Of a DNA stretch of 64,000 nt, positions 1 through 64,000 are shown piece after piece. Origin of the DNA: Methanofervidicoccus sp. A16 (GTDB lineage Archaea > AGJL01 > Methanococci > Methanococcales > Methanococcaceae); assembly GCF_003351865.1 (NCBI RefSeq), contig NZ_CP022242.1, positions 558,001-622,000 on the forward strand, written 5' to 3'. A program made the translations under genes and the position numbers. Within the stretch, counting starts at the first letter, position 1; every line of letters begins with the position of its first letter. Below the pieces are notes generated by a model, which was not told the DNA's origin, did no database searches, and was given only the letters and a program-made list of their open reading frames with translations.

Positions 1-142
1 ATTACTTATAGGTCTTCTTACCACTCCTTTAATATGGATATATAGTATTTACGACTCCTATAGGTTGGCAAAGGATTACAACACAAAACTATTTAAAATA
101 TTATTTGTAGACCAGGAGAATTCAGGGGAAACAGGGTTCTAA
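1..142 (+). CDS. C-terminal end of a probable membrane protein (5' end outside window)
   Basis: Reading frame 2 is open from the first base to a TAA at 140-142 and encodes about 46 residues. The peptide has a hydrophobic stretch (LLIGLLTTPLIWIYSIY) followed by DSYRLAKDYN and a polar tail. A final helix followed by a D-x-YRLAK-x-YN motif is common at the end of small TM2-like archaeal membrane proteins, so that is the tentative class. The start and most of the gene lie upstream of the window. The 254 bases after it (143-396) are AT-rich and show no gene. The next gene, cbiH, is convergent. Confidence 0.5.
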   Translation, partial: LLIGLLTTPLIWIYSIYDSYRLAKDYNTKLFKILFVDQENSGETGF

Positions 143-396
143 GTATTATTTTATCCTTAACAGGAGATATATTGTATTAGAATTAAAAATCTCTAGAAAA
201 CTTTTTTATTTTTTAAATAAATAGTTATACATACAATTTTAAAACTTATAATATTTAATTAATAAAAAATAGAAAGAATAAAGTCTAGAAAGGGACAAAA
301 TAGGAATCTCGTCCGTTTCTTCAGTACTCAGTATATACTAGAGAATTAAATAAATGAAAAAGGAAATAATAAAATTTACTCGACTTTTAAAGACAA

Positions 397-1152
397 TTAC
401 ACCTTATACTTATCTAAATACCCTCTAGGTGTAACCATCTTATTACAGATCACCTTTGTATTACTATTCCCTACTATCACAGTGGTGTTCATATCTATAA
501 ATTTCATATACTTATCTAAGTTGCTACATATATCTCCTATAGTGGTAATTCTGTACTCCTCTCCCTCCCTTCCACCATTTTTAACGATACCTACTATATA
601 ATCTACTCCTCTTTTCTCCCCGTACTCCCTTATAATCTCTACAGTCCTTAAGAAAGGTTCCCTCCTGGATCTACTTAGAGGGTTGTACAACACTAAAACA
701 AAATCTCCCTCTAAGGCACACCTTACTCTCCTAAGGATAACTTCCAGAGGTGTAAGTAGATCACTTAGACTGACAACTACAAAGTCATGGTTTAGAGGGG
801 CACCTAAGATAGCAGAGGATATACTGGCGGCGGTGACACCACTTACTACCTTTATAGGTACCTTGCAGTTATCCTTTTCTGCCAACTCATAAACTAAGGA
901 GGCCATACCGTATATAGTGGCGTCTCCACTGGATACCAGTGCAACATCCCTCTTCTCTGCCTCCTTCAATGCATACCTTACACGCTCTATCTCCTTTTTC
1001 ATTCCAGTTGTATATACCTCCTTCCTGAACCTCTCTATATACTTCCTATATCCACTGTAGCACACTATAAGATCTACACTCTTTAATACCTCCTCAGATT
1101 CCCTTGTAAAGTATTTTTCTCCACCTGGGCCTATTCCCACTACGTAGAGCAT
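397..1152 (-). CDS. cbiH: Cobalt-precorrin-3 C17-methyltransferase (CbiH/CobJ family)
   Basis: A 251-residue SAM-dependent tetrapyrrole methyltransferase of the anaerobic corrinoid pathway, which contracts the macrocycle during cobamide synthesis. The N-terminal VVGIGPGG (residues 4-11), the VSSGDATIYGMASLVYE block near 93-109 and VVSGVTAASISSAILGAPL near 102-120 are the family's cofactor and substrate motifs. The length is normal for CbiH. The start is the ATG at 1152, preceded by AGGGATAGT, a weaker site than the usual GGTGA. It follows the DUF2100-like gene by 7 bases, so the two are probably co-transcribed. Methanogens need cobamides for methyl transfer. Other methyltransferases of this superfamily look alike, but the YSGYRKYIERF and LYNPLSRSRREP motifs favour C17. 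Confidence 0.9.
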   Translation of the reverse strand: MLYVVGIGPGGEKYFTRESEEVLKSVDLIVCYSGYRKYIERFRKEVYTTGMKKEIERVRYALKEAEKRDVALVSSGDATIYGMASLVYELAEKDNCKVPIKVVSGVTAASISSAILGAPLNHDFVVVSLSDLLTPLEVILRRVRCALEGDFVLVLYNPLSRSRREPFLRTVEIIREYGEKRGVDYIVGIVKNGGREGEEYRITTIGDICSNLDKYMKFIDMNTTVIVGNSNTKVICNKMVTPRGYLDKYKV

Positions 1153-1159
1153 ACTATCC

Positions 1160-1819
1160 CTATAGATCGAGATCTTCTACACTTATCTTCTTGGCACCGT
1201 ATAACTCTTTAGCCCTTAAATATACCAACTGATCTCCCTTATTATTCTCATCTACTATAACTATTATTTCAGAGGGTTTCAGTTTATCTATTAACTTACT
1301 TATCTCTCTTTTTACAATCTCACACTTTTTAGAGATACCTTTAAGGGCCTTTTCACTTATATCAGGTCTTATTACCTTCATATCCTCTGGATGTAGAACT
1401 CCATCTGTAGATACTACGTTTATCTCTGGCATTTTACTTTTTAAACTTCTCAGTAGTTTTTTACTACTAACTATATACAGCACATCTTTTTTTAACTTAA
1501 TCCCTCCCTGGAATTTGAAACCAAAACCCTCTAACACCTTATTTAAGTGTCTTTTACACTTGAATATCAACTTACAGAATTCCTTAGCCTCTTTATCATT
1601 TAGTTTATGGTGAGGTGCCTTCCTATAGAGGTAGTCATCAGCCTCAATAAGGGCGTATATTGCATTTTTGAATTCCTCTACATTTATCTTACCTGGTTTT
1701 GCATCTCTGTAGGATATAGAGGTTTCTACTTCTGGAATATTTTTTTCCTTAGTATTTAAAGTGTGAATAGTAGAGATAGCCTTCTTTATCAGGGTTTTAG
1801 AATCCTCCATTCTGTCCAT
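1160..1819 (-). CDS. DUF2100-like archaeal protein of unknown function
   Basis: A 219-residue soluble, lysine-rich protein with no signal peptide or membrane segment. It resembles the DUF2100 family found mainly in methanogens. That assignment is from memory of the family's appearance, and no catalytic motif is visible. The N-terminal half is helical and charged. The C-terminal part (VSTDGVLHPEDMKVIRP, then SEIIVIVDENNKGDQLVYLRA) looks like a small alpha/beta domain and could bind a nucleotide or RNA. The start is the ATG at 1819 after GTGATACT. It is the first gene of a probable two-gene unit with cbiH, 7 bases downstream. No role in corrinoid synthesis can be claimed from position alone. 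Confidence 0.55.
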   Translation of the reverse strand: MDRMEDSKTLIKKAISTIHTLNTKEKNIPEVETSISYRDAKPGKINVEEFKNAIYALIEADDYLYRKAPHHKLNDKEAKEFCKLIFKCKRHLNKVLEGFGFKFQGGIKLKKDVLYIVSSKKLLRSLKSKMPEINVVSTDGVLHPEDMKVIRPDISEKALKGISKKCEIVKREISKLIDKLKPSEIIVIVDENNKGDQLVYLRAKELYGAKKISVEDLDL

Positions 1820-1895
1820 AGTATCACGTTTTTATTGTATTAAAGAATTATTTAAAAAATAATAATTATAATAAAAATTATAATAATAAAAAATC

Positions 1896-2087
1896 TTATT
1901 TCACCTCCTTTGAAAAAAATATTTTCCTATTAAACCAGAAGAATACTCCTAAGTCAAGACCTACAGATAATGGTACAATTAAATACCTATTTACACTTAT
2001 AAAATACAATATAGTAGCAAAAATTCCCGATAAAATACCTACACTGATTACAGATAAAAATCTTCCTATACCTATCAAATCTCCCAA
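1896..2087 (-). CDS. Small two-helix membrane protein, GtrA-like half
   Basis: A 63-residue protein with two hydrophobic helices (about 10-32 and 36-52) and a C-terminal FWFNRKIFFSKEVK. An N-R-x-[WF]-x-F motif just after a helix is typical of GtrA-family flippase subunits, but GtrA proteins normally have four helices, so this is either a half-size relative or an unrelated small membrane protein. It probably starts at TTG (2085-2087) with AGTGAATT upstream. It lies 51 bases after the stop of the ornithine cyclodeaminase on the same strand and may be co-transcribed with it. Confidence 0.5.
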   Translation of the reverse strand: MGDLIGIGRFLSVISVGILSGIFATILYFISVNRYLIVPLSVGLDLGVFFWFNRKIFFSKEVK

Positions 2088-2138
2088 AATTCACTGTTTT
2101 ACCTTTTATCATAGATGGATAATTTATAAAAGTAAAAT

Positions 2139-3398
2139 TTAATCATCCCTACCTTTCTCCTTCTCCAGCCTCTCCAACTCCTCAACTAAACAGTTGATAA
2201 ACACCCCAACATCTGTAACAACACCTATGGCCTGGGAAGTACCTCTATCCATCAGTTTCGTTACAGCATCTGAGTTGATATCTACACAGATGGTTTTTAT
2301 ATAGGATGGCATCAAATTCCCAGTTGCTATGGAGTGAAGTAGTGTAGACATCATCAGAACCATCTTCTTATCTAACAGTAACTCCCTCATCCTATCCTGG
2401 GCCTCTACAACGTCGGTTATAACATCAGGGAGAGGACCGTCGTCCCTTATGCTTCCAGCTAATACGTAAGGAACGTTGTTCTTTATACACTCGTACATTA
2501 TACCCTTTTTTATTACACCTTGCTCTACAGCCTCTCTAATACTACCAGCCTTCATAATGGTGTTTATAGCGTATAGGTGATGTTTATGTCCTCCTAATAC
2601 TGGTTTTCCCGTTGAGATATTTACACCTAAGGAGGTGCCATATAGAACACTCTCTATATCGTGGGTTGCAAGGGCATTACCAGCAAAGAGTGCCTGAACG
2701 TATCCCATCCTTATCAACTTTGCAAGTGCAGGGCCTCCTCCAGTGTGTATTACTGCAGGACCTGCCACCACCACTATACCTCCCTTTCCAGTTTTTCTGT
2801 ACTCCTCCCTTATCTTGTACATCTCCCTTGCTATCTTCTTTATAATAGCCTCCTTTGGTTTCTCCGCAGAGACCTCTGACTTCATAAATTCAAATAACTG
2901 TCCCTTCTCCCTAGGTCTCTCCGGTGGCATCACCCTTATACCTTTATGACCTACAACTACCAAATCTCCCTTCTTAACCTCCCTTATAACCTTAGTCTCT
3001 GCTCTCATCTTCTCTGGATAGACAACGATAACTCCATCCATCTTAGGTTTTTCAACCTCTATCCACTGGCCCTTGTACTTTATATAGGTTGGATGGTTAG
3101 TTGTGGAGTAAAACCCATCTGGTAGTACCATATCCCTCTCAGCCCTCTTTACCTCAACATCCTCGACCTCTGGAATCTCCGCCCCAATATTCTGTAATTC
3201 CTCCAATATCTTATCTAAATGGGCCTGATCCTTCCCTATTACAAGTATTCTTGCATAGGAAATATCAGTTTTTCTCTTACCTATGTCAAACTCCAGTACC
3301 TTGTAGTCCCCTCCAAGTTCCAGTATGGTATCAAATACCCTTGGTAAAATAAGATTGTCTATTATATGTCCCTTTAACTCAATCTCCCTTGCAAACAT
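2139..3398 (-). CDS. Archaeal ornithine cyclodeaminase (LOR/SDH-domain family)
   Basis: A 419-residue protein of the archaeal LOR/SDH conserved-region family (TIGR00300). Family knowledge: the methanococcal members convert L-ornithine to proline with release of ammonia, using NAD, and supply proline in organisms that lack the usual ProABC route. The N-terminal half (1-130) is the LOR/SDH-like substrate domain. The C-terminal half holds the dinucleotide-binding region, with VVVAGPAVIHTGGGPALAKL, FAGNALATHDIESVLYGTSL and LAGSIRDDGPLPDV. The start is the ATG at 3398 with a GGTGATTCT site. It is unrelated in fold to bacterial mu-crystallin-type cyclodeaminases. The next gene downstream is the small membrane protein. 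Confidence 0.82.
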   Translation of the reverse strand: MFAREIELKGHIIDNLILPRVFDTILELGGDYKVLEFDIGKRKTDISYARILVIGKDQAHLDKILEELQNIGAEIPEVEDVEVKRAERDMVLPDGFYSTTNHPTYIKYKGQWIEVEKPKMDGVIVVYPEKMRAETKVIREVKKGDLVVVGHKGIRVMPPERPREKGQLFEFMKSEVSAEKPKEAIIKKIAREMYKIREEYRKTGKGGIVVVAGPAVIHTGGGPALAKLIRMGYVQALFAGNALATHDIESVLYGTSLGVNISTGKPVLGGHKHHLYAINTIMKAGSIREAVEQGVIKKGIMYECIKNNVPYVLAGSIRDDGPLPDVITDVVEAQDRMRELLLDKKMVLMMSTLLHSIATGNLMPSYIKTICVDINSDAVTKLMDRGTSQAIGVVTDVGVFINCLVEELERLEKEKGRDD

Positions 3399-3501
3399 AG
3401 AATCACCTTGATAGATACTAATAAATACAATAATTAATCTAACTACTTATAAATAATATGTCCCTACCTCAATCATTACTAAAAAATTCAAAGGAGATAA
3501 T

Positions 3502-4125
3502 ATGGATATGGAGGCCGTAGATAGGCTAACCTTAGAAGAAGGTACATACGCTGTAAAGTACGCTAGAGCAGTTATTGAAAACTATCTAAAGGGTAAAAAT
3601 ATCGTAGTGGTAAATTATCCTAAAAAGTTTAATAAATATAGGGGTGTTTTTGTAACTCTCCATACCTATCCAGATCGTGAATTAAGAGGGTGCATTGGAA
3701 TACCTGAACCTGTCATGCCCCTTATAGAGGCTCTAAGGGAGGCTGCTATAAGTGCTGCAGTTAAGGACCCAAGATTTCCCCCAGTAACTGTAGATGAGAT
3801 GGATAACATAGTGGTAGAAGTTAGTGTATTAACACCACCTAAGTTGATAGAGGTAGAGGAGCCCCTAGAATACTTGGATAAAATAAAAATAGGAAGAGAT
3901 GGATTGATAATAGAATATGGTGCCCATAGAGGATTATTACTACCTCAGGTCCCGGTAGAACAGGGATGGGAAGTTGCAGAGTATCTATCTAATTTATGTC
4001 TTAAGGCGTCCTTACCTCCAGATGCCTGGCTCAAGTATCCTGTAAAGATATACTCCTTCCAGGCTCAGATATTTGAAGAGGTTAGTCCTAGAGGTCAGGT
4101 GGTTGAGAAGAGTTTGATAAAGTAA
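3502..4125 (+). CDS. AMMECR1 domain protein
   Basis: A 207-residue AMMECR1-family protein. The signature LRGCIG (residues 61-66) and the AAVKDPRFPPV and PQVPVEQGW blocks are intact. The biochemical role was long unknown. In bacteria and archaea the family co-occurs with Memo and a radical SAM enzyme (AmmeMemoRadiSam). The radical SAM partner AmrS is at 57240-58274 in this window, about 53 kb away, so the set is dispersed here. The start is the ATG at 3502 with AAGGAGAT upstream, and a second in-frame ATG follows six bases later. The next gene starts within 10 bases of its stop, so the two are probably co-transcribed. Confidence 0.9.
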   Translation: MDMEAVDRLTLEEGTYAVKYARAVIENYLKGKNIVVVNYPKKFNKYRGVFVTLHTYPDRELRGCIGIPEPVMPLIEALREAAISAAVKDPRFPPVTVDEMDNIVVEVSVLTPPKLIEVEEPLEYLDKIKIGRDGLIIEYGAHRGLLLPQVPVEQGWEVAEYLSNLCLKASLPPDAWLKYPVKIYSFQAQIFEEVSPRGQVVEKSLIK

Positions 4126-4134
4126 GGGGTGAAT

Positions 4135-5214
4135 ATGGAAACTGGATTTTTACTTTTAAAGGAACATGAAACACTTCCACTCTCTGAGTTAAAGGCCCTC
4201 TTAGAAATCTATCCAGTAGGTGATAAGTTAGAGATCATAGACAACTACGGAGTTGTATCATCCTCCTTAGATAGGTCTGTTCTTGTTAAATATATAGACA
4301 ACATTATTAAAAAGAGCGCCTATATTGAGGAGGGACATCTTTTAATCACTGGAGTAGAGTACAGTGGATCTCTAAAGAAGGGACTTGAAACTCTTCTCCA
4401 GAGGTTAAGGGAGTTATCATCGGAAGATCTTCTTAACACCCTCCAGATGGATCCATCTAAGGATACCTTTGCAGTTAGGACGATAAAGATAAAGGATGAT
4501 AAAGATATAAATTCTCCAACTATCGAGAGGATCGTTGGAGGTATTCTAAAGGAGAAAACTAACGCAAAGGTAAACCTTGAAGAGCCATCTAAGGTTATAA
4601 AGGTAGTAATACTTCAAAATAGGATATACTTGGGATTACTTGTAAGAAAGAGAGACAGAAAGTACTTCTACAACAACAGGCCCCATCTAAGGGCATACTT
4701 CCACCCTGGAAGTATCCTCCCAAAACTTGCCAGAGGGATGATAAACTTAGCCAGGTTGAAGGAGGGAGAAATACTGTTAGATCCCTTCTGTGGAGTAGGA
4801 GGGTTTCTAATAGAGGGAGGTATGGTAGGGTGTAAGTTGATAGGTTGTGATATAGATGAGAGAATGATAAGAGGTACATTGTTAAATTTGAAATCTTATA
4901 ACCTAGAGGATAAAATAATAGAGATAAAGAGAATAGATGCCAAGGATGTTGTAGATTACCTGAAATCTAAGGGTATTGATAGAGTAGATGCCATCGTTAC
5001 AGACCCTCCCTATGGGATATTGACATCTGTAAAGGGAGATATTATAGATATACTGAAAAAACTTGGAGATATTCTGAAGGATGGAGGGTATATGGTATTT
5101 GCCTTCCCTAGGAGAGTAGATTTAGATCTGAAGTTGATGGAGATACATAAGTTATATGTTCATGGTGGCTTAACTAGACACATACATGTGTATAAGAAAG
5201 AGCCTATCTCCTGA
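4135..5214 (+). CDS. tRNA (guanine(10)-N2)-methyltransferase (Trm11/TrmG10 type)
   Basis: A THUMP-plus-Rossmann RNA methylase of about 359 residues. The N-terminal part (1-150) is the THUMP-like RNA-binding region. The methyltransferase domain shows DPFCGVGGF (about 217-225, SAM-binding motif I) and TDPPYG (about 288-293, the N-methylation motif IV used for exocyclic amines). Archaeal members mono- or dimethylate N2 of G10 in tRNA, a thermostability modification. The longest frame begins at GTG 4129, but GGGGTG there acts as the ribosome binding site for ATG 4135, which I take as the start. Its end overlaps the convergent DUF192 gene by 11 bases. Confidence 0.82.
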   Translation: METGFLLLKEHETLPLSELKALLEIYPVGDKLEIIDNYGVVSSSLDRSVLVKYIDNIIKKSAYIEEGHLLITGVEYSGSLKKGLETLLQRLRELSSEDLLNTLQMDPSKDTFAVRTIKIKDDKDINSPTIERIVGGILKEKTNAKVNLEEPSKVIKVVILQNRIYLGLLVRKRDRKYFYNNRPHLRAYFHPGSILPKLARGMINLARLKEGEILLDPFCGVGGFLIEGGMVGCKLIGCDIDERMIRGTLLNLKSYNLEDKIIEIKRIDAKDVVDYLKSKGIDRVDAIVTDPPYGILTSVKGDIIDILKKLGDILKDGGYMVFAFPRRVDLDLKLMEIHKLYVHGGLTRHIHVYKKEPIS

Positions 5215-5548
5215 TCTCTATCCTATCTCCTACCTCGATCTTTAAAGTATCATCGCTCCTTATCTCTATCATAGAGTTAGAGTATACCTTAGACCTATAA
5301 GTTCTCCAAGGTTTCAGATTTCTGACCACCTCTACAACCTTATTGTCTAGTAAAAATATAACATCTATTGGAAATCTCATAAAAAAGGTATGGATATGGA
5401 GTTTTCGCTTTCTATAGTAGAATATCATCCCCTCATTTTTTCCAATATTCTTAAACATCAAACCTAAACCTCTCTTAAAAAAATTATCTGCAACATAGAG
5501 GTTATACTCCTTATAACCCTCTTTACTTTTAAATCTTACCTTTAACAT
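5204..5548 (-). CDS. DUF192 family protein
   Basis: A 114-residue DUF192 protein. The family core is visible: RGLGLMFKN, IFYYRKRKLHIHTFFMRFPIDVIFL and the C-terminal VGDRIEIR. No function is established for the family, and many bacterial members are secreted, but this one has no signal peptide. The start is the ATG at 5548 with GGTGGACG, lying inside the end of the upstream protease gene (20-base overlap), so the pair is translationally coupled. Its 3' end overlaps the convergent tRNA methyltransferase by 11 bases. Confidence 0.85.
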   Translation of the reverse strand: MLKVRFKSKEGYKEYNLYVADNFFKRGLGLMFKNIGKNEGMIFYYRKRKLHIHTFFMRFPIDVIFLLDNKVVEVVRNLKPWRTYRSKVYSNSMIEIRSDDTLKIEVGDRIEIRR

Positions 5549-6365
5549 CGTCCACCTTTCTGTAAGGTACAGGTATGTACTGTACAGATGGCCTCTGGGT
5601 TGTTGGTTGCTTGTAGAGATCGAAGAGTTTATATACCAACGTTGGAACGTTAGTATTCACCTCTATTCCCAACTCCTTTAACTTATCCACTGTTAGTGGG
5701 TAGTCATGGGTCCATTTCCCTGTAGAGAGAGTCTCTGCAACTTCCCTGGCTTTCTCCTCTGGCATCTTATCCTTCAAGAGATTATATACAAACTCCTTCA
5801 CCTGTGCTATAGCCTTTTTGGAGATATCTGCAAGTATCAACGTCTCGTCATCAAGTTGATCTATGTACTTCCTCTCCACCACTTTTAAGATAGAGGCTGC
5901 TGGATAGTTACCTAACTGAGGATCCACAGGCCCCAGTACAGCATTTTTGTCCATGATGATCTCATCTGCAGCCAGGGCTATTAAGGTACCTCCACTCATG
6001 GCGTAGTGTGGTACAATTACTGTAGTTTTAGCCTTATGTTCCTTCAACGCCATAGCTATCTGCTCACTGGCTAGTACTAACCCACCTGGAGTGTGAAGTA
6101 TTAGATCTATAGGCATGTCATCTGGTGTCATCCTTATAGCCCTAAGTATCTCTTCACTGTCCTCTATGTTTATAAATCTATATATAGGGATACCAAAAAG
6201 TGCTAACTGTTCCTGCCTATGAACCATTACAATTACCCTAGTTTTTCTCTCCCTCTCCAACTTCTTTATACAGTTGTATCGCTGTATCTGTATCCATCTA
6301 AAGGTACTATGGGAGTATAGAATAAGAAATATAAAGAACATCCAAAAAATAACTGTGGGATCCAT
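5529..6365 (-). CDS. Membrane-anchored ClpP-like serine protease (SDH_sah/DUF114 family)
   Basis: A 278-residue protein with an N-terminal membrane anchor (about residues 4-20) and a ClpP/crotonase-fold domain. HTPGG (91-95) and HYAMSGGTLIALAADEI (120-136) are the oxyanion-hole and nucleophile regions, with Ser124 as the likely catalytic serine. DAVLGP-type residues near 141-150 match the family's conserved helix (NAVLGPVDPQLGN). Related proteins are annotated as serine dehydrogenase proteinase or SppA-like signal-peptide peptidase. The catalytic domain probably faces the cytoplasm. The ATG start at 6365 has GGTG upstream. It overlaps DUF192 by 20 bases. The neighbouring AAA ATPase (6543) is divergent. 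Confidence 0.82.
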   Translation of the reverse strand: MDPTVIFWMFFIFLILYSHSTFRWIQIQRYNCIKKLERERKTRVIVMVHRQEQLALFGIPIYRFINIEDSEEILRAIRMTPDDMPIDLILHTPGGLVLASEQIAMALKEHKAKTTVIVPHYAMSGGTLIALAADEIIMDKNAVLGPVDPQLGNYPAASILKVVERKYIDQLDDETLILADISKKAIAQVKEFVYNLLKDKMPEEKAREVAETLSTGKWTHDYPLTVDKLKELGIEVNTNVPTLVYKLFDLYKQPTTQRPSVQYIPVPYRKVDDVKGKI

Positions 6366-6477
6366 AATTGCACCATAGAGGTTATTTTTCGTTAGAGATC
6401 TTATTTTTTATTTTAGTTATTTTTATTATTATTTTTATAAAGTTGGTATAGATAAAAAGTTATATAACTTACATAAT

Positions 6478-6536
6478 ATTTATATATATTATTAGTAAGA
6501 TTAATTATTTACTTTTGATAATAATATCTGAGGTGT
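6478..6536 (+). promoter_or_regulatory. Probable TATA promoter and ribosome binding site for the AAA ATPase
   Basis: An archaeal TATA-like box (ATTTATATATATT, about 6478-6490) lies some 55 bases before the ATG at 6543, and GAGGTG at 6530-6535 is the ribosome binding site. The 177-base gap is the divergent intergenic region shared with the protease gene. Confidence 0.5.
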
Positions 6537-6542
6537 TTTTCA

Positions 6543-7661
6543 ATGAATAGAATAAACTTGGGCACCATAAAGATAAAATCCTTAGTTTCTGAAACTGCGA
6601 AGATATCTGATAAAGTTATAGCGTTGAAGTACGTCATAATAAAACCTGTGGGATTTCCAATTAGGATAAACAGTGAGAATTTAAAGGTTACTATAGAGGA
6701 TCCTACTTTATTCAACGTCTATGCGAGAGAACAGTGGGAGGGCGAGACTGTAAAGGAAGGTGACTATCTCTTTGATAACACCATCATTCCAGATTATGCA
6801 TTTAAAGTTGTATCTACCTATCCATCTGATGGAGGTATTATTACAAGGGACACTCTATTTAAAATAATAACTGAGAGAGACGTGGGAAGTAGGTCCTTTA
6901 AAAAGGCGAGATTCCATGATATTATAGGTCAGGAGCATGCAAAGAAGAAGTGTAAGATCATTATAAAGTATCTCAAACATCCTGAACTATTTGGAGAGTG
7001 GGCTCCAAAGAACGTTCTCTTCTATGGACCTCCTGGAACTGGAAAGACACTGATGGCAAGGGCCTTAGCCACTGAAACTGACGTTCCTCTCTATCTGATT
7101 AAGGCCACTGAATTGATAGGAGAGCATGTTGGAGATGGTGCCAAACAGATAGAGCAACTGTACAGCAGGGCACTGGAGGACAAACCTTGTATAGTATTCA
7201 TCGACGAGTTAGATGCAATAGCCCTCAGTAGACAGTACCAGTCCCTCAGAGGAGATGTATCTGAGGTAGTAAATGCACTGTTGACAGAGTTAGACGGTAT
7301 ACATGACAACGACGGAATAGTGACCATAGGAGCCACCAACAACCCAGATATGTTAGACAGTGCTATAAGGAGCAGATTTGAGGAGGAGATAAAATTTGAA
7401 TTACCTAAAGATGAGGAGAGACTGCAGATCATGGAACTATATAAGAAAAAGATGCCTATAGAGGTCAGAGCAGATTTAAGAAAGTACGTAGAGAAGACAA
7501 AGGGCATGAGTGGAAGGGATATAAAGGAGAAGTTCTTAAAACCAGCCCTCCACAGAGCCATATTAGAGGATAAGAAGTACATAGATGAGAAAGACCTAGA
7601 TGCAGTATTGGCAGAATTGAACAAATCTAGAAGGGAGGCACCACTCCATCTCTACAGATAA
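6543..7661 (+). CDS. AAA-family ATPase, PAN/CDC48-like
   Basis: A 372-residue single-module AAA ATPase. Walker A is GPPGTGKT (162-169) and Walker B is CIVFIDELDA (216-225). The sensor region GATNNPDMLDSAIRSRFEEE and the C-terminal lid with GMSGRDIKEK follow. The N-terminal 120 residues form a separate beta-rich domain in place of the coiled coil of PAN, so it is an unassigned unfoldase-like AAA protein and not the proteasomal ATPase itself. It stands alone on the plus strand, divergent from a membrane protease. A functional link between unfoldase and protease is possible but not shown. No frameshift or missing motif. Confidence 0.85.
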   Translation: MNRINLGTIKIKSLVSETAKISDKVIALKYVIIKPVGFPIRINSENLKVTIEDPTLFNVYAREQWEGETVKEGDYLFDNTIIPDYAFKVVSTYPSDGGIITRDTLFKIITERDVGSRSFKKARFHDIIGQEHAKKKCKIIIKYLKHPELFGEWAPKNVLFYGPPGTGKTLMARALATETDVPLYLIKATELIGEHVGDGAKQIEQLYSRALEDKPCIVFIDELDAIALSRQYQSLRGDVSEVVNALLTELDGIHDNDGIVTIGATNNPDMLDSAIRSRFEEEIKFELPKDEERLQIMELYKKKMPIEVRADLRKYVEKTKGMSGRDIKEKFLKPALHRAILEDKKYIDEKDLDAVLAELNKSRREAPLHLYR

Positions 7662-8131
7662 ATACTTTAAGTGAGAGATTTAATTGTTAAACATATAAAA
7701 GAGTGTTATACTAAACATTTATCGAGAATCTCGATTAAAATAGGGATATATAAATTATTATAAAATAAATATAATAAAAAATTAAAAATTTTGATTAAAA
7801 AAATTCTATACATTATATTTTTTCTGATATCCCTAAGAACCCCAGGAAAAGACAAATTCCCTCACAACACTTTAAGCAGTATTTCCACTTTCTATAAAAT
7901 CTATTTAATGTTTTATAATGTTAAAGAAAAAGTTTAGTTAAGATCTACTCTACCTTTATTAATTGTATAATAATGTAAAAATATATATTCATGCTTTTTT
8001 ATGTTATATAATTATTTTAAATCTAATAAAAATAAATAATAAATGTTAGAGAATATCTTTTAGCGCTCAAAGTATCTCAGAAATGACCGGTAGACTTATT
8101 CTTTTTTTCTAATACTATTCTTTTTTATTTT
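7662..8131. other. Gene-free AT-rich gap
   Basis: This 470-base convergent gap lies between the AAA ATPase and thioredoxin reductase genes. Most is A/T. Two less AT-rich patches stand out, around 7830-7880 (CCCTAAGAACCCCAGG) and 8060-8090 (AGCGCTCAAAGTATC). In a genome this AT-rich such patches can mark structured RNA, but I find no convincing stem, box motif or promoter. Confidence 0.4.
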
Positions 8132-9046
8132 TTAATTTTTATCCAATCTATTTAAATACTTTACAACACTTGCCATTGCAACAGCCCCCTCTCCAACAGC
8201 CTTAGAAACCTGTAAAACTCCTCCTGTAATATCCCCACAGGCAAATATACCATCAATATTGGTTCTACAATTCCTATCTACCTTTACAAACCCTCTATTT
8301 AACTCCACCCCACTACCCTCTAAGAACTGGGAGTTTGGCTCATGCCCCATACTTATAAAGATCCCATCGCCTTTAATAACCTTCTCCTCACCATCTAGCG
8401 ATATCAACACACCTTCTGCCTTCTCCTTCCCAAGTATCTTTATAACCTTTGCATTTTTTATTACAGTAATATTCTCTGCTTCCTTTAACCTATCTAACAT
8501 GATCCTCTCAGCAGGTCTCAACTCTTTTTTATCTGTGATTACTATAACACTCTTTGCAATATCCTTTAAATTCAGTGCGGACATGATAGCAGGCGTATCT
8601 CTACCGATTACAATTACATCCTTATTTAGATAGAAGAAGGCATCACATGTGGTACAGTAGGAGACTCCTCTCCCAACGAACTCATCCTCATTTAGTCCCA
8701 ACTTTTTCTCCTTAGTTCCAGTGGCAATTACAACACTTTTAGTGATGTAAGTATTATTTTCTCCTATCACCTTAAAGGGCCTCTCCCCTGTTTCTATCTT
8801 TACAACGGTGTCATATACTATGTCTAAATTAAATTTCTTGGCATGCTTTACAAATCTCTCTGCCAACTCATATCCCCTAATATTCTCAAAACCTGGATAG
8901 TTCTCTACAATCCCAGCCTCTGCTATTTTCCCTCCTTCTCTTTCCTTTTCGATACATATAGTTTTTAACTTTGACCTCATGGCGTATATTCCTGCAGTCA
9001 ATCCAGCAGGACCTCCCCCTATTATTACTACATCGTAGATGTCCAT
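8132..9046 (-). CDS. trxB: Thioredoxin reductase-like flavoprotein
   Basis: A 304-residue FAD disulfide reductase. The FAD-binding GGGPAG (10-15), the redox-active CTTC (Cys131 and Cys134) and the C-terminal [11 protein letters not shown] block are present. In Methanocaldococcus the corresponding enzyme takes electrons from reduced F420 rather than NADPH. The second nucleotide site here ([17 protein letters not shown]) lacks a standard GxGxxA NADPH signature, which fits that idea but does not prove it. The length is normal. The ATG start at 9046 has GGTGTAAAT. Single-gene unit. Confidence 0.88.
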
Positions 9047-9451
9047 ATTTACACCTTAGAACTTTTATAATTACAATTACATTTATAGGATATTAATTTT
9101 ATGAATATCTATATTTTATAGATTTCTAAAAAATAATAATAAAGATAAAAAAGGTAAAAAACTTTTCTAATTTCTTTTTTTTTGGATATCTAATACCTAA
9201 AAAGATAGAATTTATAGATTAAAGATCTAATTTAAGAAAAAGAATTACCAGGCTCTATCTACCTCTATTAGTGCCCAGGCATTCCAGAAATCAAAGTAAT
9301 TTTTATATTTTATTCGAAATTTTCGAGATTTAATTAGTATAATATTTTTTGTTTATAATTATTATATAATATAATAGGATAAAAATAGTTATAAAACTGG
9401 GAACTTCTCCTTCTGATGTTTTATAAGATATAAAGGTGACGGTGACAAATA
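9047..9451. other. Gene-free divergent intergenic region
   Basis: This 405-base divergent region holds the promoters of thioredoxin reductase (left) and the TPR protein (right). A less AT-rich patch at about 9246-9292 (ACCAGGCTCTATCTACC and the bases after it) and a GGTAAAAAAC stretch near 9148 recall repeats elsewhere in the window. Before the TPR gene, ATTATTATATAATATAATAGG at about 9357-9378 is a plausible TATA region. No open frame of note. Confidence 0.4.
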
Positions 9452-10480
9452 ATGATACGGAAAAAGAGACCAAATACAACATATGCAAAGGCTTGGAAAA
9501 ACAAGGGGGTATCTCTTAGTAATTTAGGCCAATATAAAGAGGCGATAGAATGCTTTGACAAGGCACTGGAGATAGATCCACAATACGCTAATGCATGGAG
9601 GAACAAAGGAATAGTTCTTAGTAAGTTAGGAAGATATAAAGAGGCTTTGGAGTGTTTTGATAAAGCATTGGAGATAGATCCTCAATATAAAAATATATGG
9701 GTAAATAAAGGGATAACACTCAGTAATTTAGGGAGGTATAAAGAAGCACTAGCATGTTTTGATAAGGCACTAAAGATAGATCCAGGGTATAGTACTGCAT
9801 GGATAGCCAAGGGAAATGTCCTTCGTAAGTTAGGGAGAGATAAAGAAGCCCTAAAATGCTTTGATAATGCATTAAAGATGAAACCAAAGTCTAGAAAGAG
9901 TAAGCCAAAAAAACATAAGAAAACGGTAAAACACCATAGCAAGGTATTAAAGACAAATTCAAGATCTGCAAAGATGTGGAAGAACAGAGGAGTTGCCTTT
10001 GGTAATCTAGGTAGATATGTGGAGGCAATAGAGTGTTTTGATAAAGCATTGGAAATTGATCCAAGATATGCGGCTGCGTGGAACTACAAAGGAATAGCCC
10101 TTTATATGTTAAAAAGATACAATGAAGCGATAGAATGTTTTAATAGAGCATTGGAAATAAATCCAAGGTATGCAACTGCATGGAACAACAAAGGATTTGC
10201 TCTCTATATGCTAGGTAGATATAATGAGGCAATAGAATGTTATAAGAGGGCATTAAGGATAAATCCAAGGTATGCAACTGCATGGAATAATATGGGAAAT
10301 GCTCTCTATATGCTAGGAAGGCATGAAGAGGCAATAGAATGCTTCGATAAAGCGTTAAAGATAGATCCAGGATATGTAGACGCCTGGAATAACAAAGGAA
10401 TAGTTCTTAAAAATCTAGGAAGATATGATGAGGCAACGAGGTGCTTTAATAAAGTACAGGAGATACAAAATTCTATATAA
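9452..10480 (+). CDS. TPR-repeat protein with nine repeats
   Basis: A 342-residue protein made almost entirely of 34-residue tetratricopeptide repeats. Four repeats (about 8-143) are followed by a lysine-rich linker (about 148-172, KPKSRKSKPKKHKKTVKHH), then five more to the C terminus. Each repeat keeps the pattern AW-xx-KG-xxL-xxLGRY-xEA-xx-CF-xKAL-x-IDP. No signal peptide or membrane segment is seen, so it is probably a cytoplasmic scaffold. Repeats six to eight are nearly identical at DNA level (about 10060-10370), pointing to recent internal duplication. The start is the ATG at 9452 with GGTGAC upstream. It stands alone, so its partner cannot be inferred. Confidence 0.9.
   Translation: MIRKKRPNTTYAKAWKNKGVSLSNLGQYKEAIECFDKALEIDPQYANAWRNKGIVLSKLGRYKEALECFDKALEIDPQYKNIWVNKGITLSNLGRYKEALACFDKALKIDPGYSTAWIAKGNVLRKLGRDKEALKCFDNALKMKPKSRKSKPKKHKKTVKHHSKVLKTNSRSAKMWKNRGVAFGNLGRYVEAIECFDKALEIDPRYAAAWNYKGIALYMLKRYNEAIECFNRALEINPRYATAWNNKGFALYMLGRYNEAIECYKRALRINPRYATAWNNMGNALYMLGRHEEAIECFDKALKIDPGYVDAWNNKGIVLKNLGRYDEATRCFNKVQEIQNSI
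10060..10370 (+). repeat. Near-identical 102-bp tandem repeats inside the TPR gene
   Basis: The block AATCCAAGGTATGCAACTGC recurs exactly 102 bases apart (about 10161 and 10263). The following GCTCTCTATATGCTAGG is shared too. This reflects recent unit duplication of TPR coding sequence. Confidence 0.8.
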
Positions 10481-10640
10481 ATTACTGGTGTAGGAATCTT
10501 TTATTTTTTCAGTGTTCAGCGATCTAAAGAGGCAAATATAAACAAGATTCCTAATTTTTAGTGTTTACTTTCTTTTTTTTGAATATTATTTTTTTTATTT
10601 TTTTATTATTATAATTATTATTTTAAAAAAATTTTATAAA

Positions 10641-13600
10641 TTAATCCTTTTTACACCTCTCTATACTTATCTCCACCTTATACTTCTTATTATCAGGCGT
10701 CTTTATCTCCCATACCTTTTTATAATCTGGGTTTACCTCATCAAGGAACTTACCTCTTACCTCCCTCTCTATATACTCCAAGGTATCCCTATCGAAGGAT
10801 ACTCCTTCCATCTTTATATTAACCCACTCCTCTATATCCAGATCCATGTCCTTTCTCATAGATTGTATTCTCCTTATAACCTCCCTCATAAGTCCCTCTT
10901 TGATGATATCCTCAGTTAGTTTAATATCCATATATACACTTCCTTTAGAGAACTCCACTCCTACTATATTCTCCGGTATCTCCATCTTGAACTGTACATA
11001 CTCAGGTTTTATCTCATACTCTCCAATTTTAACAACTCCTTCCTTCTCCAACCTCTCCTTAAGTACCTTAGGATCTACAGACTTTATAGCCTCTACAACC
11101 TTTGGAACCTCACTTTTGAATACCTTACCTAACTCCCTGTAGTTTGGTTTTACAGATATGCTCTCCTGGAACTCTGCAACTTCTATCTCTCTAACATTTC
11201 CCTGCTCCTTTATGATATGGCCGTATTTATTTACTATATTCTCTACTGTAGTTGGTAGTATTATCTTCCATATTGGGTACCTGAGGGTGTATTTTATCCT
11301 ATCCCTCCCTCTCATAATAGCGTCTATTATCTCCCTAACTAACTCCATATCCTCCTCCAAAGTTTCATCTATATACTCTTCATCTACAGTTATCCTGTTC
11401 ATGAATACACTCTCTGGCATCTCCTCTGTCTTCAAGTTCTGGTATATCTTCTCACTTATATGTGGAACTACAGGAGACAGTAGGAGTATCAGTTTCATCA
11501 GTACGTAGTACAGTGTCTGATATGCAGAGAGTTTTTCAGGATCCTCACTCTCTTTCCAGGTTCTACTTCTTATAAGTCTAATATACCATCTACTTAGATC
11601 CTCAAGTATGAAGTCCTTCAACTTCCAGGTGTAGGAGTGGAGGTGTGGTATCTCCAGATCCTCTACTATCTCCTTGGCTAATGTGTTAATTCTACTTATT
11701 ATCCATCTATCCTCATCCTTAAGGTACTTCATATACTCATCCTTAGGTTGGAAGTTGTCAAGTACCATGTAATTAACTGCAAAGGCGTAGGCGTTCCATA
11801 ATGTGTTAAATAGGCTCCTAACATCCTTCAACTCGTTGTAGGAGAACTTTATATCCTCCCATGCCTTGTTTGCACTTAGGAGGTAGAACCTTAGAATATC
11901 TGCCCCGTACTCCTCTACAACATCATCAGGATTAACTATATTCCCTAAACTCTTACTCATCTTATTCCCCTTCTCGTCGAGGGCGAAGCCATGCATCATA
12001 CACTTCTTATATGGTACATCCTTGAAGAGGATGGCACTTAGGGCATGTTGGGAGTAGAACCACTTTGTAACCTGATCGTGTCCCTCCACTATGAAGTCTG
12101 CCTTTTTTAATTCCCTCAGGTTCATAGAGGCATAAGGTGCCAAACCTGAATCAAACCACACATCTAAGACATCTGGCACCCTCTTCATGACACCTCCACA
12201 GTGGCACCTGAGAAATACCTTATCTACAGTAGGTTTATGTAAATCCTCCAGATCTACCTCGTTAATCATCCTCTCCTTCAACTCCTTTACACTTCCAATT
12301 ACCTCGTAGGAACCACATTTCTCACAGATCCATATTGGAATAGGTATGCCCCAGTACCTCTGCCTACTTATGTTCCAGTCCCCCACGTACTTCACTCCAT
12401 TTATATACCTTGTCTCCACCCAACTTGGTACCCAATGGACACTCTTAGCCTGCTCTATTATCTCATCCTTTATCTTGGATATCTTCAAGAACCACTGCTC
12501 TGTAGCCCTGAAGAGTAGTGGAGTTTTACATCTCCAACAGTGTGGATAGGAGTGTTTTATCTTACCCTCCGAGAGGAGTAATCCCTTCTCCTTCAACCTC
12601 TCTATTATATACCTATCTGCCTCCTTTACGAAGATACCCTTCCATAACCCCTCAGTGTATCTACCTCTGTCATCTATTGGAGAGTATATTGGAATACCGT
12701 ACCTCTTACCAACTTCAAAGTCCTCCTCACCGAAACCTGTTGCGGTATGTACTAAACCTGTACCCTCCTCTAAGGAAACATGCTCTCCAGGTACTACAGT
12801 ATGAACCTTCTCCATCTCTGAAAACTCCTTAAGTTTCTCGTTCTCCTCCAAGAGAGGTGTAATATACTTTAAACCCTCCAATTCACTACCTTTAACAGTT
12901 TTCACAACCTGGTAGTGTTTTATGTTATGACTCTTCTCAGCCCTCTTTACAACACTCTCAACTAGTGGTTCTCCTACAATCCAGTACTCCTCAACATCCC
13001 CCTCTTCATTATCTAAGATCACCTTAACGTAGGCGTAGTTAAAGTCAGGATGGACAGCAACTAACATATTTGCCATTAGGGTCCATGGAGTAGTTGTCCA
13101 GATTATAAGGTATGTATTCTCTCTATCCTTTAAGGGAAACTTAACGTAGATAGATGGATCTACTACCTCCTTATACTCCCCCCTTACCTCATGCTCTGCC
13201 AAGGAGGTCTCACACCTTGGACACCAGTAACCTACCCTAAGATCCTTAGATAGGAGTCCCCTCTCATGTGCCTTCTTTAAGGTCCACCATCCAGTTTCTA
13301 TGTAATCCCTCTCTATTGGCATATAGGCGTTTTCCCAGTCAAGCCATACCCCTAAGTTCTTAAACTGCCTCTCCATAACCTCCTTATTCCTCAGTGCAAA
13401 CTCCTTACACTTCTCTATAAACCTCTCAGTTCCAATTTTATTCTCTATATCCTTCTTTGAATTTATCTTAAACTCCTCCTCCACCTTAACCTCTATTGGA
13501 AGGCCATGCATATCCCAGCCAGCCTTATCCAGTACGTTATAGCCCTGTAATCTCTTGAACCTCAATACAGTATCCTTTATTATCTTGTTCCATGCGGTTC

Positions 13601-13766
13601 CTAAGTGTATAGCACCTGAACAGTATGGAGGCCCATCTACAAAGTAGAACTCTGGACCATGTTCCAAGGATTTCTTCACCTTTCTGTAGATGTCCTTCTC
13701 CTCCCAGAACCTCTTTATCTCAAGATCTATCTCCCTGAAATTAACCCCTGTTTTTACCTCCTCCAT
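10641..13766 (-). CDS. ileS: Isoleucyl-tRNA synthetase
   Basis: A 1041-residue class Ia synthetase. The HIGH-type motif appears as YCSGAIHLGTA near residues 53-63 and the KMSKS loop as GNKMSKSLGN near 600. The editing (CP1) domain carries TTTPWTLMANM. The WVETRYINGVKYVGDWNISRQRYWG block and the C-terminal anticodon-binding region are of the archaeal/eukaryal type. The ATG start at 13766 is preceded by GAGGTGATCAA. It begins 12 bases after the leuA stop, so the two form a leuA-ileS operon, coupling leucine synthesis with isoleucine charging. No intein or frameshift. Confidence 0.97.
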   Translation of the reverse strand: MEEVKTGVNFREIDLEIKRFWEEKDIYRKVKKSLEHGPEFYFVDGPPYCSGAIHLGTAWNKIIKDTVLRFKRLQGYNVLDKAGWDMHGLPIEVKVEEEFKINSKKDIENKIGTERFIEKCKEFALRNKEVMERQFKNLGVWLDWENAYMPIERDYIETGWWTLKKAHERGLLSKDLRVGYWCPRCETSLAEHEVRGEYKEVVDPSIYVKFPLKDRENTYLIIWTTTPWTLMANMLVAVHPDFNYAYVKVILDNEEGDVEEYWIVGEPLVESVVKRAEKSHNIKHYQVVKTVKGSELEGLKYITPLLEENEKLKEFSEMEKVHTVVPGEHVSLEEGTGLVHTATGFGEEDFEVGKRYGIPIYSPIDDRGRYTEGLWKGIFVKEADRYIIERLKEKGLLLSEGKIKHSYPHCWRCKTPLLFRATEQWFLKISKIKDEIIEQAKSVHWVPSWVETRYINGVKYVGDWNISRQRYWGIPIPIWICEKCGSYEVIGSVKELKERMINEVDLEDLHKPTVDKVFLRCHCGGVMKRVPDVLDVWFDSGLAPYASMNLRELKKADFIVEGHDQVTKWFYSQHALSAILFKDVPYKKCMMHGFALDEKGNKMSKSLGNIVNPDDVVEEYGADILRFYLLSANKAWEDIKFSYNELKDVRSLFNTLWNAYAFAVNYMVLDNFQPKDEYMKYLKDEDRWIISRINTLAKEIVEDLEIPHLHSYTWKLKDFILEDLSRWYIRLIRSRTWKESEDPEKLSAYQTLYYVLMKLILLLSPVVPHISEKIYQNLKTEEMPESVFMNRITVDEEYIDETLEEDMELVREIIDAIMRGRDRIKYTLRYPIWKIILPTTVENIVNKYGHIIKEQGNVREIEVAEFQESISVKPNYRELGKVFKSEVPKVVEAIKSVDPKVLKERLEKEGVVKIGEYEIKPEYVQFKMEIPENIVGVEFSKGSVYMDIKLTEDIIKEGLMREVIRRIQSMRKDMDLDIEEWVNIKMEGVSFDRDTLEYIEREVRGKFLDEVNPDYKKVWEIKTPDNKKYKVEISIERCKKD

Positions 13767-13778
13767 TTGATCACCTCA

Positions 13779-15335
13779 TTAATTTTTTCTGTTTATCATA
13801 ATCCTATTTATCCCCTCGATTACAGCCTCAACTGAAGCCCTAACTATATCCTCATTTGCAGCCTTTACAGTAACCTCCCTTCCATAACCCTCCAACTTAA
13901 TAGTTACCTCTGCTAAGGCATCTGTACCTCCAGTTATGGCGTTTATATGATACTCCTTTAACTTTATCTTCTCCCCTATTATGGACTGGATAGCCTTTAT
14001 GGCAGCATCCACTGGACCAACACCTACCTTAGATGTAATATACCTCTCCCCGTCGATGGTTAATATCACACTGGCAGTAGGTATTACCTTATTTCCCGTC
14101 ATTACTGCAATCTGCTCTAAATTAACCACCCTCTCTCCCTTTACAGTCCTCTTCGTTATATCCTCAACTATGGCTATCACATCGTCATCTGTGATCCTCT
14201 TACCCTTATCCCCAATATCTTTAATCCTCTTTATTATCTCCTTAAACTGCTCCTCTGTAATATTTTCTCCCACTTTAAAACCTAACTCCTTCAACTTACA
14301 CTCTATGGCATGGGAACCTGTATGTTTCCCAAGTATAATCTTCCTCCTCTGCCCTACGATCTCTGGAGGTATAGGTTCGTAGGTTAGGGCATGGGCAAGT
14401 ACTCCATGGGCATGTATTCCACTCTCATGGGCAAAGGCGTTCTCCCCAACTATAGCCTTATTTATCTGAAGTTTTACCCCTGTAAGTTTAGATACCAACT
14501 GGGATACCTCTGTAAGTTTCTCAGTTCTTATCCCTGTCTCTATCCCGTATATCATCTTAAGGGAGAGTACCACCTCCTCCAGTGCCGCATTTCCAGCCCT
14601 CTCCCCAATACCATTTACAGTACAATGTACCTGTTGAGCCCCTCCCTCCACAGCACCTAAGGAGTTAGCCACCGCCAGTCCGAAGTCGTTATGACAGTGT
14701 ACAGATATAGGCAGTGAGATCTCCTCCTTTATCCTCCTTATAAGATACTCCATAGCCTTTGGAATCATCACCCCTACAGTATCAGGTACGTTTATCCTAT
14801 CTGCACCAGCCTCCTCAACTGCCTTATATACCTCTATCAGGTATGGGATCTCCGTCCTAGTTGCATCCTCTGCAGAGAACTCTACAATAATACCATGATC
14901 CTTTATATACTCCACAGATTCTACAGCCCTTCTTATTATCTCATCTTTATCCATCTTTAACTTGTACTTCCTATGTAGTGGAGAGGTTGCAATAAATGTA
15001 TGGATAGCATCTACATCACAGTCTATAGCAGTATCTATATCCTTTTTAACGGCCCTCGCAAGGGCACAGATTTCAGCATCCATGTTTAGGGATGTTATCC
15101 TCTTTATAGCCTCCCTCTCCCCCTGGGAAGATATGGGAAAACCAGCCTCTATCACATCCACCCCTAAGTTGTTCAGATTCACTGCAATCTCCACCTTCTC
15201 CTCTGGAGTTAGAGATACACCTGGCGTCTGTTCTCCGTCCCTTAGGGTTGTATCGAATATTTTTACTCTTTCAGGAAGTTTTAGATCCTTTAGGGCCTCC
15301 CTTATAACTTCGTTATCCTCCCTGTAAGGTTTCAT
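13779..15335 (-). CDS. leuA: 2-isopropylmalate synthase
   Basis: A 518-residue enzyme of the HMGL/isopropylmalate synthase family, the first committed step of leucine synthesis (acetyl-CoA plus 2-ketoisovalerate). The N-terminal TIM barrel has [13 protein letters not shown] and the metal-binding HCHNDFG. The C-terminal LeuA regulatory (leucine-binding) domain is present at about 385-518. Methanococcales also have citramalate and homocitrate synthases of the same family. The full regulatory domain and length favour LeuA, which is 518 residues in M. jannaschii. The longest frame begins at GTG 15344, but AGGTG there is the ribosome binding site for ATG 15335. First gene of the leuA-ileS unit. 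Confidence 0.85.
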
Positions 15336-15382
15336 AAGTTCCACCTGTGATATGATAAGTGCTATATTTGATACTGTTGTTT

Positions 15383-15422
15383 AATGTTTGGTATAAATAA
15401 TTTTTAATTTTAGTTAAACATT
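15383..15422 (-). promoter_or_regulatory. Candidate leuA promoter with flanking inverted repeat
   Basis: Upstream of leuA a TATA-like TTATTTATAC (about 15390-15400, read on the minus strand) is bracketed by the inverted pair AATGTTT (15383-15389) and AAACATT (15416-15422). A 7-bp pair on both sides of a TATA box is the layout expected for a repressor or activator site, but in DNA this AT-rich chance is a real alternative. Confidence 0.35.
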
Positions 15423-15520
15423 TGACTTATAAACTAATATAAATATTATTATTATTTTTAAAATTAATAAAAGTTAAAAAAGAGGGTAAAAAACTTAAGA
15501 AAAAGGTTAATAGAACTTTA

Positions 15521-15540
15521 ACCACCTTTCAAGTGGTGGT
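15521..15540 (-). promoter_or_regulatory. Short hairpin between infB and leuA
   Basis: ACCACC and GGTGGT arms of 6 bp enclose an 8-base loop in the leader or intergenic region about 190 bases before leuA. It could be a terminator-associated hairpin for infB or a leader structure. Function unknown. Confidence 0.4.
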
Positions 15541-15705
15541 ATTAATATAAGGAATAACAGGCGAGGTTTAGTTTTTATTTTTGCTTTTTATTTATTATTT
15601 TTAAATATTTTAAGTATTCTTATATCTTTGATTTTATGTTTTTAATAATTATTATTATAATTAATTTTTTAATAATTATCATTGTAATTAATAATAACTT
15701 ATTTT

Positions 15706-17505
15706 TTAAATCCCCCAGAACATGTTATTCTCCAACTTCCTCTTCAACTCAACAAACCTCTCTAAAGCCTCCTTCTCATCCTCCCTCAATCTATCCTTGT
15801 ACTCATGTACAAATTTCCTAACCTCCTCCTCTGGGACATCCACATAGAGTATGTCGTTCTCCTTTACATGCCTTCCAAGGATAATATTCCCCTCAATAGA
15901 GATAGGTACCTGCATACCTGCAGTTGCCTCCTTAATATTTTCCTGTTCCCTATTCTTTATCTCCCTTACAAATCCTATCTTTTTACCACTCTCATTAATA
16001 AGTGGGCTCTTTACCCTCAAGGTACCACAGAGTACCTCCACCCCACATATTGCAGGTTTACTCTTTCTAAATATACAGTTAGGTAGTACCTTTATCACAG
16101 CAGGTCTTGTAAGTTTGTCAAACTCATCAGATTTAAGGGCCTCCTCCATCTTTTTAACCCACTCCTGATAGTCCTCAACTATTTTATAGATAATATTCCC
16201 CTGAATAATTTTAACATCACTGTACCTCTCTAACTCCTCCTTTGCATCTGGAAGTATCTTTGAGTTGAACGCCAGTATTACTCCGTAAAGTGGATTTATC
16301 TTACCGTAGGTGTGGGCCTCTATAATATCCTTCTTAGATATATCCCCTACCTCTGCCTTCTTGATCTTTACCCCTATCTTCTTCAACTCCTTTGCAAGAG
16401 CCTCCAAGGATCCCATGGTGTCTCCCTTGATTATAATACCCTCCTCATCTGTTGGTATGCTCAACTCCTCTATCTCCTCCATAACCTCCTTCTTTGCCTC
16501 CTCTATCTTATCCTTAGGTACTATTCTAAAGGGACTACCTGCTATAACTCTATCCAATTCTGGAGCAGATATCTTAACTCCAGCGGCGGCAGTAACCTTA
16601 TTCACAGGTTTAAATTTATCCCTAGGATCCCTCATCTCATCCAGTGGTTTTGGCTTTAGAAGTGCCTTAATCCTTGAGACTACAACTCCATCGGGGTTTC
16701 CAAGAACTATATAATCTCCCCTTCTCGCTATTCCATCGTATATTATTGCATCTAAGGTTTTACCTAAGCCTCTCTCCTCCTTAACCTCCAACACTGTACC
16801 CTTTGCAGGTCCCTTAACATCTAACTTCAGGTTATCCTCTAGGTACTTCTGAGCCAATCCTGCTATCATCAGTAGTAGATCTGGGATTCCCTCTCCAGTC
16901 TTAGCAGACACCGGTACTATACATACAGTCCTTGTAAGATCCTCTACCCTTGTAAAGAGATCTGCATTAAATCCTAACTCGTTGAGAGGTTTTATAATGT
17001 TGTTGTACAGTCTTATCTCAAACTCTGTTAAGGCGTTGGGATGTTGCACCTTTTCGTTGAAGTTCAAGACAAATGGCACATCCTTAGAGTTCCAACCTGG
17101 GACGAGATCTAACTTGTTAGCAGCCACTATAAAGGGTGTTTTATTCTGTTTAAGTATATTGATGGATTCTATGGTTTGAGGTTTAAACCCCTCGTTAATA
17201 TCCACCACAAGTATGGCAATATCTGCCAATGCACCCCCTCTCTTCCTAAGGGATGTAAATGCCTCATGTCCTGGGGTGTCTATAACGAGGAGGCCAGGTA
17301 TCTTTAAATCTGCCTTCAACATCCCTAAAAGATCCTTTGCAACTTTCTTTATAACATCTATTGGGATCTCACTGGCTCCAATATGTTGAGTTATTCCCCC
17401 CGCCTCCCTCTGACATACTCTAGTTTTTCTTATTCTATCCAGTAAACTAGTCTTTCCATGGTCTACATGACCTAATACACATACTATAGGACACCTTAGA
17501 TCCAT
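15706..17505 (-). CDS. infB: Translation initiation factor aIF5B (intein-free)
   Basis: A 599-residue GTPase that promotes initiator tRNA binding and subunit joining. The G1 motif GHVDHGKT (12-19), G3 DTPGHE and G4 NKLD are all present, followed by the EF-Tu-like domain 2, domain 3 and the C-terminal domain. The family length in archaea is about 600 residues. The M. jannaschii orthologue is interrupted by an intein; here the G domain is continuous. The ATG start at 17505 has GGTGATACT. Upstream lies a MITE-like element and then alaS. Confidence 0.96.
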   Translation of the reverse strand: MDLRCPIVCVLGHVDHGKTSLLDRIRKTRVCQREAGGITQHIGASEIPIDVIKKVAKDLLGMLKADLKIPGLLVIDTPGHEAFTSLRKRGGALADIAILVVDINEGFKPQTIESINILKQNKTPFIVAANKLDLVPGWNSKDVPFVLNFNEKVQHPNALTEFEIRLYNNIIKPLNELGFNADLFTRVEDLTRTVCIVPVSAKTGEGIPDLLLMIAGLAQKYLEDNLKLDVKGPAKGTVLEVKEERGLGKTLDAIIYDGIARRGDYIVLGNPDGVVVSRIKALLKPKPLDEMRDPRDKFKPVNKVTAAAGVKISAPELDRVIAGSPFRIVPKDKIEEAKKEVMEEIEELSIPTDEEGIIIKGDTMGSLEALAKELKKIGVKIKKAEVGDISKKDIIEAHTYGKINPLYGVILAFNSKILPDAKEELERYSDVKIIQGNIIYKIVEDYQEWVKKMEEALKSDEFDKLTRPAVIKVLPNCIFRKSKPAICGVEVLCGTLRVKSPLINESGKKIGFVREIKNREQENIKEATAGMQVPISIEGNIILGRHVKENDILYVDVPEEEVRKFVHEYKDRLREDEKEALERFVELKRKLENNMFWGI

Positions 17506-17708
17506 AGTATCACCATCTTTTATTGTAAAAATTAATGTGTAAAAATTCCCAAAAAGGAATAAAATTACCTCCTATTTTGGATGATGGTATTTATCCAGCA
17601 AACTTTTATTTATATTTTTTATAAAGGTTAAAAAGGGGCAGGTGTCTCTTACTATTTCTCGATTCTAAAAAATTTTTGATAGTTTTTGAAAATATTTTTA
17701 ATTATTTT

Positions 17709-17956
17709 ACCTTAATTCCCATTAAAGTGATGATTTAAATAATAAAAATAATAAAAAGATTGAGAAATATTAAAATTTAATATCATATAATAAAATTAAT
17801 AATAGCAACTGTTAGGAAGGATCTACTCACTTCCATAGTATCTTAGAGCACCCTAGGAGAGACTATTTATCTCTTTATTTTGATTTAAATATCTTCTTTT
17901 TATATTTTTATTATAATTATTATTCTTATCAGGATTTTTTGATGGGAATTGGGATT
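17709..17956. mobile_element. MITE-like element, core type 1
   Basis: The left end reads ACCTTAATTCCCATTAAAG and the right end, on the other strand, AATCCCAATTCCCATCAAAA, so the roughly 40-base AT-rich ends are inverted repeats. The core (about 17810-17875) includes AAGGATCTACTCACTTCC and ATCTTAGAGCACCC, found again in both orientations at 38492-38713, 43312-43560 and 48281-48500. It carries no open frame. It sits between alaS (ends 17993) and infB (starts 17505). Confidence 0.7.
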
Positions 17957-17992
17957 ATTTTTTTAATTATAATAATAAAAAAGTAATCCTTC

Positions 17993-20695
17993 TTATTCAT
18001 CTTCCTGCTTAGTTATCCTCTTTATCTCCTCTCTCAATTTCTTTTTTATCTCCTCAATATCCCCTAAATACTTACCCTGGGCTAGATCCTTTCTCCCTCC
18101 ACCCTTTCCAACTGTCCTTAATAAACTAACCATATCTACATTTACACCTTTACCACATTTACAGAGTATATACCCATCTTTATTAAGAAGAATTACTATA
18201 GTGTTATCCCCTACTAAGTTATCTGCAGTTGTCATAAGTTCCTTTGGAGTACCCTCTACCTCCTCTATTAACACTTGATAATTCCCTATCTCTCTGAACT
18301 TGTTTATCAACATATACCTCTTATACTCCCCTATCTTCTCCTCCAACTCCTCTATAACCTTCCTCTGCTTCTTCCACTCCTTGAAGAACCTCTCTACAGT
18401 CTTAGGTAGTTTCTCAACAGGCACCCCAAGTATCTCTGCAGACTTAAGTAGTATATCCTCCATGGCAGTTACTTCCCTAACTGTATTTATACCACTTGTA
18501 AATATCAACCTCTCCACACCGTCCTGCACCCTCTCACTTCTAAGTATCTTTATATATCCTACCTCCAAGGTACTCTCACAGTGAGTACCTCCACATGCCT
18601 CTACATCAACACCCTCTATCTCCACTATCCTCAATGTATTCCCTGGTACAACACCTCCCTGGTATATCTTAAAACCGTACTTCTGTTCCGCCTCGTTTCT
18701 ATCCATAAATCTAGATCTTACAGGTATATTCTCCAATACAATCTTATTTGCTAACTCCTCCATCCTCTTTAACTCCTCCCTGGATATTCTCTTGTAGTGG
18801 GTAATATCCAACCTCCCTCTCTCAGGATCTACGTCAGATCCTGCCTGCCATACATGTTTCCCTAACACCATCTGGGCGACAGCATTAATAATATGGGTTG
18901 CAGTGTGGTTTCTCATTAAGTTGATCCTCCTCTCCCAGTCTATAACACCTCTTACTACATCCCCCTTCTTCAACCCCTCTACACTGGAGAGTTTATGATA
19001 AACTATACCATCCTTCTTCTGCACATCTAAAACCCTCCTACCTCCAAGAGTTCCAGTATCACACTTCTGCCCCCCTCCTTCAGGGTAGAAGAGGGTTTTA
19101 TCTAAGATAACGTAGTTATCCACTATCTTCAATATCTTACCTTCAAATTCCCTCATCTTAGGATACCTGTAGAAGAGTAGTTGGGTTTCTTCAACATCTT
19201 CACCTACTGGAGGCAGATCCTTCTCCTTCTTCTTCTCTTCAGATCTCTTCCTCTCATGTCTCTCTGCAACTAAGGTGTAGAAGTTATCTGGAATTTCCAC
19301 CTTAACATCCTTTCCTATCTCCTTGACAACATCAACTACAACCTCTGGAGGTATTCCCTTACTGTCGTATAGATCTATTAGATCCTCGGTGGATATTTTC
19401 TTTTTCGATTTCAGGAGCCTCTCCACTATACCCCTACCTCTACTTACAGTCTCCCTGTACCTCTCCTCCTCTACTTTGATTACATCCATTATGTAGTCCC
19501 TCATCTCAAGTAGTTCTGGGTAGAGTTCCTTTAACTCCTCAAGGTGTAGATCTACTATCTCCCCAAGGGAGAGGGTAATACCTACTTTGTCCATGTACCT
19601 GAGGGTTTTCCTCAGGATGAGTCTTGCCAGGTAGCCATCTTTAACATTAGATGGAACTATACCATCTCCAAGCATAAATGCCAAACATCTCGTATGATCC
19701 CCTATGGCGTATATGTACTCTATAGGTGTAAGTATCCTGTCCAACTTCTCCACATCCATATTGAGCCTTTTGGCAACCTCCTTTCTAAGCACCTTAAGAT
19801 CTCCTGTATCCTCGATGTTCATAATGCCTGCAAGTGTAGCACTCTCCTTTAGTATCTCCTCCATATCTAAGGATTCCCCAGGGATGTTCTTAGCACTCTC
19901 CTTTAACCTCTCGATGATATTACCAAATAGGGCATCGTATACAGTAGGTGTTCCATGGGACACCCAGAGGAACCTCTCTATCCCATAACCTGTATCTACT
20001 ATCTTCAAGGGCATCTCCTTGTAAGTATCTCCTACCTTCTCGTACTTCATAAATACCAATGTAGCCAACTCTACACCATGGGAGATTACCTCATAACATG
20101 GCCCTGCATTTCCTCCCCCTTCCCACCAACTCTCTATAAAGGTTAAGGATTCCTCGGGAATACCTAACTCCTTCATGAAGTTAAAACATAGTTCTACAGT
20201 TTCATCTGTCCAGTAGATTTCTCTATCCTCTTTATTAAAGGCGTGGTGTCCTCCCATTGTAAAGGATGTTAGGTGCCTCCCAGTTCTTCCAACGTTGTCT
20301 ATATCGTTCAACCTAATACAGGGTTGGGCTATTACTAAGGGATTTGCCACAGGATCCACTATTCCCTTTGTAACCCATGGTTGAAATACTGCAATAGAGG
20401 CTATAGTTAATAATATATCGTCCCTCCATCTCCTTGCAGTTACAGGGTATCTCTTTACAGGTGTATGTCCATGCCTCTCGAAGAACTTTAAAAACGTTTT
20501 TACCATCTCTGTGTAGGAGTACTTTTTATTAGTTATTGGGTTTCCAATGAAGGAGTACATATCACAGGGACTGTCTCCACAGGTCTTTCTATCCTCATCT
20601 AAGGTCCAGAAGTACTGGCCACACTTTTCACATCTCTTTCTTACAAAACCTTTCTCTTCAAAGAGTTTTACCTTATAGTCGTGATCGATTTTCAT
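17993..20695 (-). CDS. alaS: Alanyl-tRNA synthetase (archaeal type)
   Basis: A 900-residue class II synthetase. The N-terminal half is the catalytic domain, with [12 protein letters not shown], the [10 protein letters not shown] block and [14 protein letters not shown]. The editing domain carries the zinc-binding NHTATHI and CGGTHCES motifs. A C-terminal coiled coil (about residues 770-800) precedes the DHHA1-type C-Ala region with the [10 protein letters not shown] motif. The length fits archaeal AlaRS. The ATG start at 20695 has GGTGACACT. A tRNA-Ala gene lies about 2 kb away. Single-gene unit as far as can be seen. Confidence 0.97.
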
Positions 20696-21095
20696 AGTGT
20701 CACCTTTATTGGATAGGTAGTATTAACTAATATATTCTTAAATAATTTTAACCATCGACCATTAAGAAATTTCAATAAAAAATGATTATTTAAATAATTA
20801 TAAAAATAAAATAAATAATAAAAAAGATATTTTTAAAATACCTTAGGATGCTCTAAGTACTTAAGAGATAAGATAGATTTTGTAGGTTCTTTTTCTTACA
20901 AAGGTTTGTTAATCCTAAAAATATAATATGCAGATAGAGTTCTACCTATGTGTAAGAGGCATCCTTTTTTAAGACCTCACGATATTTCCAAAATTATTAT
21001 CTATTTTTTAATTTTTTATTATTTTTATTAATTTCATTATATTTATTATAAAATGTTATATTTATTAACTATTTTTTAATCATCTTTTCTAGTTT
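20696..21095. other. Gene-free gap with a degenerate repeat fragment
   Basis: This 400-base gap holds an AT-rich arm (about 20775-20830) and then ACCTTAGGATGCTCTAAG (about 20841-20858), whose GGATGCTCTAAG matches the type 1 MITE core. No intact end is visible, so this is at best a decayed copy. The alaS promoter lies at its left edge. Confidence 0.4.
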
Positions 21096-22352
21096 TTATT
21101 CATCATTAAGTACCTCATAATAGACCTTAGCCATATTTATCAGATCCTCTATCTTTATATGTTCATTAGGCTGATGTGCAGTCTCCTCACCTATTCCCCA
21201 CACCACAGTATCGTAGTTCTTATACCTCAGGAATGCCCCAATGGTGCCCCCTCCCATACCACAGAGAATAGGCTCCTTATTTAACACCTTTTTTATGGCT
21301 TTTCCTATCTCTTGGACGATCTCAGAGTCTTCAGGGGTTTTTGAAGGCTCTCCCCTCTGAAGTATCTCGTAATCTATGGAAACTTCATCAAGGGCTTCCC
21401 TATCGTAATGTATTAAATATCTATCGAGGTTTTTCTTGAAATCCTCTATAAATTCTTCGATATCTCTTAGAACCTCCTCAAGTTTGTAATCTGGTAGTAT
21501 CCTACAGTCAAAGGTGAATTCTATATACCCTGGAATGGTATTTACATTCTCTACGTTGTTGATTATCATAGTAGGTTCAAAGGTTGAGTAAGGGGGAGAG
21601 AAGAGAGGATCCTCCCTGTTGTACTTGGAGTAGAGTTTATTATAGAGATCCCTTATAAAGTTTGCACTTAATACGTTGGCATTTATTCCATCATTTGGGG
21701 TACTTCCATGGCACTGTTTTCCCTTAATCTTGAATCTTATCCAGAGTATCCCTTTCTCTGCGATCTCTATGTAATTACCCTCAGGAGTACCAAAGTCTGG
21801 TACTATTATTAGATCATCTTTGTTAAATACCTCCTCCTCGTACTTTAGGAGGTGTTGGATACCGTATCTACTACCACACTCCTCATCAGATAGGAATATT
21901 AAACTTAGGTTATACTTTGGATTAAATTCCTCACTTTCGAATATCATCTTTAAAAGTATCAGTGAGGACACTATCCCCTTGTGGTTATCTTCACTACCTC
22001 TCCCGTATATTTTTCCCTCTTTAATTCTCGGTTCATAGGGAGGAGATTCCCAGAGACTCAACTCACCCTCAGGTACTGTATCTATATGGGAGATAATATG
22101 TAAAGTTCTACCTCTATTAAAGTCGAATTTTGCAACAATATTTGGTCTAACTATTCCTTTTTCATCTACTACATCGTAGTTGACAATACGACAGTTTTTT
22201 ATCTTATATCTCTCTATATACTCCTTCAACTTATTTAAAATGTACTCTCCTTTTTCCTTCTCCCCAGTACCACCAAAGGCAGGGTTAACAGATTTTATTC
22301 TAATTAAATCGGAGGCTATTTCTATAGTCTCTTTAACTATATCTTTGTTCAT
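21096..22352 (-). CDS. M20-family metallopeptidase, DapE/ArgE-like
   Basis: A 418-residue M20 zinc hydrolase. Metal ligands expected of the family are visible: H in HIISHIDTVPEG, D in GRGSEDNHKG, the Glu pair in LSDEECGS, D in VPDFGTPEG and H in EETAHQPNEH. GMGGGTIGAFLR is the C-terminal family block. It may be succinyl-diaminopimelate desuccinylase, an acetylornithine deacetylase-like enzyme or a dipeptidase. Sequence alone does not decide, so no symbol is given. The longest frame starts at TTG 22394, but AGGGATAGT before ATG 22352 matches the spacing seen at other genes here and gives the usual family N terminus (MNKDIVKETIE). Confidence 0.75.
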   Translation of the reverse strand: MNKDIVKETIEIASDLIRIKSVNPAFGGTGEKEKGEYILNKLKEYIERYKIKNCRIVNYDVVDEKGIVRPNIVAKFDFNRGRTLHIISHIDTVPEGELSLWESPPYEPRIKEGKIYGRGSEDNHKGIVSSLILLKMIFESEEFNPKYNLSLIFLSDEECGSRYGIQHLLKYEEEVFNKDDLIIVPDFGTPEGNYIEIAEKGILWIRFKIKGKQCHGSTPNDGINANVLSANFIRDLYNKLYSKYNREDPLFSPPYSTFEPTMIINNVENVNTIPGYIEFTFDCRILPDYKLEEVLRDIEEFIEDFKKNLDRYLIHYDREALDEVSIDYEILQRGEPSKTPEDSEIVQEIGKAIKKVLNKEPILCGMGGGTIGAFLRYKNYDTVVWGIGEETAHQPNEHIKIEDLINMAKVYYEVLNDE

Positions 22353-22662
22353 ACTATCCCTTTTTAACAGATTCTCGTTATTAAAGTTGGTCAAAAAATG
22401 AGTTGATTAATACTATATTTTTATTAATATACTATTTATAAGATTTAAGAACTTTATAAAGTTCACTGAGAGAAAAATAGGAATTAACAGAACTCTACTA
22501 TTTTCCTTGTATCTTTAGAAAACCAGCAGGAATTTTTAGAATGATGTGTACTTTATCCTCTCTTTTTCAATTTTAATTTTTAAAATAGTAAAAATATATG
22601 CAAATATATAGATATAATGTTAAAAATAATTAAAAAAAATTAATAACAATACTACAAAAAAG
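22353..22662. other. Intergenic region between tRNA-Ala and the M20 peptidase
   Basis: This 310-base AT-rich gap holds the tRNA-Ala terminator at its right end. A patch around 22475-22550 (AGGAATTAACAGAACTC, AACCAGCAGGAATTT) is less AT-rich than its surroundings. No gene seen. Confidence 0.4.
22655..22662 (-). terminator. Oligo-T terminator of tRNA-Ala
   Basis: Directly after the encoded CCA the transcribed strand reads CTTTTTTG, a six-T run as expected for archaeal RNA polymerase termination. Confidence 0.6.
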
Positions 22663-22739
22663 TGGTGGACTGGGCGGGATTTGAACCCGCGGCCTCCGCA
22701 CAGCCAATGCGGCGATCTCCCAGACTGATCTACCAGCCC
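22663..22739 (-). tRNA. tRNA-Ala (anticodon GGC)
   Basis: A complete cloverleaf of 77 bases including an encoded CCA. The acceptor stem GGGCTGG pairs with CCAGTCC and contains the G3:U70 pair, the identity element for AlaRS. The D stem is GATC/GATC, the anticodon stem CCGCA/TGCGG with loop TTGGCTG (anticodon GGC, reads GCC and GCU), and the T stem GCGGG/CCCGC with loop TTCAAAT. The discriminator base is A. No intron. A TATA box and an oligo-T run flank it. Confidence 0.97.
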
Positions 22740-22742
22740 ACA

Positions 22743-22785
22743 GTGCGGGATATTTTAAGTTATTTCTCATATATATATTTTTCGG
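22743..22785 (-). promoter_or_regulatory. tRNA-Ala promoter
   Basis: On the minus strand, CGAAAAATATATATATGAG (about 22767-22785) is a BRE/TATA-type box centred about 35 bases before the mature 5' end. A TGC-like start context (CCCGCACTGT) just before the gene fits methanococcal tRNA promoters. Confidence 0.6.
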
Positions 22786-22790
22786 TGTTA

Positions 22791-23819
22791 CTATACTACT
22801 CCAAAGTAGTAGTGAAGTATCAACACCACCAGGTACCCTACAAGTACAAAGGGCACAAAGGGATATGTTGTAATTAGAGTTAATTCATCTACAGGTATCT
22901 TACCTTCCCTGTGCAACCTCTGTAGAAGTTCTAGGTCCTCCTTCTTTAGCCCATCTCCATCTGTTAAGATGATCTTATCGTAGTCCCCCTTTTTCCCCAT
23001 CTCCATATCTACCATTATCTTAAACCTCCTCCACAATCCAGCCCCTTCCACCTTAGCCCTCCCATCCTTTATGAAGATGATATCCCTCAGTATATCTCCC
23101 TCCTTCAACTGAGGTATAGGTTTTTTTACAGATACCTCGGCACCAGTTAATGCGTATATTACTATAGATATAAGGATGAATTCAAATACACATATTACAA
23201 AGGATATCAGGAGGTTGTTGTCTGTAAAGTAATTTCTATCTATCACATAGATACCAAGGAGGTAGAGAGGGGTTAAATAACTTAATTTGTTTATCATCTC
23301 TCTGTACCATGGTATCTTCCTGGAGATAAATATAGAGGCGATTACATACATCCAGAGGAGGAGGGAGGCGTAGGGTACTTTATATTTATAAAATAGATAC
23401 GTCAGAAAGCCATAAAATACACTTAAACCTAAGGAAGATGGTATAATACTCTTCCAGTACTTTCTAAGGATGTTTATTAAAGGGAAGAAGGCTACAATTA
23501 CGGCACTTATACCTATCAAGAGGAGTATAGGTATCGGCACGTATAATATCTTACCTCCATAGGAGAATATAGGTGCCAAAGTGGTAAATATCTTTACATC
23601 TCCCCCTCCCATACCTATACCTAGTATGAGGCAGAGTATTAACGTGGCAAAAAAGGAAATAATGGCATCTAATCCAAAGAGGTAATAGCCAACTGGTAGG
23701 TTTATCAACAACATAAGGATAACAACAGTATGAGGTATCTCCCTAGTTTTAATATCAGTATATGAGGCTATTAAAAGGAGAATGAAGTTGATAAAATATA
23801 CTACTGTCAGGATGTCCAT
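22791..23819 (-). CDS. Archaeal prepilin peptidase, EppA-like
   Basis: A 342-residue A24-family aspartic membrane protease that would cleave class III signal peptides of type IV-like pilins. Catalytic aspartates are Asp22 (YTDIKTREIP) and Asp74 in the GxGD-type motif GMGGGDVKIF. About seven to nine hydrophobic helices are visible. A soluble insert (about 237-315, with KPIPQLKEGD and the ILTDGDGLKKEDLE segment) precedes a final helix. Methanococcal FlaK is much shorter (about 230 residues), so the length and insert favour the pilin-specific EppA. No pilin gene is in the window. ATG start at 23819 with GGTGGAAAA. Confidence 0.78.
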   Translation of the reverse strand: MDILTVVYFINFILLLIASYTDIKTREIPHTVVILMLLINLPVGYYLFGLDAIISFFATLILCLILGIGMGGGDVKIFTTLAPIFSYGGKILYVPIPILLLIGISAVIVAFFPLINILRKYWKSIIPSSLGLSVFYGFLTYLFYKYKVPYASLLLWMYVIASIFISRKIPWYREMINKLSYLTPLYLLGIYVIDRNYFTDNNLLISFVICVFEFILISIVIYALTGAEVSVKKPIPQLKEGDILRDIIFIKDGRAKVEGAGLWRRFKIMVDMEMGKKGDYDKIILTDGDGLKKEDLELLQRLHREGKIPVDELTLITTYPFVPFVLVGYLVVLILHYYFGVV

Positions 23820-24022
23820 TTTTCCACCTGAGATATAGTAATTTTATAAATATTTTAGAATAAAACTATAAAAATCATGATAATGATTAAAATGGGATAT
23901 TAATAAAAAATCCAGTCTCTATTTTTAAAATATCATTATAAAAATAATGAGAATAATTATAAAAATATAAAATAAAATAAAAAAATAATAAAAAGACAGA
24001 AACAAAAAATATAATTTTCTAG

Positions 24023-24308
24023 ACCCTAGTTCCCATCAAAAGGATAGTTTAAAGAATAATAAAAATAATTATAAAAATAATAATATTTTAAAATAAAAAC
24101 TTCTATCTTTTAAAAAGAAGATTGGAGGAGAATGATCCTCTGAATATTTTTTAATACAGGAATTTGGAATAGGATTTTTCTATCTTACCTAAGGGTTCGG
24201 AAAGATCTTAGAATATCTAAATATTTTTAATTGATTATTTAATTATGATTTTTACTATAATAATTATCTTTTTATTATTCTTTAATTACTACTGATGGGA
24301 ACTAAGGT
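24023..24308. mobile_element. MITE-like element, core type 2
   Basis: The left end is ACCCTAGTTCCCATCAAAAG and the right end, read in reverse, ACCTTAGTTCCCATCAGTAG. Both continue into an arm containing AAAGAATAATAAAAA. The core includes AAGATTGGAGGAGAATGATC and TAAGGGTTCGGAAAGATC, repeated at 27781-28280, 47727-48218, 51276-51555 (inverted) and 58320-58640. It lies in the gap between ychF and the prepilin peptidase. No open frame. Confidence 0.7.
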
Positions 24309-24429
24309 AGTAATCCTACTTGTTTCTCCAGTGTCCAATATAGAAAGAAAAGGTTATATTTTATTTTTCTGCTATAATAATCATTATTTTTATTATTCTT
24401 CTAATTACAATCTTGATGGGAACTGAGGT
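24309..24429. mobile_element. Adjoining MITE module with an outer terminal repeat
   Basis: It starts exactly at the right end of the type 2 element with AGTAATCCTACTTG, includes TTTCTCCAGTGTCCAATATAG, and ends in a terminal repeat (reverse reading ACCTCAGTTCCCATCAAGAT). The same module with the same junction follows the type 2 element at 48005-48148, so the two parts probably form one composite. Confidence 0.6.
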
Positions 24430-24481
24430 AATTTTCTAGTTTAAATCTTTATGTACTCTATAATTATTTATCATAATCACT

Positions 24482-25669
24482 TTACTTAGCAGATACTATC
24501 TTTATAATATCTCCATCCTTTAACTGGTAATCTGCTCCAACTCTCATCTTCCTCCTTGCATCTATAGCGTATATAAATTTATCCCCTATCTCTGTATGTA
24601 TCATATATGCCAAATCTCTAGCTGTAGTCCCCCTCTTTACCAGAAAACTATCAGGGAGTACGTTGCCCTTCTTATCTGAGTACTTATTCTCATCCTCTAC
24701 AGGATAGACAACTATCATATCTAGGAGATCGAAGTATGCCCTGTTGAGGATCTCCTGCACCCCTGTACTACCGTACTTTTTTAGATAATCCCTGATATAC
24801 TCCAAGGCGTTCCTCTGGGCATCGTTTAATGAATTACTAACTATCTCAAAGTCATTTTTTACCCTGTCGTACTTTATCAACCCTGCCTTCTCCGCCCTCC
24901 TTAATGCCAGTTCTATCTCCGCAGATGTAGGTATAACTATGTAGTCCTTAAATTCCCTCTTTAACCTCTTAATATTCTCCTGGGCATCTGGATGATCAGC
25001 CTTATTTGCAGCAATGATCATAGGTTTAGAGAGTTTTCTCAAGGTTCCTGCCAAGTTCTGTAGATCCTCCTCACTCCATCTCTGAGGATTCTCATCTAAA
25101 CTAAGGGTATTTATAGCACTTTTTACCTGATCCTCTGAAATGTTTAAACCACTAAGTTGTTCAGCGATAACCTTAACGATGTTCTTCTGTTGCTGTCCCC
25201 TCCTGGCCAACTTATCCCAGTTCTTGGAGAGTATTCCATATATCCACATATCTAACTCTTTAAGTAAAAACTTTACATCCTCCACAGGATCGTGATTCTC
25301 AGTAGGGTTTCCCTCTAGATCTGTTTTACCACTTGCATCTACCACCAATACAAGGGCATCAGCCTGTCTTAGATCGTCTAAGAATTTATTTCCCATCCCT
25401 TTTCCCTTATGAGCCTCTGGAACAAGTCCTGCAACATCTACAATTTCCACAGGGATATGTCTTATACCATCTATACACTTGGAGTTTTGAGGATTACATT
25501 TAAGGTTCAACTCCTTACATGGGCAAGGTGTAGTAATATAGGATATTCCAACATTTGGATCGATAGTTGTAAAGGGGTAGTTGGCAATATCTACAGTTTT
25601 CTCTGTCATTGCATTGAATAGTGTAGATTTCCCTACGTTTGGTTTTCCTACAAGTCCTAATATCGCCAT
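24482..25669 (-). CDS. YchF/OLA1-type GTPase
   Basis: A 395-residue Obg-related P-loop NTPase. The N-terminal G1 motif GLVGKPNVGKS (5-15), the switch region DIANYPFTTIDPN, the G3 region VDVAGLVPEAHKGKGMGNKF and G4 NKAD are all seen. A coiled coil precedes a C-terminal TGS domain ending in LKDGDIIKIVSAK. YchF-type proteins bind ribosomes and in many lineages prefer ATP; nucleotide preference cannot be read here. The archaeal form carries a cysteine-rich insert in the G domain (CPCKELNLKCNPQNSKC), a possible metal site. ATG start at 25669. It stands alone on the minus strand. Confidence 0.92.
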   Translation of the reverse strand: MAILGLVGKPNVGKSTLFNAMTEKTVDIANYPFTTIDPNVGISYITTPCPCKELNLKCNPQNSKCIDGIRHIPVEIVDVAGLVPEAHKGKGMGNKFLDDLRQADALVLVVDASGKTDLEGNPTENHDPVEDVKFLLKELDMWIYGILSKNWDKLARRGQQQKNIVKVIAEQLSGLNISEDQVKSAINTLSLDENPQRWSEEDLQNLAGTLRKLSKPMIIAANKADHPDAQENIKRLKREFKDYIVIPTSAEIELALRRAEKAGLIKYDRVKNDFEIVSNSLNDAQRNALEYIRDYLKKYGSTGVQEILNRAYFDLLDMIVVYPVEDENKYSDKKGNVLPDSFLVKRGTTARDLAYMIHTEIGDKFIYAIDARRKMRVGADYQLKDGDIIKIVSAK

Positions 25670-25768
25670 ATTTTCACTTGTTGTAATTTTTTGATCTTGA
25701 ATCCAATTAAGTAGGATTAGAAGAAATATAAAAATAAAAATAGTTATAATTATTTTTCTTTTAATAAA

Positions 25769-26482
25769 TTATAACAGTCCCTTACCATACTTACTTACAA
25801 AGTTGTAAATAACCAGTAGTAGCAGTAAGATCCATACCCCCATAAGTATTATTCCTTCTCTCCTGTAAAGTTTATAATTTAGAGGGTATAAGGCATTACA
25901 TCCAGCAGGTGTTAAAGAGTCTCCCAATATATGGGAGAAGTAACCGATACCTACAGGTACTATATAGTGATACATACCGGGGAAATTTATTAAAGGGTGT
26001 TTTACACCTGAGAAGATGAGATATATCACGATCCATACAAAGATACATATAGGAATTACCTTACCTAGGATCTTCTCACTACTTACCATACTCAGGGCTA
26101 TTATCCCTGCAATTATTGGAGAGAACACTGAAAGTTTATAGGCTAAAAACCCTAAGATGGCAGAAACCACAAGCATACATAAGAATGTATGGGTTATACC
26201 TCTGTGGTTGGCAAAGTATGGTATTAGGTACAGTATCAGTACTGCAGTGGATACTACAAAGAAACCTATGTCGAAGTAGGAAGGTTTAAAAAGATAGAGT
26301 AATATATTAATTAATACTAAACCTCCTGAGAGATATATACCTCTATTTACGATCTCCGATTTTACGTCATGATCTAAATCTGGATAGAGGGCACCTGCAA
26401 CTAGGAGGAATACCTGCTCTGGAGAGGATATAAAGGGCAATCCCATAGCCAATCCAAGAATTGTATGTCCCTTCCACATCAT
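25769..26482 (-). CDS. DUF457/YdjM-like membrane-bound metal-dependent hydrolase
   Basis: A 237-residue polytopic membrane protein with about seven hydrophobic helices. Conserved polar residues of the family sit at membrane edges: WKGHTILGLAMG near the N terminus, ALYPDLDHD (about 32-40), NHRGITHTF (about 92-100) and GDSLTPAGC (about 188-196). They resemble the metal-binding His/Asp set of the DUF457/YdjM family. The substrate is unknown. The start is the ATG pair at 26482 or 26479 after GGTAAAATT. It is divergent from sucC, about 95 bases apart. Confidence 0.8.
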   Translation of the reverse strand: MMWKGHTILGLAMGLPFISSPEQVFLLVAGALYPDLDHDVKSEIVNRGIYLSGGLVLINILLYLFKPSYFDIGFFVVSTAVLILYLIPYFANHRGITHTFLCMLVVSAILGFLAYKLSVFSPIIAGIIALSMVSSEKILGKVIPICIFVWIVIYLIFSGVKHPLINFPGMYHYIVPVGIGYFSHILGDSLTPAGCNALYPLNYKLYRREGIILMGVWILLLLLVIYNFVSKYGKGLL

Positions 26483-26576
26483 AATTTTACCTTTGTTTAT
26501 TTCTAAGTTAAATTAATAAAGAGCAATGACTATCATAATCCTTATTATTTTTAACTATTAATAACTAGGTGAAGGT

Positions 26577-27662
26577 ATGAAGTTGCACGAGTACGAGGCC
26601 AAGGAGATCTTTAAGGAGTATGGAATACCAGTTCCAAAGGGTTTTATAACATCAGGGAAGGTTGAGAAAATAGACGGTCCAGTTGTAATTAAAGCCCAGG
26701 TTTTAGTGGGAGGTAGAGGTAAGGCTGGAGGTGTATTATTCGCCGATACCGTGGAGGAGGCGAATAGGAAAATTGAGGAGTTACTGAATAAAAGTATAAA
26801 GGGAGAGAAGGTAGAGAAGGTACTTATAGAGGAGAAAATACCTATTAAAAAGGAGTACTACCTAAGTGTAGTTATAGATAGGGTAGAGAAGAAACCCCTT
26901 ATTCTATTCTCCACAGAGGGAGGGGTGGATATAGAGGAGGTTGCCCAGAGAAACCCTGAGAAGATAGTAAGGTACTACGTAGATCCACAGGAGGGGTTTC
27001 TACCCTATATGATCAGGGGGGTGTTGAAGGATCTCGGTTTGCCCTCCCAGGAGATACCTAAGGTTGCAGATGTTATATACAGGGTGTATAAGATATTCAG
27101 GGAGAGGGACGCCACCCTTGTGGAGATAAATCCACTGGTGATTACAGAGGATGGAAAGGTTGTGGCTGTGGATGGGGTGATACATCTAGATGATGACGCC
27201 CACTTTAGACAGGATTACAGTAGATTCGAGGAGTATAGAAAGAGGGAGAACCTACCCTTTGCCTATGTAGAACTGGAGGGGGATATTGGAGTTATAGGGA
27301 ATGGGGCAGGTTTAACCTTGGCAAGTATGGATATAATAAAGGAGTACGGTGGTAATCCTGCATGTTTCCTAGATATTGGAGGGGGAGCCAGTGAGGATAT
27401 TGTTAAAAAGGCCCTTGAGAAGGTCCTTGAGAGGGAGGATATAAGAGGGGTGTTTATAAACATAATGGCGGGAATTACCAGATGTGATGAGGTTGCAAGG
27501 GGGATAGTGGAGGTACTGAAGAAACACCCTGATGTGAAATTTTCAGTTAGGATGATAGGTACCAACGAGGAGGAGGGTAGAAGGATACTTATGGAGAATG
27601 GCATACCTGTTGAGGATTCTATGGAGGAGGCTGCTAAGAAGTTGATAGAGATGTTAAATTAA
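26577..27662 (+). CDS. sucC: Succinyl-CoA synthetase, beta subunit
   Basis: A 361-residue ATP-grasp CoA ligase subunit. HEYEAKEIFKEYGIP at the N terminus, VLVGGRGKAGGV, VEINPLV and the CoA-ligase domain block LDIGGGASED are family signatures. In methanogens it interconverts succinate and succinyl-CoA in the partial citric acid pathway. The usual partner sucD is not next to it or elsewhere in the window, as in other Methanococcales where the two are unlinked. The ATG start at 26577 has GGTGAAGGT. The length is slightly below the bacterial 388 residues, normal for methanogens. Confidence 0.93.
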   Translation: MKLHEYEAKEIFKEYGIPVPKGFITSGKVEKIDGPVVIKAQVLVGGRGKAGGVLFADTVEEANRKIEELLNKSIKGEKVEKVLIEEKIPIKKEYYLSVVIDRVEKKPLILFSTEGGVDIEEVAQRNPEKIVRYYVDPQEGFLPYMIRGVLKDLGLPSQEIPKVADVIYRVYKIFRERDATLVEINPLVITEDGKVVAVDGVIHLDDDAHFRQDYSRFEEYRKRENLPFAYVELEGDIGVIGNGAGLTLASMDIIKEYGGNPACFLDIGGGASEDIVKKALEKVLEREDIRGVFINIMAGITRCDEVARGIVEVLKKHPDVKFSVRMIGTNEEEGRRILMENGIPVEDSMEEAAKKLIEMLN

Positions 27663-27780
27663 AAATTATAATAAATTATAATTATTATTATGGTAATAAA
27701 AACCTTTAAGAGAAATTAATAACAAAATAATAAATTAATAATAAATGATGATAATTATCCATAAATAATAAAAATATAAT

Positions 27781-28280
27781 AACCCTAGTTCCCACCAAAG
27801 TAATAATATAAAAAATAATAATAAAAACCCTAATTCCCATCAAAGCAATAATTTAAATAATAAAAATAATTATAAAAATAGTAAGATAAAAATAAAGAAA
27901 ATGTTTTTAAAATAAAAACTTCTATTAATCTCAGATATAACATTTTAAAAATAAGATTGGAGGAGAATGATCCTCTGGATACCTTCTAATATAGTAGATA
28001 TCAGAATAAGATCTCCTATCTTAACTAAGTATTCAGAAAGATCCTAAGGGTATTCAATATTTTTATATTGGTTATTTTCATTCTTCTTTTAATCACTACT
28101 TGGTAGGAACTAAGGTATTATATTTTTAATCACTATCTTGATGGGAATTGGGGTATTTTAATATTTTCTTAATCTTTTTATTATTTTTATTATTTAAATT
28201 ATTGCTTTGATAGGAATTAAGGTTTTTTATAATTATTCCCATTATTATTTTTTAAACAATTACTTCGATAAAACTAAGGT
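27781..28280. mobile_element. Stack of MITE-like ends around a type 2 core
   Basis: Two left ends (27782, ACCCTAGTTCCCACCAAAG; 27827, ACCCTAATTCCCATCAAAG) precede a type 2 core (about 27905-28075). Four right ends in a row follow, ending near 28116, 28154, 28223 and 28280. This looks like nested or successive insertions. The last end stops at the TATA-like TTTATAAATAT of carB1. The whole region fills the sucC-carB1 gap. Confidence 0.65.
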
Positions 28281-28339
28281 TTATAAATATATTAACCCAT
28301 AAAAATATAATAAACTGTTATTCTTTTAGAGGTGAAATT
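28279..28339 (+). promoter_or_regulatory. Probable carB1 promoter next to a MITE end
   Basis: GGTTTATAAATATATT (about 28278-28293) is a good archaeal TATA box, placed about 50 bases before the TTG start. GAGGTGAAATT is the ribosome binding site. The outermost MITE-like end (CGATAAAACTAAGGT) runs directly into the TATA box. Confidence 0.5.
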
Positions 28340-29779
28340 TTGAAGAGGGAGGATATTGAGCGTGTGATGATATTAGGATCTGGTCCTATTGTAATCGGTC
28401 AGGCTGCAGAGTTTGATTACTCAGGTTCCCAGGCCTGTAAATCCCTAAGGGAGGAGGGAATATACACTATCTTAGTAAATTCCAACCCTGCCTCCATCCA
28501 GACAGATAAAGGTATTGCCGATAAAGTTTATCTGGAACCCTTGGATGTGAATATTGTAGAGAAGATCATAGAGAAGGAGAGGCCCGATGCTATACTTCCA
28601 ACTATGGGGGGGCAAACTGCCTTAAACTTGGCGATGGAACTACACAGTAGAGGTATCTTGGAGAAGTACGACGTGGAACTCCTAGGTTCAAGGATTAAAA
28701 CCATAGAAACCTGTGAAGACAGGGATCTATTTAAGAAGGCGATGGATGAGATAGGAGAACCTACAACTAAATGTTATGCTGTAAATTCCTTCGAGGAGGC
28801 GTTAGATGCAGTATCTAAGTTAGGTTATCCTGTGATTGTAAGGCCTGCCTTTACCTTGGGAGGTACTGGAGGGGGGATAGCCCATAACGAGGAGGAGTTG
28901 AAGAGGATAGTGGAGAGGGGATTAACGTATTCCTTAATAAATCAGGTGTTAATAGACGAGAGTGTCCTTGGATGGAGGGAGTACGAGTACGAGGTTATGA
29001 GGGACAGTAAGGACAACTGTATCGTAGTATGTCACATAGAGAACATAGATCCCATGGGGATACATACGGGAGAGAGTATAGTCACTGCACCATCCCAGAC
29101 ACTCAGCGATGAGATGCACCAGATACTGAGAAACGCCTCTCTGAATGTTATCAGACACCTCTCCATAGAGGGAGGTTGTAATATACAGTTTGCAGTTAAT
29201 GAGGATATGACAGAGTACAGGGTTATAGAGGTTAATCCCAGGGTGAGTAGAAGTTCTGCATTAGCAAGTAAGGCAACAGGGTATCCCATTGCAAAGATAG
29301 CAGCGAAGATAGCGATAGGGATGACACTAGATGAAATTATGAACGATATAACTAAGGAGACACCTGCAGTCTTCGAGCCTACAATAGACTACGTAGTTGT
29401 AAAGATCCCAAGGTGGCCCTTTGACAAGTTTAGAACTGTGGATAAAACTTTGGGAACCTCTATGAAATCCACTGGAGAGGTTATGGCGATAGGTAGAACC
29501 TTCGAGGAGGCACTCCAGAAGGCTATTAGAAGTTTAGATATTGGAAGGAATGGTATTATTGGAGATGGGAAGGAGAAGGGATACAGCAACGAGGAGATAG
29601 AGTATCTACTGAAGAATCCAACAGATGAGAGGATCTTCGTAATTGCAGAGGCATTAGATAGAGGTTGGACAGTCTCAGAGATATCTGAATTAACCTCTAT
29701 ACATCCCTTCTTTATAGAGAAGATTAAGAAGATCGTGGATATGAAGAAGAGGTTGGAATATCTGGCGAATCTGGTATAG
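28340..29779 (+). CDS. carB: Carbamoyl-phosphate synthase large subunit, N-terminal part
   Basis: A 479-residue protein that corresponds to the first ATP-grasp (carboxyphosphate) half of Car[34 protein letters not shown] and [20 protein letters not shown] are family signatures, and the segment 390-479 is the start of the oligomerization domain. The start is TTG 28340, supported by GAGGTGAAATT. The second half is a separate gene 225 bases downstream on the same strand. The split occurs in other Methanococcales and is not a frameshift: each part has its own start signal and there is no shared reading frame across the gap. The product feeds arginine and pyrimidine synthesis. Confidence 0.95.
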
Positions 29780-30004
29780 GAGTTATATTTTCTCTTTATT
29801 AAGATATTATAATAATTATAAATTATAAAAAATTATAAAAAGAAGTATAATAAAAATAAACAAAAAAATAGAAAAAATTTAATGAAATCCACAGTACTTA
29901 AGATATTTCAAGGAATAAGAGTAAAATTTTACTTTCCCAGATTAACCCCCTTATTCAATTTTAATTTAAGGAACTAACTTGATTTTTTAATATTCGGTGA
30001 TAAA

Positions 30005-31855
30005 ATGGCTATAGATAGAGATTCACTTAAGGAGATACTTCTAGAGTGTAAAATGTTGGGATTCTCAGATAAACAGATTGCCCATTTACTAAAAAAAGAT
30101 GAGATGGAGATCAGGGGATTAAGAAAGGAACTAAACATCCTTCCTGTATACAAGATGGTAGATACCTGTGCAGCAGAGTTTGAGGCTAAAACTCCTTACT
30201 TCTACTCCTGTTATGAGCAGTTGTTCTACGAGGAGCAGAACGAGAGTATTCCATCGAAGAGGGACAAGGTAATTATCTTAGGTTCTGGTCCTATCAGGAT
30301 AGGGCAGGGGGTGGAGTTTGACTACTCTACAGTTCATGCAGTATGGGCACTGAAGGAGATGGGTATAGAGGCTATAATAATAAACAACAACCCTGAGACT
30401 GTCTCCACAGATTACGATACCTCAGATAAACTCTACTTCGAGCCCTTAACATTTGAGGAGGTAATGAACGTTATTGAAAACGAGAGTAGGGATGGGAACC
30501 TCTTAGGTGTTATAGTGCAGTTTGGAGGGCAGACCGCCATAAATCTCGCTATGGAGTTGTACCGTAAGACAGATGTGAAGATCCTGGGAACCTCCCCTCA
30601 ATCAATACACCTGGCAGAGGATAGGGAGGAGTTCTCGAAATTTTTAAAGAGACTGGGAATACCACAACCAGAGGGTGCTACAGTATATAACGAGAAGGAG
30701 GCTATAGAGGTTGCAAGGGAGATAGGTTATCCTGTCCTCGTCAGGCCCTCCTATGTACTGGGAGGTAGGGCTATGGAGATAGTGTATAGTGAGGAGGAGT
30801 TGAGGGACTACATAAGGGAGGCAGTTAAGGTATCTCCAGAGCACCCTATACTGATAGACAAGTTCTTGGAGGATGCCATAGAGGTAGATGTAGATGCGGT
30901 ATGTGATGGGGAAGACGTATTCATAGGGGGTATAATGGAACATATAGAGGAGGCAGGGGTGCACAGTGGAGACAGTGCCTGTGTATTGCCACCTCAGAAC
31001 CTCTCCGAGGAGATCGTAAAGAAGATAGTAGAATATACTGTGAAGATAAGTAAGGGGTTGGGAGTAATTGGACTGATAAACATCCAATTTGCAATCAAGG
31101 ATGATACCGTCTATGTACTGGAGGCTAATCCCAGGGCAAGTAGAACTGTGCCCTACGTAAGTAAATCCATAGGGATACCTCTGGCTAAAATCGCCACAAG
31201 GGTTATAATGGGGGAGAAACTGAGGGATATGGGATATGTGGGTCTTGCAAGGAGTAAGTACGTAAGTGTAAAGGAGGCAGTATTTCCATTCCAGAAGTTA
31301 CCTGGAGTGGATCCTGTCCTAGGGCCAGAGATGAAATCCACTGGAGAAGCGATAGGTATAGATGTAGATTTTGGTAAGGCATATTATAAAGCACAACTCT
31401 CTGCAAATATGAAACTTCCAACCTCTGGGACAGTGTTCATCAGTTTGAAAGATAGGGATAAAAAGTATGCACCATATATTGCCAAGAGGTTTAAGGAGTT
31501 AGGCTTTAATATAGCAGCTACTAGAGGTACTGCAGAGGTGATTAGAAGGGAAGGAATAGAGGTTAAGGTAGTTAAGAAGATATCTGAGGGCTCCACAGGT
31601 AATATACTCCAGTTGATCCAGAAGGGGGAGATAGATCTAATTATAAATACAGCCTCTGGAGGTAAGGCTAAATCTGAGGGATACTACATAAGGAGGGCTG
31701 CAGTGGAGTTTAATATACCATACATTACCACCATAAGAGGAGCACTTTCCACTATTGAGGCTATAAAAGCTGTTAAGGAAGGAAGTATTGGTGTTTATTC
31801 CCTGGATGAAATTGAAAGTACTATAGAGAGGATAGAAATAGAAGATGACGAATAA
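30005..31855 (+). CDS. carB: Carbamoyl-phosphate synthase large subunit, C-terminal part
   Basis: A 616-residue protein that corresponds to the oligomerization domain end, second ATP-grasp domain (carbamate phosphorylation) and C-terminal MGS-like allosteric domain of CarB. GSGPIRIGQGVEFDYSTVHA, PSYVLGGRAMEIV and EANPRASRTVPYVSKSIG are visible, and the last 140 residues form the MGS domain with FNIAATRGTAEVIRREG. The two halves together have about the length of a normal CarB. ATG start at 30005 with GGTGATAAA. The small subunit carA is not in the window. Confidence 0.95.
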   Translation: MAIDRDSLKEILLECKMLGFSDKQIAHLLKKDEMEIRGLRKELNILPVYKMVDTCAAEFEAKTPYFYSCYEQLFYEEQNESIPSKRDKVIILGSGPIRIGQGVEFDYSTVHAVWALKEMGIEAIIINNNPETVSTDYDTSDKLYFEPLTFEEVMNVIENESRDGNLLGVIVQFGGQTAINLAMELYRKTDVKILGTSPQSIHLAEDREEFSKFLKRLGIPQPEGATVYNEKEAIEVAREIGYPVLVRPSYVLGGRAMEIVYSEEELRDYIREAVKVSPEHPILIDKFLEDAIEVDVDAVCDGEDVFIGGIMEHIEEAGVHSGDSACVLPPQNLSEEIVKKIVEYTVKISKGLGVIGLINIQFAIKDDTVYVLEANPRASRTVPYVSKSIGIPLAKIATRVIMGEKLRDMGYVGLARSKYVSVKEAVFPFQKLPGVDPVLGPEMKSTGEAIGIDVDFGKAYYKAQLSANMKLPTSGTVFISLKDRDKKYAPYIAKRFKELGFNIAATRGTAEVIRREGIEVKVVKKISEGSTGNILQLIQKGEIDLIINTASGGKAKSEGYYIRRAAVEFNIPYITTIRGALSTIEAIKAVKEGSIGVYSLDEIESTIERIEIEDDE

Positions 31856-32148
31856 AAAAGAATAGTATAGTCCCTCTGTTCTCTTTAAAATATTTTTAAG
31901 GGATATAATAGTTTATTATAAAATTCCCGATTTTAACGATAATTTATTTTTTATTCTTTTTAAATAAAAAAGGAGAAAAAACTCTACTATTTTATTTCTA
32001 ACATTAAAATTATTCTTATTTTTTAAAACTCCTAAAATAAAAAATTCTAATAAAATATTAGCAATAACTAAAATTTAGAAGAAGAAAAGGGAAAATGTCC
32101 AACTTTTAAGTTTAGTCTTAACTACTATCTATAAAAAATAGAGATAAA

Positions 32149-32532
32149 TTATTCTATAAGAACTGCATTAACTACTCCATCTTGTCCAGGTCTTGATGTA
32201 ACCTTTGCCTTACCAATCTCAGTTTCAATAATAGCTCCCTTTGTAATAATGTTTCTTCTAATATAGTGTTTGTTAGCCTCGCTTTCTACTACATTCAGTA
32301 TTGCTACCTTTTTACATACACCTTTTTTAGGATCCATTACATTGGCGTAGTTTGTTCTCAATAGTCTAACTTTCCTATTTCCTCCTCTTGTTCTTATTAT
32401 TTTTATTCTAACCTCATCTGCTAAGAGTGTCTCTGTAGGTTCTCTACCCATCTCTCTTTTACGTTTTTTAACAACTAACTTATACTTACCTCCTGAGGGT
32501 TTTCTCTTACTTCCGCCCTGCCATACTCCCAT
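32149..32532 (-). CDS. rps8e: Ribosomal protein S8e
   Basis: A 127-residue archaeal/eukaryal-type small-subunit protein. The N-terminal [15 protein letters not shown] and the [16 protein letters not shown] terminus are diagnostic. The open frame extends upstream to 32550, but GGTGATAGA directly before ATG 32532 fixes the start at MGVWQGG, the conserved N terminus. Single gene, divergent from pepQ by about 107 bases. Highly basic, as expected. Confidence 0.96.
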
Positions 32533-32639
32533 TCTATCACCAATTAACAATCTGTGTTTTCTATGTTCTAAAGAGTAATTAACAAATTATTATTATACTA
32601 TAAAAATTTATCTATTAAAATAAATTTAAAGGTGAAACT

Positions 32640-33632
32640 GTGGATAAGATAAAAACTTTTTTAGAGTACTTAGAGGAGAATAATGTAAAGAAGTGTGTCC
32701 TGTTAAATAGGGAAAATATAAACTACTTCTTAGAAAGATATCCCCCCCACTATTCCCTTCTAACTTTCGATGTGGAAAATGAAAGAGTTGTACTTCATCT
32801 TTCAAAGTTGGAGTATAGGAGTTTTCAGGGATATAGGGATGAAAGGATAGAGGTTTCCTTAATGGAAAATGTAAAGGACATAATTAAAGGATGTGATGGT
32901 GTTGAAGAAACGTTTCCATTGAGGTATATGAAGTACATCTCTCAAGACTACAAAATAATTTCTAAGAAGTTAATGGAGATGAGAAGTATAAAGACAGAGA
33001 GGGAGATAGAGTTTATTAAGAGGGCATCTAAGATTAGTAAAAAGGCGTTGGAATATGGTATCGACTGTCTAAATAAAGAGGGCATTACTGAGATGGAGTT
33101 GGCAGGGGAGATAGAATATATGATGAAAAAGATGGGTAGTATAAAACCAGCCTTTGACTCCATAGTACTATCAGATAGGAAAACAACACTCCCCCATGGC
33201 ATGCCCTCTGAGGATGAAATTAAAAATATAGTGTTAATAGATATTGGAGCAGTTTATAGAGGGTACTGTTCAGATATTACAAGGACGATAATTCTGAAGG
33301 AGAATAGGAGGTATAGGGAAGTTTATCAGTTAGTTAGTGATGTAAAGGAGGAGGTGGAGGATCATCTTAGAGAGGGTACCTCAATAAGGGAGTTGGACAA
33401 ATTAGCAAGGGAGTCTATGGGTGAATATAAGAAGTACTTTATACACTCTCTAGGACATGGTGTAGGAGTAAATGTCCACGAGGAGCCCTCTATAAGTTCA
33501 AAGGCAGAGGAAAACTTAACCTTAAAGAAAAACATGGTAATAACTATTGAGCCAGGTATATACCTGGAGGATTTTGGTGTTAGGATAGAGGATCTATATC
33601 TTATAAAAAAGGATGGATTTAAAAGATTATAA
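32640..33632 (+). CDS. pepQ: Xaa-Pro dipeptidase (M24 family)
   Basis: A 330-residue prolidase of the pita-bread fold. All five metal ligands of M24 enzymes can be placed: Asp in LIDIGAVYRGYC and SDITRT, His in HSLGHGVGVNVHEEP, Glu in TIEPGIY and Glu in VRIEDLY. The N-terminal 120 residues form the creatinase-like domain. It would release N-terminal residues before proline in peptide turnover. It starts at GTG 32640 with GGTGAAACT immediately upstream. Divergent from rps8e. Confidence 0.9.
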   Translation: MDKIKTFLEYLEENNVKKCVLLNRENINYFLERYPPHYSLLTFDVENERVVLHLSKLEYRSFQGYRDERIEVSLMENVKDIIKGCDGVEETFPLRYMKYISQDYKIISKKLMEMRSIKTEREIEFIKRASKISKKALEYGIDCLNKEGITEMELAGEIEYMMKKMGSIKPAFDSIVLSDRKTTLPHGMPSEDEIKNIVLIDIGAVYRGYCSDITRTIILKENRRYREVYQLVSDVKEEVEDHLREGTSIRELDKLARESMGEYKKYFIHSLGHGVGVNVHEEPSISSKAEENLTLKKNMVITIEPGIYLEDFGVRIEDLYLIKKDGFKRL

Positions 33633-33832
33633 TATTAAAAACCTCTTTCTAAATAAGAATTATATTTATTATTAAAATAAAAAAATATATTAACTACTAA
33701 AATACCACCCTATTAAAAAATTATCTTAAAAACATTTATATACCATAATCTTCCTTTTCCTCTAAATAAACCTCTATTCAAAAGGACATAACTATAAAAT
33801 AGAACTCCATTAAACAGTGGAAAGTGATGATA

Positions 33833-35134
33833 ATGAGGATGGATATAGTACACGAGGGTGTCAATGAGTTAACCTATGAAATAAGGGAAATTGTAGATGT
33901 TGCAAAAAAGGTTGAAAGTTATGGGATTGAAATCACCTGGGAGAATATTGGAGATCCTATAATAAAGGGAGAGAAAGTACCTCAATGGATAAAGGAGATT
34001 ATTTCAGAGACTGTGATGGAGGATGACTCTTATCTCTACTGTCCAACTAAAGGACTTTTAGAGACTAGGGAATTTCTGGCAGAGGAGAACAACAAAAAGA
34101 ATGGTGTTCAGATAACTCCCGAAGATATTATCTTCTTCAACGGCCTTGGAGACGCCATTACAAAGATATACGGACTGTTGAAAAAGGAAACTAGGATTAT
34201 TGGACCCTCTCCTGCCTATCCTACTCACTCCTCTGCAGAGGGCCTACATGCTAGATGTCATCCTTTAACCTATATAACAGATGAGAGGAACAACTGGTAT
34301 CCAGATCTAGACGACCTTAGAAATAAGGTTAAGTACAACCCTGTAGTATCTGGAATACTGGTGATAAACCCAGGTAATCCTACAAGTGGAGTTTATCCAA
34401 AGAAGGTACTAGATGAGATAGTAGATATTGCCAACGAGTACGACCTTTTTATACTATGTGATGAGATATATCACAACTTGGTATACAACGGTAAGAAACA
34501 CATCTATCTATCTGAGGTTATAGATGATGTCTGTGGAATATCTCTAAAGGGAATATCCAAGGAGTTTCCCTGGCCAGGTGCAAGATGTGGCTGGATAGAG
34601 GTGTACAACGCCGATAGGGATGAGGTATTTAAAAAGTACATTGAAGGTATATGTAAATTTAAGATGATAGAGGTGTGTTCCACTACATTGCCTCAAAAGG
34701 TGATACCAAAGGTTATGAGTGATCCAAGGTTTCAGAAGTACTTGGAGGAGAGGAGAGAGTACTATCAATGGGCCTCCAACATTGCATATCGGAGGTTAAA
34801 GTCTATTGATGGCCTTGTTGTAAATAAAACCTGTGGAGCCTTCTATATGGGAGTGGTATTTGAGAGGGATTACTTAAATGGCAATCATCTCGAAGTGGAG
34901 AATAGGGAACTTAGAAGGTACATAGAGAGGGTTTCAGAGGGAAAACCTGAAGATATGAGATTTACCTACTATCTCCTGGCATCCACTGGTATCTGTGTAG
35001 TACCTTTATCCTCTTTCAACAGTCATCTCTATGGATTTAGATCCACACTCTTGGAGAAAGATAGGGAAAAACTAAAGTGGATATACGATACCCTTGGAGA
35101 GAAGATAGAGGAGTTTCTAAATTCTAAAAGATAA
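33833..35134 (+). CDS. Class I/II PLP aminotransferase
   Basis: A fold-type I aminotransferase of about 433 residues. NPGNPTSGVYP, the CDEIYHNLVY cofactor-binding block and SLKGISKEFPWPGARCGW (with the PLP lysine) are present. The substrate cannot be read from sequence. Related archaeal proteins are annotated as alanine or branched-chain/aspartate transaminases, and the PWPGARCGW variant marks a separate archaeal subgroup. The longest frame begins at GTG 33824. Three ATG codons follow at 33827, 33833 and 33839, and AGTGAT spacing best fits 33833. Single-gene unit on the plus strand. Confidence 0.8.
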   Translation: MRMDIVHEGVNELTYEIREIVDVAKKVESYGIEITWENIGDPIIKGEKVPQWIKEIISETVMEDDSYLYCPTKGLLETREFLAEENNKKNGVQITPEDIIFFNGLGDAITKIYGLLKKETRIIGPSPAYPTHSSAEGLHARCHPLTYITDERNNWYPDLDDLRNKVKYNPVVSGILVINPGNPTSGVYPKKVLDEIVDIANEYDLFILCDEIYHNLVYNGKKHIYLSEVIDDVCGISLKGISKEFPWPGARCGWIEVYNADRDEVFKKYIEGICKFKMIEVCSTTLPQKVIPKVMSDPRFQKYLEERREYYQWASNIAYRRLKSIDGLVVNKTCGAFYMGVVFERDYLNGNHLEVENRELRRYIERVSEGKPEDMRFTYYLLASTGICVVPLSSFNSHLYGFRSTLLEKDREKLKWIYDTLGEKIEEFLNSKR

Positions 35135-35797
35135 AATAGTAGTTATTATTTTATCTTTATCTATGTTAAGGTTTACTACATGTTTGTAGTTTGTGGAAGA
35201 TTCTCTCTTTTTGAGAGTTTTAAGAATAGGCTGGAGAGGATGGAGAATAATTTAATTTATAAAAAATTATAAAATATTCTATTATAAAGATATTTAAAAA
35301 TTTTAAAATACTAATGGACTTAAAAGTTTCTCATTTTATATAAAAGGGCTCTAAATCAATTATGGAAAATCATGGAGAAGATTAATAGATCGGTGAGATC
35401 TATAGTGCACTTTGATAGGGAGAATTATCTCTTTTTTTCAGTGTTCAGGAGGTATTAGAAAGATATTGTCTATATTTTTACTTTTTTATACTATTTATAT
35501 AGGGATAATTATTTATTATTTTATTAAAATTTTTGACAGTTTTTCATAAAATTAGAAGAGATATGTAGGATTAAAAAACTAGAGAGTCTAATATAAAGAA
35601 AAACACTGCAATCCTTTTTAATCACTGGGTGTCTCTAACTAAAGAACAGGAAATAAATATTAGGAGTGATATTCCATCCTTTATTTTAAGATATTCCAAC
35701 AAAGGTTAGAGAAGGAGTATCTTCTTAAATATCTTCTTAAATAAGTATATATTTTTATATTCATCTCAATGTGGTAGATCCTTATTTTTAATTATTT
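35135..35797. other. Gene-free 660-base convergent gap
   Basis: Between the aminotransferase and elp3 no frame is convincing. Visible items: a 16-base match TTTTTTCAGTGTTCAG (35433-35448) to 10504-10519 downstream of the TPR gene, and a perfect 12-base tandem repeat of ATCTTCTTAAAT at 35719-35742. A less AT-rich patch at 35360-35430 could be remnant coding or RNA sequence. I see no MITE-like end here, unlike most other long gaps. Confidence 0.4.
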
Positions 35798-37453
35798 TTA
35801 TTCCAACTCCTTTCCCATGTAAGGGCCTATCCTTCTATACCCTAACTTCCTATAGTACTCCCTTGCACCTATACCACTTGTAACAAGTATCTTCTTCATC
35901 TGGAACTCCTCCCTCGCTATCCTCTCAGCCTCCCTAAGTAGGGCTCTACCGTAACCTCTATGTTGCCACAATATTTCTTCCTCCTTATAACTCTCTTCAA
36001 ATAGTGCCTGCTCCTGACCACATACATGTAACTGTCTAACTAATGCAGTTTTATCGTCTATCTCCGGCCTAAATGGTTTATAGGGTATCCTCAACCTTAA
36101 ATATCCTATAAGAATATCCTTCTTAACGTCCTCGTAGGATAGGAATATCTCATGTCCCCCACTTGCACTGTAATCCTCCCTACAGAGTTTTATATTCTCA
36201 GGATCTGGATATATGCCCTTCTTGTATATCACATGTCCAACCTCTCTACACCTGATACACCTACACCTTATACCGGATTTTTCCAAGGTTTTATACACCA
36301 ACTCCCCTAAGTTGCTCTTCTTAACACCATCTACAATAACAGTTGCCGGAATATCCCTCTGTATCCTGGACGTCCTAACCCACTTTGGCATTATGGACTT
36401 TGCATACACTATGATATCTACAGCCTCCTCCTCCCTCATAGGTTTAAACTTCCCCTCCTTCCAGAGTTTATAGAGTTTTGTCCCCTCTATTACGAGACAT
36501 GGGTAGATCTTCACAAGATCGGGCCTGAAATCAGGATTCTCGAATATCTCCCTAAATACCTTCTTATCCATCTCTATCGTGGAACCTGGAAGACCTGGCA
36601 TAATATGGTAGGAGACCTTTAAACCACTGTCCTTTAAAAGTTGTGTTGCCCTTATAGTATCCTCAACTGTATGTCCCCTTTCAACGTACTCCAAGATATG
36701 GTTGTATATAGTTTGAACTCCCAACTCCACCCTGGTAGTACCTAACTTGAGCATCTGATTTATCTCCCTCTCACCACAGTAGTCAGGTCTAGTCTCCACT
36801 GTAAGGGCCACACACCTATGTTTAGCAGTTTCATTTATTCTCTGTGCCTCCTCAAGGGTACTAGAGGGCCTCTCGTTTAGGGCATCTAGACATCCCTTTA
36901 TAAAGTTGTCCTGGTACTCAATATCCCTCGCTGGAAACGTCCCCCCCATGATGATAAGTTCGATCTTATCAGTAGGATGTCCTATCTTTTCCAGTTGTCT
37001 TATCCTCTCCTTAGTTTGGACGTAGGGATCGAAGTTGTACATGAGGCCCCTCATAGTAGCAGGCTCCCTACCTGTATAACTCTGAGGTACGTCTCCAAAT
37101 ACACTCTCTACACCTCCTGGGCAGAAGATACACTTACCATGAGGACATTTCTCGGGAGATGTCATAACAGCCACAACTGCCACACCTGAAATGGTTCTAA
37201 CAGGTTTCTTCCTTAGGATAGGTATTAACTCCTTCTTTTCTTCTTCTGTTGCATACCTTATGATCTCTGAATTTGGTGGAAAACCTATATCCAGTTGGAA
37301 CTTCCTTATACACTCCCTTTTAATGTCCTCTATCTTCTGCTTCTTCTTCTTAGGAGGTAGATTTTTTAAAATATCCTTTTTTTCCAGTAAATTTTTAATT
37401 ATACATCTTATAAAATTCCTGTATGTGTTCTGATCTATTTTTTGTACCTCCAT
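35798..37453 (-). CDS. elp3: Elp3-type tRNA uridine(34) acetyltransferase
   Basis: A 551-residue radical SAM/GNAT fusion that makes cm5U34 at the tRNA wobble position. The cluster motif is C103-x4-C108-x2-C111 (CPHGKCIFC). RGLMYNFDPY and the MGGTFPARD block follow. The C-terminal third is the acetyltransferase domain with WQHRGYGRALLREAERIA, the acetyl-CoA loop. The longest frame starts nine bases earlier at a GTG that is itself inside GGTGATAGTT, so ATG 37453 is taken as the start. Full length. An insertion sequence lies about 190 bases upstream of its start, with its transposase divergent. Confidence 0.94.
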   Translation of the reverse strand: MEVQKIDQNTYRNFIRCIIKNLLEKKDILKNLPPKKKKQKIEDIKRECIRKFQLDIGFPPNSEIIRYATEEEKKELIPILRKKPVRTISGVAVVAVMTSPEKCPHGKCIFCPGGVESVFGDVPQSYTGREPATMRGLMYNFDPYVQTKERIRQLEKIGHPTDKIELIIMGGTFPARDIEYQDNFIKGCLDALNERPSSTLEEAQRINETAKHRCVALTVETRPDYCGEREINQMLKLGTTRVELGVQTIYNHILEYVERGHTVEDTIRATQLLKDSGLKVSYHIMPGLPGSTIEMDKKVFREIFENPDFRPDLVKIYPCLVIEGTKLYKLWKEGKFKPMREEEAVDIIVYAKSIMPKWVRTSRIQRDIPATVIVDGVKKSNLGELVYKTLEKSGIRCRCIRCREVGHVIYKKGIYPDPENIKLCREDYSASGGHEIFLSYEDVKKDILIGYLRLRIPYKPFRPEIDDKTALVRQLHVCGQEQALFEESYKEEEILWQHRGYGRALLREAERIAREEFQMKKILVTSGIGAREYYRKLGYRRIGPYMGKELE

Positions 37454-37629
37454 AACTATCACCGTTTTTGAATATTTTTATATTTATAATAATAGATAAA
37501 ATAGATTGTTGGAAATAGTGAAAATTGTGATATATAAAATGATTGTAATAATCAAAATGTATATTTATAATACAGATAAAAAAGTAATTTTTACTATTAT
37601 TTTTCTAATTCTTTTCTTTTTTATTTTTT

Positions 37630-37643
37630 ACCTTAGTTCCCAC
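37630..37643. mobile_element. Orphan MITE-like terminal repeat interrupted by the insertion sequence
   Basis: ACCTTAGTTCCCA matches the left end of the MITE-like family and stops one base before the first base of the IS6-like element. The rest of the end is not found after the right IS end (38404 on), so the insertion was probably followed by a deletion. Confidence 0.55.
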
Positions 37644-37751
37644 GGACCTGTCCACATAAAACAAACATCATATATAACAATGTACATAAGATACTATGGA
37701 CCTGTCCACATAAAACAAACATCATATATAACAATGTACATAAGATACTAT
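37644..37751 (+). repeat. Perfect 54-bp tandem duplication of the IS left end
   Basis: Bases 37644-37697 and 37698-37751 are identical. Each copy begins with the terminal repeat GGACCTGTCCAC and includes CATATATAAC, a likely transposase TATA element. The second copy ends one base before the transposase ATG at 37753. Confidence 0.95.
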
Positions 37752-37752
37752 T

Positions 37753-38391
37753 ATGCTAAGAGTAAAAGATATTATAAAGGAATTAAAAATCTTTAAGAGG
37801 AACAAAATACCTATAGAAATTAAAACACTCGCCATTGCAACCTACATTCAGACATCTTCAGTAAGAAGAACTGCCAGAATTCTTTCAGAGATTTATCCAG
37901 TCTCAAAAACATCAGTTTGGAACTGGATAAATAAGTTTAAAGAAGAATTATCCATTACAACAGAGGAAAGAGAAAGAGATCTAATAGCGGTGGATGAAAC
38001 TGTTGTTAAAGGTGGCGGGAAGCACTATTACGTTTATTCAGCTGTAGATGTTGAGAGGAATGAATTAATTTTAATGAGAGTCTATACAATAAGGAATCAT
38101 CTAATTACGAGGTCCTTTGTAAAGAAAGTACTGAAGTACTGTAGGGGTGAGCCTAAATTCCTTATAGATAAAGCCCCATGGCTAATTAGTGCTCTAAAAA
38201 GTCTTAATTTAAACTTTGAACATCAGACCTTTGGGCGGGGGAGTTTGATAGAATCGGTGTTTTCTTCTCTGAAGCAGAGGGTAAAGATCTTTTTCTGCTC
38301 TATTAATGCTAAAAATCCTGTTAGAAACTGGAACTTCTTTTGTAGGTTATTTGTTCTGTATTATAATAAACTAAGGTGGTGTTTATGTTAA
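37753..38391 (+). CDS. IS6-like DDE transposase
   Basis: A 212-residue transposase of the IS6/IS240-like DDE group. An N-terminal helix-turn-helix region (about 25-60, with SSVRRTARILSEIYPVSKTS) precedes the catalytic core. The acidic triad fits D81 (LIAVDETVV), D139 (FLIDKAPW) and E167 (SLIESVFSSLKQR). The 27-residue gap between the second D and the E is short for the family. The frame is intact and ends at the right inverted repeat, so it may be active. There is no clear ribosome binding site before the ATG, which suggests leaderless translation from the TATA-like sequence in the left end. Confidence 0.85.
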   Translation: MLRVKDIIKELKIFKRNKIPIEIKTLAIATYIQTSSVRRTARILSEIYPVSKTSVWNWINKFKEELSITTEERERDLIAVDETVVKGGGKHYYVYSAVDVERNELILMRVYTIRNHLITRSFVKKVLKYCRGEPKFLIDKAPWLISALKSLNLNFEHQTFGRGSLIESVFSSLKQRVKIFFCSINAKNPVRNWNFFCRLFVLYYNKLRWCLC

Positions 38392-38491
38392 GTGGACAGG
38401 TCCCATTTTTATTTTTAAATTCTAAAATGTTTTTATATGCCCGGTTATTAGCTAAAAATCAGAAATAAAAATCCTGAATTATTAGATTATT

Positions 38492-38839
38492 ACCCCAATT
38501 CCCATCAAAAAATCCTGATAAAAATAATAATTATAATAATAAATAGGATAAATAAGGTATTAATAAGAGAGATAAATAGTCTCTCCTGGGATGCTCTAAG
38601 ATACTACGGAAGTGGAGCAGATCCTTCTTAACAGGTTGCTATTATTAATTTTATTACTTTTTTATTATATTTTTATTATTATTTAAATTATTGCTTAGAA
38701 TGGAAATTAAGGTAATTTATTTTTTGTCTCTATCCCTTCAGAATTATTTTATTGTTATTACTCTCAGATTTTTATTATTTTTTATTGTGATTGTTATTTT
38801 TATTATTCTTCTAATTACAATCTTGTTGGGAAACAAGGT
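38492..38839. mobile_element. Composite MITE-like element: type 1 core plus type 3 module
   Basis: Part one (38492-38713) has ends ACCCCAATTCCCATCAAAA and, in reverse, ACCTTAATTTCCATTC, with TA on both sides. Its core CTCCTGGGATGCTCTAAG is the reverse orientation of 17709-17956. Part two (38714-38839) begins at that end, carries CCCTTCAGAATTATTTTATT and finishes in another terminal repeat. The same part-two module abuts an element at 48229-48280 (inverted) and 58641-58751. Confidence 0.65.
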
Positions 38840-38954
38840 TAGATTATTATAAAAAAGTAAATAATCTTTCTTCTAAAAAAATATTCTGAATATTTTTAAT
38901 CTTTATCTTTTTATATATTGTTTTCACTAACTTCCTCCATGGATAGAATTTCTA

Positions 38955-39779
38955 TCAAGACAAAAAAGATGTTAGAAGAATTTTCAATATATTAATATAA
39001 GTTTTAACAAGTACCTCTACAATGTTTAAATTGTGATATATAGAATACTGATATACCATCCAATCTATAGGTTCCAAGAAAGCTGCAAGTCCAATAAGAA
39101 CTAAAGCGATAAATATCTTTAAAATAACATCTTTACTGAAGATCCTTTTTATTCCTATATTGGACTTAGAGTACTCTATAGAGAGTATTCGTTCTGCAAC
39201 GGTAAGACCCGTCACTATAGATAGGGAAAGGCCAGCAAACTCAAAGAGTCCATGGGGCACTACTACGGGAAGGTGCTCTATATCTATTTTGTATCCTAAA
39301 AGACCAGTAAGGGGGTTTATAACTGTAACTAGATAGAATAACATAAGAGCATTTATATAATCTTCAAGGGCACCAGGATCCCTTTCAACCTCTTTTCTGT
39401 AAAGGTAGGCTACAAGTATATATGCCAAGAGAATTACTATACACGATATAGAGTTATTTACAAAATAGGAGAGTACTAAGGACAGATAACTGTAATCTAC
39501 ATGTGTTGATACTGAAGAAGATACTACCTCAAACTTCTTGGTTGCAACGTATTCTACAGTTTTTATAACACTTTCTGAGTGAGAAGGAGTTAACTGAGAG
39601 GAGAAAAATATTAGTGTTTTAGAGAGTGCAACTACAGATAAAAAACTGATCCAACATCCGACGTAGGTTATAAAAAATTTTTCTGTAAAACTCATTTTTA
39701 GAAAATCTTTAAAGATATCCCTGGAAGTTGAAAATATTTTCTTTATTTTAGAAATTATAGGGCATACTTTTTTAAACAT
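38955..39779 (-). CDS. SpoIIM-family integral membrane protein
   Basis: A 274-residue protein with about five to six hydrophobic helices. The family core is present: the Asn pair in FVNNSISCI (about 106-114), NPLTGLLGY, and PHGLFEFAGLSLSI (about 175-188) with the conserved His-Gly-x-x-Glu. SpoIIM-like proteins are widespread in archaea with no known role; in Bacillus the namesake takes part in septal peptidoglycan degradation, which cannot apply here. The ATG start at 39779 has GGGGAAGT and lies 8 bases after the stop of the secreted-domain gene, so the two are co-transcribed and probably act together in the cell envelope. Confidence 0.8.
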   Translation of the reverse strand: MFKKVCPIISKIKKIFSTSRDIFKDFLKMSFTEKFFITYVGCWISFLSVVALSKTLIFFSSQLTPSHSESVIKTVEYVATKKFEVVSSSVSTHVDYSYLSLVLSYFVNNSISCIVILLAYILVAYLYRKEVERDPGALEDYINALMLFYLVTVINPLTGLLGYKIDIEHLPVVVPHGLFEFAGLSLSIVTGLTVAERILSIEYSKSNIGIKRIFSKDVILKIFIALVLIGLAAFLEPIDWMVYQYSIYHNLNIVEVLVKTYINILKILLTSFLS

Positions 39780-39787
39780 ACTTCCCC

Positions 39788-41533
39788 TTAATTACCTTCC
39801 TTTTCCCTGAGGAATCTCTCATATTCTTCAACATCTTTTTTAGTAGGAGGTATATCTCCATAGTATATCCTTTCAAATATCTCTGTAATAGTTTTTATCC
39901 CTGGAATTTCCCTGTATACTTTACATATTTCTCTAGGTGTATAGGATCTTTTAATATTTAAGGACCTTATAAAGAGTTGGTATGCGAAAATTACAGCCTC
40001 CCTAAACATTTTATTCTCCACTAACTTGTAAAATCTATGGAGTATGTCCAACTTAGTATTTCTATCTAAGTATTTCTGTTCTTCTCTTTTTTCAGTTTTA
40101 TTATCTAACTTATATCTTTCTTTATATATTTTAAATATAGTAAATGGTAGGACAATAACAAAAATAAGGAATAATAATGGATAAATGTCTGAGGAACTCC
40201 ATAAGCCTCCTAATATACTCCCATACGACAACTCTTTAGAGGAAGAGGCGTATTTCCTGTCTCCTTTAAATGTAATACGGCCTTCCTTAAATTTAGAAAT
40301 TTGGAATCTAAAACTACCATTTTCTGTTGTGGTACTGTAGGTATTATTACCAACAGTTAAGTATATCTTTTTGTTATCTAGAGGATTATTTTTAAAATCG
40401 TAGAGATTACCTACAATATAGCCATTATCGTAATTTGCAGTTATATATGTGGGGATCTTCAAAATTTTTATATAACATCTCTTTTCAGAGAAGTTGTAGA
40501 CATTGTCTCCCTTAAATATTATATCTACAGGTACAGATCTGTTAACATATTCAATATACCTATCGTCTAACTTAAACCTTAGATTTAAAGGAGTGTTATA
40601 CCTAAACTCCCCATTTAGATACTTTATATACACAGTTCTATTTTCCAAAGGATGACCGTAGTAGTCGTAAAGGTGCACTTCTAAATTGATCTCTTCTTCA
40701 AGATGTGCTGTTAAGTTATCTCTAGGATAAACCTCTATATATGTTGGAATCTTTAGACATTTCACTACTACCTTATTGGAGGATCCAAAGGAAGAGATTC
40801 CATAGATAATATGATCTCCTAGAGTTTTTATATAGATATCCTTTGAAAAACTGTTATTTTTTACCTCTACCACATAACGTTTATTATTGTGAATGAGAAT
40901 TATAGAATGTAGATCATGACCATAGTTAACATATCCATATACTCTTACCTTAGAGTTTAGATAGACAGTATCTTTATCAACATATACAAAGAACCCTCTT
41001 TTTTCAGGTTCTATATATTCTAATTTTTTTGAATATTTCTTTATATTTTTTAATATCTCATCTATATCTTTCCTGATATTTGTAGTGTTGAATCTCAATA
41101 TATTCTCTTTGTCATCTCTTAACGTTATGTTATCTATTTCATCCAAGGACCTATTTAGAATAGCTATATTTTCCAACACATTTTTTAAAGAAACTTTAAA
41201 AATAGAAAAATTTTGAGAATTTTCAATATTTCTATGGTCTATCATCCTGTTGTAATTTAGTACAATGTTATTGAGGGATTTTAAAAAAGTTTTAAAAGAT
41301 GGTGATATCTCCAAAAGTTTATGGTCTATATCATACTTCTCTAGATTTTCTGTAACGTTAAAAACTTCTGCTGATATTTCCTCTCCCTTTCTGTTATAGG
41401 TAAGATTTTGGAGACTTTCATGTCCTTTATCTATAAGACCCTGGAAGTAATGATAGATTATCTCATCCTCTCCAAACTGGGCTCCTGTAATGGTGGGGAG
41501 AAGTATTAGAAAAATTAGAAATACTTTCCTCAT
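39788..41533 (-). CDS. Secreted, membrane-anchored protein with beta-sandwich domains and DUF4129-like tail
   Basis: A 581-residue envelope protein. Residues 1-18 are a signal peptide. Residues 20-170 are helical, then 180-430 hold repeated beta-rich segments (KDTVYLNSKVRVYGYVNYG; KIPTYIEVYPRDNLTA; KIPTYITANYDNGYIVGNL) that look like Ig/bacterial-big-type domains. One membrane helix follows (about 445-468), and a cytoplasmic C-terminal domain ends the protein. That tail (FREAVIFAYQLFIRS, then YTPREICKVYREIPG) resembles the DUF4129 region of archaeal transglutaminase-linked proteins. It overlaps nothing but is 8 bases before the SpoIIM gene. No enzymatic motif is visible, so it may be an adhesion or assembly factor. 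ATG start at 41533 with AGGTGAAGAG. Confidence 0.65.
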   Translation of the reverse strand: MRKVFLIFLILLPTITGAQFGEDEIIYHYFQGLIDKGHESLQNLTYNRKGEEISAEVFNVTENLEKYDIDHKLLEISPSFKTFLKSLNNIVLNYNRMIDHRNIENSQNFSIFKVSLKNVLENIAILNRSLDEIDNITLRDDKENILRFNTTNIRKDIDEILKNIKKYSKKLEYIEPEKRGFFVYVDKDTVYLNSKVRVYGYVNYGHDLHSIILIHNNKRYVVEVKNNSFSKDIYIKTLGDHIIYGISSFGSSNKVVVKCLKIPTYIEVYPRDNLTAHLEEEINLEVHLYDYYGHPLENRTVYIKYLNGEFRYNTPLNLRFKLDDRYIEYVNRSVPVDIIFKGDNVYNFSEKRCYIKILKIPTYITANYDNGYIVGNLYDFKNNPLDNKKIYLTVGNNTYSTTTENGSFRFQISKFKEGRITFKGDRKYASSSKELSYGSILGGLWSSSDIYPLLFLIFVIVLPFTIFKIYKERYKLDNKTEKREEQKYLDRNTKLDILHRFYKLVENKMFREAVIFAYQLFIRSLNIKRSYTPREICKVYREIPGIKTITEIFERIYYGDIPPTKKDVEEYERFLREKEGN

Positions 41534-42175
41534 CTCTTCACCTTTATCTATTTAAATTAGATTCTTTTTATTAAAAAATATTTTACATAAAAATATAATA
41601 AGTATAATTAAAAAATAAATAAAGTATAAAATAATAATAACTATTCTTAATTCTCAAACACTTAAAAAATATAATGTCTATTTTGTAAAAAATTATATTT
41701 TCCCAAGATATTAGTAGTAAAAAAGTATCACTAATTTATAATACACTTCAAAAATTTATATTTAAGACAGAGATCGGAGTTTTTTATTTTTGAACAACTT
41801 TCATCATTTTATCATGGTTTTTTATAATAATTATCAATTTTATAATGAAATTTTTAATAAGAACTAGTAGATTAAATTTTTAACCTTTAGGCTTTATAAT
41901 TAAAAATAATATAGTAAAAAAGAAGTAGAATTATTTAAACTATATCCTATTTCCCAAATGTTTTCCAAATGTTTTCTAAATGCTAGAGAGAATGAAAAAT
42001 TCTCTTATGATATAAAAGATATTTCAATATTTGTAGTTAGAAAGAATGAAAAAAACTTTCAGTTAATTTATTTTCAATATACTCAACAGATAACCTTTTT
42101 TATTATTACTCCCTTCCTAAGGAACGGTTTTTCTAAAGTGCCAGAAAAAATATCGTTTTAAATTTAAGGGAGAGA
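41534..42175. other. Divergent intergenic region with an 11-bp triple repeat
   Basis: This 640-base AT-rich region separates the secreted-protein gene from the KH/PP-loop gene. At 41950-41982 the near-identical unit TTTYCYAAATG is repeated three times in tandem. A 67-codon frame at 41958-42161 starts inside this repeat and has no ribosome binding site or family resemblance, so I do not call it a gene. Promoters of both flanking genes must lie here. Confidence 0.4.
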
Positions 42176-43105
42176 ATGAAAAACATCAACATCGAGAAGG
42201 ATCTACTTATAAAGGAGATCTCTGAAAAGATTAGAGAGATACGTAGGGAATTAAATTTAAAGGATGTGGACTTTGAGATCGTAGATATAGAGATAATATG
42301 GGAAGATAATGATACATTTTTAAATATATGTGTCCCAACAAGATCTGATAAATCTACAATAATAGGACCTGGGGGATGGGTTGTAGGTAAGTTAAGGGAA
42401 TATCTAAAGGATAGATTTCCAGGAAATTTAAAAATCCTTGTAGACACCTACACTGATAGACTCATTCTAAAGAAAAAAGAGGAGAGGGCACTGTCTATCC
42501 TGAAAAGGATTGGGTTAAAAAAGGGTGAAAGGGTTCTTGTACTTGTTCAGTGCTCCTACGATCTAGGGGTGTTGGATTTTTTGAGGAAGTGCTTTAAGGT
42601 ATTTGCAGTATCTTTAAATATTGGCTCTGTAGTACTCCCTCCTAAGAACAGAAAATTGATAGAGGATTACTTTGTAAGGTATAAAATACCTCATAAGTCT
42701 CTAGATCCAATAAAATTAAAGGGAGAGGATATAAGGAAAGTACTAGGTGGTTATCCTTGCGATCTCTGTAACGGTATTGTATTTAAGTACCTTATAGAGG
42801 AATGTAGGAGGATGGAAATAAGGTATTTAATAAATAATAACCATACGTCTCAGGAGATAGAAAGGTTAGAAGATGTTTATATAATAAATTTTTTAAAGTT
42901 GTATCCTTTAAAGAGAGATATCCTAAGGAAAAACTATCCTTACTTAAAATGTCCCTTGATGATACAAACTCTTAAAGAAAACGAGGATTTGAAGGTTAAA
43001 AGGATAGGTGATATAGTATCAGAGGTCTATGAAGGTCTTATGGAACCTGGTATAGGTGCAGAAGTTATATTGGAGATAGGAAAACTAGGGAAGAATAAGG
43101 GCTAA
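42176..43105 (+). CDS. KH-domain protein with degenerate PP-loop-like region
   Basis: A 309-residue protein I do not recognise securely. Residues 52-100 look like a KH RNA-binding domain, with IIGPGGWVVGKLREYL at 62-77. The following part resembles a PP-loop ATPase of the type that thiolates or modifies tRNA, but in place of the SGGxDS loop it has LVQCSYDLGVLDF (about 123-135). A Cys pair, YPCDLCNG (193-200), resembles the zinc or catalytic cysteines of TtuA/Ncs6-type enzymes. It may be an RNA-modification factor or an inactive relative. The start is the ATG at 42176 with GGGAGAGA. Single gene on the plus strand. Confidence 0.5.
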   Translation: MKNINIEKDLLIKEISEKIREIRRELNLKDVDFEIVDIEIIWEDNDTFLNICVPTRSDKSTIIGPGGWVVGKLREYLKDRFPGNLKILVDTYTDRLILKKKEERALSILKRIGLKKGERVLVLVQCSYDLGVLDFLRKCFKVFAVSLNIGSVVLPPKNRKLIEDYFVRYKIPHKSLDPIKLKGEDIRKVLGGYPCDLCNGIVFKYLIEECRRMEIRYLINNNHTSQEIERLEDVYIINFLKLYPLKRDILRKNYPYLKCPLMIQTLKENEDLKVKRIGDIVSEVYEGLMEPGIGAEVILEIGKLGKNKG

Positions 43106-43311
43106 ATTATTAAAAATTTTCTACTAATCTCAAAAATAATAAAAAACTGTTAAAATAAATTTTTATCATCCATAATAATAACTATTTTACTGTTAAATTA
43201 AAATATAGTATTCTCGTGGATATTTCCATATGGTGAAAACGTAGGATGTTTTATTTAGTTTCAATTTTTATCTCATCCTTAAAGAATATTTGGAAAAAAA
43301 TTAAACTATTT

Positions 43312-43648
43312 ACCCTAATTCCCATCAAAAAATTCTAATAAGAATAACAATAATTATAAAAAATAAAAATATAAAAAGAAGTATTAAAATTATTGAAATT
43401 AAAACAAGAGATAAATAATTTCTCCTGGAATGCTCTAAGATACTGTAGGGATAAAACAGATCCTCCCTAACAGTCTGCTATTATTATCCATATTTTAATA
43501 TTTTCTCAGTCTTCTTTATTATTTTTATTATCTAAATCTTATTATGATGGGAATAAGGTTTATTTTATTACTCCTCTTAAGATTTTTATTATTTTTATCA
43601 TAATACATTATTATCCTTCTAATTACAATCTTGATGGGGACTAGGGTA
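43312..43648. mobile_element. MITE-like element, core type 1, plus extra terminal repeat
   Basis: Left end ACCCTAATTCCCATCAAAA and inner right end GATGGGAATAAGGT (43560). The core CTCCTGGAATGCTCTAAG is in the same orientation as 38492-38713. A second right end finishes at 43648 (reverse reading ACCCTAGTCCCCATCAAGAT), 6 bases from the stop codon of the flavoprotein gene. Lies in a convergent gap. Confidence 0.65.
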
Positions 43649-43654
43649 CTAAAT

Positions 43655-45004
43655 TTATTCCAATTTCCGGAACTTTTCCCAGGCGTCCTCTGCTGCGAGA
43701 ACTATAGGATCTACAACCATAGATACTGGAGGGGCGTAGGAGAACTCCATATTAACTAACTCTTCACAGGTAACTCCCTTCAATATTCCAAGGGACATGG
43801 CGTCTATTCTCTCAGATACTCTCTCTCCTCCAACTATCTGGCAACCTATGAGGGTTTTATTCATGTCGAAGATTAACTTTACATATATAGGTTTTCCTCC
43901 AGGGTAGTACCTAGCCCTTGTGAGGGCCTTTGCCTTACCTACTACTACCTCCAATCTATTCTGATGAGCCCTAAGTTCACTTATACCAGTACCTCCTATC
44001 TCTAAATCTCCTATCTTAGACACCATGGCGTTTAAAACAGGTTTAAACTCTGAAGGAATACCGGCGATATTTCTTCCTGCCACCTTACCCTGTCTCACTG
44101 CAGTTGATCCAAAGGGCGAGAGTGTTACCTGTTTTGTTATGAAATCCACTGTTTCTACACAGTCTCCCACTGCGTAGATGTTTGGAACAGAGGTTTCCAT
44201 CTTACTGTTTACCTTTATGGCAAGTCTCCCTATTTCACATCCAGCCTTTCTACCTAGTTCTAAATTTGGCCTCGTTCCTGTAGCCATTACCACCATATCA
44301 CAACTGTAGGACTTCTCTCCTACTACAACCCCCTTTACTCTATTGTTCTCATCTCCAAGGATCTTACTAACAGGTTTTTCCAATATAACCTCTATACCTA
44401 GATCCTTAAGATACTTTAGGACTATCTTTGCCATATCTATATCCAAGGCCCTTGGTAGTACCTGGGGAGCCATTTCAACAACAGTTACCTTAAGACCTAA
44501 CTTTTTCAGTGCGTAGGCCATCTCGAGACCTATGGCACCAGCACCTATAACAGTGGCACTCTTGGACTTTTCGGCGTAATCCTTTATCTTCATCCCATCC
44601 TCGATGGTTTTTACCTTAAATACGCCCTCTAAATCCTTTCCTTCTATGGGAGGAATAAAAGTTTCTCCTCCTGTTGCAATAACGAGGTAGTCGTATTTTA
44701 GGGTATTTTTGTTTCTATCTTTGTCGTAGTAGATCACATTTTTATTTTCGGAGTCTATATCTACAACAGTGGATTCTGTAATTATCTCTATGTTTTTGTT
44801 TTTCCTGTAGTCCTCAGGTGTGTGCATTACTATATCCTGGAATGAAGGTATTTCCCCGGCTATAACGTAGGGTATAGCACAGGGTGAGTAGGCCACATAT
44901 TTCTCCTTTGTAATAACCACTATCTCCATATCTTTGTTGTATCTTCTTATAGTGGATGCTGTAGTTAATCCTCCTGCTCCACTTCCTATAACTACAGTTC
45001 TCAT
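43655..45004 (-). CDS. NADH oxidase/CoA-disulfide reductase-like flavoprotein
   Basis: A 449-residue FAD/NAD(P)H-dependent disulfide reductase-class protein. FAD-binding VVIGSGAGGLTTA (4-16), the redox Cys42 in YSPCAIPYVIAGEIP, the NADH site TVIGAGAIGLEMAYAL and the second FAD motif NIYAVGDCVE are present. The C-terminal dimerization domain is complete. Members act as H2O- or H2O2-forming NADH oxidases, CoA-disulfide or persulfide reductases. In a strict anaerobe a role in oxygen defence or thiol balance is likely; the substrate is not readable. ATG start at 45004 with GTGAAACT. Its stop lies next to a MITE-like terminal repeat. Confidence 0.85.
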   Translation of the reverse strand: MRTVVIGSGAGGLTTASTIRRYNKDMEIVVITKEKYVAYSPCAIPYVIAGEIPSFQDIVMHTPEDYRKNKNIEIITESTVVDIDSENKNVIYYDKDRNKNTLKYDYLVIATGGETFIPPIEGKDLEGVFKVKTIEDGMKIKDYAEKSKSATVIGAGAIGLEMAYALKKLGLKVTVVEMAPQVLPRALDIDMAKIVLKYLKDLGIEVILEKPVSKILGDENNRVKGVVVGEKSYSCDMVVMATGTRPNLELGRKAGCEIGRLAIKVNSKMETSVPNIYAVGDCVETVDFITKQVTLSPFGSTAVRQGKVAGRNIAGIPSEFKPVLNAMVSKIGDLEIGGTGISELRAHQNRLEVVVGKAKALTRARYYPGGKPIYVKLIFDMNKTLIGCQIVGGERVSERIDAMSLGILKGVTCEELVNMEFSYAPPVSMVVDPIVLAAEDAWEKFRKLE

Positions 45005-45330
45005 AGTTTCACTAATGTTTTATTTACTTTTTACTTTTTTATATATCTAAGTAGAACTGGAGAAGATATTCTATATTTTTCGAAGCCTGGTAGTTAAACA
45101 TACCTTTGGTATCTAACATCCGTAGTACTTGACAGTTTTTATAGTAATCGGTGATCCTCCTCAGGTTTTTATATTTTCTATCTCCTTATTAATCTATCTA
45201 TTCCACCTACAGATCATCTAAGAGTTTCTTCCTATCTCTCTATAGGTAGGGTAATTAAAAGATTTGATTCTAATAGAGATTTAATAACCATCTCTCAACC
45301 CTCTGTAGATTGGTAGGTATATTAATATAA
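45005..45330. other. Upstream region of the flavoprotein gene
   Basis: About 325 bases without a gene. Its base composition is less AT-rich than most gaps (for example CGAAGCCTGGTAG and GTGATCCTCCTCAGG), so it may hold decayed coding sequence or an RNA. No family resemblance or stable hairpin was found by eye. Confidence 0.35.
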
Positions 45331-45597
45331 ACCTTAGTTCCCATTAAAGTAGTAATTAAACGAATAATAAAAATAATAATATAGATGAGAAAATTTTCTT
45401 AGGGATATATCGTTGTAGTTAGAAGATATTAGGGAGAATTCCTTTTCCTCCAATGTTTAGGAGTAGAAGGGAGATATATTTATGTTCGAGGTGGATAGAG
45501 TTTTTTTTTATTTTTTAAAACCTTTTCCTTATTTTATCTTAATTATTTTTATAATTATTATTATTTTTAAAACACTCACTTTGATGGGAAGTAAGGT
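45331..45597. mobile_element. MITE-like element with a unique core
   Basis: Left end ACCTTAGTTCCCATTAAAG and right end, reversed, ACCTTACTTCCCATCAAAG, each with the AT-rich arm. The core (about 45405-45520, with AGGGAGAATTCCTTTTCCTC) is not found elsewhere in the window. Intergenic between pgi and the flavoprotein gene. No open frame. Confidence 0.65.
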
Positions 45598-46208
45598 ATT
45601 AATATAAGTTGTGTTAAGGATCCCATTTAATCCAAATCTATTATATTATAATACCTCATCCTCCAGAAGATCCTCGGGAGCAGAGATAAGAGAGGACATA
45701 ATTTGCAGCTCTATAAACATCTAAATATAAAAAAGTTGTTAGAAAAGGAATAAGTATATTTATCATCTTTCTAGAACATCCCTGAAATACTTGAGAAAAG
45801 TTGAATTATTGGTAGATTTCAATCATTGGAGTATTCTATCAACAGTTTAATGAAATTTATTTTGTTTTAATTTCACCCATAGTTTCGTCATAAAACATAA
45901 AAAAATAAACATAAAAAAATAACGGAGGGAACAGTTTAAAATAAAATTACTTTTCATGAGATTTTGTTATTATTTATATCATTTATATTACACTTATGAA
46001 CATACCTTTTAAAATAATAAAATAAAGAAATAACAGGAAAAAAGGTAAAAAACCCTTAAGAAAAAGAATTAATAGAGATCTCTTCTCTTTTTTCCAATAC
46101 TTTGGTATGAAGGCTAATTATAAAAATTTTTATTTTTTATTTTAATTATTCTTTTTTATTATTATTTTTTTATTCAAGATTCCAAGGTTATTGTTAATTT
46201 AAAAAGTC
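45598..46208. other. Gene-free region downstream of pgi
   Basis: About 610 bases. The part 45640-45860 is relatively rich in G and C for an intergenic region (TCCTCCAGAAGATCCTCGGG), but contains no frame I can support. At 46044-46077 is GGTAAAAAACCCTTAAGAAA and following bases, one copy of a short dispersed motif also at 15484-15515 and, inverted, at 48552-48594. Confidence 0.4.
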
Positions 46209-47498
46209 CTATATTTCGATAATATAATCTTCAACTACCTCCTCCCCATTACCCTTCCCCTCCAATAACTCCCTTGTTATCCTCTTCCCCTCCTCCACTG
46301 CAGGCTGATCGAAGGCATTAACCCCTAACATCTCCCCCATAAAGGCGGTTGTCATCTCGTACATGTATATCAACTTCCCAAGGGAGTACTCATCTAACTC
46401 CTTAAGTACTATGGAGACATTAGGTACTCCCCTAGAGGTTAAAGCCCTCTCAGTTCCCAACTGTTGGAAGTTTATCAACTGGGACAAACTATGTCCATCG
46501 AGATAGTGCCCTTTATACCTTATAGTAAAGTCCCCATTAAACCTCCTAACCTTTATAAATGTAACTATCTTATCCTTTGGACCATCTAAGTAGAGTTGAA
46601 GTTGGGAGTGCTGATCCTTAGCCCCCAACGCCGCCACAGGTGTCTGTCCCTTCCCATCCTTCCCAAGACTCTCAGCCCACAACTGCCTATACCACATATC
46701 AAACCTGTAGAGCCTCTCTATATAGGGCATAATCACCGAGACACTCCTCCCCCTATTTAAAAATATATAGTGAATTAAGGCATTCATAAGGGCAGGGTTC
46801 TTAAATACATCCTCCCTCCTACAAAGTTTATCCATATCCCTAGCCCCAGATACTAACTTATCAATATCCACATCCATACAGGACAGTGGAACTAGTCCGA
46901 CGGAGGAGAGTACAGAGAACCTACCTACAACATTCTCAGGTATTTCAAACATCTTATAGCCCTCCCTCTCCCCTATCTCCTTCAACATACCTCCACTTGA
47001 GATTATAACAACGTTATCCCCCTTACACCCTACCTCCTTCATCCTCTCCCTAAGTATAAAGAAGTTTGCAAGGGTTTCCACGGTGTTCCCAGATTTACTT
47101 ACTACAAATACTAAAGTCTCCCTGAGATCCACTATATTAAGGATACTGTGAAGTAATTCAGGATCTGAGTTGTCCAAAAAGAAAACCTTCTTAGAGTTTA
47201 ACTCGTTGGCATAGATGCCCTTAACACCTTCATACACCATCTGGGTACCTAAGATAGATCCACCCATTCCAATAACGAGGATATACTTAAAATCCCTGTA
47301 TCTATCACTTAGACGGTATTGTTTAACATCGTTATATATTACCTCCATAAACCCTAACTCTCCCCTCTCGTACCTCTCCATAGTCCTACTGTAAGATATT
47401 TCAGTAATATCCTCCATACTCTCTATATCCTCTAGGGATATACCTTCATCACCTAATCTCTCCTTCATAACGTTGATGTAGTTAAAATAACTCTTCAT
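46209..47498 (-). CDS. pgi: Glucose-6-phosphate isomerase
   Basis: A 429-residue phosphoglucose isomerase of the classical SIS-fold family, not the cupin type found in some archaea. IGMGGSILGTQMVYEG and VFVVSKSGNTVET are the SIS motifs, and LWAESLGKDGKGQTPVAALGAKDQHSQ is the conserved PGI signature region. It interconverts glucose 6-phosphate and fructose 6-phosphate, in methanogens mostly for gluconeogenesis and glycogen turnover. The length is below bacterial PGI (about 550) but typical of Methanococcales. ATG start at 47498 with GGTGGG. Single-gene unit. Confidence 0.94.
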   Translation of the reverse strand: MKSYFNYINVMKERLGDEGISLEDIESMEDITEISYSRTMERYERGELGFMEVIYNDVKQYRLSDRYRDFKYILVIGMGGSILGTQMVYEGVKGIYANELNSKKVFFLDNSDPELLHSILNIVDLRETLVFVVSKSGNTVETLANFFILRERMKEVGCKGDNVVIISSGGMLKEIGEREGYKMFEIPENVVGRFSVLSSVGLVPLSCMDVDIDKLVSGARDMDKLCRREDVFKNPALMNALIHYIFLNRGRSVSVIMPYIERLYRFDMWYRQLWAESLGKDGKGQTPVAALGAKDQHSQLQLYLDGPKDKIVTFIKVRRFNGDFTIRYKGHYLDGHSLSQLINFQQLGTERALTSRGVPNVSIVLKELDEYSLGKLIYMYEMTTAFMGEMLGVNAFDQPAVEEGKRITRELLEGKGNGEEVVEDYIIEI

Positions 47499-47726
47499 CC
47501 TAACCCACCATTTTAAAATTTTTTATAATAATTGTTAATATAATTTTAATTAAAATAATTATAAAAATTTATCAAAAAGATTAAAAATCCTAAAAGGGAA
47601 TATTTCTAAAAAGGTAGAAACTATTTCCCTCCAAATAGTAGCGGATTCCTAGGAAAGAGTAATTAAAAAAGTTTTTTCTTTTAAATAATCTATAACCATC
47701 GAGGATATTGGATACAAAAAACAATA

Positions 47727-48218
47727 ACCTTAGTTCCCATTAAGATTGTGATTAGAAGAATAATAAAAAATAATAAAAATCTTACCCTAGTTCCCATCAA
47801 AAGAATAGTTTAAAAGATTAATAAAGATAATAATTATAAAATAATAAAAATAATAAAGAAAAGATTTTAAAATAAAAACTTCTATAATCTCAGGTATACC
47901 ATTTTAAAAAGAAGATTGAAGGAGAATTTCGGAAAGATCTCGGAATATTTTAATGATTCTTATTTTCATAGTTTCTTTTAATCACTACTGATGGAAACTA
48001 AGGTAGTAATCCTAACTAGTTTCTCCAGTGTCCAATATAGAAAGAAAGAGTTATTTTATTTTTTACCTTTTATTAATTTCCTCTTAAACTTTTATTATTT
48101 TTATTATAATTATTATTTTTTAATCACTACTTTGATGGGAACTGGGGTTATTATTCTTATTATAATAATCATTAATTTTTATTATTCTTCTAATCACGAT
48201 CTTGATGGGAACTAAGGT
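47727..48218. mobile_element. Nested MITE-like elements (type 2 core inside an outer pair of ends)
   Basis: The outermost ends, at 47727 and (reversed) 48218, share ACCTTAGTTCCCATYAAGAT and then a GTGATTAGAAGAATAATAAA arm. A second left end at 47784 (ACCCTAGTTCCCATCAAAAG) opens an inner type 2 element whose right end is at 48004. It is followed by the module seen at 24309-24429 and another end at 48148. Part of the type 2 core is deleted here: GGAGAAT runs straight into TTCGGAAAGATC. Confidence 0.65.
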
Positions 48219-48228
48219 TAAAAATCTT

Positions 48229-48500
48229 AAAGAGTAATAATAAAATAATTCTGAAGGAATGGAGATAAAAAAGTTAAATAACCTTAAATTCCCATTCTAA
48301 GTAATGATTTAAATAATAAAAAAGACTGAAAAAAAATGATTAAAATTAATGCTATCTATTAAGAAGAATCTACTTCACTTCCATAGCATCTTAGAGCATT
48401 CCAGGAAATTATCTTTTATTCTGATTTTAATACCCTTCTTTTTATACTTTTATTTTTTATAATTATTATTGTTCTTATCAGAATTTATACGGTAAAAAAG
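48229..48500. mobile_element. MITE-like element, core type 1, with type 3 module in front
   Basis: The inverted type 3 module (48229-48280, ATAATTCTGAAGGAATGGAG) joins directly to a type 1 element beginning ACCTTAAATTCCCATTC at 48281. The core matches 17709-17956 in orientation (CACTTCCATAGCATCTTAG). The right end is degraded (GAATTTATACGGT). The remaining 150 bases to cofG contain only the inverted copy of the GGTAAAAAAC motif. Confidence 0.6.
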
Positions 48501-48653
48501 CAAAATATTATCCTTATCCTCCAATTTACCCAAGTACTGTAAAAGTAGAGCAGGATTCCTATTAATTCCTCTCCTTAAGGGAGTTTTTTACCTTTTACTA
48601 CTTTTTTATTATTCTAATTATTTTTATTATTTTATCATTTTTAAATTATTTTT

Positions 48654-49748
48654 TTATTCATCCCTATAAAAACTGTAGATCTTATCCAAAACCCTCTCAC
48701 TTAACCACTCCCTACTTATATACCTATCGTACACTGGCAACCTCTCCCTCAATTTATAACCTACCTCCTCTGTATACTTCCTTAAGGTTTCAATCTCAGG
48801 CCATGGTGCCTCTGGATTTACATAGTCCTTTGTAATTGGAGACACCCCTCCCCAGTCATCGACACCTGCAAGTAGGAACAACTGCCCAGTCTCCCTGTTC
48901 AGATTAGGTGGCACCTGGATAGATACCTCTGGAGGTAGTATCATCTTGGCTACTAATATCACCTTCAACATCTTGAAAGGTGAAGGTTCTTTGAAGTTCT
49001 CCATAGGGATACCTCTCTTAGATCTGAAGTTCTGGATTATAACCTCCTGGATATGTCCATACCTCTCTGATAACTCCCTAATATCCATAAGGGATCTGAC
49101 TATCTCCTCACTGTTCTCCCCAATACCCACTAAGATACCTGTTGTAAAGGGTATCTTCAACTTACCTGCGTTCTCTATCATCTCTAAACGTTTCTTAGGA
49201 TCTTTACCTGGACTGTTTTTGTGGGCTATGGTATTTATCAACCTCTCACTGGAGTTCTCCAGCATAATACCCATGGAGGCATTAACCTCCTTCAACATCT
49301 TCAACTCCTCGTACTCCAAGAGGCCACAGTTTGTATGAGGTAGTAAGTTGGTGTTGTTGAGGCACCAATCCTCCAGATGATAGAGGTACTCTAAGATACT
49401 CTCGTAACCCATCCTCTTTAACTCCTCCCTTATCTTAGGATGCTCATCCACCCTCTCCCCAAAGGTAAATAGTGCCTCTTTACATCCGTATCTATCTCCC
49501 TTTAGAAGTACCTCCTTAACCTCCCTCTCCCTCATAAGTTTATAATTCTCACTCCTGAAGGTACAGTACCCACAGAAGTTCCTACACCAGTTGCACAATG
49601 GAATAAATACGTTCTTGGAGTAGGTAATATACTTCTTTCCCTTCTCCCTTTCAATAACTAACTTTAAAGTGTTGATAACAGTTGTAGGATCCCTGCACTC
49701 TAAAAAACCTACATAGTCCTCAAAGTGTTTAAATACCTCAGAACTCAT
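48654..49748 (-). CDS. cofG: FO synthase subunit 1 (7,8-didemethyl-8-hydroxy-5-deazariboflavin synthase)
   Basis: A 364-residue radical SAM enzyme that with CofH makes the deazaflavin chromophore of coenzyme F420. The cluster motif is C55-x3-C59-x2-C62 (CRNFCGYC). [12 protein letters not shown] and [18 protein letters not shown] are specific to CofG. The ATG lies inside the 3' end of pyrD, overlapping its stop by 11 bases, so it is the last gene of an rnp2-pyrD-cofG operon. CofH is not in the window. F420 is the main hydride carrier of methanogenesis. Confidence 0.95.
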
Positions 49749-50655
49749 GGGCCTTCCCCACTATATCCTTTATCTTCAAGTTGTTCTCAATTAGATACTC
49801 CTCCAACTCCCTACATATCTTGTAGAATATATCGTAACCTCTGTAATACACCCCAGTACCTACCTGTACAGCGGTGGCACCTGCCATCATAAATTCAACA
49901 ACATCGTATCCTGTTGTAATACCTCCCACCCCAACTATAGGCACATCTACAACGGTGTATATCTCATAAACGCACCTTATCGCTATAGGTTTTATAGATT
50001 TCCCAGACATACCTCCAAATTTGTTGCCAAGTACAGGCCTACCAGTCTTTATATCTATAACCATCCCTGGACCTAAGGTGTTTATTGCAGTAATGGCATC
50101 TGCACCCCCATCAACCACCGCTATTGCAATCTCCTTTATATCACTTACATTGGGAGTAAGTTTTACCATCACAGGTATATCTACACTATCTTTAACACTT
50201 GAAACCACCTTATAGGATAGATCTGGATCCTGGCCTATCTGAGCACCGTAACCCCCTCCAGCGTGAGGACAGGAGATATTCAACTCTAAAAGATCTACGT
50301 AGGGCTCCATAATCTCTGCCACCTGCGAGAACTCCTTAGGATCCTTCCCGTATATAGAGCCTATAATTTTTACGTCTATCCTCTTTAAATAATCCCTTAT
50401 ACCCTCCAACTCCTTAATATACTCTTTAACTCCAGGGTTTGGTAGTCCCATTGCATTTAGAAATCCCCCCTCAACCTCCACTATAGTTGGATTTCTATGG
50501 CCAGACCTCTTTTCCAGCCCAACAGATTTTGTACATACAGCCCCCGCCCCATTCTTCGCCATCCTCTTCAAAGCAGATCCAGTTTCCCCCATAACCCCCG
50601 CCGCCAGGAATACAGGGTTTTTAAAACATATGCCACACATCTCGATCTTTAACAT
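49738..50655 (-). CDS. pyrD: Dihydroorotate dehydrogenase, class 1B catalytic subunit
   Basis: A 305-residue FMN TIM-barrel enzyme that oxidises dihydroorotate in pyrimidine synthesis. [19 protein letters not shown] contains the class 1 catalytic cysteine. [20 protein letters not shown] and [19 protein letters not shown] are FMN-phosphate-binding blocks. Class 1B enzymes usually work with the PyrK electron-transfer subunit, which is not adjacent. The ATG at 50655 follows the rnp2 stop by only 2 bases and has GGGATAACT. It overlaps cofG downstream. Confidence 0.94.
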
Positions 50656-50657
50656 AG

Positions 50658-51062
50658 TTATCCCTTATTTTTCTTTTCCCTCTTCTTCATCCTTATAACC
50701 TTATAGTACTCTATATGAGGCTCCTTTAAGAATTTCTCCCTGGATTTTTTAATGGAACCAGAAACCCCCAACACTATTATATTTATAGGTTTATCCTTAT
50801 ACTCGTTAAACGTTATCAATGCAGATTTTACAAAATCCACCTCATCCCTCTGCACCCTCAGAAGTCCCTTTGGATGGTTATAACTTATTAACCAGGGATT
50901 ACTCTTTGAGCACCCCCATATACCGTAGTAGTTGATAATCGCAGATCTAACTATTTGAACTACTTCGTTGTTGGATAACTCCTCTGGATATATGATCTTA
51001 AAAGATATGTATCTCTTCTTTTCCCTTAAAGTTGGAGGTAAGGTTTTAAGTGATGTTGTCAT
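50658..51062 (-). CDS. rnp2: Ribonuclease P protein component 2 (Pop5 homologue)
   Basis: A 134-residue Pop5/Rpp14-family protein, the archaeal RNase P subunit that supports 5' processing of tRNA. KKRYISFKIIYPEELSNNEV, INYYGIWGCSKSNPWLI and GLLRVQRDEVDFVKSALITF are family blocks. The C-terminal tail (KKSREKFLKEPHIEYYKVI) is basic. The ATG start at 51062 has AGGTAAGATC. First gene of the rnp2-pyrD-cofG unit; the link to its partners looks like simple housekeeping grouping. Confidence 0.9.
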   Translation of the reverse strand: MTTSLKTLPPTLREKKRYISFKIIYPEELSNNEVVQIVRSAIINYYGIWGCSKSNPWLISYNHPKGLLRVQRDEVDFVKSALITFNEYKDKPINIIVLGVSGSIKKSREKFLKEPHIEYYKVIRMKKREKKNKG

Positions 51063-51104
51063 GATCTTACCTGATGAGTTTTAATATATACTATTATTTT
51101 AAAA

Positions 51105-51165
51105 CTCTAATTCCTCAAGATAGTAATTAAAAGAATAATAAATAATAATAATTATCATAATATAA
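51105..51165. repeat. Solo MITE-like end upstream of rnp2
   Basis: ACTCTAATTCCTCAAGATAG followed by TAATTAAAAGAATAATAAAT resembles one terminal repeat and its arm, with no matching partner nearby. It lies about 45 bases before the rnp2 start, where the promoter should be. Confidence 0.4.
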
Positions 51166-51275
51166 AAAATAAAAGTAATAATTCTTACCTCCTAGGCTAA
51201 ATTATACACTGGAAACTGGTAAAATCCCCTTTAATTATATTTTAAAAACCTTTTCCATATAAAAAGATTAATCTA

Positions 51276-51555
51276 ACCCTAATTCCCATGAAGATTGTGA
51301 TTAGAAGAATAATGAAAATAAATATTATAAAAAATAATAAAAGTTTAAGGGTAATAATAATGTAATCTTACTTCCCATCAAACATAATATAGGAGATATT
51401 CAGAGGATCATTCTCCTTCAATCTTCTTTTTAAAATTTTTTGTATCTAGGATAATGGAAGTTTTTTGTTTTTTAACATTTTTTTATTTTTTTATTTTATT
51501 TTTATAATTATTCTTATTATTCTTTAAAAATTATCATTTTGATGAGAATTAGGGT
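51276..51555. mobile_element. MITE-like element, inverted type 2 core, ending at the guaAA stop codon
   Basis: Left end ACCCTAATTCCCATGAAGAT. The right end, reversed, is ACCCTAATTCTCATCAAAAT and begins on the very next base after the TAA stop of guaAA (51556-51558). The core AGAGGATCATTCTCCTTCAA at about 51398 is the reverse orientation of the type 2 core. A further end-like TTACTTCCCATCAAA lies inside at about 51369. Confidence 0.65.
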
Positions 51556-52110
51556 TTAATCTACTCTACAAACATTACAGAAGTTTTTCAAGATCTCTGG
51601 ACCATACTCGGTATGGGAGACCTCTGGATGGAATTGTACGCCATATATAGGTTTCTCCTTATGTTTCATAGCCTCCACGCTACAGATATCAGAGTATGCT
51701 AAAACTTTGAAATCCTTAGGTGGTACTTTAACCTCATCCCTGTGGGAGGCCCAGGCTGTAAATTCCCTTGGAACATTCTTAAATATATCGTTCTCCTCCT
51801 TTACGTATATCTTAGTGTATGCGTACTCCTCCATCTCCGCCCTTCCAACTACTCCACCATAGGCCTTACATATCAACTGATGCCCCAAACATATACCTAG
51901 TATTGGAACCTTTGCATTCAAGATAATATCTATACACTTCGAAGCCCTCTCGATATCTGGCCCTCCACTTAGTATAATCCCTTTTACCTCTTCTCCAATA
52001 TCTTCGGGAGATATAGTATTAGGAACTACCTTTGAGGGCACCCCTAAGTATCTCAAACTTCTATGTATTCTATGAACGTACTGACCTCCATTGTTTATTA
52101 TCAAAATCAT
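51556..52110 (-). CDS. guaAA: GMP synthase, glutamine amidotransferase subunit
   Basis: A 184-residue class I amidotransferase that supplies ammonia for XMP to GMP conversion. The catalytic triad is visible: Cys74 in LGICLGHQLI, and His and Glu in GVQFHPEVSHTEYG. In archaea the synthetase half (guaAB) is a separate gene, which is not in the window. The longest frame begins at GTG 52119, part of GTGATAAAA, the ribosome binding site for ATG 52110, giving the conserved MILIINNGGQY N terminus. Its stop codon touches the end of a MITE-like element. Confidence 0.93.
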   Translation of the reverse strand: MILIINNGGQYVHRIHRSLRYLGVPSKVVPNTISPEDIGEEVKGIILSGGPDIERASKCIDIILNAKVPILGICLGHQLICKAYGGVVGRAEMEEYAYTKIYVKEENDIFKNVPREFTAWASHRDEVKVPPKDFKVLAYSDICSVEAMKHKEKPIYGVQFHPEVSHTEYGPEILKNFCNVCRVD

Positions 52111-52188
52111 TTTTATCACTTTTAACTTTTTATATAAAATAAAAATAATTATTATTATTATTTTTTATTATTAAAATGAGGTGAGATT

Positions 52189-52467
52189 ATGACTAAGATA
52201 CCCTTTAGAGAACTCTGTGGAAAATCTATAATAGGTAATATGGGAGGTATCATAGGAAAGGTAACAGATGTTGTCTTCGACGAAAATACTGGAAAAATAA
52301 TCTCTTTAGATATAGAACCTTCAGAAAATAGCCCAATACCTTCCTCAGATGAGTACTATAAATTGATACCCTTTAAGATAGTTTTAGGTATAAAAGATGT
52401 AGTAGTAATTGATGAAAGTAAAATAAACAGTGTTAAAATAATAAGTAAAGAAGAGGAAGAGGAGTAA
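52189..52467 (+). CDS. PRC-barrel domain protein
   Basis: A 92-residue protein that is essentially one PRC-barrel: FRELCGKSIIGNMGGIIGKV, then VVFDENTGKIISLDIEPS. Small archaeal PRC-barrel proteins are common, and one family, CdpB, takes part in archaeal cell division with FtsZ. That link is family knowledge and only possible here. The acidic tail (SKEEEEE) is typical of the group. ATG start at 52189 with GAGGTGAGATT. Divergent from guaAA, with its 3' end 3 bases from the convergent flavoprotein. Confidence 0.82.
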   Translation: MTKIPFRELCGKSIIGNMGGIIGKVTDVVFDENTGKIISLDIEPSENSPIPSSDEYYKLIPFKIVLGIKDVVVIDESKINSVKIISKEEEEE

Positions 52468-52470
52468 ATA

Positions 52471-53064
52471 TTATCTAGTACTCTTCAAAGTGTCTAAGAA
52501 TCTCTTTAAGGTTTTCCTTAGAGATCTTAACCCTTCCTCATCCTCTACAACTCCTTCCTTCCCCTTATCTTTTGACCAGAATGTGGAACCTAAGTTGGCT
52601 CCAAAGGATCCCCCTCCTACAGGTATCATCTCGTTTATCATGTAGAAGTCGTGGATGGTTCTTAGTGCAATCTCCTGCCCCCCATTTCTATCTCCCCCTA
52701 CAGCGATACCCATACCTACCTTGTTCTTCAAGATCTTGGGATCCCTTGCAACTATAGCCCTACACCTATCCATCAGTGTTTTCAACTGTCCTGTTATAGT
52801 ACCTTGATATACAGGAGTGCCTATTATTACCCCATCTGCCCATATGAGGTTCTCGTAGAACTCCCCTAAGTCATCTTTGTGGATACATCCCTCCCTCTTT
52901 CTTACACAGTAATCACAGTGGATACAGAATTTTATATCCTTTCTGAAAACTGAGAAGTACCTTACCTCACAACCTTTCTCCTTTAGATACTCCAAGGCGT
53001 AATTGACTAAGTAGTGGGTACCCTGTGGTCTTGGACTACCACTTACACCGAAGATCCTTATCAT
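52471..53064 (-). CDS. Iron-sulfur flavoprotein (Isf-like, FMN reductase family)
   Basis: A 197-residue NADPH-dependent FMN reductase-fold protein. GVSGSPRPQGTHYLV (6-20) binds the FMN phosphate. The compact cluster motif is C47-x2-C50-x2-C53-x6-C60 (CIHCDYCVRKREGC), as in methanogen Isf proteins, which carry a 4Fe-4S cluster and can reduce O2 or H2O2 with electrons from ferredoxin. It follows the ferredoxin by 21 bases and is the last gene of the cdh cluster here, suggesting it exchanges electrons with that ferredoxin or protects the CO dehydrogenase from oxygen. ATG at 53064 after AGGTGTGTATGT. Confidence 0.85.
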   Translation of the reverse strand: MIRIFGVSGSPRPQGTHYLVNYALEYLKEKGCEVRYFSVFRKDIKFCIHCDYCVRKREGCIHKDDLGEFYENLIWADGVIIGTPVYQGTITGQLKTLMDRCRAIVARDPKILKNKVGMGIAVGGDRNGGQEIALRTIHDFYMINEMIPVGGGSFGANLGSTFWSKDKGKEGVVEDEEGLRSLRKTLKRFLDTLKSTR

Positions 53065-53085
53065 ACATACACACCTTAACTGTAA

Positions 53086-53544
53086 TTAATGAAGTATCTC
53101 CTTTATCCCCTCTGAGAGTACCTTTATCAGTTTTTTCCTCTTAGGTTCCTTTATAGCCTCTAGACACTCATCACATATTAACTTTAGAGCCCTATCTCCA
53201 CAGGCCTCCACACAGGCAGGAGTTATCCTCTCCACATCTAGACAGAGGGTACATTTATGGGCAACCTTGTCCTTTGTGAATATGGCTCCAATTGGGCAGG
53301 CTATCTCACACATACTACATCCTATGCATCTGTTCCTATCTACAACTGGTATATTATCTTTAAGATATATTGCATCTACAGGGCAGATATTCATACAGGG
53401 AGCATTTTCACACTGCATACAGAAGATAGGCACTCCCTCCGCCTTCTTTATCCTTGCCACCCCATGTACCTCTTCACATTTAACTACACAGTCGTTGCAC
53501 TTTGAACACTTTGTAGGATCTATTACAACTATCTTAGGATTCAT
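53086..53544 (-). CDS. Polyferredoxin-type 4Fe-4S protein of the CO dehydrogenase cluster
   Basis: A 152-residue ferredoxin of the CooF/HycB-like class with four cysteine clusters: CSKCNDCVVKC, CMQCENAPCMNIC, CIGCSMCEIAC and CTLCLDVERITPACVEAC. It probably carries electrons to and from CdhA. It lies 9 bases after cdhB and 21 before the flavoprotein in the same operon. The arrangement cdhA-cdhB-ferredoxin is known from Methanocaldococcus; the other complex genes (cdhC, cdhD, cdhE) are not in the window. ATG start at 53544 with AAGGTGGTGTA. Confidence 0.9.
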   Translation of the reverse strand: MNPKIVVIDPTKCSKCNDCVVKCEEVHGVARIKKAEGVPIFCMQCENAPCMNICPVDAIYLKDNIPVVDRNRCIGCSMCEIACPIGAIFTKDKVAHKCTLCLDVERITPACVEACGDRALKLICDECLEAIKEPKRKKLIKVLSEGIKEILH

Positions 53545-53553
53545 TACACCACC

Positions 53554-53991
53554 TTAGAGGTTATCTAACAACATCCTAAAACGTTTTATTGCCTCTATAT
53601 GCTCATTATACTCCATATTTGGAAAGGAGTAGCGGGCATTTGGTATATACTTCCCATCGAGAGTTAAGGTTATCGTATTTGAAAAGTTTTTTAGATGAGA
53701 GAGTGCCTGATTTAGGTAGTAGTAGGTTATACCGATGAATATTACTAGATCGTAATCCTCCCTTGTTACCCTCTTTATAATATCTAAGAGGTTCATCTCC
53801 TTAGGTGTGTATATCTTCTTTATATTTAGATCCTCCAGGTATTTAACAGCCTCGCCCCCATTTTCCCCTATTACCAAGAGAGGTTTCTTACTCCTCTTAA
53901 CCATACTAACTGCTATCTTTGTACTTACAACCTCTGCATGGTGTAGATTGGTACCTGCTGTAGGTTGATATGGAATATTCCTTCCCAACAT
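53554..53991 (-). CDS. cdhB: Acetyl-CoA decarbonylase/synthase complex, epsilon subunit
   Basis: A 145-residue CdhB protein that joins two CdhA chains in the CO dehydrogenase component. The N-terminal NIPYQPTAGTNLHHAEVV and the KKPLLVIGENGGEAVKYL block are diagnostic; the fold is DHS-like without catalytic residues. The open frame runs ten codons further to 54021, but GGTGG (53996-54000) points to ATG 53991, which gives the family N terminus. It is 184 bases after cdhA, longer than the other spacings in this cluster, so a second promoter there is possible. Confidence 0.93.
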   Translation of the reverse strand: MLGRNIPYQPTAGTNLHHAEVVSTKIAVSMVKRSKKPLLVIGENGGEAVKYLEDLNIKKIYTPKEMNLLDIIKRVTREDYDLVIFIGITYYYLNQALSHLKNFSNTITLTLDGKYIPNARYSFPNMEYNEHIEAIKRFRMLLDNL

Positions 53992-54175
53992 ACTTCCACC
54001 AGGAAAAAATTTATAAGACAAACCAACATGTCTGCCATATTCTGCCTATAACCCTTTTTAGAGACCTACTAGAGGAAATAATTATTAAAGAGGATCTGTT
54101 TATTTTCTTTAGTTTTGAAGATCTTAAAGATCCATTTTTAATTATTTTTAATTATTATAAAGATTTATATTATTT

Positions 54176-56500
54176 TTAATAAAGTAGAGTAGGCTCCTGA
54201 GGTATCTCTTTCCTTGGTTCCCAACCTTTCTCCTTCAGATACCCCATTATCTTATCCTTCAACATAAATGGTATATCCCTCTCTGTCCTTATGAACTTCT
54301 CCAGATCTGGAGGCATACAGTCGAAGTACTTCTCGTACAATGTTACATAGTGATATACCTTCATACTTCTACCTTTGTTTCCATCGTTAGGTCTCATACA
54401 GAGTTTTGGTATCATACAGAGGCACTCCTTGAAGTTCTCTGCAGCGGTTATCAGATGTTCAGGGGTAGGATCTATCTTTATAACCTTCTTAAGTTTCTTA
54501 TCATACACCTCGAAGTCCTCCCCATCACTTAGGTACAGTCTCCTATACTTTATACCGTGAGGTCCAACTATTATTGGTATCCCCCATCTGTTGAACCCTG
54601 TTGCAATTGCTGCAGCCTTCTGACTCATGGCACCCCAGGCAACACCAACGGCTCCAACTCTATTTAATATGTAATCTGCAACCTGGGCGAAGTTGCCCTC
54701 CAATGGCAACTTGGCGAAGATGTTTGCGATCTTTATGGCGGCACCACTTACATGACAGTTGGATAGACATGGACCTGCATTGATCAGTCCCCCAGCCTTG
54801 AACTCCCCGGGGTACTTCTCATACAGTGTTTTACCGTCCTTATCCTTCCACATCCCTATGGACATAGAGGCACATCCTGCGGCGACTACTATATACTTCC
54901 TCTCAAGTAACTCCTTTGCCATCAGTGCCAACTCCTCCTCCCCATTTGGATAGTTAGTACATCCTGCAAATGCAACAACTCCAGGGATCTCACCGAAAAC
55001 TATCGGTGCCCCTACCTTTCTGATCTCCACATCCTGTATTGGCCCCCTACCTGCCCTTACTCTAAATTCTAAACTGTGATAGAGTTCTCCAACCTTTGTT
55101 ATCATAGATACAAGGGGCAGATCCCTCTCACACTCACTTTCACACCTTCCACAACTGTAGCACCTTTTATAGAGATCTGCAAGTTTTTCAAATCTACCCT
55201 CCTTGGCATCAATTATACTCTCCATCACATCGAAGGAGTTGGGACATACCCTATTACACCAACCACACTCTGTACACTTATTTGCAAGTGCCCTTATTCC
55301 CTCTAGACCTGGGAGACATCTCTCCTTCATACCTCTTCTACTCTTAAATAATATCCTTGCAAGTTCAACTGCCACCTTTCCTACCTTACTCTCATCTAAA
55401 ACCAGCCCAGCCCCCTCCCTTAGTATCCTATTTATGATCTCGTCCTCACTTAGATGGGAGAGATCTTCTAAACCTAGACACATCTTGTCGTTGGTGGCAA
55501 TTACCACAGATCCTGTTTTCTTCGCCTCTTCTAGGATATCCACTCTTATACACTGCTCATCTACTACAATTACATCTGCAACCCCACTCCTTATAAACAT
55601 CAACTGCCTAGATAGTGGCCCTACTATCTTAGCATCACTACTGTATCTGGTGGCATCCAGTGCGGTACAACATATACCACAGACCTCTATCTCCTCCTCC
55701 AACCCCTTCTCTTCCATATAGTCTATTATGTAAGTACTAGGTACTACATTGTGTCCAATACAGAGGATTACAGGCTTATTAGTATCTATACAATTTATGC
55801 CCATATCTACAACAGGTGTCTCAATATCTCCCTTAGGCATACGATACCCAACTATTTGGGCTATATCTCCAACCTCCCTAACTACATCATCTAACATACC
55901 TGCATGGAGTGCCTTACTTTCAAAGTCTAGTACATCCCCCTCCTGTCCTGTATGGGTGGCAGAGAGTAGATGGGTAAGTTGCTCTTCACAGTACTCTAAA
56001 ACCTTCTTTAAATCTCCAAGGGTTTTAACCCTCATTCCTGTTACAGTTCTTATTATAGGGGCCTCCACCTCTATACTGTTGCCGAGATCGATAGGATAGT
56101 CCTTTCCTAACTTCTTTATCAGAGTATCTACCAGATGTCTACAGTGTGCAGCGTGACAGGCAGTTCCAATACAGCATGCCAGTAGTACTGTCCTAGCCTG
56201 TTGTAGTTTCATATCAATTCCACAGGCCCCCTTCTTTCCCTTACTTAGATCACACTTTCCATATGTACAGAGGCAACACATATCACAGATGGGCATATAG
56301 AAGGGCTGGTACCTATTTAGGAGTTTAAAGTCCCAGTATCTTAGATCTGTTACCTTGGGCATAGGGTTGGGACCTTCTAGTTTCAATTCTTTATCAGTCT
56401 CCTCTATAAGTTCTTTTACAGTGATATTTCCCTTAATTTTCAGATTTTTAGATAGAATGGTAGGAGCGATTGCCCTCTTTATGTCTCTTTCAACTCTCAT
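54176..56500 (-). CDS. cdhA: Acetyl-CoA decarbonylase/synthase complex, alpha subunit (CO dehydrogenase)
   Basis: A 774-residue nickel CO dehydrogenase subunit. Cysteines C72, C75, C76, C78, C83 and C92 near the N terminus (ICDMCCLCTYGKC) hold the B and D clusters. A ferredoxin-like insert with CTECGWCNRVCP and CYSCGRCESEC (about 410-450) is specific to the methanogen alpha subunit. GHNVVPSTYI, CCTALDATRYS, FAGCTNYPNGE, AAGCASMSIGMW and NAGPCLSNCHVSGAA contribute C-cluster ligands. It reduces CO2 to CO for acetyl-CoA synthesis. GGTGAAGTTT sets the start at ATG 56500, ten codons inside the longest frame. Confidence 0.97.
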   Translation of the reverse strand: MRVERDIKRAIAPTILSKNLKIKGNITVKELIEETDKELKLEGPNPMPKVTDLRYWDFKLLNRYQPFYMPICDMCCLCTYGKCDLSKGKKGACGIDMKLQQARTVLLACCIGTACHAAHCRHLVDTLIKKLGKDYPIDLGNSIEVEAPIIRTVTGMRVKTLGDLKKVLEYCEEQLTHLLSATHTGQEGDVLDFESKALHAGMLDDVVREVGDIAQIVGYRMPKGDIETPVVDMGINCIDTNKPVILCIGHNVVPSTYIIDYMEEKGLEEEIEVCGICCTALDATRYSSDAKIVGPLSRQLMFIRSGVADVIVVDEQCIRVDILEEAKKTGSVVIATNDKMCLGLEDLSHLSEDEIINRILREGAGLVLDESKVGKVAVELARILFKSRRGMKERCLPGLEGIRALANKCTECGWCNRVCPNSFDVMESIIDAKEGRFEKLADLYKRCYSCGRCESECERDLPLVSMITKVGELYHSLEFRVRAGRGPIQDVEIRKVGAPIVFGEIPGVVAFAGCTNYPNGEEELALMAKELLERKYIVVAAGCASMSIGMWKDKDGKTLYEKYPGEFKAGGLINAGPCLSNCHVSGAAIKIANIFAKLPLEGNFAQVADYILNRVGAVGVAWGAMSQKAAAIATGFNRWGIPIIVGPHGIKYRRLYLSDGEDFEVYDKKLKKVIKIDPTPEHLITAAENFKECLCMIPKLCMRPNDGNKGRSMKVYHYVTLYEKYFDCMPPDLEKFIRTERDIPFMLKDKIMGYLKEKGWEPRKEIPQEPTLLY

Positions 56501-56607
56501 AAACTTCACCAGGCTACAATAATTTATCATTATTAATCATTATATTTTTTGTTTTTTCTGATAGTATATATATTTTTTTGTTAGTATATAGAAAGATGGT
56601 GCTACCA

Positions 56608-56665
56608 ATAACCTTAATTTCTATTAGAAAAATCTTGATAAAAATCAATTATTATTAAAAATAAA
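56608..56665. repeat. Solo MITE-like end in the cdhA-lyase divergent region
   Basis: ACCTTAATTTCTATTAGAAA followed by AATCTTGATAAAAATCAATT resembles the end of a type 1 element (compare 38492). No partner end is present. It lies in the 221-base region that must hold the promoters for cdhA and the plus-strand chorismate lyase-like gene. Confidence 0.45.
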
Positions 56666-56721
56666 TATTATAAAATTTTTTATTTTTATTAAAATTATTA
56701 TTTTTATTAGGTGAATGTCTA

Positions 56722-57228
56722 ATGGTGTTAAAACCTTACAGAATTATAAATGAGTTATCTAAAAAGTATTCTCTTAGAAACGAGGAGAAGATGCTCTTAG
56801 GTACCGACGGAAGTGTTACTAACCTACTGGAGATTCTCTTCAACGATGAGATCACTGTGGAAACCATCAGTCAGAAAATAGTAGACGGTATAAACTACAG
56901 AAGTGTAATACTTAAGATTAAAGATACTCCCTTAGTATACGCCACCTCAAAGATCCCCCTGAAGAGTATCGAGGACAAAACATTAAGGGACAACATTAAG
57001 AGGGATCTACTATCTGCAGATATTCCTATCGGTAAGATCTTGAAAATACATAACTTGGAAACTCGGCGGGAGATAGTAGATATATCCTGTAAAGAGGTAG
57101 AAGAATCCGTTAGAAGGTACCTAAATACAGAGAAAAGAGTTCTTCCCCAGAGAACATACCATATTATATATAAGAGTAAGGTACTTATGGAGATCACTGA
57201 AATATTTAATGTTGGAGAACACCTATAA
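56722..57228 (+). CDS. Chorismate lyase-like protein (DUF98)
   Basis: A 168-residue protein of the DUF98/chorismate pyruvate-lyase-like superfamily. LLGTDGSVTNLLEILFNDEI and VYATSKIPLKSI are family blocks, and TRREIVDI contains an Arg pair that in UbiC-like folds binds the substrate. In methanogens 4-hydroxybenzoate is a precursor in methanopterin synthesis, so a chorismate lyase is expected, but activity is inferred. The ATG at 56722 lies 7 to 8 bases after AGGTGA. The amrS gene starts 11 bases after its stop, so they are co-transcribed. Confidence 0.72.
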   Translation: MVLKPYRIINELSKKYSLRNEEKMLLGTDGSVTNLLEILFNDEITVETISQKIVDGINYRSVILKIKDTPLVYATSKIPLKSIEDKTLRDNIKRDLLSADIPIGKILKIHNLETRREIVDISCKEVEESVRRYLNTEKRVLPQRTYHIIYKSKVLMEITEIFNVGEHL

Positions 57229-57239
57229 TTGGGATAACT

Positions 57240-58274
57240 ATGGTTATCAGAAAAAATGAAGAAAAACTCCACGAGGCTATGTACTACGAGCCTTTAGATA
57301 ATAAATTAGTTAGATGCACCCTATGTCCCAGATACTGTGTAATTCCCCCCGGTAGAAGAGGTTTCTGTAGGTGTAGGGAGAACATAGATGGAAAACTCTA
57401 CGCCATAAACTATGGTAAAGTATGTTCCGCCGCTGTAGATCCCATTGAAAAAAAGCCCCTCTATCACTTCTATCCAGGTTCCCTTACATTCTCTATAGCC
57501 ACTGGAGGATGTAACTTTAGGTGTAAACACTGTCAAAACTGGGAGGTTAGCCAGAGGGCCCCTGACGAGATTATCTATACTACCCTCTACCCCGAGGATA
57601 TAGTAAAGATGACACTAGAATATAGATGTGACGGTATATCCTACACCTACACTGAACCGACAGTATTCTACGAACTTATGTACGATACTGTGAATATAGC
57701 CAGGAGGAAAGGTTTATACAACGTCATGGTGACAAATGGATATATAAACGAGGAGCCCTTGAGAAACTTAAAGATAGACGGGATGAACATAGATATAAAA
57801 GGCAACGAGAGGTTTTACAGAGAGGTGTGTAGTGGATCACTGGAACCTGTTCTGAGAACTGCCGTACTCTCCAAAAAGATGGGTATCCATGTGGAGATAA
57901 CTAACCTTATAATACCTACCTACAACGACAACATAGAGGATATTTTAAATATAATACACTTCGTAAGGGACTACTTAGGTAGAGATACACCTCTCCACTT
58001 CACAAGGTTCTTCCCAAGGTATAAGTTGTTAGATATCCCTCCAACACCTATAGAGGTTTTAGAAAGGGCTAGGAACCTTGCCTTAGAGGAGGGTTTAAAG
58101 TACGTCTATATAGGAAACGTCCCAGGACATGAGGGGGAGAATACCTACTGTCCAAAGTGTGGAACTCTACTTATAGACAGATCGAAATTTACAGGGATAA
58201 TTATTAATATCGATAGAAGTTCTGGGATTCCAAAGTGTCCTAACTGTGGAGAGGTGGTGGATATAGTGATGTGA
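57240..58274 (+). CDS. amrS: AmmeMemoRadiSam system radical SAM enzyme
   Basis: A 344-residue radical SAM protein of the AmrS/pyruvate-formate-lyase-activating-like family. Cys ligands are C91-x3-C95-x2-C98 (CNFRCKHCQNW). An N-terminal cysteine set (CTLCPRYCVIPPGRRGFCRC, 26-45) and a C-terminal zinc-ribbon pair (YCPKCGTLLIDR; CPNCGEVVD) frame the core. Its substrate is unknown. The AMMECR1 partner is at 3502-4125. It is co-transcribed with the chorismate lyase-like gene, 11 bases upstream, and starts at ATG 57240 after GGGATAACT. A Memo-family gene is not in the window. Confidence 0.9.
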   Translation: MVIRKNEEKLHEAMYYEPLDNKLVRCTLCPRYCVIPPGRRGFCRCRENIDGKLYAINYGKVCSAAVDPIEKKPLYHFYPGSLTFSIATGGCNFRCKHCQNWEVSQRAPDEIIYTTLYPEDIVKMTLEYRCDGISYTYTEPTVFYELMYDTVNIARRKGLYNVMVTNGYINEEPLRNLKIDGMNIDIKGNERFYREVCSGSLEPVLRTAVLSKKMGIHVEITNLIIPTYNDNIEDILNIIHFVRDYLGRDTPLHFTRFFPRYKLLDIPPTPIEVLERARNLALEEGLKYVYIGNVPGHEGENTYCPKCGTLLIDRSKFTGIIINIDRSSGIPKCPNCGEVVDIVM

Positions 58275-58319
58275 TAAAAGTTTCAAATAAAAATAAAAAC
58301 TAAAATAGAATTACTACAA

Positions 58320-58751
58320 TTTACTTTTTTAAGATAGTTTAAAAAAAATAATAAAAATAACTATAAAAATAATAAAAATAAAAAATAAAGAAAATGTTTA
58401 AAAACAAAAAACTTTTATTATCCTAGATACAAAAATTTAAAAAGAAGATTGGAGGGGATGGTCCTCTGTATATCTTCTAATACAGGGATTTAGAATAGAA
58501 TTTTTTATCTTACCTAAGTGCTCAAAAAGATCCTAAGGATATCTAATATTTTTATAATTGATTATTTTCATTATGATTTTTATAATTATAATGACTATCT
58601 TTTTATTATTTTTTTAATTACTACTATGGTGGGATAAGGTTATTTACTTTTTTATCTCCATCCCTTCAGAATTATTTTATTATTATTTCTCATAAGAATT
58701 TTTATTATTTTTTATTATTCTTCTAATCACAATCTTGATGAGAACTAAGGT
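58320..58751. mobile_element. MITE-like element, core type 2 plus type 3 module, overlapping the cobY 3' end
   Basis: The left end is degraded (AAGATAGTTTAAAAAAAATA at 58331). The type 2 core (AAGATTGGAGGGGATGGTCC) is at about 58445, and its right end GTGGGATAAGGT at 58640. It is followed at once by the type 3 module (CATCCCTTCAGAATTATTTT) and a terminal repeat ending at 58751 (reversed ACCTTAGTTCTCATCAAGAT). That end lies inside the cobY reading frame. Confidence 0.65.
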
Positions 58752-59370
58752 ATATAATATTATCTTTCTTAGTGTTATCATTATTTATACTCTTGATAAT
58801 TGCCTCCGCTATTTCCCTCTCCTCTAAGGTATTCACATTTAGAATAGGTTCCTCTAGAATATACAGTTTTTCTACCTGTTCCCTATTTGCAGGATAGAGT
58901 ATATTTATACCTATTGGGATGTACTTTCCCATGGCTACTGTAGACCTGCCAAGATACTTATCTCTCTCTACCACCACACAGAGGGCCTCTAAATCTCTAT
59001 ATTGAGACCTTAAGGTATAATATTCATCAACGATTTCATCTATAATCTTAGGAGTTATAGTAGGTATATCACAGGATACTACCATAAAAGGCTCTGAGAA
59101 ATACCTCATAGAGTAGTTTATATCATAGATGTAGCCTTTTCCAGGAGTGTCAATTATTTTTATTCTTTTATTAGGATACTTCTTAGAAAGATATTCCTTA
59201 GTTTTTCTGGTATTTTTAGACACTGCAATGTATATATTCTCTATTTTGGAGTTTAGAAGGGAGTAAATTACGTAATCTATCATAGGTTTTTTTAAAATTG
59301 GTAATAGTGGTTTTTCTATTTTAACTTTTAGCCTACTACCTTTTCCACCAGCCATAAGTAGGGCATCCAT
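58723..59370 (-). CDS. cobY: Adenosylcobinamide-phosphate guanylyltransferase
   Basis: A 215-residue nucleotidyltransferase that activates adenosylcobinamide phosphate with GTP in the archaeal cobamide pathway, replacing bacterial CobU. LMAGGKGSRLKV (5-16) and EKPLLPILKKPMIDYV are the nucleotide-binding signature; SCDIPTIT is the metal site. The protein is about 20 residues longer than M. jannaschii CobY (about 196). The last nine codons and the stop (YLSSHQDCD) are read from the terminal repeat of a MITE-like element, so the extra tail looks acquired. ATG start at 59370 with GTGAAAAT. Confidence 0.9.
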   Translation of the reverse strand: MDALLMAGGKGSRLKVKIEKPLLPILKKPMIDYVIYSLLNSKIENIYIAVSKNTRKTKEYLSKKYPNKRIKIIDTPGKGYIYDINYSMRYFSEPFMVVSCDIPTITPKIIDEIVDEYYTLRSQYRDLEALCVVVERDKYLGRSTVAMGKYIPIGINILYPANREQVEKLYILEEPILNVNTLEEREIAEAIIKSINNDNTKKDNIIYLSSHQDCD

Positions 59371-59587
59371 ATTTTCACAATTTTATTTTAATTAAATAAA
59401 ATTAAAAATAATTATAATAATTAAAATTATAATTAGAATAAAAAATAGTTAAAATGAGGAGAAAAATAAAAAAGGTTTAAGGTTAACAGTATAGTACAAA
59501 ACCAAGTAATATTTTATTTTTTACTGTATTTATTCTTTATTAAGTATTATCATTAATTTAATATTATATCATCAACTACTATACAAA

Positions 59588-60991
59588 TTATCCCAATGTT
59601 TCCCTAATTGCCTCATAGAGATTTCTACATAGAAACTCTATCTCCTCCTCTGTAATAGTTAAAGGAGGAACTAATATTATGGTGTTAAGGATAGGTCTCA
59701 TATATATACCTCTCTTAAGTAGGTTCTCTGCAACCTTATAGGCCACCTTCTCCCTGTATGGGTAGGGTTCCTTAGTTCTCTTATCTTTCACCAACTCAAT
59801 ACCTACCATAAAACCTCTCTTTCTAACATCTCCCACATGTTCCAACTCCTTCAACCTCTCTAACTCCCTATGGAACATCTCTATCTTCTTATTCACATTC
59901 TTAAAGAAGTTCTTCTCCTCTAATATCTCCAAGGTGGCAAGTGCCGAGGTACATAACAACTGATTTCCTGTATAGGTATGTCCATGGAAGAAATGTCTAA
60001 ACTCTTCAAAATCTCCTAAGAATTGGTTGTATATTTCATCAGTTGTCATGGTAACTGCTAAGGGGAGATACCCTCCAGTTATTCCCTTTCCAATTGTAAT
60101 TATATCTGGTTTAGATATGCTTCTTAACTCCTCCCTCTCGGAATAAAGATATCTACCAAGTCTTCCAAAAGTTGCAACCTCGTCTAATATAAATATTATA
60201 CCCTCCTCCTTGGATCTCCTCGCCAACTCCTCTATGTAGTTATCTGGATATGGGATCATCCCAGCAGAGCCCATCACCCCCCCTTCAAGTATTATACAGA
60301 ACAACTCATCTTTCTTCTCCTCCAAGAGTTTCAACATATCCTCGAGGCAGTCCATACTACACCCCTTCTCCATCCTCTCATCTGTATCCCTGAAGTTGTG
60401 GCCGTATCTACACCTGTAGCAGTAGGGAGGATTTCCATGATATCCCTTAAATAGGAGGGGCTTAAATAAACCGTGGAAGATCTCACTACCTCCTACACTC
60501 ATGGCTCCAAAGGTATCTCCATGGTAGCCCTCCTTCACAGAGAGGAACTTAGTTCTCTTTTTATTTCCTTCAGGATCCTTTAACTGGTAGTACTGAAAGG
60601 CTATCTTAAGGGCGATCTCAACAGCCTCTGAACCATCCTCCGAGTAGAATACTTTAGTTAGATGAAGGGGGGTAATTTCAACAAGTTTCTTCGCCAGGAG
60701 TATAGAGGGAATATTACCACATCCCAAGAGAGTAGAGTGGCATATCTTATCTGCCTGTCTCTTTATCTCCTCAATAATTCTCTTTTCACTATGACCAAAG
60801 AGGTTGCACCATATCGAGGATACTGCATCTAAGTATCTATTCCCGTAGATGTCTATAAGGTAGTTGCCCTCCCCCCTCTCTATTATTAGATTTTTAAAGG
60901 GAGGATCGTACTCCTTCATCTGGGTGTATGGGTGCCATACGTACTTTTTATCCCATTGAGCAAGGTCTTCAGGGGTGTAATTCTCTTTCAT
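59588..60991 (-). CDS. bioA: Adenosylmethionine-8-amino-7-oxononanoate aminotransferase
   Basis: A 467-residue class III PLP aminotransferase of biotin synthesis, making 7,8-diaminononanoate. WHPYTQMKEYDPP and YLDAVSSIWCNLFGHS at the N terminus, KEGYHGDTFGAMSVGG, FILDEVATFGRLG and the PLP-lysine block DIITIGKGITGGYLPLAVT are specific to BioA. The rest of the pathway is not in the window. The insert with cysteines (YCYRCRYGHNFRDTDERMEKGC, about 190-213) is unusual for BioA and may bind metal. ATG start at 60991 with GGTGAAACC. Single-gene unit. Confidence 0.92.
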   Translation of the reverse strand: MKENYTPEDLAQWDKKYVWHPYTQMKEYDPPFKNLIIERGEGNYLIDIYGNRYLDAVSSIWCNLFGHSEKRIIEEIKRQADKICHSTLLGCGNIPSILLAKKLVEITPLHLTKVFYSEDGSEAVEIALKIAFQYYQLKDPEGNKKRTKFLSVKEGYHGDTFGAMSVGGSEIFHGLFKPLLFKGYHGNPPYCYRCRYGHNFRDTDERMEKGCSMDCLEDMLKLLEEKKDELFCIILEGGVMGSAGMIPYPDNYIEELARRSKEEGIIFILDEVATFGRLGRYLYSEREELRSISKPDIITIGKGITGGYLPLAVTMTTDEIYNQFLGDFEEFRHFFHGHTYTGNQLLCTSALATLEILEEKNFFKNVNKKIEMFHRELERLKELEHVGDVRKRGFMVGIELVKDKRTKEPYPYREKVAYKVAENLLKRGIYMRPILNTIILVPPLTITEEEIEFLCRNLYEAIRETLG

Positions 60992-61156
60992 GGTTTCACC
61001 TATGGTACTATTTTATCACAATTTGGTATGGCCTTTATTTAAAAAAGAAATAGAAAAATAAAATAAGGATGAAAATAAAAATTAGTTATTACTTATTTTT
61101 TATAATTATTATTAAAAATTAAAAGATTAATATTTAATTATATTATCTACTAAGAT

Positions 61157-61582
61157 TTAACAGCATATTACCTCTACAAATTTAGGCTCCCTTTTTATCT
61201 TGTCGTACCACATACATATGCCTACTGTAATATCTCCCTTTCTACCAATTACATAATCACAGAGACATCCCATCTCCTCAAAAGATCTTTTTAATCTCTC
61301 AAAACCGAAGGTATCTGGGTATATACAGTTATCTCTACCTCCCAGTTTTTCATCTATTTTCTCTACGAACAACTCTATATCTTCTCTATTATTTACGATC
61401 TCAAAACCGTTCTCTTTCAATTTATCCTCTAAATACTCCTTAATTGAGTTGTACTCTTCAAACCTTTTATCCCTACAAATACCTCTAACAATTAAAAGGT
61501 CGTTTCTATCGTATATAGGCTTTGATCCTTTAAATGCCTCTAGGGATCTCATAATTTTTCCAGTGATGGCCTTTATAATCAC
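61157..61582 (-). CDS. DUF2120-like methanogen protein
   Basis: A 141-residue soluble protein that resembles the methanogen-specific DUF2120 family; this rests on general appearance. Cysteines cluster near the C terminus (GCLCDYVIGRKGD; VEVICC), and a terminal Cys-Cys is unusual. No catalytic motif is recognised. It starts at GTG 61582 with GGTGAAACA, 9 bases after the UPF0104 stop, so both come from one transcript and may work together at the membrane. Confidence 0.5.
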   Translation of the reverse strand: MIIKAITGKIMRSLEAFKGSKPIYDRNDLLIVRGICRDKRFEEYNSIKEYLEDKLKENGFEIVNNREDIELFVEKIDEKLGGRDNCIYPDTFGFERLKRSFEEMGCLCDYVIGRKGDITVGICMWYDKIKREPKFVEVICC

Positions 61583-61591
61583 TGTTTCACC

Positions 61592-62587
61592 TTACTTCTT
61601 TAATTTTCTTCTTATTATATAGTAGGCAACAAATCCAAACAACGTAGGTATTAGGTAAGATACCACCCTATCTAAGAGGGTTCCAGTAGTGGAGATGGAG
61701 TGAGGAATTCCAAAGTAGGAGTAGAGTGTTATAGATACAGCGTCAGATACTCCAAGACTACCTGGTAATGTGGGGAGGATACCTACAAGTAGGGAGACTA
61801 AGTAGGTTGAAGAGAGGGCTATTGGAGATACTCTATAACCAATGGACAGAAAGAGTATGTAATTTTTAAATATATCTAAAAACCACCAGAGAAAGGTAAG
61901 GATAAAGGGCATTACCATCTTTTTTCTATTGTTATGGAGAAAAAGTATATTCTGTTGTAGATCTTCTATCGACTTATAAATCTCCTTTTCAGGTATGTTT
62001 TTAGAAGATACATAGGATATTATCCTTATCAACTTTGATGCCACTTTGTAGGGGAGGGATCTATGCATTATAATATATACACTGATAACCATGAGGACAC
62101 CTATTAATAACCACACTACCACAAGTTCTTCTACAAGGGGGATACCTTCTATCAGAAAGTACAGAATCACAAGAAGGGACAATACTAAAAAGGCAACAGT
62201 GTCTAAAACCCTTTCAACTATAACACTAGAGAAAGATATAGATTTTGGGATATTTTCCAACTTCGAGAGATAATAGGCTCTAAAAGGTTCACTCCCTCCT
62301 TTCATAGATGGGGTTATATTGTTTATAAACTGTCCCATCATAATCAGTAAAAAGAGGTTTTTAGAAGATGCTCTACAATTACTTATAGACAGGATAGTTT
62401 TCCATCTTAAAGTAAGTATATAACATCCTAAAAAATAGAGAAGTACCGCCAGTAAAAAGATAAGAGGGTCTGTAGATAGTAGTACAGATACAACCTCGGT
62501 GATTCCAACGTGTATGATTATGGCAAGAATAATAGTTAGCCCTAAGAAATATAGAAGAAAGGTTACTATCTTTTTCCTTAGACCCAT
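61592..62587 (-). CDS. UPF0104 flippase-like integral membrane protein
   Basis: A 331-residue polytopic protein with about eight hydrophobic helices. GQFINNITPSMKGGSEPFRAYYLSK (about 91-115), the VIVERVLDTVAF block and LPGSLGVSDAVSITL are signatures of the UPF0104 / lysylphosphatidylglycerol synthase TM family. Archaeal members are annotated as possible lipid or glycolipid flippases; the lysyl-transferring domain of MprF is absent. It starts at ATG 62587 after GGGATAGA. The next gene, DUF2120-like, starts 9 bases after its stop. Confidence 0.85.
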   Translation of the reverse strand: MGLRKKIVTFLLYFLGLTIILAIIIHVGITEVVSVLLSTDPLIFLLAVLLYFLGCYILTLRWKTILSISNCRASSKNLFLLIMMGQFINNITPSMKGGSEPFRAYYLSKLENIPKSISFSSVIVERVLDTVAFLVLSLLVILYFLIEGIPLVEELVVVWLLIGVLMVISVYIIMHRSLPYKVASKLIRIISYVSSKNIPEKEIYKSIEDLQQNILFLHNNRKKMVMPFILTFLWWFLDIFKNYILFLSIGYRVSPIALSSTYLVSLLVGILPTLPGSLGVSDAVSITLYSYFGIPHSISTTGTLLDRVVSYLIPTLFGFVAYYIIRRKLKK

Positions 62588-62820
62588 TCTATCCCAATAA
62601 CACTGTATTAAAATTTAAAAAATAAAAATAATTTTACTTAAAAATCCCTTAATTATGATTTTTAATCCACTCCTTTTCTTTAGGAGTATTTTTTCACCAT
62701 ATAGTTTAATTTAAAGTATTTAAAACTTACTCTATCTTAGTATCTTAAAAAGGTGGAATTTTAGTAAATTGGTTTATATGGCAGAGGCTATAGTATCGGA
62801 ATATTAATTTCCAATACCTT

Positions 62821-63381
62821 TTACATCAATTCATCTACAGTAATTAAAGGTATTAACTTAACACCTATTTTTTCTAAGTTATCCTTGGCTCCCTCCCCTC
62901 TATCCACTACTACAAATACCCTATCAACAACTCCTCCCATGGATCTAATCTCCTCTACAGCCTTTATAACATTCCCTCCTGTGGTGGTAACATCTTCAAC
63001 TAGGATAACCATATCCCCCTCTTTCAAATCCCCCTCTATCTTACTTTTAGTACCATAGTCTTTGGATTTTTTACGTATTATTATTAACTCCTTTTCTGTT
63101 TCAAGAGATACTGCAGTGGCTATTGGTACAGAACCTAATTCAATCCCTCCAATCTTTAAGTTTTTATTTTTTAACTCCTCATCTATATAATTACTTATCA
63201 TTTTTGCGATAGTTTTTAATATCCTTGGATCTGTAATGGCCCTTTTAATATCTATATAGTAGTTACTCCTCTTTCCAGATGAAAGGATGAAATCACCAAA
63301 TTTGATACAGCCTCTATTCTTTAGAGCATGTATTAACTCTTCTTTCAACTTTTTTATATCCTTTTCTTCTCTATCACTCAA
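62821..63381 (-). CDS. pyrE: Orotate phosphoribosyltransferase
   Basis: A 187-residue type I phosphoribosyltransferase that makes OMP from orotate and PRPP. The PRPP-binding loop VILVEDVTTTGGNVIKAV (about 124-141) and GDFILSSGKRSNYYID at the N terminus are diagnostic. The open frame extends 23 codons further to 63450, but a strong AGGTGAGAGA site directly before TTG 63381 gives the normal family length, so that TTG is the start. It is divergent from the secreted S-layer-like gene, about 88 bases apart. Confidence 0.93.
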   Translation of the reverse strand: MSDREEKDIKKLKEELIHALKNRGCIKFGDFILSSGKRSNYYIDIKRAITDPRILKTIAKMISNYIDEELKNKNLKIGGIELGSVPIATAVSLETEKELIIIRKKSKDYGTKSKIEGDLKEGDMVILVEDVTTTGGNVIKAVEEIRSMGGVVDRVFVVVDRGEGAKDNLEKIGVKLIPLITVDELM

Positions 63382-63469
63382 TCTCTCACCTATATTATAT
63401 TCACATAAATAAAAAATAAATAACCTCTTTATTATTAATATTATACTCATAAATTAAATGGTGATAAGT

Positions 63470-64000
63470 TTGAGATGTATTGAAATAGTTAAGGTAATGG
63501 CGGTAGTTTTTCTAATACTTCCTTTAAGTTATTCCCTATCGATAACCTCCACTCCAGCCTTGGTGATATCCAACAAGGATACTCCAGATGTAGAGTACGC
63601 TAAGATGATTATGGACAAGTATTACTTAAAAAGGAAGATCCAAATCTTGAATGAGAGTGCAGTGGATATTCTAGAAAGAAAAGTAGAATATGTACCTATA
63701 CTTGACAATAAAAACCTTTCTTTGGATAAAGGTAGATATAAATTGTATATAGAATATGAAATAGAGAACAATAGTAAATTAAGATATAAAGAAATAATTC
63801 TTTCATTTAAGATAACTAACGATAATGAAATAGATTTCTTAGGTAAAAAATATGAGGTATTAAATAGAGATGACAAGAAATTGATTCTATACACTTCAGT
63901 AAAAAAGATCGCTACTAATTCCTCTTTCAACTATAGTGATTATAGAATAATTCCAAAGTTAGTATCTGTCGATAATCAGGTATTAATTGTTGATATTTGC
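63470..64000 (+). CDS. Secreted S-layer-like protein, N-terminal part (3' end outside window)
   Basis: The frame is open for 177 codons to the window edge. It probably starts at TTG 63470, with GGTGA at 63460-63464; an in-frame ATG lies at 63458. The product begins with a typical signal peptide (MRCIEIVKVMAVVFLILPLSYS) and continues as a beta-rich chain. VISNKDTPDVEYAKMIMDKYYL and IDFLGKKYEVL followed by KLILYTSVKK recall the methanococcal S-layer and related large surface proteins; this is a weak resemblance. Many Asn-x-Ser/Thr sites suggest glycosylation. It stands divergent from pyrE. Confidence 0.6.
   Translation, partial: MRCIEIVKVMAVVFLILPLSYSLSITSTPALVISNKDTPDVEYAKMIMDKYYLKRKIQILNESAVDILERKVEYVPILDNKNLSLDKGRYKLYIEYEIENNSKLRYKEIILSFKITNDNEIDFLGKKYEVLNRDDKKLILYTSVKKIATNSSFNYSDYRIIPKLVSVDNQVLIVDIC

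Follow-up and report, generated by a model that had tools for sequence, protein, structure and literature searches.

MITECca01, from the Cardinium endosymbiont of Oedothorax gibbosus, is described as a high-copy MITE derived from IS982, with 169 copies that make up 3.5% of the chromosome (PMC9769881). Among archaea, the IS982 elements described include ISPfu3 and ISTli1, with candidates in Methanotorris formicicus and Methanocaldococcus bathoardescens, and the most conserved tip positions of IS982 are given as 5'-AC(N)6T(N)5TT-3' (PMC7335449). The locus described here lies in Methanofervidicoccus sp. A16, the source genome, which is a single contig of 1,504,113 bp (G000; other genomes are likewise cited by label, G004 being the sister genome). 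The window, by which we mean the whole stretch of DNA that was analysed, has a length of 64,000 nucleotides and corresponds to positions 558001-622000 of this genome. Within it, the gap between sucC and carB1 is filled with element ends that carry one tip. Our reading, to which we give a probability of about 0.8, is that the gap holds debris of IS982-related MITEs, of which one end arrived first and a composite element later, and that carB1 is transcribed from a host TATA box.

The stack in the sucC-carB1 gap and its element family

In the ORF listing of the window, the sucC stop falls at 27662 and the TTG start of carB1 at 28340, and no ORF of at least 80 aa lies within 27663-28339. A match to carB1 was found in 21 of the 21 genomes searched, near full-length in 20, and the closest named records of CarB1 are from Methanothermococcus: SZUA-1534 (96%), SCGC AD-155-E23 (95%), and SZUA-1453 (93%). 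An earlier note on this DNA had described two left ends, one type 2 core, and four right ends in the gap, the last of which, reaching 28280, merges with a TATA-like block. Motif matches bear out this layout, with the fourth right end (R4) recognizable only as a degenerate end, and the terminal T of R4 is the first T of TTTATAAATAT. The features, in window positions, are as follows.

27663-28339, unstranded: the sucC-carB1 gap, 677 bp (ORFs and gap sizes)
27663-27781, unstranded: A/T-rich DNA left of the stack, with no recognised end
27782-27826, plus strand: L1, a left end of type 3B in both tip and arm, which reaches L2 after 45 bp (3B arm match 1.0)
27827-27900, plus strand: L2, the left end of the type 2 unit (the left edge of many type 2 alignments falls at 27825-27828)
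27940-28075, plus strand: type 2 core (scored copies genome-wide and an alignment of 29)
28060-28116, minus strand: R1, a right end of type 2B (arm match 0.96)
28117-28154, minus strand: R2, a 3A-like right end of only 38 bp (one tip mismatch, arm match 0.67)
28155-28223, minus strand: R3, a right end with a 1B arm and no recognised partner (one tip mismatch, arm match 0.89)
28236-28280, minus strand: R4, a degenerate, 3B-like right end common to G004 (comparison with G004)
27782-28116, plus strand: proposed single composite unit 3B-2A-core2-2B (likeness to the unit at 1211596-1211985)
28280-28296, plus strand: TTTATAAATATATTAAC, the probable TATA box block, on whose first T R4 ends (identity in G004 and usual distance)
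28329-28335, plus strand: probable ribosome-binding site, GAGGTGA (sequence)
28340-29779, plus strand: carB1, TTG start (ORF listing and genome comparison)

Five of the ends match ACCYTARTTCCCATCAA with at most two mismatches: the left ends at 27782 (one mismatch) and 27827 (none), and the right ends with terminal bases at 28116 (two), 28154 (one), and 28223 (one). Five such ends in 0.68 kb are far beyond chance. By arm scoring, the arm of L2 is labelled 1B-like first (0.89) and 3B second (0.81). The type 2 core has 40 scored copies in the genome including the one at 27940-28075, and the other 39 are 82-88% identical. R4 was missed by a scan that allowed up to five mismatches with an arm filter, and its ungapped score falls only within the top 1.2% of the intergenic background; its orthologue in G004 scores within the top 0.005%, and both carry a derived CGAAG. 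Elsewhere in the window, the 225-bp gap between carB1 and carB2 (29780-30004) also holds an A/T-rich insert, here with no recognised end; in G004 and G005, only ∼20 bp separate the protein matches of carB1 and carB2. At 9472-10465, seven direct repeats of 205 nt are reported in register, mostly 102 bp apart.

Across the 1.504-Mb genome, ACCYTARTTCCCATCAA occurs with at most two mismatches in 474 copies as compared to 6 for the reversed control. Three element types (1, 2, and 3) share this 17-bp tip and differ in their cores and in type-specific arms A and B, giving six kinds of arm behind the tip that are paired 1A/1B, 2A/2B, and 3A/3B around their own cores. In arm typing, 53 of 229 hits were weak and were set aside, and ends that combined a weak arm with more than three mismatches were dropped before units, arm matches, and duplications were counted. 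Adjacent facing pairs were of one type in 39 of 58 cases, and these simple matched units measure 183-366 bp. Exact 8-10-bp duplications flank 18 of the 39, against ∼0.2% in a cross-paired control; none of the other 21 has a duplication that reaches 8 bp. The elements are therefore MITEs, being short and non-coding with facing tips, many copies, and target duplications. An RNA function of the type 2 core was considered and set aside, as the consensus fold of 29 copies reached -2.97 kcal/mol with changes on both sides in 3 of 10 pairs; an Rfam search of the window returned only a tRNA, which does not lie at the core.

The repeats could instead be host intergenic repeats, such as REP/BIME-like sequences or binding arrays, rather than remains of mobile elements. 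Their placement is what such repeats would show, as the ends are almost strictly intergenic, with 2 of 183 inside called genes in 464 kb (called crudely as ORFs of at least 90 aa and at least 27% GC). However, the exact target duplications, the nesting described below, and the fact that IS982 elements in relatives carry these tips too contradict this explanation and leave it hardly credible.

The same tips also delimit elements in two relatives, one of 987 bp in G014 (L162 1352-2338), which occurs twice, and one of 942 bp in G006 (L161 1393-2334), both with duplications of 7-8 bp. The IS982 transposase profile NF033520 matches the N-terminal part in G014 with an E value of 3e-8 and the parts in G006 with 4e-11 and 8e-30; the bit scores of these separate parts (33.5, 43.2, and 104.2) are all below the whole-protein cut-off of 130. 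PF13612 matches the element frames of both genomes at 38-40 bits, over its cut-off. In each element the transposase is split between two frames that overlap, with an equal offset in both elements, which would reflect either programmed frameshifting or parallel decay. The family tip fits the published IS982 pattern at AC and at T9 and departs from it in the TT at positions 15-16, and the tip of the G014 element departs in the same way. The shared tips and the transposase matches point to relatedness of the family to IS982 rather than to present activity.

Within the source genome, a profile search gave no match to PF13612, and no intact transposase was found. The sole IS982 match, from a protein search, is a fragment at 217981-218344 that is interrupted by a stop and a break in frame and ends at the tip ACCCTAGTTCTCATTA; the broken copy and its adjoining family end span L178 about 1375-1757. 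An IS4/IS5-type transposase was also considered as the mobiliser and dropped, as the genome has no PF01609 match. The simplest inference is that the family was mobilised in the past by an IS982 enzyme, now decayed or acting from elsewhere. G007 has 66 end motifs and also 74 hits to a piece of an IS982 transposase, many of them broken, and is a possible source of a working enzyme. End motifs are also frequent in G001 (127), G004 (34), G006 (24), and G002 (21), with controls of 3-8 in each of these five genomes; G005, G008, and G010 have 3, 1, and 4 (controls 0-1). Several of the relatives are drafts, and the element counts there are lower bounds.

Origin of the stacked ends

Units were searched in 536 of the 1,504 kb, of which 464 kb (the window and 20 evenly spread stretches) were chosen regardless of elements and the remainder was picked for holding type 2 elements. 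Among 254 left-right combinations within 900 bp, 53 are flanked by an exact duplication of at least 8 bp where ∼0.5 would be expected. After removal of near-duplicate ends, the 53 stand among 246 combinations and are by label 32 homotypic and 21 heterotypic. A strict typing filter was passed by 11 of the 21 heterotypic units, which have exact duplications of 8-10 bp, and 10 of these 11 contain further ends. The exact target duplications around them show that such mixed-type units, stacked ends included, are transposed whole.

This result bears directly on the view, in line with the repeated insertion of the earlier note, that each stacked end in the gap marks its own nested or tandem insertion, six in all. 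Balanced nesting does occur in this genome, as 2A[1B 1A]2B at 60180-60790, where the outer pair has an exact duplication, and as 1A[2B 2A]1B at 972618-973147. Against six separate insertions stand the mixed-type units, 11 of them typed with confidence, that contain orphan inner ends and are bounded by exact duplications, an example of orphan inner ends being 1A-core-1B-3A at 1456008-1456402, and the same-direction 1B-2B pairs, 8 of 11 of which recur at spacings of 60-62 and 78 bp. Furthermore, the left stack of the site itself, 3B followed after 45 bp by 2A, is found again in a unit flanked by a duplication of its own, TTTATTAT: the unit at 1211596-1211985 consists of 3B, 2A 45 bp on, and then 2B. 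We consider a separate insertion for each end quite improbable.

The carB1 site and the unit at 1211596-1211985 have equal 45-bp left spacing and align at 83% over 27770-28095, and on these grounds 27782-28116 is read as one insertion. Thus, the region is probably a single composite insertion next to the older or truncated ends R2, R3, and R4. Two points count against the composite reading, namely that no exact duplication is left at the site and that the L2 arm is 1B-like rather than canonical 2A. It should be noted that none of the six combinations of the five detected ends has a target duplication of 8 bp or more, and that the two combinations involving R4 were checked by eye only. At least two events are nevertheless needed in the gap, because G004 has the outermost end as well but lacks the inner stack. 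Repeated insertion into the same gap, as the earlier note proposed, thus stands insofar as R4 is older than the inner stack; it fails insofar as the stacked ends are not one insertion each.

A mechanism that would produce such stacks is a transposase that reads mainly the tip. Whichever two ends face each other, of one type or of two, such an enzyme could move them into sites made up of A/T only, where 8-10 bp would be duplicated. The A/T-rich arms may in turn draw insertions into or beside older copies, so that ends pile up and the resulting composites move on as units. At this locus, R4 would be what an older element left directly upstream of the TATA box in the common ancestor of G000 and G004. 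The composite 3B-2A-core2-2B (27782-28116) would have arrived afterwards, in the lineage leading to G000, next to the end remnants R2 and R3.

The carB1 promoter and the distribution of ends

In a carB1 tree of 14 genomes, G000 groups with G004 with support of 100/100, and the order of G008 and G005+G010 around this pair is left without resolution. The sucC-carB1 gap measures 9 bp in G010, 9 bp in G005, 13 bp in G008, 374 bp in G004, 677 bp in G000, and 84 bp in G006; further relatives have 205 bp (G003), 218 bp (G011), 374 bp (G009), and 868 bp (G007). No sucC match was present in the fetched stretch of 9 of 18 relatives (G002, G012, G013, G014, G015, G017, G018, G019, and G020). The whole-gap alignment of G000 and G004 is poor on the right side, and the right 100 bases were aligned alone. 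In G004, R4 is present, TTTATAAATATATTAAC is identical in 17 of 17 bases, and the inner stack is absent, which makes the inner stack younger than R4 and the TATA block alike. The stretch from TTTATAAATATATTAAC to the ribosome-binding site has diverged between the two genomes.

The TTTATA of carB1 begins 60 nt before the TTG. In 189 upstream regions, TTTATA counts peak at 60-69 nt before the start codon (20 against 9.3 expected; Poisson p 0.0015, with bins chosen after looking). The distance signal is modest, because only 43 of the 189 regions carry a TATA word at -68 to -50. A de novo promoter motif search by EM was abandoned after it converged on G-rich or A/T-run words, and only word counts were used.

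Whether the element provided this promoter is the next consideration. The earlier note had held that insertion placed an element end at the carB1 promoter, which agrees with our data in that the ends reach the probable promoter and the R4 tip lies at the TATA box. It had also suggested that the element could have supplied or changed the upstream control region. In one version of this, tip and arm gave a TATA region that now controls the gene. In keeping with this, the tip directly adjoins TTTATAAATAT, G004 has retained the two together, and bacterial IS982 elements are described as forming hybrid promoters (PMC7335449). However, the TATA box lies outside the tip, its first T excepted, and at the usual distance from the start codon. 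Nor do the elements prefer TATA: the raw TATA excess at end flanks (33 of 183 against 6%) is due to A/T content, and insertion targeted to TATA was rejected, as a TATA word occurs in 19 of 86 all-A/T outer flanks (22%) as compared to 22.5% of 3,786 all-A/T 12-mers from the intergenic background. In addition, TTTATAAATTT is found at about -62 in G006, where the gap is 84 bp, and ends are depleted near start codons. Supply of the promoter by the element is accordingly unlikely, and we favour a TATA box that is independent of the element but abuts it.

The depletion near start codons was measured over the same 464 kb with the same crude gene caller. End density is 2.14 per kb in convergent gaps, 1.30 in tandem gaps, and 0.63 in divergent gaps. 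The 25.0 kb that lie within 100 bp before a start codon contain 9 ends (0.36 per kb), and the 72.7 kb lying more than 200 bp before one contain 96 (1.32 per kb). Among gaps of at least 100 bp, the share with an end is 24 of 50 for convergent gaps, 32 of 124 for tandem gaps, and 8 of 48 for divergent gaps (convergent versus divergent, Fisher p 0.001). Promoter-near insertions thus seem to be selected against, and given the low density near starts, an end like R4 at 60 bp from a start codon is unusual. By the crude caller, the intergenic share is 27% in G000, 23% in G004 (80 kb), and 10% in G005 (40 kb).

The stack could also be inert filler, with carB1 read through from sucC as in the relatives with 9-13-bp gaps. 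The gaps of 9, 9, and 13 bp in G010, G005, and G008, with gene order and strand the same, would suit this arrangement; 677 bp of A/T-rich insert would not, and the TATA block is unchanged between G000 and G004 although the bases after it diverged, and it sits at the usual distance. We regard read-through as improbable. A separate carB1 promoter probably existed before the stack did, because the more distant sucC-matched relatives have separate gaps and G006 has its own TATA-like sequence. The close spacing in the three relatives may then be derived, which the tree does not settle.

Under the favoured reading of an independent, abutting TATA box, the host TATA box at 28280-28290 would most likely drive transcription of carB1, with initiation about 25 bp further on. 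In archaeal promoters, the bases just upstream of TATA form the BRE position, which the element tip would occupy here, so that the R4 tip may have supplied the BRE-side bases of the carB1 promoter. A bolder proposal is that a MITE has been built into an archaeal promoter, its tip serving as the BRE half and the first TATA base and allowing expression of carB1 apart from sucC, and that genome-scale mosaics of the three types with interchangeable ends have helped to widen the intergenic spaces. We offer this as a speculation that is rather more likely wrong than right. If true, the pairing of R4 and TATA would have been kept since before two species split, while close relatives still have 9-13 bp.

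Comparison with known systems

The target duplications indicate that several MITE types with one tip move as mixed units, and stacked ends consequently do not count insertions. The sucC-carB1 pair, which has inserted elements in some close relatives and lacks them in others, lends itself to a natural comparison, and the distribution of the ends, which are rare in genes and sparser near starts and in divergent gaps, reveals where an archaeal genome tolerates such a load.

Bacterial IS982 elements that sit directly upstream of a gene and form part of its promoter are exemplified by ISAba825 and IS1187 (PMC7335449). Those cases involve bacterial promoter motifs, whereas carB1 has an archaeal TATA box outside the element and a putative promoter role for the tip. 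The archaeal IS982 elements covered there are ∼0.9 kb long with tips that start with AC, like those of the present family, and ISTli1 needs a frameshift to join its two frames, which seems to hold for the elements of G006 and G014 too. In contrast to the MITEs, these elements carry a transposase, and the duplications listed for ISPfu3 and ISTli1 are 2 bp, as compared to 7-10 bp here (PMC7335449).

IS982-derived, high-copy MITEs are already known. A search of open-licence papers found no report of the present archaeal family or of mixed-type units. As characterized in PMC9769881, MITECca01 resembles the present family in being non-coding, ∼240 bp long, mostly intergenic, and very abundant, with IS982-like tips. 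It differs in being one family that resides beside intact parental IS982 copies, whereas the Methanofervidicoccus elements comprise three types with A and B arms, form mixed-type units with target duplications, have only a broken transposase found beside them in the genome, and inhabit an archaeal host.

What the first reader, a model, noticed from the sequence alone, without database searches (positions are those of the whole stretch)
58723..58751. A MITE-like terminal repeat encodes the C terminus and stop codon of CobY
The end of the element at 58320-58751, read on the minus strand, is ACCTTAGTTCTCATCAAGAT plus its arm. In the cobY frame, with one base pair of codon upstream, it reads Y-L-S-S-H-Q-D-C-D-stop. 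The protein is about 20 residues longer than M. jannaschii CobY. An insertion near the original 3' end has apparently replaced the native tail.
Basis: partly seen in the sequence, partly recalled or inferred. Interest (0 to 1): 0.68.

Follow-up and report, generated by a model that had tools for sequence, protein, structure and literature searches.

The report
Mobile-element tip ends the cobY gene
In a heat-loving methane-making archaeon, one copy of a very abundant small transposon lies against the cobY gene, so that its tip supplies the enzyme's last nine residues and its stop codon; this looks like a harmless side effect of genome rearrangement, and similar cases are known in bacteria.

Summary
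On the minus strand 58723-58751 is the end of a repeat, and in the cobY frame it encodes Y-L-S-S-H-Q-D-C-D-stop. The repeat is a real MITE family: 420 terminal-repeat ends in a 1.5-Mb genome against 4 for the control, inverted ends, and target-site duplications peaking at 8 bp. The same ends bound IS982-type transposase genes in related methanogens, while the host genome shows no match to the transposase profile I searched.

The interpretation needs correcting. Only 29 bases of cobY (residues 207-215 and the stop) are element. Orthologue homology ends at residue 194-197, and 10-12 further residues are neither conserved nor element. CobY tails vary across the order, no orthologue shares this one, and it is predicted disordered.

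The locus is also rearranged. Relatives have bioA-cobY-g168-rSAM-CODH on one strand, with cobY overlapping or abutting g168. Here the g168-rSAM pair is inverted, the MITE lies at the cobY junction and a decayed MITE end lies at the other junction. A simple insertion replacing the tail is therefore not the whole story. MITE invasion plus inversion separated cobY from its neighbour (inferred), and translation now stops in the MITE tip.

A direct precedent exists (Coxiella QMITE2/enhC). New member of a known kind; low interest.

The parts
58723..58751 (-). 29 bases of MITE end that encode CobY residues 207 (last two bases of the codon) to 215 and the TAG stop
58732..58751 (+). outer terminal inverted repeat of the MITE (end type 'b2'), ATCTTGATGAGAACTAAGGT
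58333..58751 (.). MITE copy, composite type a1...a2-b2; same architecture as the copy at window 24023-24429; left tip (about 58313-58332) eroded or lost; no ORF of 50 aa or more lies within it
   Evidence: (left tip not above shuffles)
58616..58640 (+). inner, mutated element end (type a2, AATTACTACTATGGTGGGATAAGGT)
58723..59370 (-). cobY, 215 aa; orthologue homology to residue 194-197, unassigned residues about 197-206, element-coded residues 207-215
58752..58781 (-). linker coding about residues 197-206; neither alignable to orthologues nor similar to the element family
57240..58274 (+). AmmeMemoRadiSam-type radical SAM gene (rSAM), inverted relative to relatives
56722..57228 (+). g168, chorismate pyruvate-lyase-like gene (PF01947), inverted; its start overlaps or abuts the cobY stop in G005, G008 and G010
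56611..56675 (+). decayed MITE end (type 'b1', ACCTTAATTTCTATTAG...) at the second inversion breakpoint; local score 31 against a shuffle maximum of 21.5
24023..24429 (.). reference full-length composite copy (a1...a2-b2, 407 bp) with 10-bp flanking repeat AATTTTCTAG

Best explanation
The sequence is the outer end of one copy of a high-copy IS982-type MITE family. Shown: the family, its ends and its target duplications; that the cobY reading frame runs into this tip and stops there; that the g168-rSAM pair next to it is inverted compared with all relatives that keep it beside cobY; and that element ends lie at both breakpoints. Inferred: in an ancestor cobY lay directly before g168. MITE insertions, followed by an inversion between or next to MITE copies, separated the two genes and left cobY without its old stop. 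Its frame then ran through about 30 bases of junction DNA into the MITE tip, whose AT-rich arm gave a TAG after nine codons. The tail is an unstructured, tolerated by-product. It persists because CobY does not depend on its last residues.
For: Family: 420 end matches against 4 control; 12 of 69 candidate pairs have perfect 8-bp flanking duplications, against 1-3 at most neighbouring lengths. IS982 link: the same ends bound transposase ORFs in G023, G014 and G006, and the G014 protein's best NCBIfam match is IS982 (1.8e-35). CobY: no orthologue shares the tail and lengths are 194-210 aa; AlphaFold pLDDT is below 50 for residues 198-215. Rearrangement: bioA-cobY-g168-rSAM-CODH lie on one strand in G005 and G008, as do bioA-cobY-g168-rSAM in G004; g168 and rSAM are flipped in the window. 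Trees of cobY and rSAM put G000 inside this group with G004 outside, so the same-strand order is ancestral. The CODH upstream sequence is native down to 56594, 16 bp from a decayed element end at 56611.
Against: No target duplication is detectable for this copy, and its other tip is unrecognisable, so the order of insertion and inversion is not proven. The relatives' compact cobY/g168 overlap could itself be derived, since G004 also has a spacer. The 30-bp linker is unexplained. Expression and translation of the tail were not measured.
Confidence: 0.72

Rival explanations
1. Simple insertion: a MITE jumped into or just before the old cobY stop codon, and nothing else happened to the C terminus.
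For: The element end lies in frame within cobY. A clear case of this kind exists elsewhere in the genome: in L068 a MITE with a 9-bp duplication cuts a membrane-protein gene, and its tip adds TLVPIKRIV-stop.
Against: The downstream neighbours are inverted and a second element end sits at the other breakpoint; homology stops 10-12 residues before the element; no duplication is found.
Confidence: 0.2
2. A 2.1-kb composite unit bounded by two MITE ends (56611 and 58751) containing rSAM and g168 was excised and put back, or flipped by transposase, in the opposite orientation, so cobY lost its tail through composite transposition.
For: Outward-facing ends of types b1 and b2, which together bound a single element with a perfect TSD at L070, lie on either side of the inverted block.
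Against: The two flanks share no 8-bp duplication (TACCAATA against ATATAATA, read). The b1 end is far more decayed than the b2 end, so they need not have acted together.
Confidence: 0.15
3. The tail is a selected, functional extension (for example stability or interaction) captured from the MITE.
For: Nothing direct; the reading frame is open and intact.
Against: It is present in one genome only; predicted disordered; relatives have unrelated tails at 194-210 aa total.
Confidence: 0.03
4. The C terminus is ancestral and the resemblance to the repeat is chance.
For: None.
Against: A 20-base end with 0.01 matches expected against 6 found in the window; no orthologue shares the residues.
Confidence: 0.01

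Closest known systems
QMITE2 of Coxiella burnetii at enhC (PMC5896051)
   Same: A MITE at the 3' end of a working gene supplies the protein's C-terminal residues (33 in that case, with the stop immediately downstream of the element); the authors note that all functional annotated genes affected carry the insertion at the 3' end.
   Different: Bacterial, a different MITE family and a longer tail; no gene-pair inversion was noted in the passages read. Here the host is an archaeon and only 9 residues come from the element.
Rickettsia palindromic elements (RPE; cited in PMC10969869)
   Same: Small repeats translated as part of host proteins.
   Different: RPEs carry a conserved ORF and fuse in frame inside many genes; here only one intact gene among 269 tips checked clearly reads into an element, and the element has no ORF of 50 aa or more.
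IS982 family insertion sequences (the ISMja1-type element of M. jannaschii; name from own knowledge)
   Same: Same terminal repeat ACCxTAGTTCCCATC and short target duplications around an IS982-type transposase in Methanocaldococcus and another Methanococcales genus.
   Different: The window elements are about 220-510 bp without a transposase gene, and no PF13612 transposase was found in their own genome.

Membership tests
MITE (non-autonomous IS derivative) | Terminal inverted repeats in many copies | tested here: met
   420 ends, 208 forward and 212 reverse, control 4; paired inverted ends
MITE (non-autonomous IS derivative) | Target-site duplications (family level) | tested here: met
   12 perfect 8-bp cases of 69, above every shuffle in mean identity at 8 bp
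MITE (non-autonomous IS derivative) | Target-site duplication of the cobY copy itself | tested here: inconclusive
   None found; the other tip is unrecognisable, so the boundary is unsure
MITE (non-autonomous IS derivative) | No transposase gene inside | tested here: met
   No ORF of 50 aa or more within 58333-58722
IS982-derived | Ends shared with an autonomous-type IS982 element | tested here: met
   G023 (303-1289 of L103, TSD taattatc), G014 L107, G006 L114; NF033520 1.8e-35, 122.7 bits, just under the 130-bit cut-off
IS982-derived | Autonomous partner present in the same genome | tested here: not met
   No PF13612 match in G000; other DDE profiles not searched. A partner in the same genome is usual for active MITEs but not required for descent from IS982
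CobY (adenosylcobinamide-phosphate guanylyltransferase) | Full-length match to the curated equivalog above cut-off | tested here: met
   NF045495, 294 bits (cut-off 250), residues 1-193; 2mzb/3rsb residues 1-194

The most novel reading that the evidence does not exclude
The rSAM-g168 pair between two outward MITE ends (56611-58751) behaved as a composite mobile unit that turned round in place in an archaeal operon, so that a MITE tip now acts as a portable stop for the upstream gene.
Probability: 0.15. Interest if true: 0.4.

Novelty: new member of a known kind. Interest (0 to 1): 0.27.

Why it matters
It documents, in a methanogenic archaeon with hundreds of MITE ends, how small transposons alter protein ends and operon order without destroying genes. 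The C terminus of CobY is shown to be freely variable, which is useful when choosing start and stop points for this enzyme. The wider value lies in the MITE family itself: very dense, with several alternative end types, and with no transposase of the searched type left in the genome.

Tried and rejected
Rfam search of 57500-60000: no RNA family. PF13612 transposase in the own genome: none. TSD of the cobY copy: no exact or one-mismatch repeat at the left end. Origin of the 58752-58787 linker from another element: best score within shuffles. Left tip of the copy: score no better than shuffles. Frameshift of a native stop (comparing AGTATAAATAAT with the G001 sequence by eye): suggestive, but the DNA alignment ends there, so not claimed. 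Other genes reading into tips: 269 distinct tips gave cobY, one truncated membrane-protein gene (L068) and a few ORFs, most without a Pfam match or not scanned; one Pfam match (BacA/UppP) looks like a chance tip match.

Full report
What is there. The window is part of a closed 1,504,113-base genome related to the Methanothermococcus MAGs and single-cell genomes found. cobY (58723-59370, minus) encodes 215 residues and is a bona fide CobY (NF045495, 294 bits). Its last 29 bases, 58723-58751, are the outer end of a repeat: + strand ATCTTGATGAGAACTAAGGT at 58732-58751 plus nine bases of arm. The frame reads Y(207)-L-S-S-H-Q-D-C-D(215)-TAG; the first base of the Tyr codon is flank.

The repeat is a mobile element. 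Its 15-base end occurs 208 times forward and 212 times reverse in the genome at up to two mismatches; the control gives 1 and 3. Ends pair as inverted repeats mostly about 220-510 bp apart. Among 69 candidate pairs, 12 have a perfect 8-bp direct repeat exactly at the boundaries; at 7, 9 and 10 bp there are 2, 3 and 3, and only the 8-bp mean identity clearly exceeds all shuffles. The same end sequence bounds transposase genes in related genomes: G023 (two copies of about 987 bp, one with TSD TAATTATC), G014, G006 and G028. G028 is M. jannaschii by its 1,664,970-bp chromosome (own knowledge). The G014 protein is closest to NCBIfam IS982. No PF13612 match exists in the window's own genome. So these are MITEs of an IS982-type element whose transposase is absent from, or at least not detected in, the host.

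The cobY copy is composite (inner end a2 at 58616-58640, outer end b2 at 58751). It aligns along its length with the copy at 24023-24429, which has both tips and a 10-bp flanking repeat. The cobY copy's left tip is not recognisable and no TSD is found.

Where CobY homology stops. Across 18 Methanococcales CobYs the alignment is conserved to about residue 192-194. Beyond it every lineage differs, with total lengths of 194-210. The DNA alignment with the close relative G001 ends at 58782. Residues from about 197 to 206 are therefore neither conserved nor element, and only residues 207-215 are element. The solved structures of M. jannaschii CobY have 196 residues and match residues 1-194 of the query. 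AlphaFold gives pLDDT below 50 for residues 198-215 (shallow alignment of six sequences, and the loop at 8-25 is also low). The tail is best seen as tolerated, not functional.

The locus is rearranged. In G005 and G008 the order is bioA-cobY-g168-rSAM-CODH, all on one strand, with cobY overlapping the g168 start (AGGTGAGGCATCTAATGG in G005) or sharing the TAATG junction (G008). G010 keeps the overlap up to its contig end. G004 keeps bioA-cobY-g168-rSAM on one strand but with about 330 bp, including element remnants, between cobY and g168. In the window g168 (56722-57228) and rSAM (57240-58274) are on the opposite strand while bioA, cobY and CODH keep theirs. The cobY and rSAM trees put G000 with G005/G008/G010 and G004 outside (rSAM 95/95, cobY 96/94), so the same-strand order is ancestral and the inversion is on the G000 line. 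Upstream of g168 the window still has AGGTGAATGTCTAATGG, matching the cobY/g168 junction of G005, G010 and G004; this is also the likely ribosome-binding site. At the other breakpoint the CODH upstream sequence is native down to 56594, and a decayed element end of the b1 type covers 56611-56675 (local score 31 against a shuffle maximum of 21.5). MITE material thus marks both breakpoints.

Interpretation. Element insertion and an inversion that used or fell next to MITE copies separated cobY from g168. cobY now runs through about 30 bases of junction into the MITE tip and stops in its arm. All three frames into each of the four end types examined close within 2-20 codons, because ACCYTAG holds a TAG and the arms are AT-rich; no special coding role is needed. 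Of 269 distinct tips examined, cobY is the only clearly intact gene that reads into an element; the other clear gene is truncated by one (L068). The order of events is inferred.

Known or new. The Coxiella QMITE2/enhC case, in which a MITE provides the last 33 residues with the stop immediately downstream, is a direct precedent, and its authors report that functional genes affected by QMITE carry it at their 3' ends (PMC5896051). The review PMC10969869 describes in-frame MITE fusions as not unusual. I found no paper on this archaeal family, but the library is partial.

Noticed in passing
whole genome G000; window 17709-58751: About 420 MITE ends in 1.5 Mb, an unusually dense IS982-type MITE population, with no PF13612 transposase detected in the same genome.
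   Followed up: partly
L052 497-542 and 886; L051; L067; L050 454-923; L070 368-878: Elements carry nested alternative ends (types here called a1, a2, b1, b2, c, d) 40-110 bp apart. TSDs show that either inner or outer ends were used, as if elements grow outward by adding ends.
   Followed up: partly
window 56722-58274: Two-gene inversion (chorismate pyruvate-lyase-like g168 and AmmeMemoRadiSam rSAM) within an otherwise conserved bioA-cobY-g168-rSAM-CODH operon.
   Followed up: yes
L068 879-1172 (G000:C1:772378-772671): A MITE with 9-bp duplication TTCTATACA interrupts a multi-pass membrane protein gene; the rejoined flanks extend the reading frame by about 75 codons.
   Followed up: partly
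G004 L115 about 2060-2390; G001 L116 3645-3775: Related species also carry MITE remnants just downstream of cobY, at other positions and, in G001, with the a1 end facing cobY; possibly repeated insertion into the same gap.
   Followed up: partly
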